Positions 1 through 34,882 of a stretch of 34,882 nucleotides of DNA are shown here, in pieces. Under the pieces are notes generated by a model. The model saw only the letters and a list, made by a program, of their open reading frames with translations, had not been told where the DNA came from and ran no database searches. A program made the position numbers and the translations under genes. The stretch's first letter is position 1. Each line of letters begins with the position of its first letter. The stretch comes from Vulcanimicrobiota bacterium (lineage in GTDB: Bacteria > Vulcanimicrobiota > Vulcanimicrobiia > Vulcanimicrobiales > Vulcanimicrobiaceae), in NCBI GenBank assembly GCA_003158195.1, contig PMHP01000131.1, positions 1-34,882 on the forward strand, in the 5' to 3' direction.

Positions 1-1
1 A

Positions 2-352
2 GTGAAGGTGGCCGGGCGGAGGTTCACCACCGGGAAGGTGATCAAGACGGCGGTCGTGCCGCTTTCCGACACCGGCAGCCCGCACTTCACGAACTGGTCA
101 GGGGCTGCGTCCAACTACGGGCGGGTCACGTTCACCGTGCGCGCCGGCGCGGCGCTGCTGAACACGTCGATCGCCTGGCCGGCCACCGCGTCCGGGGCGG
201 CGAACCTGAACGCGCGGGTCCGGCTCATCCTGGTCGACCCGTCGGGCAAGCTGGCCGCGTACTCGGAGCCGCAGGGCGTCAGCGGCTACGGGAGCGCGCA
301 GGCACTGCACCCGGCCGCGGGCACCTGGACGGCGGTCATCTCCAGTAATACC
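2..352 (+). CDS. Fragment resembling C-terminal region of a secreted subtilisin-like (S8) protease, partial at both ends
   Basis: The frame is open from the window edge and gives about 117 residues of coherent beta-rich protein: a NWSGAASNYG stretch, VRLILVDPSGKLAAYS, then LHPAAGTWTAVIS. From memory this style matches the Fn3-like region near the C-terminus of secreted actinobacterial S8 peptidases, but no catalytic residues are in view. After residue 117 the frame continues only as Gly/Arg-rich low-complexity sequence, which is the antisense of the accB linker. The coding signal therefore stops at about position 350 without a stop codon. The fragment runs opposite to every gene in the next 12 kb. 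I infer a chimeric junction rather than a native gene. The protease assignment is moderate; that a real protein is encoded here is fairly sure. Confidence 0.5.
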
Positions 353-507
353 GGCGGCGCGGGCGGGACGACCGGGCGCGCCGGGCGCGCGGGACGGCGC
401 ACCTCGATCGCGAGATCTTCCTCCTCGATGCGGAATCGCGTCAGGCCTGCCGACGCGCAAAACGCCGCGGCCGAGCGGACGCGTTCCAGCGTCTCCTCCC
501 AATTCAC
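353..507 (-). CDS. accB: Biotin carboxyl carrier protein of acetyl-CoA carboxylase, N-terminal part only (truncated)
   Basis: A GTG at 505-507 is preceded by a GAAGG Shine-Dalgarno about nine bases upstream. It opens a protein starting VNWEETLERVRSAAAF, followed by SAGLTRFRIEEEDLAIEVRR and then a Pro/Ala/Arg/Val-rich linker. This is the layout of the AccB N-terminus: a short helix, an SG(I/L)(T/S)xxxI strand, an R-R end and a Pro/Ala linker before the biotinyl domain. The biotinyl domain with its MKM motif is missing because the sequence changes character at about position 350. AccB delivers carboxybiotin for malonyl-CoA synthesis. The GTG overlaps a TGA in another frame (GTGA), the junction style used throughout this locus, although folK upstream reads into it in the same frame. 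Confidence 0.55.
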
Positions 508-990
508 AATCGTCCGCCTTCGAGCCGCCGAGGCCCGTATCCGCTGGACGGGCCGCCGGTCGTCGGCGCCGAGCGCGTCCAAAGCGGCCGCAAAGGCGGG
601 ATCGATCTCGGCCAGCGGCACGAGCGCGAACGCCCGCTCCGCCAAGCGCGGATGGGGGATGGCGAGATCCGGCTCGTCGACGATCAGGTCGTCGTAGGCC
701 AGGATATCCAGGTCGATGACGCGGGGGCCCCAGCGATAGGTCGTCACCCGGCCGAGCTCGGACTCGAGGGCTTTGAGCGCGCCGAGCAGCTCGCGCGGAT
801 CCAGCGCCGTTTCCAGAAGCGCGGCGGCATTGACGAAATCGGCTTGATCGCGAACGCCCCAGGGCGGCGAGCGGTAGAGCGCCGAGCGGGCCGCAACGGT
901 GCCGAGCCGCTCGAGAGCATCGAGCGCGCGCTCGACGTTGTCCACGGCGTCGCCCGCGTTGCTACCCAAGCCGATCCGGGCCAGTCCCAT
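508..990 (-). CDS. folK: 2-amino-4-hydroxy-6-hydroxymethyldihydropteridine pyrophosphokinase (HPPK)
   Basis: FolK transfers pyrophosphate from ATP to 6-hydroxymethyl-7,8-dihydropterin, the step before dihydropteroate synthase. Family motifs are in order: GLGSN at residues 7-11, YRSPPWGVRDQ at 39-49 followed by FVNAA, RWGPRVIDLDIL at 86-97 (D95 and D97 are the expected metal-binding aspartates) and PHPRLAERAF at 112-121. ATG at 988-990 lies one base past the folB stop. The usual family length is about 160 residues, reached here near position 510. However, there is no stop codon: the frame continues directly into the accB start codon, so the C-terminus is either fused to the carrier protein or disturbed by a one-base error. 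The enzyme identity is secure; the 3' end is not. Confidence 0.9.
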
Positions 991-991
991 G

Positions 992-1348
992 CTAACCCCG
1001 GCGCCGCGACTGCAACCGCACGGCGGGGGTCGCGCCCGCCAGCAGCTTCGGCTTCGCGATCGTCACGCTTGCGCCGAGGACGCGTTCGTCGCGCATCAGA
1101 TCCGCCAAGATCGCGTCGCCGAGCTTCTCGAGCAGCAGAAACGAACGCTCGCTCACGAGACGCACGATGCGCGCGTGCACCGCCGCATAATCGACGGTGT
1201 GCTCCAACTTGTCGCTCGAGCGAGCCTGCGCGACATCGACCTCGAGTTCGACGTCGAGATCGAACGGCTGCAGATGCTCGCGCTCGCCCGGCAGCGCACC
1301 GTGCCGGCCAAACGCCCGGATGTCGCGGATCTGGATGACGTCGGGCAC
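992..1348 (-). CDS. folB: Dihydroneopterin aldolase
   Basis: This 118-residue protein has the single-domain size and motifs of FolB: IRDIRAFGRHGALPGE near the N-terminus, a QPFDLDVELEVD strand, then SDKLEHTVDYAAVH and a C-terminal VTIAKPK strand. FolB cleaves 7,8-dihydroneopterin to 6-hydroxymethyl-7,8-dihydropterin and glycolaldehyde, supplying FolK. The GTG at 1346-1348 was chosen because it lies five bases after the folP stop and gives the family's usual N-terminus (VPDVIQIRDI); the frame is open further upstream but only inside folP. The gene sits between folP and folK, so folC-folP-folB-folK form one minus-strand transcription unit. FolB is a cytoplasmic enzyme. Confidence 0.93.
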   Translation of the reverse strand: MPDVIQIRDIRAFGRHGALPGEREHLQPFDLDVELEVDVAQARSSDKLEHTVDYAAVHARIVRLVSERSFLLLEKLGDAILADLMRDERVLGASVTIAKPKLLAGATPAVRLQSRRRG

Positions 1349-1353
1349 GGCCG

Positions 1354-2232
1354 CTACAGCGTCTCGTGCCAGCCGGCGGGGCGCCAGCCGCGAACGATCG
1401 CGTCGGCGACCGCGACGACGTCGCGCATCTCGGCGACATCGTGAACCCGAACGACGTCGATCTTTGCGGCGACGGCGAGCGCGATCGTCGCGGCCGTTCC
1501 GTACGTGCGCGCGCCGACCTCGCGGCCGGTCAGCTTCCCGATCGTCGATTTCCGCGACGTCCCGACGAGCGTCGGGAAACCGAGCGCCACGAGCCGTCCG
1601 AGCGATCCCAAGAGCGCGAGGTTGTGCTCCGGCGATTTCCCAAAGCCGATCCCGGGATCCAGGATGACCCCCTCGGGCGCGATCCCGGCCCGAACGGCAC
1701 GTTCCGCGGCCTGTTCCAAGTGCGCGAGCACTTCGTCGACGACGTCGCGTTCGTAGACCGCGACGCGCTTGTTGTGCATGATGACGACCGGGACGCCGCG
1801 CGAAGCAGCGGCCTCGAGCAATGCGTCGTCGAGGCCCCAAATCGAATTCAGCAGGTCGCCGCCGGCCGCGGCGGCCGCTGCGAAGACGGCGGCCTTGTGG
1901 GTGTCGATCGACAACACGCCGTCCGGCGCACGTTCGCGCAAACCACGCACGACCGGGAGGAGCCGGCGACATTCCTCGTCGGCGTCGATCGGAACGTAAC
2001 CCGGTCGCGTCGATTCCGCTCCCACGTCGAGCAGATCCGCGCCCGCCTGCACGAGCGCGAGCCCGTGGGCGATTGCGTCGCCCGGCCGCGGCCGTCCGTC
2101 GCCCGAAAACGAGTCCGGCGTCGCGTTGACGATGCCCATGAGATAGGTGCGCGTGCCCCACGCAAACGTCTGCCCGCGCAGGTGCAGCGCCCCGCGCGCC
2201 GCTCCCTTAATTTCGCGAGCGTTCGACGACAT
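1354..2232 (-). CDS. folP: Dihydropteroate synthase
   Basis: FolP condenses hydroxymethyl-dihydropterin pyrophosphate with p-aminobenzoate to dihydropteroate and is the sulfonamide target. The 292-residue TIM-barrel protein shows both family signatures: MGIVNATPDSFSGDG at residues 32-46 and DVGAESTRPG at 69-78. It also has SIDTHK at 108-113, VILDPGIGFGKS at 189-200 and GTSRKS at 224-229. The MHMRG-type loop reads MHNKR (152-156), a modest variant. ATG at 2230-2232 lies 26 bases inside the end of folC, so the two genes overlap; the next in-frame ATG would delete part of the first strand. It ends in RGWRPAGWHETL and TAG just before folB. Confidence 0.95.
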   Translation of the reverse strand: MSSNAREIKGAARGALHLRGQTFAWGTRTYLMGIVNATPDSFSGDGRPRPGDAIAHGLALVQAGADLLDVGAESTRPGYVPIDADEECRRLLPVVRGLRERAPDGVLSIDTHKAAVFAAAAAAGGDLLNSIWGLDDALLEAAASRGVPVVIMHNKRVAVYERDVVDEVLAHLEQAAERAVRAGIAPEGVILDPGIGFGKSPEHNLALLGSLGRLVALGFPTLVGTSRKSTIGKLTGREVGARTYGTAATIALAVAAKIDVVRVHDVAEMRDVVAVADAIVRGWRPAGWHETL

Positions 2233-3526
2233 TTTTGAGCCACCAGTCGCGCAGCACGCCGGCGTGGAACGTCGAGCCGGTCACGACGACGACGTGCGAG
2301 CTTTCGGCCTGCCGGCGTACGACCGACAGAGCCTCGATCGGATCGCTGATGGCGCGCGCGCTGACGCCGTGAGCCTCGGCAATGTTTGCGAGCCGCTGCG
2401 GGCGCTCGGCGCTGCGCCCGGGTGTCTCGAACGTCGTAAACACGAAGGTCGCCGGCAGCTCGAGCCACGGGCGCAGCACGGCAGCCGCGTCTTTGGTCTC
2501 GCTGATTGCTACGACGAACGCGAAGCGCCGGTCGGCGAACGTTTCGCGCAGTGCTGCAGCGAGTGAGGCCGCCTTGTCGGGATTGTGGGCAACGTCGAAC
2601 ACGATGCTCGGGAAGCCCGGAAAAAACTCCATCCGTCCCGGCAAAACGAGCTGCGAGAAGCTCCGCACGACGTCGGCGGGCGCCGGCCGAAGCCCGGGCC
2701 GCAGCCGCTCGAGCGCGACGATCGCGGTCGCCGCGTTGCGCTGCTGAAAGCGGCCCAAAACCGGAAGCGCGAGCTCGTAGGTCGCATCGCGCGTCGTCAC
2801 CGCGAACGATTGGCCGTAGGGCTCGCTTGGAAGCTGCTCGATTGCCGTCTCGTCCGCAACCGCAAAGAACGGCGCGCTCGCGCGTTCGCAGGCGCGCTCG
2901 ATCACGTCGCGCGCCGCGCCCACGGCATCGGAGACGAGCGGTACCCCGCGCTTCGCGATTCCGGCCTTGTCGCGCGCGATCAGGTCGACCGTATCGCCTA
3001 AAATCTCCGTGTGGTCGAGGCCGACGTTCGTGATCACCGAGACCTCCGGCGCGATCAGATTCGTACCGTCGAGTTGGCCGCCGACGCCAACCTCGATCAC
3101 CGCGGCTTCGACCCGCTCGCGCGCGAAGTACGTAAATGCGAGCGCAAGCAACGTCTCGTAGTACGAGGGCCGTTCGTGCTCGCGCGTCGTGCGCTCGATC
3201 GCCGGCAGCATCTCCTCGAGCAAGCCGGCAAAAACGTCCTCGGGGATTGCCGTCCCATCGATGCGCGCGCGCTCGGTCATCGAACTGAGGTGAGGTTTGG
3301 TATGCAGGCCGGTCCGCTTCCCGGATCCGGTCAGCGCCGCCGCCAACATCGTCGCCGTCGAGCCCTTACCGCTGGTTCCGCCGACGTGTAGGGTGGGATA
3401 GGCCAAATGCGGGTCGCCCAGGTGGCGCAGAAACGTGCGCATCCGTTCGAGGCGATACGGGTTGCGACGCGACACGGTCTCGTTGATCGTGCCCAGGAGA
3501 TAGTTCGAAGCCTCTGCGTACGTCAT
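2207..3526 (-). CDS. folC: Folylpolyglutamate synthase / dihydrofolate synthase
   Basis: FolC is an ATP-dependent Mur-ligase-like enzyme that adds glutamate to dihydropteroate and/or tetrahydrofolate. The 439-residue protein has the P-loop VGGTSGKGST at residues 48-57, HTKPHLSSMTERARIDG (75-91) in the place of the usual SPHL-ERI motif, then IEVGVGGQLDGTN and VITNVGLDHTEILG, and a late FDVAHNPD. Length is normal for the family. ATG at 3524-3526 gives the typical MTYAEASNYL start; the longer open frame above it lies inside mogA and is not family-like. Co-location with folP, folB and folK supports a folate operon. I cannot tell from sequence whether it is bifunctional or only polyglutamylating. 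Confidence 0.93.
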   Translation of the reverse strand: MTYAEASNYLLGTINETVSRRNPYRLERMRTFLRHLGDPHLAYPTLHVGGTSGKGSTATMLAAALTGSGKRTGLHTKPHLSSMTERARIDGTAIPEDVFAGLLEEMLPAIERTTREHERPSYYETLLALAFTYFARERVEAAVIEVGVGGQLDGTNLIAPEVSVITNVGLDHTEILGDTVDLIARDKAGIAKRGVPLVSDAVGAARDVIERACERASAPFFAVADETAIEQLPSEPYGQSFAVTTRDATYELALPVLGRFQQRNAATAIVALERLRPGLRPAPADVVRSFSQLVLPGRMEFFPGFPSIVFDVAHNPDKAASLAAALRETFADRRFAFVVAISETKDAAAVLRPWLELPATFVFTTFETPGRSAERPQRLANIAEAHGVSARAISDPIEALSVVRRQAESSHVVVVTGSTFHAGVLRDWWLKNVVERSRN

Positions 3527-3543
3527 CTCTGTGTTGAGAACCG

Positions 3544-4026
3544 TTACCCGTCCCGAACGGTGCCGGCGAGCAGGTCGAGCGCGTGCGGCAAGGCAGGCAA
3601 GAGCACGCCGAGCGTCTCGCGCACGGCTTTCGGGCTTCCCGGGAGATTGACGATAAGGGTCGAGCCGCGCACGCCGGCGAGCGCCCGCGAGAGCATCGCG
3701 GTCTTCACGAACGCCGCCGAAGCGGTTCGCATCGCTTCGGCGATGCCGGGAATCTCGTAGTCGAGCACCGCGGCGGTCGCCTGCGGGGTCCGATCCCGCG
3801 GCCCGAGCCCGGTCCCCCCGCTCGTAAGGACGAGCGGAACCGCGAGCCGGTCGGCGAGTTCGATCAGTTCGGCTTGGAGCGCCGCCGGGTCGTCGGGCAA
3901 GATGCGTTCGTGGGCGAGGGCAAATGCGTCGCCGAGCGTTTCGCGCACCGCCGGGATGCACGCGTCGGGCCGCGTCCCGGCGGCGGCGCGATCCGAGAGG
4001 ACGACGACCGCGGTCGCGTAGCGCAT
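3544..4026 (-). CDS. mogA: Molybdopterin adenylyltransferase family protein (MogA/MoaB)
   Basis: MogA/MoaB proteins adenylylate molybdopterin before molybdenum insertion. The 160-residue single-domain protein has VVVLSDRAAAGTRPD near the N-terminus and the diagnostic LTSGGTGLGPRDRTPQAT at residues 68-84. GIAEAMR at 94-100 and VNLPGSPKAVRETL at 126-139 follow. ATG at 4024-4026 shares one base with the moaC stop (TAATG), so translation of the pair is probably coupled. The upstream open frame belongs to the antisense or out-of-frame region of moaC. The choice between the MogA and MoaB labels is not settled by sequence alone; both describe the same reaction class. Confidence 0.9.
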   Translation of the reverse strand: MRYATAVVVLSDRAAAGTRPDACIPAVRETLGDAFALAHERILPDDPAALQAELIELADRLAVPLVLTSGGTGLGPRDRTPQATAAVLDYEIPGIAEAMRTASAAFVKTAMLSRALAGVRGSTLIVNLPGSPKAVRETLGVLLPALPHALDLLAGTVRDG

Positions 4027-4490
4027 TAGCCGCTCTCCGCGGAGCGCCACGTACCGCTTTTGCCGCCGCGCTTTTCGATCAGCCGGATCGCTTCGATCGC
4101 GACCGTGCGCTCGAGCGATTTGAGCATGTCGTACATCGCGAGCGCCGCGACCGAAACGGCGGTCATCGCCTCCATTTCGACGCCCGTCTGCGCCGTCGTT
4201 CGCGCGACCGCGTCGATCTGCAGCAGTCCGCGCCCGGTCCACCGCAGCGTGACCTCCACGTGCGAAAGCGGCAGCGGATGCGCGAGCGGAATCAAATTCG
4301 CGGTTTGCTTGGCCGCCATGATGCCCGCAATTTGCGCGAGCGTGAACGCATCGCCTTTTACGAGCGTGGCGGCCCGAATCGCGTCCTCCGTTTCGGGCAA
4401 CATCCGCACGGTCGCGCGCGCGTGCGCCAGCCGCTCGCCCGCCGGCTTGGCACCGACGTCGACCATTGCGACCCCACCGTCGTCGCGCAC
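4026..4490 (-). CDS. moaC: Cyclic pyranopterin monophosphate synthase
   Basis: MoaC, with MoaA, converts GTP to cyclic pyranopterin monophosphate, the first molybdenum cofactor step. The 154-residue protein shows MVDVGAKPAGERLA close to the N-terminus, then GDAFTLAQIAGIMAAKQT and LIPLAHPLPLSHVEV. TGVEMEAMTAVSVAALAMYDM and KRGGKSGTW at the C-terminus complete the family pattern. I chose GTG at 4488-4490 because it gives the short leader before MVDV that MoaC proteins usually carry; the later ATG would start exactly at MVDV. No moaA is in the window. The gene follows the two-TM protein by 26 bases and overlaps mogA. Confidence 0.93.
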   Translation of the reverse strand: MRDDGGVAMVDVGAKPAGERLAHARATVRMLPETEDAIRAATLVKGDAFTLAQIAGIMAAKQTANLIPLAHPLPLSHVEVTLRWTGRGLLQIDAVARTTAQTGVEMEAMTAVSVAALAMYDMLKSLERTVAIEAIRLIEKRGGKSGTWRSAESG

Positions 4491-4516
4491 GTGCGACGGG
4501 CGCGCGCGTTTCGCGG

Positions 4517-4714
4517 CTACCGGCCGGGCCTCGCGGAGGTCCGCTGGAAGCGCATCCAAACAAGCGACAGAATGCCGAGCACGGCGAACAGCACGGCGTG
4601 CTTGACGTGCGGGCCGTGCGCCTCCCCGGAGACGCCGATCTGCAGGATGCCGATCAAATAGAGCGCCGCAACGATGAAGAAAATGACGGCGAGTGCGACG
4701 GGAAGGGCTTTCAC
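4517..4714 (-). CDS. Small two-TM membrane protein, function unknown
   Basis: This 65-residue protein begins VKALPVALAVIFFIVAALYLIGILQIG, a strong hydrophobic segment. A short His-containing hydrophilic loop (EAHGPHVKH) follows, then a second hydrophobic stretch (AVLFAVLGILSLVWM) and an Arg-rich tail (RFQRTSARPGR). That pattern suggests a hairpin in the inner membrane with the basic tail in the cytoplasm. GTG at 4712-4714 overlaps the uppP stop as GTGA, so it is probably translationally coupled to uppP. I do not recognise the family. Its position between an undecaprenyl pyrophosphatase and molybdopterin genes gives no firm functional hint. Confidence 0.7.
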   Translation of the reverse strand: MKALPVALAVIFFIVAALYLIGILQIGVSGEAHGPHVKHAVLFAVLGILSLVWMRFQRTSARPGR

Positions 4715-5562
4715 GAAATAACCTTTGCAAGCGCGAGCGCCAGAGCGAGCGACCCGAAGATCAAGCAATACCAGCCGAACGGTCGCAAATCATGCGCGTG
4801 GAACCAGCGTGTGAGAAACGCGACCGAAGCGTAGGCCGTGAGGGCGGCGACCACGGCCCCGACCGCCGACTGCGCGAGCACCCCGTGCGCTTGCGGCTCG
4901 AACAGCTTGGGGATCTCGAGCAGCGACGCGGCCACGATGACCGGCGTCGCGAGCAAGAACGAGTAACGCGCGGCATCATCGTGCGTCAGCCGCAGCAAGA
5001 GGCCCGCGACGATCGAAGCGCCCGAGCGCGAGATCCCGGGCAAGAGCGCAGCCGATTGCGCGAAGCCGACTTGCACGGCGCCCGCCCACGGTAGAGAGGC
5101 GAGCGGCTGCGCGCTCGCGGTCGCGGTCTCGCGCCGGCGCAACGCCTCGCCCGCGAACATCACGAGCGCGTTGAGGATCAAGAAGCCGGCGACCAGCGCG
5201 CTCGAACCGAAGAACCGCCGGACCGGATGCTCGAGAAAGGCGCCGAGCAGCGCCACCGGAATCGTGCCGACGACGAGCAGCCAGCCGATGCGCTCGTCAG
5301 CGTCGTCCGAAAGCGAGCCGCGAACGACGCTCGCACCGAGCGCTCGCCCGATACGCGTCCAGTCGCTGCGATAAAAGACGACCAGCGCAAGCGCGGTCCC
5401 CAGGTGTAACGCGACCACGAACGCGAGAAACGTCGGTTCGCTCCGGTCGAACTTCCAGTGCAGCAGCGCGGGCACGAGCACCGTATGCCCCAAGCTCGAG
5501 ACCGGGAACAACTCGCTCGCCCCCTGCAGCACCGCAAGCAGCATCGCCTGCAGCCACGTCAT
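4711..5562 (-). CDS. uppP: Undecaprenyl-diphosphatase (BacA/UppP family)
   Basis: UppP dephosphorylates undecaprenyl pyrophosphate, regenerating the lipid carrier for peptidoglycan and surface glycans, and confers bacitracin tolerance. The 283-residue polytopic protein has the N-terminal QGASELFPVSSLGH (residues 13-26), a variant of the canonical QGxTEFLPISSSGH, and the second motif LLPGISRSGASI. About eight hydrophobic segments follow the family pattern. ATG at 5560-5562 starts MTWLQAMLLAVLQG, as expected. It is separated from tonB by a hairpin and overlaps the small two-TM gene downstream. It is plausibly linked in role to the polysaccharide locus 7 kb away, though that locus has an ABC exporter. 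Confidence 0.93.
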   Translation of the reverse strand: MTWLQAMLLAVLQGASELFPVSSLGHTVLVPALLHWKFDRSEPTFLAFVVALHLGTALALVVFYRSDWTRIGRALGASVVRGSLSDDADERIGWLLVVGTIPVALLGAFLEHPVRRFFGSSALVAGFLILNALVMFAGEALRRRETATASAQPLASLPWAGAVQVGFAQSAALLPGISRSGASIVAGLLLRLTHDDAARYSFLLATPVIVAASLLEIPKLFEPQAHGVLAQSAVGAVVAALTAYASVAFLTRWFHAHDLRPFGWYCLIFGSLALALALAKVIS

Positions 5563-5579
5563 CGGAAAACCCGGCTACA

Positions 5580-5607
5580 TAGCGTGCCGGCGAAAGCCGG
5601 GACGCTA
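5580..5607 (-). terminator. Hairpin directly after tonB stop (possible terminator or REP-like element)
   Basis: The 28 bases immediately beyond the tonB TAA form a 12-bp stem with one mismatched pair and a four-base loop (gaaa on the plus strand). There is no clear U-tract in the direction of tonB transcription; the next T run, about a dozen bases on, is only four long. It may act as a terminator, a 3' stabiliser or a small palindromic repeat. No second copy was noticed in the window. Confidence 0.5.
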
Positions 5608-6393
5608 TTATTCTCCGGTGAAATCGGCTCTAAAGATGTACGATCCCGGTATCTTATCGCAGTTTTGCGTTTCGGCGTTGTACTGGGTCGCGCGCGCGGC
5701 TTTCATCGCCGACTGGTCGAGTGCGGCATTCCCGGACGATTTGTAGATGCTGACGTCGACGGGGTTACCGGTCGCGTCGAGCGTTACTTTGACTTGCGTG
5801 GTACCGACGGCGCCCTGCTGTCGCGCAATGTCGGGATAGTCCGGCTCGACGGCCTGGCCCCTGATCGACGCGTCCTCGTTCGGGTTCGCACACTGCGGCT
5901 TGGGCGTCGGGGTTGGCGCGGCCGGGGCGGGCGTCGCCGCGACCGCGGTCGCCTGTGAGGGCGGACCCGAGGCGGCGTTACCGTTCGGGTTGCCGTTCTC
6001 GTTGCCGACGGGCGGCGGCACGTACTTGTTTTCGTTCGACGACGTCGTGTCTTTCGAGGTCGTTTTCACGACGTTGAGCTTGAGCTTGACGACCGGCGGC
6101 GGCGCCGTCTGCTTTACGGGGGGCGGCGTTTGTTTGGGCGGCGGGGTCGGCGGCGGAGGCGTCGGGGTCGGTGGCGGCGGCGTCGGCGGCTTGACCACGA
6201 TCTTCTTGGTGACCGAGACTTTTTCGACTTCCTGCTTCTCGGCGGTCCGCGCCTTCATCCCGAACCACGGCAAGGTCACGGCATGCAGCAGGATCGAGAT
6301 GAGGAACGCCCAGCCCAGGAACGATTTGACGCGATCGCTCGCGGCGCTGCGCGCCGGCGGTGTCGGATCCGCGGGCGGTTTCTGCACGCTCAT
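5608..6393 (-). CDS. tonB: TonB-family energy-transducing protein
   Basis: TonB spans the periplasm and passes proton-motive energy from ExbB/ExbD to outer-membrane receptors. The 261-residue protein has a short cytoplasmic N-terminus and one TM helix (about residues 25-43, FLGWAFLISILLHAVTLPWF). A long periplasmic Pro/Thr/Lys-rich spacer (about 70-165) follows, and then a C-terminal TonB_C domain with EPDYPDIARQQGAVGTTQV and ALDQSAMKAARATQY. Two Cys residues (in PQCANP and QNCDK) flank that domain and could form a disulfide. ATG at 6391-6393 overlaps the exbD stop as ATGA. The order exbB-exbD-exbD-tonB is a standard energising operon. It could equally power a Tol-like or other envelope function; no receptor gene is in the window. 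Confidence 0.9.
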   Translation of the reverse strand: MSVQKPPADPTPPARSAASDRVKSFLGWAFLISILLHAVTLPWFGMKARTAEKQEVEKVSVTKKIVVKPPTPPPPTPTPPPPTPPPKQTPPPVKQTAPPPVVKLKLNVVKTTSKDTTSSNENKYVPPPVGNENGNPNGNAASGPPSQATAVAATPAPAAPTPTPKPQCANPNEDASIRGQAVEPDYPDIARQQGAVGTTQVKVTLDATGNPVDVSIYKSSGNAALDQSAMKAARATQYNAETQNCDKIPGSYIFRADFTGE

Positions 6394-6812
6394 TTACAGG
6401 GTGTGAACGAGGCGCAGCTCTTGTTCGCCAAACCGAAGTTCGTAAGATTCTCCTTCTTGGCCGCATCCATCACTTGCAGGATCACGCCGTAGCTCGAGTG
6501 CGGGTCGGCTTTGATGATCACGCTCGTGTAGATGTGATTGGTCTGGTCTTGCAACTCGTGAAACACTTGCGGCGCGCCCGCGATGTCGGTTTGCGTCGCC
6601 CCGATCTGAACCTGGTCCTTGTCGTTGATGTAGACGATGATCTGCGAATCTTTGACTTTGTCGGTGTTGTGCGCTTGCGGCAGGTTCGGTTCTTTGGTGA
6701 CCGAGGCCAAAATGATGAAGATGATGAGCAGAACCAGCAACACGTCGGTGAACGGCGTGATGTTGATCGTCGACATGACGTCCTCGTCGCTGGCCGCGGT
6801 GGAGACGGCCAT
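6390..6812 (-). CDS. exbD: ExbD/TolR-family proton channel subunit (copy next to tonB)
   Basis: ExbD is a single-TM protein that contributes the protonatable aspartate of the ExbB/ExbD motor. The 140-residue protein carries INITPFTDVLLVLLIIFIIL at about residues 16-35; D23 is the expected channel aspartate. A periplasmic domain ends ADPHSSYGVILQVMDAAKKENLTNFGLANK. ATG at 6810-6812 follows the other exbD by 11 bases, and the stop overlaps tonB (ATGA). It is clearly diverged from the neighbouring ExbD in the spacer after the TM, so the two are not a recent duplication. Two Cys residues occur at the extreme C-terminus (SCASFTPC), an unusual tail. Confidence 0.92.
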   Translation of the reverse strand: MAVSTAASDEDVMSTINITPFTDVLLVLLIIFIILASVTKEPNLPQAHNTDKVKDSQIIVYINDKDQVQIGATQTDIAGAPQVFHELQDQTNHIYTSVIIKADPHSSYGVILQVMDAAKKENLTNFGLANKSCASFTPCK

Positions 6813-6823
6813 CTAGTGTCCCA

Positions 6824-7237
6824 CTACGAGGTCACGAAGCCGACGTCGTCGAGGTTTGCTTCCTTCGCCGCGTCGAGGATGCGGATGATGATCCCGTACG
6901 GCGCCTTGGCGTCGGCCGTGATCGCCACGTGGATGTGGCCGCGGCGCTGCGCGGTCTGCGCCAAGAGGTAGTAGATGCCGCGCTCGTCGGTCTTCTGCGC
7001 GTCGACGTAGATGACGCCCTTGTCGTTCACTTCGATGTCGATGTTCTTCTTGTTGTCTTGCTTGTTCACCGGCGGCGCATTGTTGTTATTGGGCAGTTCC
7101 TTTTGGAAGCCGGGCGGGGTCACGAGCGACGCGAGAATCATGAAGATGATGAGCAGGACCAAGAGAACGTCGGTGAACGGCGTGATGTTGATCTCCGCCA
7201 TCACGTCGTCGTCTTGCTGGGCCGAGACCATCGACAC
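6824..7237 (-). CDS. exbD: ExbD/TolR-family proton channel subunit (copy next to exbB)
   Basis: This second ExbD of 137 residues has the same channel helix, INITPFTDVLLVLLIIFMIL, with the aspartate at about residue 24. Its periplasmic domain includes IDIEVNDKGVIYVDAQKT and ADAKAPYGIIIRILDAAKEANL. An Asn/Pro-rich segment (about residues 50-65) follows the helix, which is absent in the other copy. The start is GTG at 7235-7237, with ATG two codons on as an alternative. It follows exbB by nine bases. Paired ExbD paralogues in one operon are common; they may form heteromers with a shared ExbB or alternate partners. Confidence 0.92.
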   Translation of the reverse strand: MSMVSAQQDDDVMAEINITPFTDVLLVLLIIFMILASLVTPPGFQKELPNNNNAPPVNKQDNKKNIDIEVNDKGVIYVDAQKTDERGIYYLLAQTAQRRGHIHVAITADAKAPYGIIIRILDAAKEANLDDVGFVTS

Positions 7238-7246
7238 GGGCGAAAC

Positions 7247-7942
7247 CTACTTTGCGGCGGCGGCGGCTGGACGCGCTGGCGTCGTGGGCTGGTAGAGATC
7301 GGTCGGGATCGGTTCGCCGACGTTGTGGAAGTGGAGCATCTCGGCGAGTTGGTTGGCCGCGACGATCATCTCTTGGTTGTACGCTTTGATTCGTGTCTTA
7401 AAATAGTTAAAGAAAATGACCGCGATGACGGCCACGAGCAGGCCGGCCGCGGTCGTAACGAGCGCCTCGCTCGTGCCCGCAGCGACGACGGCCGGCGTCG
7501 AATTGCCCTTCAACGCGATGTCGTCGAACGCGCGGATGATACCGAGAACCGTTCCCAACAGACCGACGAAGGGGGCGATGACCGCTATCGTCCCGATGAT
7601 GCCCAAATTGCGCTCCAGCTGGTTGAGGTTCTCCATTAACGCTATGGAGAGCGCATCTGTGATGTCGGCGCGATTTTTCGTCCCGCGCTGAAGCCCGAAC
7701 TCGAGGATGCGGGGGAGCATGCCCTTGTTGCTTCGGCAGACCTTGATCGCGCCCGGGATGTCGTCGGCGGCGATTTTTGTCCCCAAGTCGCGCAGGAGCG
7801 CTTTGCTGTCGCCGTGCTGCTGGCCGAAAAACCAGAGACGCTCGATCACGATCGCGACGGCGACGATCGACATCACGATCAGAATGATCATGACGGGACC
7901 ACCCCGTTGGACCAGGTTTATGAACCCGCTAAAAATATCCAC
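7247..7942 (-). CDS. exbB: MotA/TolQ/ExbB proton channel family protein
   Basis: ExbB forms the pentameric inner-membrane scaffold of the TonB motor. The 231-residue protein has three TM segments: about 13-36 (GGPVMIILIVMSIVAVAIVI), about 113-140 (LGIIGTIAVIAPFVGLLGTVLGII) and about 160-180 (LVTTAAGLLVAVIAVIFF). The family motif APFVGLLGTVLGI and a cytoplasmic loop of expected length are present. It ends in a Pro/Ala-rich tail. GTG at 7940-7942 is preceded by GGAGG nine bases upstream, a strong ribosome site that supports this start. It begins the exbB-exbD-exbD-tonB transcription unit; the 170 bases upstream hold the terminator of the previous operon but no promoter I could assign with confidence. 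Confidence 0.93.
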   Translation of the reverse strand: MDIFSGFINLVQRGGPVMIILIVMSIVAVAIVIERLWFFGQQHGDSKALLRDLGTKIAADDIPGAIKVCRSNKGMLPRILEFGLQRGTKNRADITDALSIALMENLNQLERNLGIIGTIAVIAPFVGLLGTVLGIIRAFDDIALKGNSTPAVVAAGTSEALVTTAAGLLVAVIAVIFFNYFKTRIKAYNQEMIVAANQLAEMLHFHNVGEPIPTDLYQPTTPARPAAAAAK

Positions 7943-7989
7943 GCTGCGGCGCCTCCGAAGATTCGAGATTTTTCGTTACGAACGAACTT

Positions 7990-8009
7990 AAAAGGGCGGC
8001 GTGCCCGCC
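7990..8009 (-). terminator. Probable Rho-independent terminator after the rluB-aroH-aroF-tyrA-TPR operon
   Basis: On the minus strand GGCGG-GCACG-CCGCC forms a five-bp GC stem with a five-base loop, followed one base later by TTTT. It lies about 105 bases past the TPR gene stop and before exbB. The stem is short, so strength is uncertain. The rest of 7943-8113 shows only the exbB ribosome site. Confidence 0.45.
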
Positions 8010-8113
8010 GATGGCCCCCAAGAGCGACGCCGAGGTGCCGTCGCGAGGGCACGATATTTGTCCCGCCCGGCGCTTATTCCCGCCGGACGCGCCGCCGGCT
8101 CGCCCGGAGGCCG

Positions 8114-9430
8114 CTAGTGGCCGCCGGTTAGCTGCCCGAGTACCTTTTCGATGGCGGCGGCCAAAGCCGTGTTCCCGGCCGCCTTGGCGAGCGAGTCCGC
8201 CTTGGTAAGGTACGTCTGCGCGTCGCTTTTCTTCCCTAAGTTCGCTAAGGTCAGGCCCTCGGCGAAGTTGGCCTCCGGATCGTTGGCGTCGGCCGCGAGC
8301 GCTTTGTCGGCGTCGGCCTTGGCCTTCTCGTTGAGTGGAGTCGGAATGGCCTTGTCGTACGAGAGCGCCGCGTTCGCGTAGTTCACGGCCGCAAGCGTTG
8401 GCGCAGCGACTGCTGCTTGTTCGAAGAAGCCCGCGGCGTCGCTGAATTTCGAGGCGGCGGACGCGTCCTGCGCTTGCTTGACGTAATAGTCGGCCATCGC
8501 GGTTTGGACGCTCGCCGCCGCCGAGGCGTCGATCCCCGTCGCGTCGGCGGCGATCTGCTTGGCTTGGTCTGCTTTGCCCGTAAAGAGGTAGGCTTGCATC
8601 AGATGAACGTCGTTTGCCACCCGCGACTTGGCCTCGATCTTGCTATCCGACTTTGCGATATCGTGCGCTTTTTCGAGATCGACGACGGCGGATGGGAAGT
8701 CGCTGCTGAGCAGCTCGGCGACACCACGCGTGTCGTAGCTCGCGAAGCCCGGCGCGATTTCGGCAGCGCGCTTGGCCGCGGCTAACCCGTTCACCGTGTC
8801 CTTGTTATTAAGGAGGTTCACGGCGTTTTGGATGTACGCCTTGGCCGCGACCGCCTTGTAATTGGCCGGGATGGTGCCTACCTTGTCGAACGCGGCAGCG
8901 GCGGCTGCGTCGTCGTTGAGAAACGTATCGGCGACGGCGAGATCCAGTTCGGCTTTCGGATCTCCGGGATGCGCCTCCACGTAAGCCTTGAGGCCCGCCT
9001 GCGCGCCCGTGTAGTTCGCAGCGTGCAATTCCATTTCGTAGCGGCCGAGCTCCGAGCCCTCCGCTTGGCCGCCGGAGACGGTGCTGCCGCCGGTAAACTT
9101 TAGCGTGAAATCGTAGAACGCTACCACCTTCTTCGGGCCGCGAACCGCCGGAACGTAACTCGAGGAGCGCGCGATCTCGAGAGCTGCCGCGTCGTCGCCG
9201 TGGTTGGTCGACGTGATGACGCCCTGGACCTTGAACGTGCCGTCGGGGTTGACGAGAACCTTGACGAGCACCTTACCGTTGCCCGCAAGCGGCGTTTGGC
9301 TGGTCCCCTGCTTCTTTATTTTCGGCGGCGTATAATAATTCTCGGTACCGTTGCTCTGCGCGCTCGCCCCTAGCGGCAAGAGCAGCCCTGCCGCGCAAGC
9401 GCCTGCTCCGAGTAGCATGCTTCCGTTCAT
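8114..9430 (-). CDS. Secreted TonB_C-like / tetratricopeptide repeat protein
   Basis: This 438-residue protein begins with a signal peptide (MNGSMLLGAGACAAGLLLPLGASA, likely cleaved before QS). A short Lys-rich stretch is followed by a TonB C-terminal-like domain at about residues 53-112 (KVLVKVLVNPDGTFKVQG, then AALEIARSSSYVPAVRGPKK). The rest, from about 125, is alpha-helical repeats of TPR type, clearest in the C-terminal half (AKADADKALAADANDPEANF, LANLGKKSDAQTYLTKAD). ATG at 9428-9430 is preceded by GAGGTGAT at good spacing, and this ribosome site contains the tyrA stop, so the two genes are coupled. It probably acts in the periplasm as a protein-binding scaffold. Its proximity to exbB-tonB suggests, without proof, a role in the same envelope system. 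Confidence 0.8.
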   Translation of the reverse strand: MNGSMLLGAGACAAGLLLPLGASAQSNGTENYYTPPKIKKQGTSQTPLAGNGKVLVKVLVNPDGTFKVQGVITSTNHGDDAAALEIARSSSYVPAVRGPKKVVAFYDFTLKFTGGSTVSGGQAEGSELGRYEMELHAANYTGAQAGLKAYVEAHPGDPKAELDLAVADTFLNDDAAAAAAFDKVGTIPANYKAVAAKAYIQNAVNLLNNKDTVNGLAAAKRAAEIAPGFASYDTRGVAELLSSDFPSAVVDLEKAHDIAKSDSKIEAKSRVANDVHLMQAYLFTGKADQAKQIAADATGIDASAAASVQTAMADYYVKQAQDASAASKFSDAAGFFEQAAVAAPTLAAVNYANAALSYDKAIPTPLNEKAKADADKALAADANDPEANFAEGLTLANLGKKSDAQTYLTKADSLAKAAGNTALAAAIEKVLGQLTGGH

Positions 9431-9434
9431 TCGA

Positions 9435-10322
9435 TCACCTCTCGTGACGTTGTTCCATCGCCGGTTCAACGCGAACCCGAGCCGCAGCGTTCGCTTCGAG
9501 CCGGGCAACCGCAGCGGCGGCCATCTCGAAATCGCGTTGTAAGACCTCCGGCATTCCGGCCTCGAGAGCCTCCGCGACGCCCATCAGTATGCCCGCGAGC
9601 CGCCGCACTTCCTGCGCGACCGGCTGCGCATTTGCGGAGAGGATCGCGCGCCAGATGGGCCACGCCGAGGCCCCGAGGCGAAGCATCGACGCGAGCCCCG
9701 TTCCACTCAGCGCGCGGACCGCTTCCCGCTCGAGCGGCGCGGCGAGCTGCGCGCCGAGGGCAACCGAGACCAGCTGCGGGAGATGCGAGGTCAAGGCGAC
9801 GATGAGATCGTGCTCGGCCGCATCGACGGGGAACGGCGTCGCTCCGAGTTCGATGATGAACCCTCGTGCGCGCTCGACGGCTGCCGGCTCCGCACTTGGG
9901 TCGTAGGCCCAGACCTTCGCGGCGAACAGGCCGGCGCGCGCCGCCTCCACCCCGCTGCGCTCCGAGCCCGCAATGGGGTGCGTGGCGACGAACCGCGCGA
10001 GGCCTGCCGCCGCTCGAACGACCGGCAGTTTGACCGAGGCGACGTCGAGCACGAGCTCCGCGCGGTACGTCAGACCGGCAAGTTCGCGCACGAGTCCCAT
10101 CGTCGCATCGAGTGGGGCCGCGAGCACAAGAACGTCGCTCCGCGCGGCCAACGCCCCAAGGGACGGCGCCGCTTCCGCGATCGCGTTTCGCTCGAGCGCA
10201 CGCGCGAGATTCGCCGCGTCGACGTCCCAACCGACGGTCGCGTATCCGAGCTCCCGCGCGCGCAGCGCAATCGAGCCGCCGATCAGCCCGGGGCCTGCAA
10301 TTCCGACCGTCGCGCCGTCCAC
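9435..10322 (-). CDS. tyrA: Prephenate dehydrogenase
   Basis: TyrA oxidatively decarboxylates prephenate to 4-hydroxyphenylpyruvate for tyrosine. The 295-residue protein has an N-terminal Rossmann domain (VGIAGPGLIGGSIALRARE, residues 6-24, with D34 as the likely NAD-selecting acidic residue after strand 2). DVASVK at 93-98 and the active-site THPIAGSERSG at 114-124 follow. The C-terminal half is the helical dimerisation domain with HLPQLVSVALG. No ACT domain is present, so feedback through that route is not expected. GTG at 10320-10322 lies four bases after the aroF stop. The order aroH-aroF-tyrA gives chorismate mutase, DAHP synthase and prephenate dehydrogenase in one operon. Confidence 0.93.
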   Translation of the reverse strand: MDGATVGIAGPGLIGGSIALRARELGYATVGWDVDAANLARALERNAIAEAAPSLGALAARSDVLVLAAPLDATMGLVRELAGLTYRAELVLDVASVKLPVVRAAAGLARFVATHPIAGSERSGVEAARAGLFAAKVWAYDPSAEPAAVERARGFIIELGATPFPVDAAEHDLIVALTSHLPQLVSVALGAQLAAPLEREAVRALSGTGLASMLRLGASAWPIWRAILSANAQPVAQEVRRLAGILMGVAEALEAGMPEVLQRDFEMAAAAVARLEANAAARVRVEPAMEQRHER

Positions 10323-10326
10323 GGCG

Positions 10327-11373
10327 CTACGCGGCGGCGGTGGCCGGCTCCGGCATCGCGCGCCCGACGGCCGCGGCAACCGGGCGCAAGCGATCCATCA
10401 AGTCGCCGAAGAGCGCGAACGTCAGCGACTGCGGTCCGTCCGAAAATGCGGCCGCCGGATTGGGATGGACCTCGACGATCAGCCCGTCGGCCCCGGCCGC
10501 GACCGCCGCGAAACTCATCGGCGCAACGAGCGACCGCACGCCCGTGCCGTGCGACGGATCGACGATCACCGGCAAGTGCGTCAGCTGCTGCACGACGGGG
10601 ACGGCGGAGATGTCGAGCAGGTTGCGCGTTTGCGGATCGTAGCTGCGGATGCCGCGCTCGCAGAGGATGACGTCGTGGTTGCCGGCGACGTAGACGTATT
10701 CCGCGGCCATGAGCCACTCGTCGATCGTCGCCGCCACGCCGCGTTTGAGCAGCACCGGCTTGTGCACGCCGCCGACCTCGCGCAGCAGGCTGAAGTTCTG
10801 CATGTTGCGGGCCCCGATCTGCAACACGTCGGCGTACTTTGCAACAAGCTCGACGTCGCGCGGATCGAGCACCTCGGTAACGACCGCAAGCCCGTTGCGG
10901 TCGGCGGCGTCGCGCAGAAATTTCAAGCCGTCTTCGCCTAAACCCTGAAAGGCGTAGGGCGACGTGCGCGGCTTGAACGCTCCGCCGCGCAAGACGTTGG
11001 CACCGGCGCGCGCCACGGCGACCGCGGTCGCCTCGAGCTGCTCGCGCGACTCGACGCTGCACGGGCCCGCGCAGATCGCAAGCGTGTCGCCGCCGAACGA
11101 GACGCCGTCGCGCACGCGCACGACGCTGCGTCCGGGGCGAGCTTCATGGCTGACCAGTTTGTAGCTGCGCGAAATCGGTACGACCGATTCGACCCCGTCG
11201 AGGCCCGCGAACTGCGCGAGCAGCGTCTCCTTGTCGGGCGGGGCGCCGATCACGCCGACGATCGTCCGTTCGGCGCCTTTACTGACGTGCGCGGTCAATC
11301 CGAGCGACGCGATCAGCGCCGTGACGCCGTCGAGTTCGGATTCCGCGGCGTGCGGGCGCATGACGATAATCAT
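10327..11373 (-). CDS. aroF: 3-deoxy-7-phosphoheptulonate synthase, type I-beta with N-terminal ferredoxin-like domain
   Basis: DAHP synthase condenses phosphoenolpyruvate with erythrose 4-phosphate, the first shikimate step. The 348-residue protein has an N-terminal regulatory domain (about residues 1-75; MIIVMRPHAAESELDGV), as in the TM0343-like I-beta class. The barrel follows with CAGPCSVES at 101-109, GGAFKPRTSPYAFQG at 130-144, IGARNMQNF, LLKRG, and IVDPSHGTG near the C-terminus. ATG at 11371-11373 overlaps the aroH stop (ATGA). The ferredoxin-like domain is the known site of tyrosine feedback in this class. The gene symbol follows common usage; aroG or aroA(G) labels are used for the same family. 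Confidence 0.93.
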   Translation of the reverse strand: MIIVMRPHAAESELDGVTALIASLGLTAHVSKGAERTIVGVIGAPPDKETLLAQFAGLDGVESVVPISRSYKLVSHEARPGRSVVRVRDGVSFGGDTLAICAGPCSVESREQLEATAVAVARAGANVLRGGAFKPRTSPYAFQGLGEDGLKFLRDAADRNGLAVVTEVLDPRDVELVAKYADVLQIGARNMQNFSLLREVGGVHKPVLLKRGVAATIDEWLMAAEYVYVAGNHDVILCERGIRSYDPQTRNLLDISAVPVVQQLTHLPVIVDPSHGTGVRSLVAPMSFAAVAAGADGLIVEVHPNPAAAFSDGPQSLTFALFGDLMDRLRPVAAAVGRAMPEPATAAA

Positions 11374-11756
11374 TGTGGGGTGGTGCTCCTTTCGCGCCCG
11401 GCGAGATCCGGTCGAAGCGCAACGGCTTCGCGTAAGTAGACATGAACCATCTCGCTTTGGGTGCGTGCGGTGTTGACGTGCACGAGCACGCGGATGCAGC
11501 GTTCGAGCCGGCCTGGGACGCCGATTTCGGTGAAGTTCAAGAGCGGCACCATCGTCCAGCCCATCCGGCGGGCCGCGGCTGCGGGAAATTCGGCGTGCAG
11601 GTCGGGGGTCACCGTGAAGAGCGCCGAGGCAACGTCCTCCGGCTTAAGGTCGTTCGCGGCGACGATCTCGCGGACCAGTTCGCCCGTGGCCTCGAGGATT
11701 GCTGCGGCTGTATCCTCGCTGACGGTGGTCGCCCCGCGGATTCCCCGGACGACCAT
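11370..11756 (-). CDS. aroH: Chorismate mutase, AroH class
   Basis: AroH rearranges chorismate to prephenate. The 128-residue protein aligns along its whole length with the trimeric Bacillus-type enzyme: MVVRGIRGATTV at the start (R7), KPEDVASALFTVTPDLHAEFPA, TEIGVPGRLERCIRVLVHV, and HVYLREAVALRPDL at the end. The expected active-site glutamate (E77), arginine (R89) and tyrosine (Y107) are present. The position of Bacillus Cys75 is Asn. ATG at 11754-11756 gives the family N-terminus; an earlier in-frame ATG overlaps the rluB stop but would add about 18 unconserved residues. The stop overlaps aroF (ATGA), so production of the two is likely coupled. Confidence 0.93.
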   Translation of the reverse strand: MVVRGIRGATTVSEDTAAAILEATGELVREIVAANDLKPEDVASALFTVTPDLHAEFPAAAARRMGWTMVPLLNFTEIGVPGRLERCIRVLVHVNTARTQSEMVHVYLREAVALRPDLAGRERSTTPQ

Positions 11757-11802
11757 CGTTCCGCGCGCGCGGCGAACGAGGTCGCGCACGAAATGCCTCG
11801 CG

Positions 11803-12540
11803 CTACGCATCGTCGTCCTCCGCATCCACCGAACGTCGCAGCGCGCGCAACTCGGCGAGTTCCTTTTCGGTCGCATCGCGGCTCGTACCGACGCGCAGGT
11901 CGCCGAGCGCGATCGGGCCGAAGCGCAGGCGCACGAGCGAGAGCACCGGATGATCGGTCGCATCGAACATGCGCCGGACTTGACGGTTGCGGCCTTCGTG
12001 GATCGTAATGTCGAGCTCCGATGAGGCCGAACCGGCGCGCACGACGCGAATCTTCGCGGGGCTGCTGCGGCTGCCGTCGAGACGCATCCCCGCGAGAAAG
12101 CGTTTGACGTCCTCGCCTTGCAAGCGCCCGCGCACGACCGCCCGATAGGTTTTCTCGACACCGTAGCGCGGATGGGTGAGGACGTGGGCGAGTTCCCCGT
12201 CGTTGGTCAGGAGCAGGACACCGGAGGTGTCGTAGTCGAGCCGCCCGACCGGTACGACGCGGCCGCCGCCCGGCGAAACGAGCGCGGCGACGGTGCGCCG
12301 GCCGGCCGGATCCCGCATCGTCGTCATCACGCCGGCGGGCTTGTGCAAGACGACGTAGCGATGACGCGCCGGCAAGGCGACGCGTTTGCCCGCGAGCTCC
12401 ACGCGGTCGCTCTCGTCCACGACTCGGCCGAGTTCGCGCACGACCGTGCCGTTGACCCGGACGTGCCCGGCGACGATAAAGTCCTCGGCCTTGCGCCGGG
12501 ACGCGACCCCAGCATGGGCGAGGTATTTCTGAAGGCGCAC
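11803..12540 (-). CDS. rluB: Pseudouridine synthase, RsuA/RluB family
   Basis: These enzymes isomerise a uridine in rRNA. The 245-residue protein starts with an S4 RNA-binding domain (VRLQKYLAHAGVASRRKAED, then VRVNGTVV), followed by HKPAGVMTT at about 66-74. The catalytic GRLDYDTSGVLLLTNDG follows at about 99-115 (D102 is the expected nucleophile), then EKTYRAVVRG and EGRNRQVRRMF. The GTG at 12538-12540 fits the family start. It is the first gene of the minus-strand run to aroH-aroF-tyrA. RluB (23S) and RsuA (16S) cannot be separated confidently here; the C-terminal half is closer in style to RluB. Confidence 0.88.
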   Translation of the reverse strand: MRLQKYLAHAGVASRRKAEDFIVAGHVRVNGTVVRELGRVVDESDRVELAGKRVALPARHRYVVLHKPAGVMTTMRDPAGRRTVAALVSPGGGRVVPVGRLDYDTSGVLLLTNDGELAHVLTHPRYGVEKTYRAVVRGRLQGEDVKRFLAGMRLDGSRSSPAKIRVVRAGSASSELDITIHEGRNRQVRRMFDATDHPVLSLVRLRFGPIALGDLRVGTSRDATEKELAELRALRRSVDAEDDDA

Positions 12541-12558
12541 GGCCGTCTGTCGTTCGCC

Positions 12559-12579
12559 AAGGCCGTCACACTCGGCCTT
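12559..12579. promoter_or_regulatory. Inverted repeat in the divergent rluB / glycan-locus intergenic region
   Basis: AAGGCCG and CGGCCTT are exact inverted arms around a seven-base loop, in the 59-base gap between two divergent genes. It could be an operator or a hairpin near the 5' end of either transcript. No confident -35/-10 pair was found in this gap. Confidence 0.35.
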
Positions 12580-12599
12580 TGCGTTAACTGACAGGAAGA

Positions 12600-13106
12600 A
12601 TGAATCGCGGGCGCAGGGAACCCTACCAGGGTGCCCATTCTTTTAAAATCGGGGCCACGGACGGCTTGATCGACTCCGCCGCTCCCGGCGTCGACATCGA
12701 CGAGCTCGTCGCTCGCGTTCGGCAGCGAGTCTCTGCGCTGCGCGAACGGCCGCACGGGCCCGTCCCACTCGACGCCTTCTCGTTGCGCTCGAGCGTCTTC
12801 ATCGATTCGCTCGAAGCCAACACGAACATCGCCGACCAGAAACTGCAGATCCGTACGCAGTGGCCATCGAACATCGGGACAGCCTTTCCGTTCGCATTCG
12901 AAGGGGTGCGCCGGCGCTGTCTTTCGGGCCTCGCCTTTCTCTTTAAGGATCAGCGTCACGTCAACGCGGCGTTGGTCGCGGCGTTCCGCGAACAAATCAG
13001 CCTCAACCGCCAGCTCGTCGAGCAACTGCGCGCGCTGCGCGAGGATCTGGAAATGCTCGGCGAGGCATTGCACGTGGAGGAGACCGGAGCCGAACGCGAG
13101 CGTTGA
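12600..13106 (+). CDS. Coiled-coil protein of a glycosyltransferase locus, function unknown
   Basis: This 168-residue protein has a short N-terminal helix of the DIDELVARVRQRV type (about residues 31-45). That type often precedes methyltransferase or glycosyltransferase domains in polysaccharide loci. A Phe/Arg-rich middle follows (FAFEGVRRRCLSGLAFLFKDQ), then a coiled coil from about 118 (VNAALVAAFREQISLNRQL, then LRALREDLEMLG). No catalytic domain follows. ATG at 12600-12602 has an AGGAAG ribosome site just upstream. The stop overlaps the next glycosyltransferase start (TTGA). I infer an assembly or scaffold partner of that enzyme; the function is not established. Confidence 0.7.
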   Translation: MNRGRREPYQGAHSFKIGATDGLIDSAAPGVDIDELVARVRQRVSALRERPHGPVPLDAFSLRSSVFIDSLEANTNIADQKLQIRTQWPSNIGTAFPFAFEGVRRRCLSGLAFLFKDQRHVNAALVAAFREQISLNRQLVEQLRALREDLEMLGEALHVEETGAERER

Positions 13107-14959
13107 ACCACAACGGCACGCACGCGCAACGGGCCGCCGGTTTGCGTATCGCCATCGTCACGCCGTGGTTCGGGCCCGAATTGCGCGGCGGAGCCGAGTC
13201 ACAGAGCCGGCAGCTCGCGGAACATCTCGCCGCGCGCGGCCACAACGTCGACGTCCTGACGACCTGCTGTGCGTCGTTCTACGACGATTGGGGCAAGAGC
13301 ACGCTGCGGCCGGGTTCCGAACGGCAAGGCAATCTCACGATCCGGCGTTTTCGTACCGACAAACGCGACGGGAGAGCGTTCGAGCGCGTCAACGCGATCC
13401 TGCTCAGCCTCGACGTCGCGCAGCTGCGCCGGTCGGTGTCGCCGATCGGCGACCGCGACGCCGAAGCGTTCTGCCGCAACAGCATCAACAGCATGTCGCT
13501 CTACGCCTATCTTGCGGCCGAAGGGGCGGGGTACGACCATTTCGTCTTCCTGCCGTACATGTTCGGAACGACGTTATTCGGATTGCCGCTCGTCGCCGAA
13601 CGCGCCTACCTTCAGCCTTGTCTGCACCGCGAGCCCTATGCGTATCTGACGCAGGTTGCGAAGACCGTGCACGCGGCCAAAGGCCTCTTGTTCAATAGCG
13701 AAGGCGAGTTCGAGCTCGCGGTTTCGCTCTTCGGTCCCGGTATCATCAGAAAGTCGCGCGTCGTCGGCGAAGGCGTCGAGGTGGACCGCGACCGGGCGCG
13801 CTTCCCCGAGCGCGTCGGCGAGTTCGTGCCCGCGCGCGAGCGCTATCTGCTCTACCTCGGGCGCCAGGATCCAGCGAAGAACGTCGCGACCCTCGTCGCC
13901 GCGTACAAAGGCTTTCGGCGCAGTGCGCCGGCGTCGCGTCTCAAGCTCGTCCTCGCCGGCGAGCGCCACGTTTCGTACGGCGAATCGTCGGCCGGCATCG
14001 TCGACGTCGGGCCCGTCTCGGAACGTGAGAAAAGCGCGCTGCTCGCGCACTGCCGCGCACTCGCGCAACCGAGCACGAGCGAAAGCTTCTCGCGCGTCAT
14101 GTACGAGGCGTGGGCGTTCGCTCGACCGGTTGTCGTGCACGCGGATTGTCCGCCGACTGCAACGGCGGTTGCGCGCAGCAGCGGCGGGTTGCTTGCCGAT
14201 TCGATGTCCGCCTGGGAGAACGCACTGCATCGCATCGACGACAGCTCCGAGGAAGCCCTCGACGCCCTTGGGCGGCGCGGCGCGATCTTCGCCGGCGAGC
14301 ATAGTGCATGGAGCGCAGTCGTCGAGCGCTACGAGGGCGCGTTCGCGTCCGAACGGGTCCCGGTGCGCGATCCCTGGGACGAGCTTCCCGACCTTCCGCT
14401 CACCGCGGCGCTTGCGGACGGCAAGACGAACTTGCTCTACGCCGGCCCCGTCGTTTCGATCGACCACCTCTATGCGCTGCTCGTTTTCTTCTTGCACTAC
14501 CTCACGCTGGAACGCGAGGCGCGCTTGGCGATTGCCGCGACCGCGCCGATCGACGCTCGCGTTTACGACGCCGTGCAGACCGAAGTGCGCCGGCTCGATC
14601 TCGTCGACCGGCTGCTCGTCGCCCGCGATCTCGCTCCCGCGCAACTCCAAGCGCTGTACCTGTCGGCGGACGCGTTCGTCTCACTCGATCGCTCCGAGAC
14701 GAGCGCCGCGGAACTCCAGTACGCGATGTGGTTCGACGTACCGATTCTCGCCACCAACACGCCGGCGCACCGCGCCGTCGCGGACCAAGGCGGCATCCTC
14801 GTCGACGACACGAGCGACCTGCTCGCGATCGCCGTGCTCGCGCAAGTATTGGTCACGGATTCCGTGTTGCGCCAAAAAATCATCGCCGGAGCGCGCCGCG
14901 CACGTCTAGTGGCGCACGAAGCGCATCACGTCGCCGGCATTGACGTCGCCGCCCGTTGA
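13103..14959 (+). CDS. Family-4-like glycosyltransferase with an extra C-terminal GT-B half-domain
   Basis: This is a 618-residue cytoplasmic GT-B enzyme. The first module (about 15-415) starts IAIVTPWFGPELRGGAESQSR, a glycine-rich acceptor-side loop, and has YLGRQDPAKNVATLVAAY. The EX7E motif in TSESFSRVMYEAWAFARPVV marks nucleotide-sugar binding. From about 440 a second, shorter Rossmann unit appears (KTNLLYAGPVVSIDHL, LYLSADAFVSLDRSETS, FDVPILATNTPAHRAVADQG). It resembles the C-terminal half of another GT-B without its acceptor domain and lacks a clear EX7E. The start is TTG at 13103 overlapping the upstream stop; a second TTG near GLRIAIV is possible. The last 54 bases overlap the convergent gene. 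The sugar specificity is unknown. Confidence 0.8.
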   Translation: MNHNGTHAQRAAGLRIAIVTPWFGPELRGGAESQSRQLAEHLAARGHNVDVLTTCCASFYDDWGKSTLRPGSERQGNLTIRRFRTDKRDGRAFERVNAILLSLDVAQLRRSVSPIGDRDAEAFCRNSINSMSLYAYLAAEGAGYDHFVFLPYMFGTTLFGLPLVAERAYLQPCLHREPYAYLTQVAKTVHAAKGLLFNSEGEFELAVSLFGPGIIRKSRVVGEGVEVDRDRARFPERVGEFVPARERYLLYLGRQDPAKNVATLVAAYKGFRRSAPASRLKLVLAGERHVSYGESSAGIVDVGPVSEREKSALLAHCRALAQPSTSESFSRVMYEAWAFARPVVVHADCPPTATAVARSSGGLLADSMSAWENALHRIDDSSEEALDALGRRGAIFAGEHSAWSAVVERYEGAFASERVPVRDPWDELPDLPLTAALADGKTNLLYAGPVVSIDHLYALLVFFLHYLTLEREARLAIAATAPIDARVYDAVQTEVRRLDLVDRLLVARDLAPAQLQALYLSADAFVSLDRSETSAAELQYAMWFDVPILATNTPAHRAVADQGGILVDDTSDLLAIAVLAQVLVTDSVLRQKIIAGARRARLVAHEAHHVAGIDVAAR

Positions 14960-15787
14960 AAGCTGCGCGCTCAAGCGCAGCGTGTGTCGACCGCGCGGTA
15001 AACCGGCGTCGTTCCAAACGGCGCTAAAGCCGCTTTGCGCGTAGGCCGGGACGCCGTACGTCGCCGCGACGTCGGGACGTGAAAGACCGTATCGCGCGGT
15101 CGCCACGGGATGCCCGTCGACGGCTACGCGCACGCCCGCCGCCGCGCGACAGCGTCCGGCATCGACGAGCCATCCGGTCATGCGGTGGTCGCCCGGGTTC
15201 GCGAGCGGCGGCTCGAGCGTGTCGACCGCATACGCGACCGCCGCTACCCGCGCGGGGGTTGATTGCACGTCGAGATCGACGAAGTCGCCCGAGCGGTAGT
15301 ACCCGCGCCCGTCACTCGCGACGAACCGAAACGCGATCGTATGCCGGCCGGGCTCGAGCGCACAGCCCGGAATCATCACCGCGAAGCCCGACGCAGCAAA
15401 GGCCGCAGCACCAAGCGCCGCGGCGACGTCGCTGCGCCGGATGCCGGTAACGGCGGTATACGACGGACCCCCATCGACGACGGCCACGACCGCGCTTGCG
15501 GGCGCGCGCGTCACGGGATCGACCGCCCATCCGGAAAACGCGATCGCCTCACCGCGAGAGAGAGCGAGTCTCGGCTGCGGATGCCAGTGCAGCACGACCG
15601 TCTTGCGGCCGATCGTCGCCGCATCGATCGAGTAGCGCCCGAGACCATCGAGTGCCGCGAGCGGCGAAGCAGCCGTAGCGGGCGGCGCACTTCTCGGAAT
15701 CGGAAGCCTCGTCAAGATCCCGATCATCACGAGGGCCGCGACTGCGCTTGCGACGATCTCGACCCAGAACCTGCGCACGATGCCCAC
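14906..15787 (-). CDS. Membrane-anchored protein with two GWxxD/RxDVA domains
   Basis: This 293-residue protein has one N-terminal TM segment (about residues 8-28) and an extracytoplasmic remainder with two copies of a roughly 90-residue domain. Copy 1 (about 84-175) shows FSGWAVDPVTRAPAS, VVDGG, RRSDVAAALG, SGF and EPGRHTIAF. Copy 2 (about 203-290) shows MTGWLVD, VAVDGHPV, LSRPDVAATYGVPA, SGF and PRGRHTLRL. The spacing resembles Ig-like GWAxDP domains seen in secreted proteins, but I know no function. Two Cys occur, one in each half. GTG at 15785-15787 opens 15 bases after the upstream stop. It is last in a minus-strand operon after two related or membrane genes. A binding or structural role at the cell surface is inference. 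Confidence 0.75.
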   Translation of the reverse strand: MGIVRRFWVEIVASAVAALVMIGILTRLPIPRSAPPATAASPLAALDGLGRYSIDAATIGRKTVVLHWHPQPRLALSRGEAIAFSGWAVDPVTRAPASAVVAVVDGGPSYTAVTGIRRSDVAAALGAAAFAASGFAVMIPGCALEPGRHTIAFRFVASDGRGYYRSGDFVDLDVQSTPARVAAVAYAVDTLEPPLANPGDHRMTGWLVDAGRCRAAAGVRVAVDGHPVATARYGLSRPDVAATYGVPAYAQSGFSAVWNDAGLPRGRHTLRLSAQLSTGGDVNAGDVMRFVRH

Positions 15788-15798
15788 GACCGAGGCGG

Positions 15799-15841
15799 GT
15801 TCTCACCCGGCGCCCTTCGCTCCGCTGACGCGGGCATTGCC
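15799..15841. repeat. Direct repeat copy A (cassette left end)
   Basis: This copy matches 17826-17868 at about 36 of 43 positions, with 29 of the first 31 identical (gttctcacccggcg, two mismatches, then cttcgctccgctgac). It covers the 3' end of the 15803-16450 gene. Copies A and B bracket about 2.0 kb holding two genes. Confidence 0.75.
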
Positions 15842-16450
15842 CTTGCCCGGCCCGCGGCGCGAGCTCGTTGTTTCGGTCAGCACGACCCGATCGATCGCCC
15901 GATAGTATCCGGAACCGTCGGCACTGAGGATTATCACGTCGATCCGGTGCGGTCCGGCTGCAAGCGACCCTGCCCGTACCGGCGCAATGAACCCGGTGGC
16001 AGCCATCGACTGATCGCCGAAGTACGACGCGACGTCGGGCCGCTGGTTCCCGTAGAGAGCAGGGATCAACGTTTTGCCGTCGACTTCGAGGAAGACCGCG
16101 CGAGCCGGTTCCAGGACGACGGGATCGTATGCCCAGCCACCAAACAGAAGCGTTTGACCTCGCGGCGCGGACACGTTCGAATGAGCCTGTCCGGCGGTTT
16201 TCACGACGACGCGTGAGGGAGACGACACGATCCCGTCGAGCGAATATGCCGGTACGCCGCGCAGCGGCTCGAGCGCCGCGAGCTGGCTCACAGACGCGGG
16301 CAGCGGAGGCTGCGCCATCAGCGGCGCTACGCTTCGCGGAACGGTTACGCGCCCCGTGAGGGCGACCGCCGCAATCATAATGATCGCTGCGACGCCGACG
16401 ATACCGAGCGGTAGGTAGCGCGCGCTAAGCCGCCCGTCGCCACCGGTCAC
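15803..16450 (-). CDS. Membrane-anchored protein with one GWxxD/RxDVA domain
   Basis: This 215-residue paralogue of the next gene downstream has a TM segment at about residues 15-32. A linker (LAALEPLRGVPAYSLDG) corresponds to LAALDGLGRYSIDA in that neighbour. One GWxxD domain at about 100-192 follows (LLFGGWAYDPV, LEVDGKT, NQRPDVASYFGD, TGF, GPHRIDV, SADGSGYY). Its last 12 residues (GNARVSGAKGAG) do not belong to the domain and copy the C-terminus of the upstream DNA glycosylase. GTG at 16448-16450 directly abuts the previous stop. It is probably anchored in the inner membrane facing outward; the function is unknown. Confidence 0.75.
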   Translation of the reverse strand: MTGGDGRLSARYLPLGIVGVAAIIMIAAVALTGRVTVPRSVAPLMAQPPLPASVSQLAALEPLRGVPAYSLDGIVSSPSRVVVKTAGQAHSNVSAPRGQTLLFGGWAYDPVVLEPARAVFLEVDGKTLIPALYGNQRPDVASYFGDQSMAATGFIAPVRAGSLAAGPHRIDVIILSADGSGYYRAIDRVVLTETTSSRRGPGKGNARVSGAKGAG

Positions 16451-17833
16451 CTACTTGGCCCGCGACGAACTGCGAACGGGCACAAGCTCTTCAAATTGCG
16501 GATCTCCCGCCGCCGCGAGGGCCGGAAGACTCCAGCGCAAGTAGGCGGGGCAGGGACAAAGCAGACTCAATTGCTCGTCGGTCGGATCAGGAAAATCGTG
16601 AACGGCGAGCATTCCCCGTTGGATCGGGCTCGTAAATTCGGCGATATACCGGAAGCCGGTGAACTGCGCACGGACGAACAGATAAGCGAAGCCGCAGACC
16701 AAGACCGCGGCCGCCGGCACAACGAGCCGAACCGCGAACCGGCCGGCTTTCCAGGCGTCGGCGAGGAGGAGTACGAGCAGCGCGATCACACCGAACCAGA
16801 GATCCGTCGCCATCGTCGCGTAGCGGCTCGACGTCGCCTGAACGATCCCTAATCCTGCGCGGCCGTATGCGGCCAAAAGCGCATCACAGACGACGAACGC
16901 ACACAAGGCAAGCCACGGCACGTAGGCTTCGGCGCTCCTGCCGCGTGCGCGAAGCGCCCCGAAGCGAATCGCCGCGATTGCGATGACGGCGAGCGAAAAC
17001 ATTCCGAGAAATTCCGCCGGCTGCGTCCCATTTCGCGTTCCGAGCGGGCCGCCGAGAAACGCCAACACGTATTGCGGAAACATGGTCGCAAGCTCGCCCG
17101 CGCGGCCCGGGAAGCCCGGGTGGGCATTGAAGCCGCGCAAAAATATCGCGAGCATGACGATCGACCCCGCAACCCATAGGCTCGCCCGCCGCCAGCCGGA
17201 GGGGTCGCGCAGCAAGAGCGCGAGCACGCCTACCGGCAAAAGACTGAGCCCGGCCGAAAGGCTGAACAGCGAGACGGCCGAAGCGCCAAGGGCCACGACG
17301 ACGTTCGATGCGCTCGGCGCGCGCAGCGTTAACACGTACAACGCGAAGAGCGCAGACAGATTGGCCACGAACCATTCGCTCCCCATCCCCCACAACAGCG
17401 TCTCCACTTGGACGAGCGAAAACGTTAGGAGCGAAGCGCCGAGAAAGACGTAGGGTACGGTACGCGCCGGCAATGTGGAAACGATCATGCGCCAGAGTAT
17501 GGCGAGGTCGAGGGTCACGAGACCGACGTCAAAGAGCGTCTCGCGCAGTTCGCTCCAGCCGCCCAGACGCGAGAGCCCGAGTATCAACAGCGCCGGAAAG
17601 AATATCCGGTGCTCGTTGCGCTGTGCGAACGCATCGGCCCACAGGATGTGCCCGCGGTCGGCGCCCAGAATGAGCCGCGTGAAGGTCCATTCGTCGATAT
17701 ACGGTACGTCGACGGTGTACCGATAGACGAGTGCGAACGCGAGCGCGGGCACGACGCCCGCTGCGACGACAATCGTTACGAGCCCGAGGATCGAGGTCCT
17801 ACGTGAAGCCTGCACGCCAGGCGGCGTTCTCAC
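16451..17833 (-). CDS. Polytopic membrane protein, possible GT-C-like glycosyltransferase or glycan-locus protein
   Basis: This 460-residue protein has roughly ten hydrophobic segments. After the first TM comes an extracytoplasmic loop with DVPYIDEWTFTRL, then WADAFAQRNEHRIFFPALLI. That arrangement, acidic and aromatic residues in the first periplasmic loop, resembles lipid-linked-sugar-dependent GT-C enzymes, though I cannot match a named family. A C-terminal soluble tail (about 400-460) contains LLCPCPAYLRWSLPALA. GTG at 17831-17833 overlaps the mpg stop as GTGA. Codon style matches its neighbours. It could alternatively be a polymerase or flippase-like protein. It lies with a GWxxD protein inside the direct repeats. 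Confidence 0.65.
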   Translation of the reverse strand: MRTPPGVQASRRTSILGLVTIVVAAGVVPALAFALVYRYTVDVPYIDEWTFTRLILGADRGHILWADAFAQRNEHRIFFPALLILGLSRLGGWSELRETLFDVGLVTLDLAILWRMIVSTLPARTVPYVFLGASLLTFSLVQVETLLWGMGSEWFVANLSALFALYVLTLRAPSASNVVVALGASAVSLFSLSAGLSLLPVGVLALLLRDPSGWRRASLWVAGSIVMLAIFLRGFNAHPGFPGRAGELATMFPQYVLAFLGGPLGTRNGTQPAEFLGMFSLAVIAIAAIRFGALRARGRSAEAYVPWLALCAFVVCDALLAAYGRAGLGIVQATSSRYATMATDLWFGVIALLVLLLADAWKAGRFAVRLVVPAAAVLVCGFAYLFVRAQFTGFRYIAEFTSPIQRGMLAVHDFPDPTDEQLSLLCPCPAYLRWSLPALAAAGDPQFEELVPVRSSSRAK

Positions 17834-17868
17834 CCGGCGTTCTTCGCTCCGCTGACATGGGGGTTACC
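17826..17868. repeat. Direct repeat copy B (cassette right end, native mpg 3' end)
   Basis: This copy encodes the C-terminal GNPHVSGAKNAG of the DNA glycosylase plus its stop and the overlapping GTG of the next gene. GNPxVS is a native feature of this glycosylase family, so this is the likely source copy and 15799-15841 the derived one. Confidence 0.7.
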
Positions 17869-18474
17869 GCGCTCGTAGAAGCGCAGCAGCCGGTCGACTT
17901 CCTTCGTCAGACCGATTCGCCGGCTCGTTACGATTTCGGCGCGCGGTGCGAGCGGCGCGGCGAGCCACAGCGGACCCGCGGCGCAAAGATCGAGTCCATC
18001 CTCGGCGCGCGTAATGGCAAGAGCGCTCGCCAAACGCCCCGGACCGCGCAACAGATCGCGATCGCGCGCGCCCGGGCGCCGAACCCGCATCCCCTCCAGG
18101 CCGCGTAGCGGTTCGGCGGCGCGGATGAGGACGCCCGCGCCGACGCCGGCCGCCTCGGCGCTGACGTTGAAGCAATAGTAATTTCCGTAGATGTAGTATA
18201 CGTAGGCGTGACCGCGGCGGCCGAACAGGGTCCGATTGCGCGCCGTCTTGCCCCGAAACGAATGCGCAGCCGCGTCCATCGGCAGATAGGCCTCGGTTTC
18301 AACGATCCGCGCGACGGCGCGTCCCTCGGGCAAATCGCGCACGATCGTCGCCCCGATGAGGAAGCGCGCCAACGCCTCCGTGTCGATGGGTAGCTCGGCC
18401 CGGCGCAGACGCCGCAGCCGGCTAGGCAGCGACGTGGAGGGAGACTTCGGCCCTGGCGCGGCCCGCGAGATCAC
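17830..18474 (-). CDS. mpg: DNA-3-methyladenine glycosylase (AAG/MPG family)
   Basis: This enzyme excises alkylated purines and hypoxanthine, starting base-excision repair. The protein of about 214 residues has VARIVETEAYLPMDAAAHS (about 54-72; E61 is the expected catalytic glutamate), TLFGRRGHAYVYYIYGNYYC with the intercalating tyrosine region, GVGAGVLIRAAEPL, GPGRLASAL and SRRIGLT. It ends RFYERGNPHVSG, matching the family's GNPxVS end plus AKNAG. The only standard in-frame start is GTG at 18472-18474, which overlaps the upstream gene by 53 bases; a CTG nearer the motif is possible. It is second in an operon behind a LexA-type box, so DNA-damage induction is likely. It is an outlier in function among glycan genes. 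Confidence 0.9.
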   Translation of the reverse strand: MISRAAPGPKSPSTSLPSRLRRLRRAELPIDTEALARFLIGATIVRDLPEGRAVARIVETEAYLPMDAAAHSFRGKTARNRTLFGRRGHAYVYYIYGNYYCFNVSAEAAGVGAGVLIRAAEPLRGLEGMRVRRPGARDRDLLRGPGRLASALAITRAEDGLDLCAAGPLWLAAPLAPRAEIVTSRRIGLTKEVDRLLRFYERGNPHVSGAKNAG

Positions 18475-18862
18475 GCGCGGCTGGTTCGCCGGCGACCACG
18501 ACCGTCGCCTCGCTGAAACGGTTGAGCGCGCAACGCAGCGACACGTAGGGCAGCGCGAGCGGACCCGGCACCGGTAAGCGCTCGTCGAGCTCGCGAACGA
18601 GCCGCTCGTCTTCGATGGCGAAAACGGCGTGCCGGACCCCGCGGCCGCGCACCTCTTCGGCGACGGCCCGCAGCGCGGCGTAGCTGACGTCTCGGCCGCG
18701 CAGCGCCTCGGCCGGACTGCACCGGAAGGGGACCCGGACGACCGCCCCGCCGCTACCCTCGGCGCCGAGCAAGGCGTACGCGATCCCGTCGCCGCGCTCG
18801 TCGACCGCGAAGCCGATCGTGGCCCGCACCACCACTCGCCCGCCGCCAGCCATTGCGTTCAT
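18422..18862 (-). CDS. Small protein of unknown function, first gene of SOS-box operon with mpg (RNase H-like pattern?)
   Basis: This protein of about 146 residues opens MNAMAGGGRVVVRATIGFAV with strands alternating with helices. SPAEALRGRDVSYAALRAVAEEV is followed by GVRHAVFAIEDERLVRELDERL, LPYVSLRCALNRF and RDLAGRARAEV. The order (two or three strands, a helix with an AEA-type start, a strand ending IEDE, a helix, and a late helix) recalls the RNase H fold. However, the first catalytic aspartate position is not evident, so it would be a degenerate or different protein. ATG at 18860-18862 lies eight bases after the -10, implying a nearly leaderless mRNA; ATG at 18851-18853 is an alternative. 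Sharing an SOS-type promoter with mpg hints at DNA repair. Confidence 0.65.
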   Translation of the reverse strand: MNAMAGGGRVVVRATIGFAVDERGDGIAYALLGAEGSGGAVVRVPFRCSPAEALRGRDVSYAALRAVAEEVRGRGVRHAVFAIEDERLVRELDERLPVPGPLALPYVSLRCALNRFSEATVVVAGEPAARDLAGRARAEVSLHVAA

Positions 18863-18870
18863 GATGCCCA

Positions 18871-18900
18871 ATTCTAGCTCGAACGTATGTTCGATGTCAA
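18871..18900 (-). promoter_or_regulatory. Sigma-70-type promoter with LexA (SOS) box in its spacer
   Basis: On the minus strand TTGACA (18900-18895) and TAGAAT (18876-18871) are separated by 18 bases. That is a perfect -35 and a five-of-six -10. The spacer contains the plus-strand CGAACGTATGTTCG at 18880-18893, an exact fit to the Gram-positive-type LexA box CGAACNNNNGTTCG, so repressor binding would block the promoter. It faces the unknown gene and mpg. The divergent glycosyltransferase start lies about 60 bases away on the other side and could be affected. Confidence 0.8.
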
Positions 18901-18951
18901 ATGGTGACTTCCAGGAGACGCACACCGGGCGCCCAAGTGCGAGCGCTGACG

Positions 18952-21039
18952 ATGAGCACATCCGGCCTCCCCGTTTCGGCCGCCCGCGTCGCCGCACGAT
19001 ACCTCCCGCACCAGTCCCCGGAGCAACTCGACGCGCTGCTGCGCTGCTTCGATCTTGCCGTTTTGCGCCGCCGGCTGGCGGTCGCCGGCCTCTGTCCCGA
19101 GTCGGCAGGCGATGACGCGCTCCTCGAAGCGTACTTCACGCGCGACGACTGCGCCCGCATTTCGCCAAACGAGCTCTTCAATGAGACGTGGTACCGTTCG
19201 CATTACCCGGACGTTGCGGCTGCGGCCGCAGCCGGCGGAACGAGCGGTTTCGTTCACTTCATCGCGCACGGCTGGCGAGAATCGCGCTGGCCGACGCAGA
19301 CGCTCTACGTTGCCGGCACGGGAGGCGATCCGCACAAGACGTTGACCGCACTCGACGAGACGGAATACGTGGCGTTGAATCCGGCCGCTCGTGCGTTCCT
19401 CGAGGCCTTCCCCGTGCTGACCGCGACCGAACACTACAACCTGTACGGGCGCTTCCTCCATCTCACCGCAAGCACCGCCGCGCGCACGCCCGTGGTCGAC
19501 GCGCGCAGCGCGCTCGTGGCCATGCTGGAAAGCGAATTCGATCCGGCATTCTACGCCGACGCCTATCTGAAAGGCGCGTCACCCGAGGATCTCGCCGACC
19601 CGTTTCGCCATTACCTGACGGTCGGAATCGAGCGCGAGCATTCACCCAATCGCTGGTTCGAGGAGGACTGGTACCGCGCGTTCTATCCGGACGTCCGCTC
19701 GGCGATTCCGCGCGACGTGCTCTGCGGTTTCCACCACTATCTGGCCCGCGGCCGCCGCGAGGGGCGTCTGCCGCGTTTCGATTTGACGGCGGCGCTCGAG
19801 GCGAAACTTCCCGGCGTCACCGCTCCCGTGCTGATCGGGCGAACGCAAGACCTTCGTTACCGTATCTACGGTGCGCGCAGTCTGCGCGCGTTCCGGCGCC
19901 GCGGGGCGCCCGAGCGCGGCACCGTGTGGTTCCTGCTCCCGACGCTCAATCCCGACATCTCATTCGGCGGCTACCAAGCCGCTTTCGAGTTGATCCGAGC
20001 GCTGCGGGCAGCCGGCCGCGAGGTCGCGATCTATTGCACCGAAGATGCCGGTGCCGACAAAGGCTACTTTCTTTGGCGCGAACATTCGGAAAAAATTCGT
20101 GCGGCGTTCGAAAACATTTCGCTCCTCGGACGCGACGAGGATCATCGGATCGGGATCGGACCGAACGATCGCGTGGTCGTGTATTCGGTTTGGGACCTCT
20201 TTCGTGCTGCGCCGCTCGCCGAGTGGACCGACTTGGGGCGCCCGTTTCTGCTCGCGCAGGAGTACGAGCCCGTCTTCTTCGACAACTCGTCGAGCAAGGC
20301 GCTCTGCCACGAGGCCTACAGCGTGCCGCACTATCCGATCATCAACAGTCGCCAGTTGCGTGATTATTTCCGCGCCCACCGGGTCGGCGTCTTCGCCGCC
20401 GACGACTGCGAAGAGATCGAGCACTACGCCCTCTTCGAGCATCGCATCAATCAGTTGCCGCGGCAAACGGTCGCTTCGATGAGCGCCCGGACCCGCAAGA
20501 TGTTCGCGCTCTACGCGCGCCCCGAGCTACACGCGTCGCGCAACTTGTTCGAAATAACCCTGCTCGCACTGCAAAACCTCTGCGCGCGCGACGTCTTCGG
20601 CGACGAATGGTCCTTTGTCGGGATCGGCGCGCTCTCCGACGTGCCGCCGATCGACCTCGGCGGCGGGCACCGCCTCGCGTTGCGCCAGCGCACGACCGAG
20701 CAAGAGTATCGCGAGATGCTCCAATCGCTCGACATCGGCGTCAGCATGATGTACGCGCCGCACCCGGGCGTCGTGGCGCTCGAGTTCGCGACGACCGGCG
20801 CCCTGGTTGTCACCAACGTGTACGAGAACCGGAGCGCGGACGAACTGGAGCGCCTTTGCGCCAACATCATTCCCTGCGAGCCGTCACTGCGCGACCTCGA
20901 GCGCGCGATCGCCCAGGCCGTCGCGGCCTCGGTCGACCACGCAGCACGCGAGCGCAACGCCTACCGGCCGGTGCTGCGCTCGTGGGACGAAATCTTTTCC
21001 CGCGACTTTGTCGAACGTGTTTTCCGCCTGGATGCGTAA
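18952..21039 (+). CDS. WsaF-like rhamnan-type glycosyltransferase with N-terminal WYRxxYPDV repeats
   Basis: This protein of about 695 residues has an N-terminal region with three repeats of the locus-typical WYRxxYPDV / HYLxxGxREGR kind: ETWYRSHYPDVAAA, FDPAFYADAYLKG and EEDWYRAFYPDVRSA. A GT-B glycosyltransferase follows from about residue 320 (GTVWFLLPTLNPDISFGGYQ; then QEYEPVFF; then HPGVVALEFATTGALVVTN near the end). This arrangement matches WsaF-type rhamnosyltransferases. I prefer ATG at 18952 because the longer frame from 18901 adds 17 Arg-rich residues abutting the divergent promoter; neither start has a strong ribosome site. It opens a plus-strand operon that continues into the acyl ligase with an eight-base overlap. 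Confidence 0.8.
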   Translation: MSTSGLPVSAARVAARYLPHQSPEQLDALLRCFDLAVLRRRLAVAGLCPESAGDDALLEAYFTRDDCARISPNELFNETWYRSHYPDVAAAAAAGGTSGFVHFIAHGWRESRWPTQTLYVAGTGGDPHKTLTALDETEYVALNPAARAFLEAFPVLTATEHYNLYGRFLHLTASTAARTPVVDARSALVAMLESEFDPAFYADAYLKGASPEDLADPFRHYLTVGIEREHSPNRWFEEDWYRAFYPDVRSAIPRDVLCGFHHYLARGRREGRLPRFDLTAALEAKLPGVTAPVLIGRTQDLRYRIYGARSLRAFRRRGAPERGTVWFLLPTLNPDISFGGYQAAFELIRALRAAGREVAIYCTEDAGADKGYFLWREHSEKIRAAFENISLLGRDEDHRIGIGPNDRVVVYSVWDLFRAAPLAEWTDLGRPFLLAQEYEPVFFDNSSSKALCHEAYSVPHYPIINSRQLRDYFRAHRVGVFAADDCEEIEHYALFEHRINQLPRQTVASMSARTRKMFALYARPELHASRNLFEITLLALQNLCARDVFGDEWSFVGIGALSDVPPIDLGGGHRLALRQRTTEQEYREMLQSLDIGVSMMYAPHPGVVALEFATTGALVVTNVYENRSADELERLCANIIPCEPSLRDLERAIAQAVAASVDHAARERNAYRPVLRSWDEIFSRDFVERVFRLDA

Positions 21040-22672
21040 CGTGCTGAGCGCCCTCTACGAGCACGCTGCCGCCGCGCCGATGCGGCCGGCCCTGCTGTTC
21101 GTCAAGCAGAACGAGTACCAGCAGTTTACCTACGAGGATCTGCTGCGCGAGAGCGAGCGCTGGGCGTCGACCTTCGCGAATCAGGGCGTTGAAGCGGGCC
21201 AGATCGTTGCGATCGTGCTCGGCCACCGCTACGAACTCTATCCGGCGTTTCTCGGCGCCATGCGGGCCGGAGCGATACCGACGTTCCTGCCGTATCCGAC
21301 TTCGAAGCAGGATCCGGACTTGTATTGGCGCGGCCAGGCCGAACTTTTCGCGCGCGTACGGCCGGCCTGCGTGATCGCGCACGCGGCGATCTTGCCGCGC
21401 ATCCGGGAGCTGACCGCGGGCTTTGCGTGCGCGCTCGTCGACGTCGACGAACTCGGCTCGCCGGCGGCCTCCGCCGTTCTACCGCCGCTCGAAGCGGTCG
21501 AAACCCGCGACCGGGTCGCGCTCCTGCAACACAGTTCGGGTACGACCGGAGCGAAGAAGGGCGTCGCGTTGACGTTCGGGACGATTGCGGACCAAAACGC
21601 CGCGCATGCGGCGGCACTTGAAGCATCGCCCCGAGACCTTACCGTTTCGTGGCTCCCGCTGTATCACGACATGGGGCTGATCGCAGCATTTCTCTTTCCG
21701 ATCTCGCTCGGCAGCTGCGTCGTTTCGCTTGACGCTTTCGAGTGGCTGCTGCGGCCGGCATCCCTGTTCGAAGCGATCGAGCACTACCGGGCGACCCACA
21801 CCTGGCTCCCGAACTTTGCGTTCAATCATCTCGTGCGCACGCACGACCCGTCCCGCACGTACGACCTGTCCTCGATGCGCGCGTTCGTCAACTGCTCGGA
21901 GCCGTGCAAACCCGCAACGTTCGAAGCGTTCGGGACGGCGTTCGCAGCCTCGGGCGTGACCGGCGCGATGCTGCGCACCTGCTACGCGATGGCCGAGACG
22001 GTCTTCGCCGTCACGTTGAGCCCGCCGCGAAGCGAGCCCCGGACGCTCGCGGTCGACCCCGAGGCCCTGCGCACGCGTGACGAAGCCGTCACGCCGCTGG
22101 GTGAGGGCCTAACGTTCGTTTCGTGCGGCACGCCGCTCGACGGCGTCGAGCTGCGGATCGTGGCCCACTCGGGAGCCAACGTCGGCGAGATCCAGCTTCG
22201 CGGACGTTTCGTCTTCTCCGAGTACTACGCCAATCCAGAGGCGACGGCCCAGAGCTTCGACGGCGGCTGGTACAAGACGGGCGACATCGGCTTCCTCTAC
22301 GAAGGCGAGCTCTACGTCTGCGGGCGGCGCAAGGAAATGCTGATCGTTCACGGCCAAAATTTCTATGCAAGCGACGTCGAAGCCGTCGCAAGCGAGGTCG
22401 CGGGCGTCAAACCCGGGAGGGTCGCCGTGTTCGCGGTATTCGACGAGAGCGTGGGAAGTGAGGAGGCCGTCGTCCTCGCAGAAACCGCGTTCGATGACGA
22501 AACGAGCCGGCTCGATCTCATCCGCCGCATCCGCGCCGACGTCTACAGCCGGCTCGGCCTGCAAGTCCGGACCGTCGAACTCCGCGCCCCGGGCGAACTC
22601 GTGAAAACGACGAGCGGCAAGATGAGCCGCGACGAGAACCTCCGGCGCTACGCAGCCGGTCCCGTGCCGTGA
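21032..22672 (+). CDS. Fatty-acyl-AMP ligase (FAAL-like)
   Basis: This 546-residue adenylate-forming enzyme should activate a carboxylic acid as acyl-AMP and load it on the carrier protein encoded next. Motifs are the phosphate loop LLQHSSGTTGAKKGV, WLPLYHDMGLIAAFLFP (a FAAL hallmark), TCYAMAETVFAV, GWYKTGDIGFLYEGELYVCG, GRRKEMLIVHGQNFYASDVE and the C-terminal lysine loop LVKTTSGKMSR. ATG at 21032-21034 overlaps the previous stop; GTG at 21041 is an alternative. Its stop overlaps the ACP start as GTGA. No ketosynthase or peptide-synthetase module is nearby, so the acyl group is more likely used directly, on the glycan. Chain length cannot be read from the sequence. Confidence 0.88.
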   Translation: MRNVLSALYEHAAAAPMRPALLFVKQNEYQQFTYEDLLRESERWASTFANQGVEAGQIVAIVLGHRYELYPAFLGAMRAGAIPTFLPYPTSKQDPDLYWRGQAELFARVRPACVIAHAAILPRIRELTAGFACALVDVDELGSPAASAVLPPLEAVETRDRVALLQHSSGTTGAKKGVALTFGTIADQNAAHAAALEASPRDLTVSWLPLYHDMGLIAAFLFPISLGSCVVSLDAFEWLLRPASLFEAIEHYRATHTWLPNFAFNHLVRTHDPSRTYDLSSMRAFVNCSEPCKPATFEAFGTAFAASGVTGAMLRTCYAMAETVFAVTLSPPRSEPRTLAVDPEALRTRDEAVTPLGEGLTFVSCGTPLDGVELRIVAHSGANVGEIQLRGRFVFSEYYANPEATAQSFDGGWYKTGDIGFLYEGELYVCGRRKEMLIVHGQNFYASDVEAVASEVAGVKPGRVAVFAVFDESVGSEEAVVLAETAFDDETSRLDLIRRIRADVYSRLGLQVRTVELRAPGELVKTTSGKMSRDENLRRYAAGPVP

Positions 22673-22926
22673 CCGACCCCGCGTTCGAGACGGCCGTGAT
22701 TGCGATCGTCGCCGACACGTTCTCGATCGACCCGGCCACGGTCGGACGGCATACGACCGCCGACGACGTGGAAGGCTGGGATTCGCTCGGACACTCCGTG
22801 CTGCTCGCGCGACTCGGGCAGAAGCTGCGCATCGAGATCGGCGAACAGATCGCGATCGAGCCGAAAAACGTCGGCGAACTCGTCGACCGGTTAGCGCACG
22901 AGCGCGCACGCGTCAGCGATGATTGA
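22669..22926 (+). CDS. Stand-alone acyl carrier protein
   Basis: This 85-residue four-helix carrier has the phosphopantetheine site in EGWDSLGHSVLLARL (Ser39), preceded by TTADDVE. It lacks any fused catalytic domain. The sequence differs from a housekeeping fatty-acid AcpP (WDSLGHS rather than the usual DSLDxVEL), typical of specialised carriers paired with AMP ligases. GTG at 22669-22671 overlaps the ligase stop and its own stop overlaps the SGNH gene by eight bases, so all three are tightly coupled. It needs a phosphopantetheinyl transferase, not present in this window. Its likely role is to hold the acyl group between ligase and transferase. Confidence 0.9.
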   Translation: MTDPAFETAVIAIVADTFSIDPATVGRHTTADDVEGWDSLGHSVLLARLGQKLRIEIGEQIAIEPKNVGELVDRLAHERARVSDD

Positions 22927-24367
22927 GCGTGAGGGAAAGGTCCGCGGGGTCCTCGAGGGGCGCGGCGGCCGGCTCTTCCTCGGCGATCAAGACGGGTTCG
23001 CCCTCGACTGGTTCTTGAGCGCAAAACCCTTCAACCGCTCGCTGCTCGAAGTCTGGAAACGCACCCTGCGACGCCGCGCGCGCGAACTCAAACGGCGTGG
23101 AATACCCTATATCTTCTACCTCGCGCCCGACGCACATTACGTCTACCCCGAGGACCTGCCCGCGGGGCACGAAGCCGCCGCCGGCCAGACCCCTCCGGGG
23201 ACGACGTTTCTTGGGTTCATGAGCGAGCTGAAGGACATCGCCTTCGTCGACCCGCGGCCCGATTTGCTTGCGGCCAAAGGGGCGCTCGAGATCTACCGCA
23301 AGACCGACTCGCACTGGACGCAGTACGGCAGCTTCATCGCCTACAAGACCTTGTGCCGGGCGCTCCAAGGGGTCGTCCCCGTCTCCGAGTTGCAGGCCCG
23401 CGACGTCGCTTTCGAATACCGGCGGTTTTTCGGCGACCTCGGCGTCTTGGTCGAGCCCGAACGCAGCGAGGAGACCGTGCGCGCGCGGACCGCTCGCAAC
23501 CCCTACGTGCGCATCTATGAGAACGACGGCTTCGACCGCACCGGATGTTTTGAAACCCTCGCTGCCGACGCCATCGCAACGCGCGTGCTGCTCTTTCGCG
23601 ACTCGTTCATGACCGATCAGTTCGATTACATCGGGCGCAGCTTCCGGCACGTGCTCTGCGCGGGTACGACCACGAGCCTGTTCCTCGACGAGATCGACGC
23701 GTGGAAGCCGCGCGCCGTCATCTCGCACGTCGGCGAGCGCCGCCTCTACTCCTACGAACTCGATCACCGGCAAGATACGTTCGACGACGTCTTTCGGACG
23801 GATTTCGGTTCGCCGCGCGGCCGCTTGGCCCAGAAAGCGATGCTGCTCTTGGGCGCGCGGCGGCCGGCCGATGCGCTCGCGCACATCACGGAATTCGAGG
23901 CGGATCCCGCGCTGCGCCCCGACCACGCCTACGTAGCCGCGCAAGTGCTGCGCGCAAATAGCCTCGACGAGCGCGCGTGGGCAGCCGTCAACGTCGCGCT
24001 GCGGTCCTATCCGACGCGCCCGTCGTATCTCTCACTCGCCGCGAAGATTCAGCTGGCGCTCGGCGGCCTGCGCGAAGCGCTCGATTTGGTCGGCCGTGCG
24101 CTCGAGACCGCGTCGTACAACGGCCACTACCACGAAACGTTCTGCTACCTCCTCTTGGCCAAGGGTGAAGCCGCTGCGGCCCGGCGCTATCTCGATGCGG
24201 CGCTCGTCGAGATCGACGACTACGGCGTTCTGTGGTACCTTCAAAGCCTGGCTTGTGAAGCGCTCGGCGATCGCTCGGGAGCGATCGATGCAATCGTGGA
24301 GGCCTTGCGCCTCGACTCGAACGAAGCGACGTTCCAGACGCAAGCGATCAAACTTTGGGGGACATGA
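22919..24367 (+). CDS. Cytosolic AlgX/AlgJ-like SGNH acyltransferase with C-terminal TPR-like repeats
   Basis: The 482-residue protein has RLFLGDQDGFALDWF at the start and YRKTDSHWTQYGSFIAY at about 126-142. The D130/H132 pair fits the DxHW motif of alginate O-acetylation proteins. LLFRDSFMTDQFDY at about 224-237 carries the GDSF-type serine (S229). All three catalytic positions are therefore present. Residues from about 310 form helical TPR-like repeats (ALDLVGRALETASYNGHYHE). There is no signal peptide or TM segment, unlike AlgX, AlgJ or DltD, which implies action in the cytoplasm. Sitting directly after an acyl ligase and ACP, it is best read as a transferase that moves the ACP-bound acyl group to a glycan intermediate. 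An esterase role is possible. Confidence 0.8.
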   Translation: MIEREGKVRGVLEGRGGRLFLGDQDGFALDWFLSAKPFNRSLLEVWKRTLRRRARELKRRGIPYIFYLAPDAHYVYPEDLPAGHEAAAGQTPPGTTFLGFMSELKDIAFVDPRPDLLAAKGALEIYRKTDSHWTQYGSFIAYKTLCRALQGVVPVSELQARDVAFEYRRFFGDLGVLVEPERSEETVRARTARNPYVRIYENDGFDRTGCFETLAADAIATRVLLFRDSFMTDQFDYIGRSFRHVLCAGTTTSLFLDEIDAWKPRAVISHVGERRLYSYELDHRQDTFDDVFRTDFGSPRGRLAQKAMLLLGARRPADALAHITEFEADPALRPDHAYVAAQVLRANSLDERAWAAVNVALRSYPTRPSYLSLAAKIQLALGGLREALDLVGRALETASYNGHYHETFCYLLLAKGEAAAARRYLDAALVEIDDYGVLWYLQSLACEALGDRSGAIDAIVEALRLDSNEATFQTQAIKLWGT

Positions 24368-25719
24368 CCTACGACGCCGCGACCGACGCCGTCAGCGGAC
24401 GGTTCGAGTCGGCCGCCGCGTATCCGCAACCGACCGTGACGATCGATTGCGACGGGGTGCCCTGGGCAACCGTCGCGGCCGTACCGATTGCCGAGCAGCC
24501 GGGCGCGTTCGCGTTTTCCTGCGCGCTCGGTCCAGTTGCGCAGCCGACGCGGTCCTCGGTCGTCGCGCGCGAATGGAACGGCAAGCCGGTGGCAGCCGAG
24601 AGCGTCATGCGCGAACCGCTGCGCAACGCTCTCGGCCTACTCGCAAGCGACGTTCTTGCGACCGACCACCATCCATTTTCAGCACTGCCGTGGATCACGC
24701 TGAGCGGCGCGCGCCTGACGGTCACCGGCATGCATCTTCCGCCGGAAGGCGACCCGGGGAAACTTTCGATCGCATTTGGCCCCGGCGTCGCATACGATCT
24801 CGCCTACGGTTTGGCTTCTCCTGATTTTCGCGAGCAGTACTGGTATTGGCCGAACGCCGATCAGTCGGGCCTCATCCTCACGATCGATCTCGCCGCTTGC
24901 GCCAGGGGTTCGGACCCGTTCCATTTTCGCTTCGTCTACCCCGCGGCGAGGAACTTGGGGGGCGGAAAACGCCCGATCGACGTCTGGCTGCCGCGCAGTT
25001 TCGAATCGCTCATGGGATTTCCAACCGATTCGGCATTGCTCCGGCGCGTGCAATTCTTTTCCGACTCCGCCTCCGCTGCGATCACGGGATACAACGCATT
25101 CGAGACGCTCGCCGCGCTGTTCGCAAAAGCCGGGATCGAAGCGGACTCGGGACCGCGCCTTTTGGACTGGGGTTGCGGACACGGCCGCGTCACGTGCCAT
25201 TTCATCGATCGCTGGCCCGCGGCACATATCTGCGGCGCCGACATCGACGCCGAAAATATCACGTGGTGTCGCGAGCACCTTCGCGGGAGCTTCCGGGTGC
25301 TTCCACTTTGGCCACCATCCGATTTCCCCGATGCGTCGTTCGACGCGATCTTCGGGATCTCGGTTCTGACGCATTTGACGTCGGACGCGCAAGAGGCGTG
25401 GCTCGGGGAGTTGGCCCGCATCCTGCGGCCGGGAGGCGTGGCGCTGCTAACGTTTCAAGCCGATGCGAACGCGGCCTATCAGTCGCGCTGGCGCGACCCG
25501 GACTGGTGGTCGCGTTGGCGCGAACGCGGCTTTGACGACGAACAGTTCGATCCGGCGCTCGAAGGGTCGATCTCCGACCCGACGTACTATCGCAACACGA
25601 CGCAATCGAGCGACGACTTCCGCCGCAAGTGCGATCCCTATTTCGAGCTGATGACGATCGAGCCGGCGGCCTTCGGCGGTTACCAAGACTGTGCGGTTTT
25701 GCGGAGGCGCACGCCGTAG
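24364..25719 (+). CDS. SAM-dependent methyltransferase with unrecognised N-terminal domain (copy 1)
   Basis: This 451-residue protein is paralogous to the next gene. The C-terminal class-I methyltransferase has motif I LLDWGCGHGRVTCHF (about residue 265), the acidic GADIDAENITWC, FDAIFGISVLTHLT and LARILRPGGVALLTF. The N-terminal 240 residues are different: a beta-rich start (VTIDCDGVPWATVAAVP), then HPFSALPWITLSGARLTVTG and HLPPEGDP, an aromatic YWYWPNADQSG and DPFHFRFVYP. I do not know this domain; it may bind the sugar. ATG at 24364 overlaps the SGNH stop (ATGA). The probable role is O-methylation of the glycan or its end. Confidence 0.85.
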   Translation: MTYDAATDAVSGRFESAAAYPQPTVTIDCDGVPWATVAAVPIAEQPGAFAFSCALGPVAQPTRSSVVAREWNGKPVAAESVMREPLRNALGLLASDVLATDHHPFSALPWITLSGARLTVTGMHLPPEGDPGKLSIAFGPGVAYDLAYGLASPDFREQYWYWPNADQSGLILTIDLAACARGSDPFHFRFVYPAARNLGGGKRPIDVWLPRSFESLMGFPTDSALLRRVQFFSDSASAAITGYNAFETLAALFAKAGIEADSGPRLLDWGCGHGRVTCHFIDRWPAAHICGADIDAENITWCREHLRGSFRVLPLWPPSDFPDASFDAIFGISVLTHLTSDAQEAWLGELARILRPGGVALLTFQADANAAYQSRWRDPDWWSRWRERGFDDEQFDPALEGSISDPTYYRNTTQSSDDFRRKCDPYFELMTIEPAAFGGYQDCAVLRRRTP

Positions 25720-27074
25720 TGGACGAACGCATAGCTCTGGACGGCCGCCTGCGTTTGGACGATGCCGACGTCTTATCGGGGACGTTCCCCGCGGCAGCCG
25801 AAAAGCAGGTCACCATCTACCATCGAGGCGCGCGCTGGGCAGGCGTACCGGCACGAATCGACGCCGCGGGGGGCGCCACGTTCTCGTGCCAGCTGCCCCC
25901 GGTGCGCGAGCCGTGCGAGGCGACGATTGAGGTTCGCGACGCGTCCGGCGAACGCGTTTTCGAACGCGAAGTCTTCAGCAGAAAACCGCGCGTCAACGGC
26001 TATGGCCTGAGTGCGTACGATGTGTTTGCGCTCGCGCATCCGCCGCTCAACTCGATTCCCTGGTTGACGTTCGACGGCGTGCAGCTGCGCATTGGCGGCG
26101 GTCATCTTCCGCCGGGCGGCGACCCTTCGAGCCTCTCGGTTCGGTTCGGGCCGGGCGTCGTCTACACGTTCGAATACCCGCTTCCGTCGCCGGGCTGGGA
26201 TGACTACTACTGGTATTGGCCCAATGCCGCCGGCTCGAATCTGACGATTACGATCGATCTCTTAGCGTCCCGCTTCGATGCGGATCCGTTCCACTTCGCG
26301 TTTGTCGAGACGAAGGACGGTGAGACCAAAAAGCTCTCCGATATATGGCTTCCGGGCGATCTCCATTCGTTCTTGAGCCTCACGTCCGACGTCGCAAAAA
26401 TCGAGCGCGTTCAGCGCGGTCAGGATGCCCACAGCATCGTCTTGCCCGGGTATTCGCACTTTCGCTACCTCGAATCGCAGTTTGCGCGGTTCGGGATCGT
26501 CGACGCCCCCGGCGTCTCGATTCTCGATTGGGGCTGCGGCGTCGGGCGCCTGAGCGCGCACTTCGTGAGGCAGTGGCGGCGCGCGCGGACGTTCGGCACC
26601 GACATCGATGCCGACAACGTGCGCTGGTGCGCGGCGACCTTGGGTGAGGATCGTTTCGCGGTCGCTCCGCTTTGGCCGCCGGCGAGCTATCCTGACGAGA
26701 CCTTCGACGGCGTGTTCGGTGTCTCGGTCATGACGCATCTGACGGCGGATGCGCAGGCAGCCTGGCTCGGCGAGCTCGCGCGCATCCTCAAACCCGGCGG
26801 CATCGCCCTGCTTACGTTCGCCGGCCCTGCCGGTACCGCTGCCGGCTCACTCTGGCGCAGCGCGGCGTGGTGGAAGGCCTACTCGACCAGTGGATTCGAT
26901 GCCGAGATCCGCGACGCCGCGCTTGAGGGCTTCATCGCAGATAGCGATTACTACCGTCAGACCAACCAAACGCACGCCAACGTCACGGCGACCTGGTCGC
27001 GGCACTTCGAGGTGCTCGAAACGATCGAGGCCGCGTTCGGAAACCAGGACCTGGCGATCCTCCGGAAGCGCTAG
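25719..27074 (+). CDS. SAM-dependent methyltransferase with unrecognised N-terminal domain (copy 2)
   Basis: This gene is also 451 residues and collinear with copy 1 throughout: HPPLNSIPWLTFDGVQLRIG, GGHLPPGGDPSSLSVRFGPG, YYWYWPNAAGS, DPFHFAFVE, then ILDWGCGVGRLSAHFV, GTDIDADNVRWC, FDGVFGVSVMTHLT and LARILKPGGIALLTF. GTG at 25719-25721 shares one base with the copy 1 stop (TAGTG). The two differ at many positions, so this is an old duplication and the enzymes probably modify different positions or residues. The C-terminus YYRQTNQTHANVT matches YYRNTTQSSDDFR in copy 1. The gene converges on the small coiled-coil gene with a three-base overlap at CTAG. Confidence 0.85.
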   Translation: MDERIALDGRLRLDDADVLSGTFPAAAEKQVTIYHRGARWAGVPARIDAAGGATFSCQLPPVREPCEATIEVRDASGERVFEREVFSRKPRVNGYGLSAYDVFALAHPPLNSIPWLTFDGVQLRIGGGHLPPGGDPSSLSVRFGPGVVYTFEYPLPSPGWDDYYWYWPNAAGSNLTITIDLLASRFDADPFHFAFVETKDGETKKLSDIWLPGDLHSFLSLTSDVAKIERVQRGQDAHSIVLPGYSHFRYLESQFARFGIVDAPGVSILDWGCGVGRLSAHFVRQWRRARTFGTDIDADNVRWCAATLGEDRFAVAPLWPPASYPDETFDGVFGVSVMTHLTADAQAAWLGELARILKPGGIALLTFAGPAGTAAGSLWRSAAWWKAYSTSGFDAEIRDAALEGFIADSDYYRQTNQTHANVTATWSRHFEVLETIEAAFGNQDLAILRKR

Positions 27075-27397
27075 GTTCGCGAGCGCCCGGGCAAGAGCCG
27101 GAGAGCGCCGCCCACGAAACGCTTCAGCGTCCACCAGCGGCTCGAATAGATCGCCTCGATACTGGTTTCGAGTCGCACGTTCTCGGCCCGGAGGCGCTCG
27201 AGCTCGCGCTCGAGATGTGCGAGGAAAAGCCGCTCGAGGTGTGCTTTCGCAGCTTCGCTCTCGTCGAGTTGCGACTCGAGTTGCCCGGCGCGCACGAGCA
27301 GCGCGTTGATCGTCTCGTTCGCGTCCGCCCGCTCGGTCTCGAGCGCCGCAATCCGGCGCTGAGCCTCGAGCAAATCGACATCGATCCAGTCCCGCAC
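27071..27397 (-). CDS. Small coiled-coil protein ending in a W/R-rich motif
   Basis: This 108-residue protein is nearly all coiled coil (LEAQRRIAALETERADANET, LLVRAGQLESQLDESEAAK, LERELERLRAENVRLE). It ends in a basic aromatic segment SIEAIYSSRWWTLKRFV and LRLLPGRSRT. The GTG at 27395-27397 is preceded by GGGAG at good spacing, which is why I prefer it to the ATG 36 codons upstream. The C-terminal motif resembles SRFWKLRNLW and SRFWQLRALW found near the N-termini of the tandem glycosyltransferases in this locus. It may be an oligomerising membrane-association partner for them. No catalytic domain is present. Confidence 0.65.
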   Translation of the reverse strand: MRDWIDVDLLEAQRRIAALETERADANETINALLVRAGQLESQLDESEAAKAHLERLFLAHLERELERLRAENVRLETSIEAIYSSRWWTLKRFVGGALRLLPGRSRT

Positions 27398-27522
27398 GGC
27401 GCTCCCTTTCCCGTAGCCGGCAGGCGGGACGACGCCTCCGGCCAAAGATGAAAGCGTGCCGTTCGTCCTAATCACGCTGCTCGGGGCGGCCCCGGCGCCT
27501 TCCATTCCTCGAATGATCGCTC

Positions 27523-27711
27523 ATGCCTGACGCCTCCCTTTCAAAAGCATTTGCCGAGCTTCTCGAATCGCTCGAGGTGGAGCGCGTGCGAAACGCCGAG
27601 TTGCAACGGGCATATCGCATCGTCGAGGCAAGCGCCTTCTCTCGCCTGGACGCGTTCGCCCGAAGCCTGAAGCGCTCCCGCGCGACGCTCGGGAGCCGCA
27701 ATGCGGGCTAG
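27523..27711 (+). CDS. Very small coiled-coil protein with glycosyltransferase-type motif
   Basis: This 62-residue protein has a helix with heptad character (LSKAFAELLESLEVERVRNAE) followed by LQRAYRIVEASAFSRLDAFAR and SLKRSR. The section VEASAFSRLDAFARSLKRSR parallels VMEASRFWKLRNLWHGLKAR in the glycosyltransferase 600 bases downstream. It starts at ATG 27523 without a strong ribosome site. Its stop overlaps the lipoprotein gene by 11 bases, and a GGGAG site for that gene lies in its last codons. Coupling and plus-strand neighbours favour a real gene, but its size leaves doubt. The 125 bases upstream, between two divergent small genes, show no promoter I can assign. Confidence 0.5.
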   Translation: MPDASLSKAFAELLESLEVERVRNAELQRAYRIVEASAFSRLDAFARSLKRSRATLGSRNAG

Positions 27712-28285
27712 CACGCCCGCGGGCGGCCCGTTGCCGGTCGTCCGCCGCGCGACCCAATCGCTCGGTGCGGCGTTGCTCGGCGCGGCGGTCGCCGGCTGCG
27801 GTATTACCGCCTCGGCTGCTAAAGCGTCGCCCGCACCGAACGCGAATGCCGGACCGGGCAGCGTTCGCGACGTGTCGGCGGCGTGCCGGATTCACGGGCC
27901 GCTCCAATCCGGCGCGATGGTCGGCATCGACGCGTTCACGGGCGGCGGAACGACCCGCGACATCACCGATCATCGCGAGGCCACGAGCGCCGGCGCCTAC
28001 CTGATGTATGGTTGGGGTAAGGACCGCAACTCCGCGGGGCCCGCACGGGCCGCCTGCCTAATCGTCGACGGAAGGGTAGAGGAACGTGCGACCTCGCTCT
28101 ACGGCGAACCGCGGGCCGACGTTGCCAAAGCACTTGCGAACCCGGCCCTCGCGCGGTCGGGGTACCTCATCAAGATTCCGGCCGGAACCTTCACCCCGGG
28201 ACAGCACCGAATCGGCGTCGCGGTGGTCTCTTCCGACGGCTCGATCGCGCAATCATCGGTCGTCAGAACCATCACCTTCCACTAG
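27701..28285 (+). CDS. Lipoprotein with one GWxxD/RxDVA domain
   Basis: The 194-residue protein has a basic N-terminus and a hydrophobic stretch ending in the lipobox VAGC (lipidated Cys33), so it should be a membrane lipoprotein. Residues about 100-193 form one GWxxD domain (LMYGWGKDRN, LIVDGRVEE, LYGEPRADVAKALANPA, SGYLIKIP, PGQHRIGVAVVSSDG). This is the fourth copy of the domain in the window and the only one on a lipoprotein. ATG at 27701-27703 follows a GGGAG ribosome site. It is placed 11 bases before a large glycosyltransferase, in the same operon. An outward-facing binding or structural function is inferred, not shown. Confidence 0.78.
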   Translation: MRASTPAGGPLPVVRRATQSLGAALLGAAVAGCGITASAAKASPAPNANAGPGSVRDVSAACRIHGPLQSGAMVGIDAFTGGGTTRDITDHREATSAGAYLMYGWGKDRNSAGPARAACLIVDGRVEERATSLYGEPRADVAKALANPALARSGYLIKIPAGTFTPGQHRIGVAVVSSDGSIAQSSVVRTITFH

Positions 28286-28296
28286 CGAACGCTCCC

Positions 28297-30171
28297 GTGT
28301 CGTCTGAGCGCGAGCCCGATCGGATTGTTTCCGTAGCGCGCGCACTTCACGAGCGCGTTCGGGTCATGGAAGCAAGCCGGTTTTGGAAGCTGCGCAATCT
28401 CTGGCACGGCCTCAAGGCGCGACTCCGGCTCTCGAACGGCGCGCTGCCGCCGTATCCGCCGCTCGAAAACCTCGTGCGCACCGCGCCCACCTACGAAACG
28501 TGGCGCGAGCGCAACGCTCCCCGTCCGAGCGACGTCGCGCGCATGCGCGAGCACTCCACCGCGCTACGCTTTCAATCCCTCATCAGCGTCGTCGTGGCGA
28601 CCTACAATACCCCCGAGCGCTATCTGCGGGCGATGCTCGAGTCCGTTTTCGCGCAGGCCTACGAGCGTTGGGAACTTTGCATCGCCGACGACGGCTCGAG
28701 GCTGCCCGAGGTCGCCGTGGTGCTGCGCGAGTACGCGGCTCGCGATCCCCGCGTGCGCGTCCTTTTCCGCACGGAGAACGGACACATCTCCCGCGCAATG
28801 AACTCGGCGCTGTCGCTCGCTTCAGGGGAGTTCGTGGCGTTCGTCGATCACGATGACCTGTTGACGCCCGACGCATTGTACGAGGTCGCGGCCGCACTCG
28901 GGCGCCGGCCCGAGACCGACATCGTGTATTCCGACGAAGACAAGATCGACGACGCCGGGAACTTTACCGAACCGCATTTCAAGCCCGACTGGTGTCCGGA
29001 ATCATTTCTCTCGCGGATGTACGTCGGCCATCTGCTCGTCTGCCGGAGAGCGGCGGTCGAGGCGGCAGGCGCTTTTCGTTCGGATTTCGACGGAAGCCAG
29101 GACTACGATCTGGTCTTACGACTGAGCGAGCGCACCGACCGTATCGTCCACATCCCTCGCGTCCTCTATCACTGGCGCGTCCACGCGGCATCGACCGCCG
29201 CGGCGGCGGACGTCAAGTCGTACGCGCGCGAAGCGGCCGTGCGCGCGCTCAACGCCGCGCTCGAGCGGCGCGGCGAAATCGGTAAGATCGAAGCGCTGCC
29301 CGATTCGCCGGGCGTCTACAGCGTGCGGTTCGAAATCGGTCAGCTGCTGCGCGTGAGCGTCATCGTCCCGACCCGCGATCACGGCGCGGAGGTCGACCGG
29401 TGTCTGAAAGCTGCGCTCGCTCACACCGCGTATCCCAACCTCGAGGTCATTCTGGTCGACAACGGCTCGACGGACGTTGCCTCGCTCGAGCTGTTCGCGG
29501 CGTTCGCCGCTGCAGACCCGCGCATTACCGTCCTGCGCTTGGACGAGCCGTTCAATTTCTCCAAACTCAACAACGAAGCGGTCGCGCGTTCGAGCGGAGC
29601 GTATCTGCTCTTTCTCAACAACGATACCGAGCCGATCAGCGACGGGTGGATCGAGTCGCTCGTGGAACACGCGCAGCGCCCCGCGGTCGGCGCGGTCGGC
29701 GCCCTGCTGCTGTATCGCGACGACACCGTTCAGCATGCCGGCGTCGTGCTCGGGCTCGGCGGGGTCGCCGGTCACAGCCACAAACACTTTCCCGCGGGCG
29801 CCCCCGGCTACTTCCACATGCTGCGTGCGGTCAACAACTACTCTGCCGTAACGGCCGCCTGCATGATGGTGCGCCGCGAAGTCTTCGTGCGCGTCGGCGG
29901 CTTCGACGAATCCCTCGCGGTCGCGTTCAATGACGTCGATTTTTGCCTGCGCGTGCGCGACGCGGGCTTTCGCAACGTCTACCTTCCGCACGTCGTCCTG
30001 TACCACGATGAGTCGAAATCGCGCGGGCCCGAGACCCTACCGGGCAGCGTCGAGCGCTTTCGAGGGGAAATCGAGACGATGAAGCGGCGCTGGCCCGTGC
30101 TCGCTTCGGGTGACCCGTGTTATAACCCCAACTTGACCCGCGATCGCGAGGATTTTTCGATCGGTCCGTGA
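28297..30171 (+). CDS. Tandem-domain family-2 glycosyltransferase
   Basis: This 624-residue cytoplasmic enzyme has two GT-A domains. After an N-terminal helix with MEASRFWKLRNLW (about 24-36), domain 1 has SVVVATYNTPERYL, IADDGSR (about 129-135), FVDHDDLL (182-189) and IVYSDEDKID. Domain 2, from about residue 348, has VSVIVPTRDHGAEVD, LVDNGST, PFNFSKLNNEA, LFLNNDTEPIS and VGGFDESLAVAFNDVDFCLR. Both DxD-type metal sites look intact, so it could add two sugars or build a disaccharide repeat. GTG at 28297-28299 is the start. Its stop is five bases from the convergent glycosyltransferase that has the same architecture; the two are paralogues. Confidence 0.9.
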   Translation: MSSEREPDRIVSVARALHERVRVMEASRFWKLRNLWHGLKARLRLSNGALPPYPPLENLVRTAPTYETWRERNAPRPSDVARMREHSTALRFQSLISVVVATYNTPERYLRAMLESVFAQAYERWELCIADDGSRLPEVAVVLREYAARDPRVRVLFRTENGHISRAMNSALSLASGEFVAFVDHDDLLTPDALYEVAAALGRRPETDIVYSDEDKIDDAGNFTEPHFKPDWCPESFLSRMYVGHLLVCRRAAVEAAGAFRSDFDGSQDYDLVLRLSERTDRIVHIPRVLYHWRVHAASTAAAADVKSYAREAAVRALNAALERRGEIGKIEALPDSPGVYSVRFEIGQLLRVSVIVPTRDHGAEVDRCLKAALAHTAYPNLEVILVDNGSTDVASLELFAAFAAADPRITVLRLDEPFNFSKLNNEAVARSSGAYLLFLNNDTEPISDGWIESLVEHAQRPAVGAVGALLLYRDDTVQHAGVVLGLGGVAGHSHKHFPAGAPGYFHMLRAVNNYSAVTAACMMVRREVFVRVGGFDESLAVAFNDVDFCLRVRDAGFRNVYLPHVVLYHDESKSRGPETLPGSVERFRGEIETMKRRWPVLASGDPCYNPNLTRDREDFSIGP

Positions 30172-30176
30172 GCCGC

Positions 30177-31967
30177 TCATTCCGCGAGCGACCCGCTTTC
30201 GTCGGCTCGCGTTAAGTTCGGGTTGTAATACGGATCCTCGAAGCGTTCCGTCGCCCAGGTCCCGCGAAAAAGACTGCGCTCGCGTTCGCGCGCGGCGCGC
30301 TCGGGCCCCGTCTTTGGGGAACCGCGCGAGACCGATTCTTCGTGCCGAAAAGAAACGTGCGGCAAGCAGAGGTTCGAGTAGCCGGCGCGCACGAGCTTCA
30401 AACAGAAATCGAGGTCGTTGAATTCAATCGAGAGCGCTTCGTCGAACCCGCCGACGGCCTCGAATGCGTCGCGCCGGAACATCATCGCGGCCGCGGTGAC
30501 CGCGGTAAAGTTCCGAACGCCAACGATTGTCTCGTCGAGGGCCGGATCGCCGGGCCGTCTTCCGCGGTACAGGTGACCGGCGTACCCCCCGATCCCGACG
30601 ACGACGCCGACGTGTTGCAGCGTTCCGTCGGGATAGAGCAGCCGTGCTCCGACCGCGCCGACGCAGGGCCGTTGCGCTTGTTCGAGCATCGCCTCGATCC
30701 CGCCAAGAGACAAGAACTCGGCGTCGTTGTTGAGCAACAGCACGTACGGGCCATCGGTCGACCGGACGCCGGCGTTGACGAGACGCGAGAAATTGAACGG
30801 ACCCTCGACCCGCACGACCGCGAAGCGCTTGGGCTCGCGCGCCTTCCAGCGCTCGAATGCGGCGAACGTCGCCGGGCTAGCGCTGTCGTTGTCGACGACC
30901 GTCACGCGAAGATCGGCGCCGGGGTTGCGCTCGAAGACGCTGCTTAAAGCGCGCTCCAAGTAGTCCGCTAAGTCCCGCGTTGGAATCACGACCTCGACGC
31001 GGCCAGGCCGGACGATGTCGTAACGCACGATCGCAACGCCCGCGACGTCCGCGCGTACGACGTGGCCGGACTCGCCGCGACGTACGAGCGCGGCCTCGAC
31101 CGCGCGCGCCGCTTCCTGCGCATCGCCGTCCGTTTCGCCCGACCCCCGCAGGTGGTGAACCAGCACCGCAGGCCGGTGCAGGATCGGGCCTCCGTTTTCG
31201 AAGACGCGCAGCGCGAGGTCGTAGTGGCCGGCATTCCCAAATTCACTACGCATGCCGCCGGCCGCAAGGACCGCGGTCCGGCGGTAAAACACGACGCGCC
31301 CGGTGTACATCGACGACAGGAACGTGTCCGGCGACCAGCCGGGGACGAAGCGCGGCAGCAGTCTTCTGCCGCCGGCGTCTTGCTGGTCGCGGTCTCCGTA
31401 CATTGCGACGAGGTTCGGAGCTGCGTTGACGGCGAGCGCGAGTTCGAATGCCGCTTGAGGCCCGAGCAGATCGTCCGGTTCGCAAAGAGCGACGAAGTCT
31501 TCGGTCGCTCGGGCGACCGCGGCATTCCAGCGCGCCGCGATGTCCGCGCCCGAATGTTCCGAGAGCTGCACGAGACGAACGTGGGGATAGGCTTGAGCTC
31601 GAACGGCCGCGAGCGCCGCGCTCGCGTCGCAACCGCAGTCGTTCACGATAACGGCCAGCGTCGGGCGCAGCGACAGCAGCGGCGCGATCTCGCGCATCCG
31701 CGCGAGTTCCGCGCGCCGCGGTTCATTCTCGAGCAGCCAGCGCGTATACGGATCGGACCGATCCATCGTTTCGAAATAATCGAGGGAGGGCAGCTCCGGA
31801 GGGTCGATCGGGCGCACCCGCCCGAAGCGGGCGCGAAGGCGCAGCCAAAGCGCGCGAAGCTGCCAAAACCGGCTGCCTTCGACGAACTCCAAGCGCCGCC
31901 GCATCGCGCGGACGACGCGCTGCAAGGCCACGATGTGCGCCGCGGCATCGTCGAGATCGGGCGGCAT
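30177..31967 (-). CDS. Tandem-domain family-2 glycosyltransferase with degenerate first domain
   Basis: This 596-residue paralogue of the convergent gene has an N-terminal helix with EGSRFWQLRALW (about 30-41). Domain 1 (about 103-330) reads LAVIVNDCGCDASA where the paralogue has SVVVATYN, has lost the DDGS motif (VQLSEHSG instead) and has YGDRDQQD for YSDEDKID, although CEPDDLL remains. It may therefore be structural. Domain 2 keeps VEVVIPTRDLADYLE, VVDNDSAS, PFNFSRLVNAG, LLLNNDAEFL and VGGFDEALSIEFNDLDFCLK. ATG at 31965-31967 follows the ABC ATPase stop by eight bases; the longer frame upstream is out-of-frame ATPase sequence. It is last in the exporter operon. Confidence 0.88.
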   Translation of the reverse strand: MPPDLDDAAAHIVALQRVVRAMRRRLEFVEGSRFWQLRALWLRLRARFGRVRPIDPPELPSLDYFETMDRSDPYTRWLLENEPRRAELARMREIAPLLSLRPTLAVIVNDCGCDASAALAAVRAQAYPHVRLVQLSEHSGADIAARWNAAVARATEDFVALCEPDDLLGPQAAFELALAVNAAPNLVAMYGDRDQQDAGGRRLLPRFVPGWSPDTFLSSMYTGRVVFYRRTAVLAAGGMRSEFGNAGHYDLALRVFENGGPILHRPAVLVHHLRGSGETDGDAQEAARAVEAALVRRGESGHVVRADVAGVAIVRYDIVRPGRVEVVIPTRDLADYLERALSSVFERNPGADLRVTVVDNDSASPATFAAFERWKAREPKRFAVVRVEGPFNFSRLVNAGVRSTDGPYVLLLNNDAEFLSLGGIEAMLEQAQRPCVGAVGARLLYPDGTLQHVGVVVGIGGYAGHLYRGRRPGDPALDETIVGVRNFTAVTAAAMMFRRDAFEAVGGFDEALSIEFNDLDFCLKLVRAGYSNLCLPHVSFRHEESVSRGSPKTGPERAARERERSLFRGTWATERFEDPYYNPNLTRADESGSLAE

Positions 31968-31975
31968 CTGCCGGC

Positions 31976-32773
31976 TCAGTGCGTTTCGAGCAGACCGGCG
32001 CCGAGGCCGGCCCGATAGTCGCTTTCGGCTAGCGCCAACTGGTACGCATCGACGACGCGCTCGGGCGTACCGGCCACGCGCAGCGAGCCGCCGTCGATCC
32101 AAAGCGCCGAATCGCACCAGTGCGAGATCGCGCCCGTGTCGTGCGACACGAGCACGATCGTTCTGCCTTGCCGTTTGAACTGCCGCATCCGCTCGAGGCA
32201 TTTCGCAATGAATGCCGCGTCTCCGACCGCCATCACCTCGTCGAGCAACAGTACGTCGGGATCGATGCTGACTGCGACCGCGAACGCGAGCCGCATGTAC
32301 ATTCCCGACGAATACATGCGCACCGGCACGTCGACGTAGTCGCGCAGTTCGGCGAAATCAACGATCTCGTCGATGCGGCGTTCGATCTGCCGCGGGCTCA
32401 GACCGAGGATCAGCCCGTTCATCTTAACGTTTTCGCGTCCGCTCATGTCCGGATGGAACCCGAGCCCAAGGCTGAGCAGCGGCGCAACCGCGCCGCCCAG
32501 GTTGATCGAGCCGGAATCGGGTGTGTAGATGCCTGCTAAGAGCCGCATCAGCGTCGATTTCCCCGAACCGTTGCGCCCGAGAATACCGAGCATCGAACCC
32601 CGCGAGACGGAGAAACTGACGTCGCGCACGGCGTCGACGAACAGTTCGTTGGCGCGCCCGTTCGTAAAGAACTGCCCTTTGACGAGCGCCTCTTTGAGCG
32701 TCGTCTGCTTGGGAATCCGCACGAGTCGGAAACGTTTCGAGACGTTTGTGACGACGATCGCCTGCTCGTTCAT
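31976..32773 (-). CDS. wzt: ABC transporter ATPase for polysaccharide export (Wzt/KpsT-type, short form)
   Basis: This 265-residue ATPase energises export of a finished, lipid-linked glycan across the inner membrane. It has the Walker A GILGRNGSGKSTLMRLLAGI (about 63-82), the polysaccharide-exporter feature LLSLGLGFHPDMSGRENV, the signature YSSGMYMRLAFA, the Walker B VLLLDEVMAVGD and the switch histidine in LVSHD. It ends about 25 residues after the ATPase core, so the C-terminal carbohydrate-binding domain of long Wzt proteins (about 400 residues) is absent. Its stop precedes the tandem glycosyltransferase by eight bases, and its start overlaps the permease stop (ATGA). Substrate selection by a capped terminus is therefore less certain than in long-Wzt systems. 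Confidence 0.92.
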   Translation of the reverse strand: MNEQAIVVTNVSKRFRLVRIPKQTTLKEALVKGQFFTNGRANELFVDAVRDVSFSVSRGSMLGILGRNGSGKSTLMRLLAGIYTPDSGSINLGGAVAPLLSLGLGFHPDMSGRENVKMNGLILGLSPRQIERRIDEIVDFAELRDYVDVPVRMYSSGMYMRLAFAVAVSIDPDVLLLDEVMAVGDAAFIAKCLERMRQFKRQGRTIVLVSHDTGAISHWCDSALWIDGGSLRVAGTPERVVDAYQLALAESDYRAGLGAGLLETH

Positions 32774-33537
32774 GCGTAGTCCGCGAAGGCGTGTTTGTAC
32801 CGATTGAACACCCGGCGCCCGATCGCGCAGAAAAAGAGCGCCGCGGCCAGCGCGTAGGCCGTCAGCAGAGCACTCGGCAAGCGATCGTAGTAGAAGATGT
32901 TCTGGTAGCCGAGGACGAGCGGGACCATCGGGTCGATGAAGAGGAACGGCCGGATGCGCTCCGGCACCGACGTCAGGGGATAAAAGATCGGCGCTAAATA
33001 GAAGGCGAGACCCAAAATCGTGACCATCAATTGCTGGAGGTCACGGTAGAAGACGTTGAGCGTCGCGAGGCTGAGCAAGATGCCGAGCGTCAGCAGCGCC
33101 TGGATTGCGATCAACACGGGCAAGGTTACGATCGGCCAGCCGACCGGCACGCCAAAAAAGGCGGCGACTGCAAGCAGCAGCGGAACCGACAGCAGATAGT
33201 TGATTCCGTTCGAGAGAATCGGCACGAAAATAAGGATGGCCGGTTCGAAAATCGCGCGTCCAACGTAGGTTCGGCCGTCGACGACGCTCGACGCACCGGC
33301 GCTGATGGCGCTCGCAAACCAGAGCCACGGCAGCAATCCCGAAACAAGGAAAACCGCGTAGTGCGGAATCGGCAGCCGCAGGTAGACCGAGAACACCAGG
33401 GTGTAGACGAGCATCGCGAGCAACGGATTGAGAAACGTCCAGGCGAATCCGAGCACCGAGCCGCGATATCGCAGGGTCAGCTCCCGAACGGTCAACTCGT
33501 AGAGCAGCCAGCGATACCGATAAACCGATTGAACCAA
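32770..33537 (-). CDS. wzm: ABC-2 type polysaccharide export permease (Wzm-type)
   Basis: This 255-residue inner-membrane permease starts VQSVYRYRWLLYELTVRELTLRYRGSVLGFAWTFLNPLLA, shown here in overlapping sense: the amphipathic RELTLRYRGSVLGFAW element precedes the first TM. About six TM segments follow, with FLVSGLLPWLWFASAI and FYLAPIFYPLTSVP typical of O-antigen and teichoic-acid exporters. The start is TTG at 33535-33537; no ATG or GTG fits. The stop overlaps the ATPase start (ATGA). With the ATPase it forms one half-transporter pair that dimerises in the membrane. It lies 44 bases behind a glycosyltransferase gene on the same strand, so the four genes are one operon. Confidence 0.9.
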   Translation of the reverse strand: MVQSVYRYRWLLYELTVRELTLRYRGSVLGFAWTFLNPLLAMLVYTLVFSVYLRLPIPHYAVFLVSGLLPWLWFASAISAGASSVVDGRTYVGRAIFEPAILIFVPILSNGINYLLSVPLLLAVAAFFGVPVGWPIVTLPVLIAIQALLTLGILLSLATLNVFYRDLQQLMVTILGLAFYLAPIFYPLTSVPERIRPFLFIDPMVPLVLGYQNIFYYDRLPSALLTAYALAAALFFCAIGRRVFNRYKHAFADYA

Positions 33538-33581
33538 CGACGGACCCCGCCTAGAGTGGAAATAAACCGCGACAGCGCCGC

Positions 33582-34766
33582 TTAACGGTCATTCGGACCC
33601 AAACAGAATTGTCCGTTTGGCTTCGTCGCGCCGGCGAGGGTCTTCACGCCCCGTGAATCGAGAAGTTGGAGATAGAGCGCGAGGGTCCGATCGCCGAGTG
33701 CGAGGGCGTCGAAGCGGTGGGCTACGGCCGTCATTTTGGCCGGGTCGAGCGGGCCGCGCCCGAGCGCGCGCTCCAGGGCCGCGGCCAGTGCTCGCGGGTC
33801 GCTGCCGACGATCTCGGCCACGCCGTCGAGCACGTCGCGCGTCTGCGGCGTGTCGACCGCGACCACGGGCGCGCCTGCGGCGAGCGCCTCGACCAGGACG
33901 AGCCCTTGCGTCTCGCTGCTACTCGTAAAGAAAAAGACGTCGGCACTTGCGTAAGCGTCGGGCAGAGCGCTGCGCTCGAACTCGCGCGCAAAGATCGTTT
34001 GCGCCGCGACCCCGGCTCGAGCCGCGAAGCGCTCTAGCGCCTCGCGATGCGTGCCGTCCCCGACGATCACCATGCGCGCTGTCGGGTCGCCGAGCAAGGC
34101 AAAGGCTTCGATGCCGAGTTCGAGGTTTTTCTCTCGCCCGAGCCGGCCGACGCACAGCACCATCTTCTCGCCGGGCGCAACGCCGAGCCGCGCGCGCAAC
34201 GCTTCGCTCCTGCGGCCGCGCGAAAAAAATGAGACGTCGATACCGCTCGGAATCACTTCGATCCGCGTCCGTACGCCGAGCGCGCGCAGACGCTGCTCCA
34301 TCGACGCCGTGGGTACGATCACCGCATCGGCGGCGTTCGCATACCCGCGCGTCAGCTGCGTCGCGGCGCTTCGCGTGGCGCGCGCCTCGAACGGTACGTA
34401 GTGCGCGTATTCTTCCAATTGCGTGTGATAGGTGAAGATTAGCGGCACTTGCGCGCGGCGCGCCGCACGCGTTCCGAGCCAACCGGTGACAAACGGCGAG
34501 TGCGTGTGAACGATCGAGAGTTCGCCGAGCGCGCGCGGCAGATACGGTACCGTAAGCCGGTAAGCCGTTCGTGTCGGCAACGGCAACGACGGAACGCGCA
34601 CGACGCCGTCGTCGACGTCGTGGAAACCCGGCATCTCCGGCGTAACGAAAAGCACTTCGTGACCGCGCGCACGCAGCGCAAACCCGAGGCCGTCGAGCGA
34701 TGCGACGATGCCGTTTCGAATCGGATGATAACACTCCGTGAATAAGGCGACGCGCAAGGTACTCAC
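33582..34766 (-). CDS. Family-4 glycosyltransferase (GT-B)
   Basis: This 394-residue enzyme resembles the diacylglycerol glucosyl- and mannosyltransferase (MgtA/Pim-like) branch of GT4. It has VALFTECYHPIRNGIVASLD, PEMPGFHD, VHTHSPFVTGWLG, TYHTQLEEYAHYVP, VIPSGIDVSFF, LCVGRLGREKNLELGIEAF, VGDGTHREALE, and the EX7E region FTSSSETQGLVLVEALAAG. The HTHSPF and YHTQLEEY motifs are typical of lipid-directed members, so it may start the glycan on a lipid or modify a glycolipid. GTG at 34764-34766 is the start, downstream of a TTGACA promoter. It is the first gene of the operon with wzm, wzt and the tandem GT2. Confidence 0.9.
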   Translation of the reverse strand: MSTLRVALFTECYHPIRNGIVASLDGLGFALRARGHEVLFVTPEMPGFHDVDDGVVRVPSLPLPTRTAYRLTVPYLPRALGELSIVHTHSPFVTGWLGTRAARRAQVPLIFTYHTQLEEYAHYVPFEARATRSAATQLTRGYANAADAVIVPTASMEQRLRALGVRTRIEVIPSGIDVSFFSRGRRSEALRARLGVAPGEKMVLCVGRLGREKNLELGIEAFALLGDPTARMVIVGDGTHREALERFAARAGVAAQTIFAREFERSALPDAYASADVFFFTSSSETQGLVLVEALAAGAPVVAVDTPQTRDVLDGVAEIVGSDPRALAAALERALGRGPLDPAKMTAVAHRFDALALGDRTLALYLQLLDSRGVKTLAGATKPNGQFCLGPNDR

Positions 34767-34802
34767 AGATTCCAGACTTGCTCCCAGGAGTCGCCGAACG
34801 CC

Positions 34803-34830
34803 TACATACGTCGGATCGGCGGTTTGTCAA
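34803..34830 (-). promoter_or_regulatory. Promoter for the GT4-wzm-wzt-GT2 operon
   Basis: On the minus strand TTGACA (34830-34825) is followed after 16 bases by TATGTA (34808-34803). The -35 is perfect; the -10 matches only partly. It would give a 5' leader of about 30 bases before the GTG at 34766. Confidence 0.5.
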
Positions 34831-34831
34831 G

Positions 34832-34860
34832 TTGACGCCCCCCCACCCCTGTGCTAAGGT
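34832..34860 (+). promoter_or_regulatory. Divergent promoter pointing off the window end
   Basis: TTGACG (34832-34837), a 17-base C-rich spacer and TAAGGT (34855-34860, fitting TAnnnT) lie back to back with the minus-strand -35. GTCAA-G-TTGAC between them is a palindrome that could serve both. The target gene lies beyond 34882. Confidence 0.4.
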
Positions 34861-34882
34861 GGCCGGGTCATCGGTCCGGCGT

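Follow-up and report, generated by a model that had tools for sequence, protein, structure and literature searches.

In the Dlt system (DltA-DltC-DltB-DltD), an adenylating ligase specific for D-alanine (DltA) and a carrier protein are combined with an MBOAT (DltB) and with DltD, a membrane-anchored, extracytoplasmic SGNH protein. The SGNH proteins AlgX, AlgJ and PatB1 are likewise extracytoplasmic and have an MBOAT partner (PMC9487903). In the Vi capsule, VexE is a soluble UDP-GlcNAc acyltransferase with a TPR domain that depends on acyl-ACP (ACP, acyl carrier protein) and acts before ABC export, and the Vi-antigen O-acetyltransferase TviD recruits TviE through its C-terminal TPR (PMC9597891). 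The capsule-biosynthesis protein WcbI (PF18588; structures 4bqn and 4bqo) binds CoA in such a way that Cys14 and His201 lie close to the acyl group; WcbI alone showed no activity, and the authors proposed a missing partner (PMC4104973). In the literature that we searched, no link between WcbI and a fatty acyl-AMP ligase (FAAL) or an ACP was found.

Here we analyse a 34,882-nt stretch of DNA from a Vulcanimicrobiota bacterium (the window), in which a FAAL-type ligase, an ACP and an SGNH protein are encoded side by side. The locus resembles Dlt in combining an adenylating ligase, a carrier protein and an SGNH protein, and reads as a hybrid of Dlt-style loading and cytosolic acylation of the TviD/VexE type, while belonging to neither. 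We consider it rather probable that the locus encodes a variant of a modular cassette for glycan acylation in the cytosol, fed by a carrier protein and able to take different transferases (WcbI, SGNH-TPR or GNAT). Together, the ligase, the ACP and the SGNH protein probably acylate a surface sugar chain while it is still in the cell, prior to export.

Organization of the glycan-export locus

The genes belong to a Wzm/Wzt ABC-export glycan locus that has housekeeping genes at its borders:

18937..21039, + strand: WsaF-like glycosyltransferase (PF22772 WsaF_C, E 2.6e-35); heads the overlapping run, its stop overlapping the ligase start by 8 nt
21032..22672, + strand: FAAL-type fatty acyl-AMP ligase, 546 aa (PF00501; best PDB matches FAALs)
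22669..22926, + strand: stand-alone ACP, 85 aa, GWDSLGH motif with Ser39 (PF00550, 2lml); shares 4 nt with the end of the ligase gene
22919..24367, + strand: soluble AlgX/AlgJ-clan SGNH protein with C-terminal TPR, 482 aa, proposed acyltransferase (PF16822; D130/H132/S229; TPR from model and Foldseek)
24364..25719, + strand: methyltransferase 1 (MT1), N-terminal region unassigned (PF13649 and PF08241 at residues about 260-365); shares 4 nt with the end of the SGNH gene
25719..27074, + strand: methyltransferase 2 (MT2), laid out as MT1 (PF13649 and PF08241)
28297..30171, + strand: double GT2 glycosyltransferase (PF00535, E 3e-53)
30177..31967, - strand: GT2 glycosyltransferase (PF00535, E 4e-22)
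31976..32773, - strand: Wzt-like polysaccharide-export ATPase without C-terminal domain (PF00005; NF050108 galactan export Wzt, 218 bits, under the cut-off of 400)
32770..33537, - strand: Wzm-like ABC-2 permease (PF01061, E 1.4e-9), about 7 TM segments
33582..34757, - strand: GT4 glycosyltransferase (PF13439 and PF00534); final glycan gene before a housekeeping gene read as ksgA

All neighbours in the run WsaF-ligase-ACP-SGNH-MT1-MT2 overlap, by 1-8 nt. The coordinates and gene calls that the sequence-only reading gave for the ligase, ACP and SGNH trio are correct, and the overlaps confirm its claim that the three genes are coupled, within a run that extends further than it had claimed (WsaF through MT2).

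The MBOAT that had been reported absent is indeed missing from both the bounded locus and the 38.7-kb contig, and no DltX was seen. The only MBOAT match in the genome lies on contig C224, and ligase-ACP modules with an adjacent MBOAT are known in Sulfitobacter (L090) and at locus L071; an unlinked MBOAT could therefore complete a Dlt-like pathway in trans across the membrane. However, the C224 MBOAT, 865 aa long and sited amid housekeeping genes, has a long N-terminal region of its own that looks SGNH-like, and the SGNH protein of the window, unlike most MBOAT-linked SGNH partners, has no TM segment or signal, so that we find a pathway of this kind hardly credible.

A FAAL-type ligase and its carrier protein

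Judged by its sequence, the ligase (PF00501, E 3e-52) is FAAL-type and nearer to FAALs than to CoA ligases. Among solved structures, the best matches are without exception FAALs (7r7e, 3kxw, 6ulx and 3pbk; E 1e-49 to 1e-51) and rank ahead of the best CoA ligase structure (E about 1e-25), which bears out the FAAL identity proposed earlier and sets the enzyme apart from the D-alanine-specific DltA. With regard to the FAAL-specific insertion, the ligase is nearly collinear with 7r7e, whereas CoA ligases are 20-32 residues shorter across the aligned spans; its spacing from A5 to TGD is 98 residues, where most FAAL relatives have 102-106 and a Mesorhizobium ligase has 87. Among NCBIfam models, PRK07768 (333 bits) and PRK09192 fatty acyl-AMP ligase (290 bits) match, both being subfamily models and both matches lying under the cut-off. 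Orthologues within the same family are 41-46% identical, and in a FAAL tree the window ligase is divergent, unresolved near the base and not firmly within the WcbI-associated clade.

The neighbouring gene encodes a stand-alone carrier protein, as had been claimed: its PF00550 score of 20.4 bits is marginally under the cut-off of 20.8, Ser39, the phosphopantetheine attachment residue, is invariant in an alignment of 14 ACPs, and the GWDSL-H signature is conserved in ACPs across the cassettes of the family. The best solved relative is 2lml, a putative ACP (E 4e-7), which we take to be a specialised ACP of the GmACP3 type. GmACP3, a Geobacter ACP studied by Ramelot et al. in 2011, has reportedly been proposed, going by the title of that work, to have a role in LPS.

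FAALs usually prime polyketide synthases (PKS) or non-ribosomal peptide synthetases (NRPS), and the best PDB relatives of the window ligase come from such enzymes; the ligase and ACP might accordingly belong to polyketide or peptide synthesis encoded elsewhere, their place in a glycan locus being accidental. A PKS or NRPS partner, named by the sequence-only reading as a finding that would count against it, was not found in the metagenome-assembled genome (MAG, 79% complete), which yielded no condensation domain and a single ketoacyl-synthase match. Orthologous FAAL-ACP pairs of relatives, moreover, lie in glycan loci with WcbI, GT2 glycosyltransferases and ABC exporters, and we regard the chance placement as highly improbable.

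A soluble SGNH protein with a TPR tail

The third protein of the trio matches PF16822 (AlgX) at residues 40-193 with 53.8 bits against a cut-off of 26.5, and a profile of its relatives matches the AlgJ, PatB1 and AlgX structures, with which it shares a homologous SGNH domain and the catalytic triad. In a 14-sequence alignment H132 and S229 never vary and D130 hardly does, confirming the AlgX/AlgJ-like assignment and the D130/H132/S229 triad of the earlier reading. The C-terminal TPR is weak in Pfam (ANAPC3, E 3e-4, under the cut-off) and clear in the structure model and Foldseek; the AlphaFold model, built from six sequences, is of low confidence (mean pLDDT 57) and was used for the TPR region only.

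Neither hydropathy nor the upstream frame revealed a TM segment or signal. The maximum 19-residue Kyte-Doolittle value in the first 70 residues is 0.44, compared with 2.2-2.9 in most MBOAT-linked relatives, and the frame upstream of the ATG at 22919 is open for at most 8 codons, so that a signal peptide has not been missed. The same-phylum SGNH relatives whose neighbourhoods were read have an MBOAT alongside and, in most cases, an N-terminal TM segment, whereas the window protein has neither. The claimed lack of a signal peptide or TM segment thus holds, and of the findings that were to count against a soluble route, neither an MBOAT in the bounded locus nor an overlooked signal on the SGNH protein turned up. 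The protein accordingly differs from AlgX, AlgJ and PatB1 in being soluble, TPR-tailed and placed beside a FAAL-ACP pair. A predicted cytoplasmic SGNH domain with a C-terminal TPR likens it in architecture to TviD, which presumably has an SGNH fold; we know of no FAAL or ACP in the TviD locus.

Many SGNH enzymes are hydrolases, and AlgX and AlgJ are weakly esterase-active in vitro (PMC9487903), so the window protein might instead hydrolyse esters or thioesters in the cytosol, editing acyl-ACP or trimming the glycan. We consider this improbable, because AlgX, AlgJ and PatB1, to which it is specifically related, are O-acetyltransferases and because the putative transferase WcbI occupies the same slot in related cassettes.

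WcbI as the usual third gene

Twelve of 15 orthologous ligase loci of the same family contain a contiguous ligase-ACP-WcbI arrangement, and Wzm/Wzt homologues occur in 8 of the 15 within the stretch examined around each. Across the phylum the WcbI model matches 18 of 148 genomes; 13 of the 14 ligase-bearing genomes contain WcbI, versus 4 of the 133 that lack the ligase (p about 2e-14). At locus L066, a single protein joins Wzt, the exporter ATPase, to WcbI (PF00005 at residues 52-181, PF18588 at 267-467). Homologues of the double GT2 glycosyltransferase lie near the FAAL-ACP cassettes of relatives at L068-L070, L072-L074, L076, L078 and L079.

The window genome has the orthologous FAAL and the adjacent ACP, and the third gene encodes the SGNH-TPR protein instead of WcbI. 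No WcbI match was obtained in this genome, so that the SGNH protein appears to fill the WcbI slot, although a WcbI elsewhere is possible as the MAG is 79% complete. The conserved unit is therefore FAAL plus ACP; its third gene is usually WcbI, and the SGNH-TPR version was found only in the window genome. Since relatives keep the same ligase and carrier but have WcbI, the cassette looks real and modular. WcbI was also considered as a hidden SGNH relative; profile-profile comparison gave a probability of 0.1 and no homology between the two proteins, so that their equivalence in role rests on gene position.

A proposed cytosolic acylation route

The anatomy, the motifs, the lack of an MBOAT and of a signal peptide, the orthologous cassettes, the WcbI linkage and the Wzt fusion are observed, and beside them we infer a route with its catalytic steps, acyl chain, acceptor and ACP-to-SGNH transfer. 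As its family suggests, the ligase would adenylate a carboxylic acid and load the phosphopantetheine of the dedicated ACP. In the soluble SGNH domain, S229 would then accept the acyl group carried by the ACP and hand it on, in the cytosol, to a hydroxyl group on the growing glycan or on a sugar-nucleotide or lipid-linked precursor. By analogy with TviD, the TPR tail may dock the enzyme to a partner, which could be a glycosyltransferase, the ACP or the exporter complex, and the acylated, probably methylated chain would exit via Wzm/Wzt. FAAL and ACP would form a modular unit retained in relatives, where WcbI may act as the transferase. The route is less isolated than the sequence-only reading claimed, as cytosolic use of acyl-ACP and TPR-bearing O-acetyltransferases have precedents in the Vi capsule (VexE and TviD; PMC9597891). 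VexE differs in having an LPLAT fold, and no dedicated FAAL has been described for it.

We see as evenly balanced the more specific proposal that an AlgX-clan SGNH enzyme takes its acyl group directly from a FAAL-loaded ACP in the cytosol, acylates the glycan before ABC export and is, with WcbI and GNAT, an interchangeable end-piece of a modular ACP-fed system; extended to WcbI enzymes, the same idea would make acyl-ACP a candidate for their missing partner or their donor. If so, AlgX-clan SGNH acyltransferases would need no cross-membrane MBOAT or AT3 partner, the carrier protein feeding them inside the cell. WcbI, which has had a structure since 2013 without a demonstrated reaction, would gain FAAL-loaded ACP as a donor hypothesis, and gene order alone would be enough to predict that an uncultured lineage makes acylated polysaccharides.

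SGNH proteins outside the cassette

With no MBOAT and no missed signal, a soluble, MBOAT-free, carrier-dependent route before ABC export remains the best reading, but the view of the FAAL-ACP-SGNH triad as a system in its own right is not supported. Scans of 149 genomes of the phylum and of plasmids gave no further triad of FAAL, ACP and SGNH-TPR. Ligase matches in plasmids (Leptolinea, Methylobacterium and Cupriavidus) have no SGNH or WcbI gene among their listed neighbours. A search of genome contigs with the SGNH protein returned only five Clostridia homologues (21-31%), without a linked ACP cassette, and the other matches within the phylum were weak, those inspected adjoining MBOAT genes.

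Soluble SGNH proteins of the same kind do occur without a FAAL or ACP in ABC-export or polysaccharide loci of E. coli (L027 and L028), Thioclava (L092) and Phyllobacterium (L026), the last with a TPR tail, so the window SGNH protein could use another donor. TviD is itself an O-acetyltransferase with a TPR tail (PMC9597891), and at locus L075 a FAAL-ACP pair has neither WcbI nor an SGNH gene beside it. These observations would fit two separate modifications encoded in one operon, in which the FAAL and ACP would supply an acyl chain to some other enzyme, such as a glycosyltransferase or the methyltransferase N-terminal regions, and the SGNH-TPR protein would, like TviD, be an O-acetyltransferase of the cytosol, with acetyl-CoA or a different small donor as its substrate. 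We hold this to be a serious contender, yet unlikely: no acyltransferase family other than SGNH was identified among the scanned genes of the locus, the ACP and SGNH genes overlap by 8 nt, and the SGNH gene stands where relatives have WcbI beside their FAAL-ACP pair.

The FAAL–ACP–SGNH cassette of the window

The sequence-only reading had proposed three coupled genes for an acyl-AMP ligase, a carrier protein and an SGNH protein; all are present, their coordinates are exact and neighbours overlap by 4–8 nt:

21032-22672: FAAL (fatty acyl-AMP ligase)-type ligase, matching PF00501, solved FAALs closest
22669-22926: acyl carrier protein (ACP), with Ser39 and a GWDSL-H motif
22919-24367: SGNH protein, matching PF16822, with D130, H132 and S229 and a C-terminal TPR

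The overlapping run continues 5′ into a WsaF-like glycosyltransferase and 3′ into two methyltransferases (24364-27074), which have in common an unassigned N-terminal stretch of about 250 residues. Among solved structures, FAALs are closest to the ligase by a wide margin, and NCBIfam assigns it to the fatty-acid ligase subfamilies PRK07768 and PRK09192 with scores under the curated cut-offs. The Pfam score of the ACP is weak (20.4 bits vs a cut-off of 20.8); the protein aligns along its full length with ACPs of orthologous cassettes, in which Ser39 of the GWDSL-H motif is invariant, and, of the solved structures, 2lml, a putative ACP, matches it best. The SGNH protein scores far over the PF16822 cut-off and its D130, H132 and S229 line up with AlgX/AlgJ-clan relatives; by sequence, we assign it to the AlgX/AlgJ SGNH clan. 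A structure model searched with Foldseek identified its C-terminal part as TPR, in a model that is poor as a whole (pLDDT 57). The reading frame is closed a few codons 5′ of the ATG and hydropathy is low throughout, and therefore no signal peptide is hidden, in agreement with the earlier claim.

The window covers bases 1–34882 of a 38,674-base contig. Housekeeping genes bound the glycan locus on both sides: aroF/aroH-type shikimate genes and others on its left, and a gene read as ksgA on its right. Within it, a Wzm-like permease and a Wzt-like ATPase accompany several glycosyltransferases. The reported lack of an MBOAT in the locus holds for the entire contig. The genome encodes a single MBOAT, on contig C224 (L020:136-2733); this protein has 865 aa, a long N-terminal region of SGNH-like appearance, and neighbours that read as housekeeping genes; absence elsewhere in the genome is provisional because the assembly is 79% complete. 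Relatives of the SGNH protein in the phylum (23–32% identity across the matched part) adjoin MBOAT genes in every case with inspected surroundings, and most of these cases carry an N-terminal TM segment. Two loci from another family of the phylum (L024, L025) have four SGNH genes in tandem next to MBOAT genes.

The window system is not Dlt, because it has no MBOAT, a soluble SGNH protein and a non-DltA ligase, nor is it alginate-type, because it has no MBOAT and its SGNH protein is not periplasmic; the proposed route would be distinct from both, as the sequence-only reading held. The SGNH–TPR protein resembles TviD in architecture. Open-licence literature yielded no link between SGNH, FAAL and ACP in glycan export (subscription papers were mostly outside the search), and the genomes and plasmids searched held no second SGNH version of the cassette, which is a singleton there. 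The window cassette is real; its parts are ordinary and their combination is unusual.

A FAAL–ACP–WcbI cassette in the same family

Orthologues of the ligase (41–46% identity) occur in another 14 genomes of this family, and 15 such loci were fetched. FAAL, ACP and the capsule-biosynthesis protein WcbI are contiguous in 12 of them (L064, L066–L070, L072–L074, L076, L078 and L079). L077 has an ACP–WcbI pair approximately 5 kb from the ligase, L075 has FAAL–ACP alone, and L065, a second copy in genome G025, has a FAAL near an MBOAT. Double-GT2 homologues recur among the 15 loci, and Wzm/Wzt homologues lie within the fetched stretch in eight. WcbI was found in 13/14 genomes with the ligase vs 4/133 without (Fisher p 2.3e-14, a test that ignores shared ancestry and therefore overstates the independence of these genomes). 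At L066:6573-8237 (G025:C6), WcbI is fused to the C terminus of a Wzt-like ATPase, adjacent to a convergent FAAL–ACP pair, which ties WcbI physically and directly to export. The window SGNH–TPR gene sits in the slot that WcbI holds in relatives, and the window genome (79% complete) gave no WcbI match. The open-licence literature searched contained no link of WcbI with FAAL or ACP; a conserved, apparently undescribed FAAL–ACP–WcbI cassette stands behind the window triad.

Five loci (L068, L069, L074, L076 and L079) have tandem WcbI genes, one copy with GNCQ/GDCQ and the other without the Cys (GDAQ, GDIQ, GDAL), suggesting one catalytic and one non-catalytic copy.

Proposed mechanism and other combinations

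In the most economical reading, the ACP would receive its acyl group from the FAAL, and the SGNH domain would hand it on, within the cytosol, to the glycan or a precursor of it. The TPR tail would bring the enzyme to the complex for synthesis or export, and the acylated product would be exported by Wzm/Wzt. Each half has a published precedent: VexE acylates UDP-GlcNAc with acyl-ACP as donor, and the C-terminal TPR of TviD, an O-acetyltransferase, recruits TviE (PMC9597891). The chief alternative has the SGNH protein drawing on acetyl-CoA independently of FAAL–ACP, as FAAL-less homologues on plasmids may do. Soluble AlgX-like SGNH genes, annotated merely as hypothetical proteins, lie in capsule-type loci without FAAL/ACP on plasmids of E. 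coli (L027:7560-8882, L028:7590-8780) and Thioclava (L092:6467-7918), of which L028 and L092 also list ABC exporter genes; a Phyllobacterium polysaccharide locus, also without FAAL/ACP, encodes one with a TPR tail.

For WcbI, the published structure has CoA bound and places Cys14 and His201 near its acyl group; WcbI alone showed no activity and the need for a partner was proposed (PMC4104973). With the FAAL–ACP–WcbI linkage, an acyl-ACP becomes a candidate for this role, as partner or as donor.

The varied plasmid arrangements imply that loader, carrier and transferase combine in several ways. A Niveispirillum plasmid (L086:6813-11293) encodes an FkbH-like loader, ACP, WcbI and a MaoC/SDR protein in series, where another kind of loader probably feeds ACP–WcbI. 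A Mesorhizobium plasmid (L033) has an ACP with an AMP-ligase and a GNAT inside a polysaccharide locus. On a Sulfitobacter plasmid (L090:7381-11047), an AMP-ligase–ACP fusion lies beside a TM protein of DltD-like look and an MBOAT, a putative membrane form of the same loader–carrier logic. Pseudomonas phage JBD44 (NC_030929 28678-29370) gave a weak AlgX-like SGNH match (23%, E 3e-6), possibly a surface-modifying gene.
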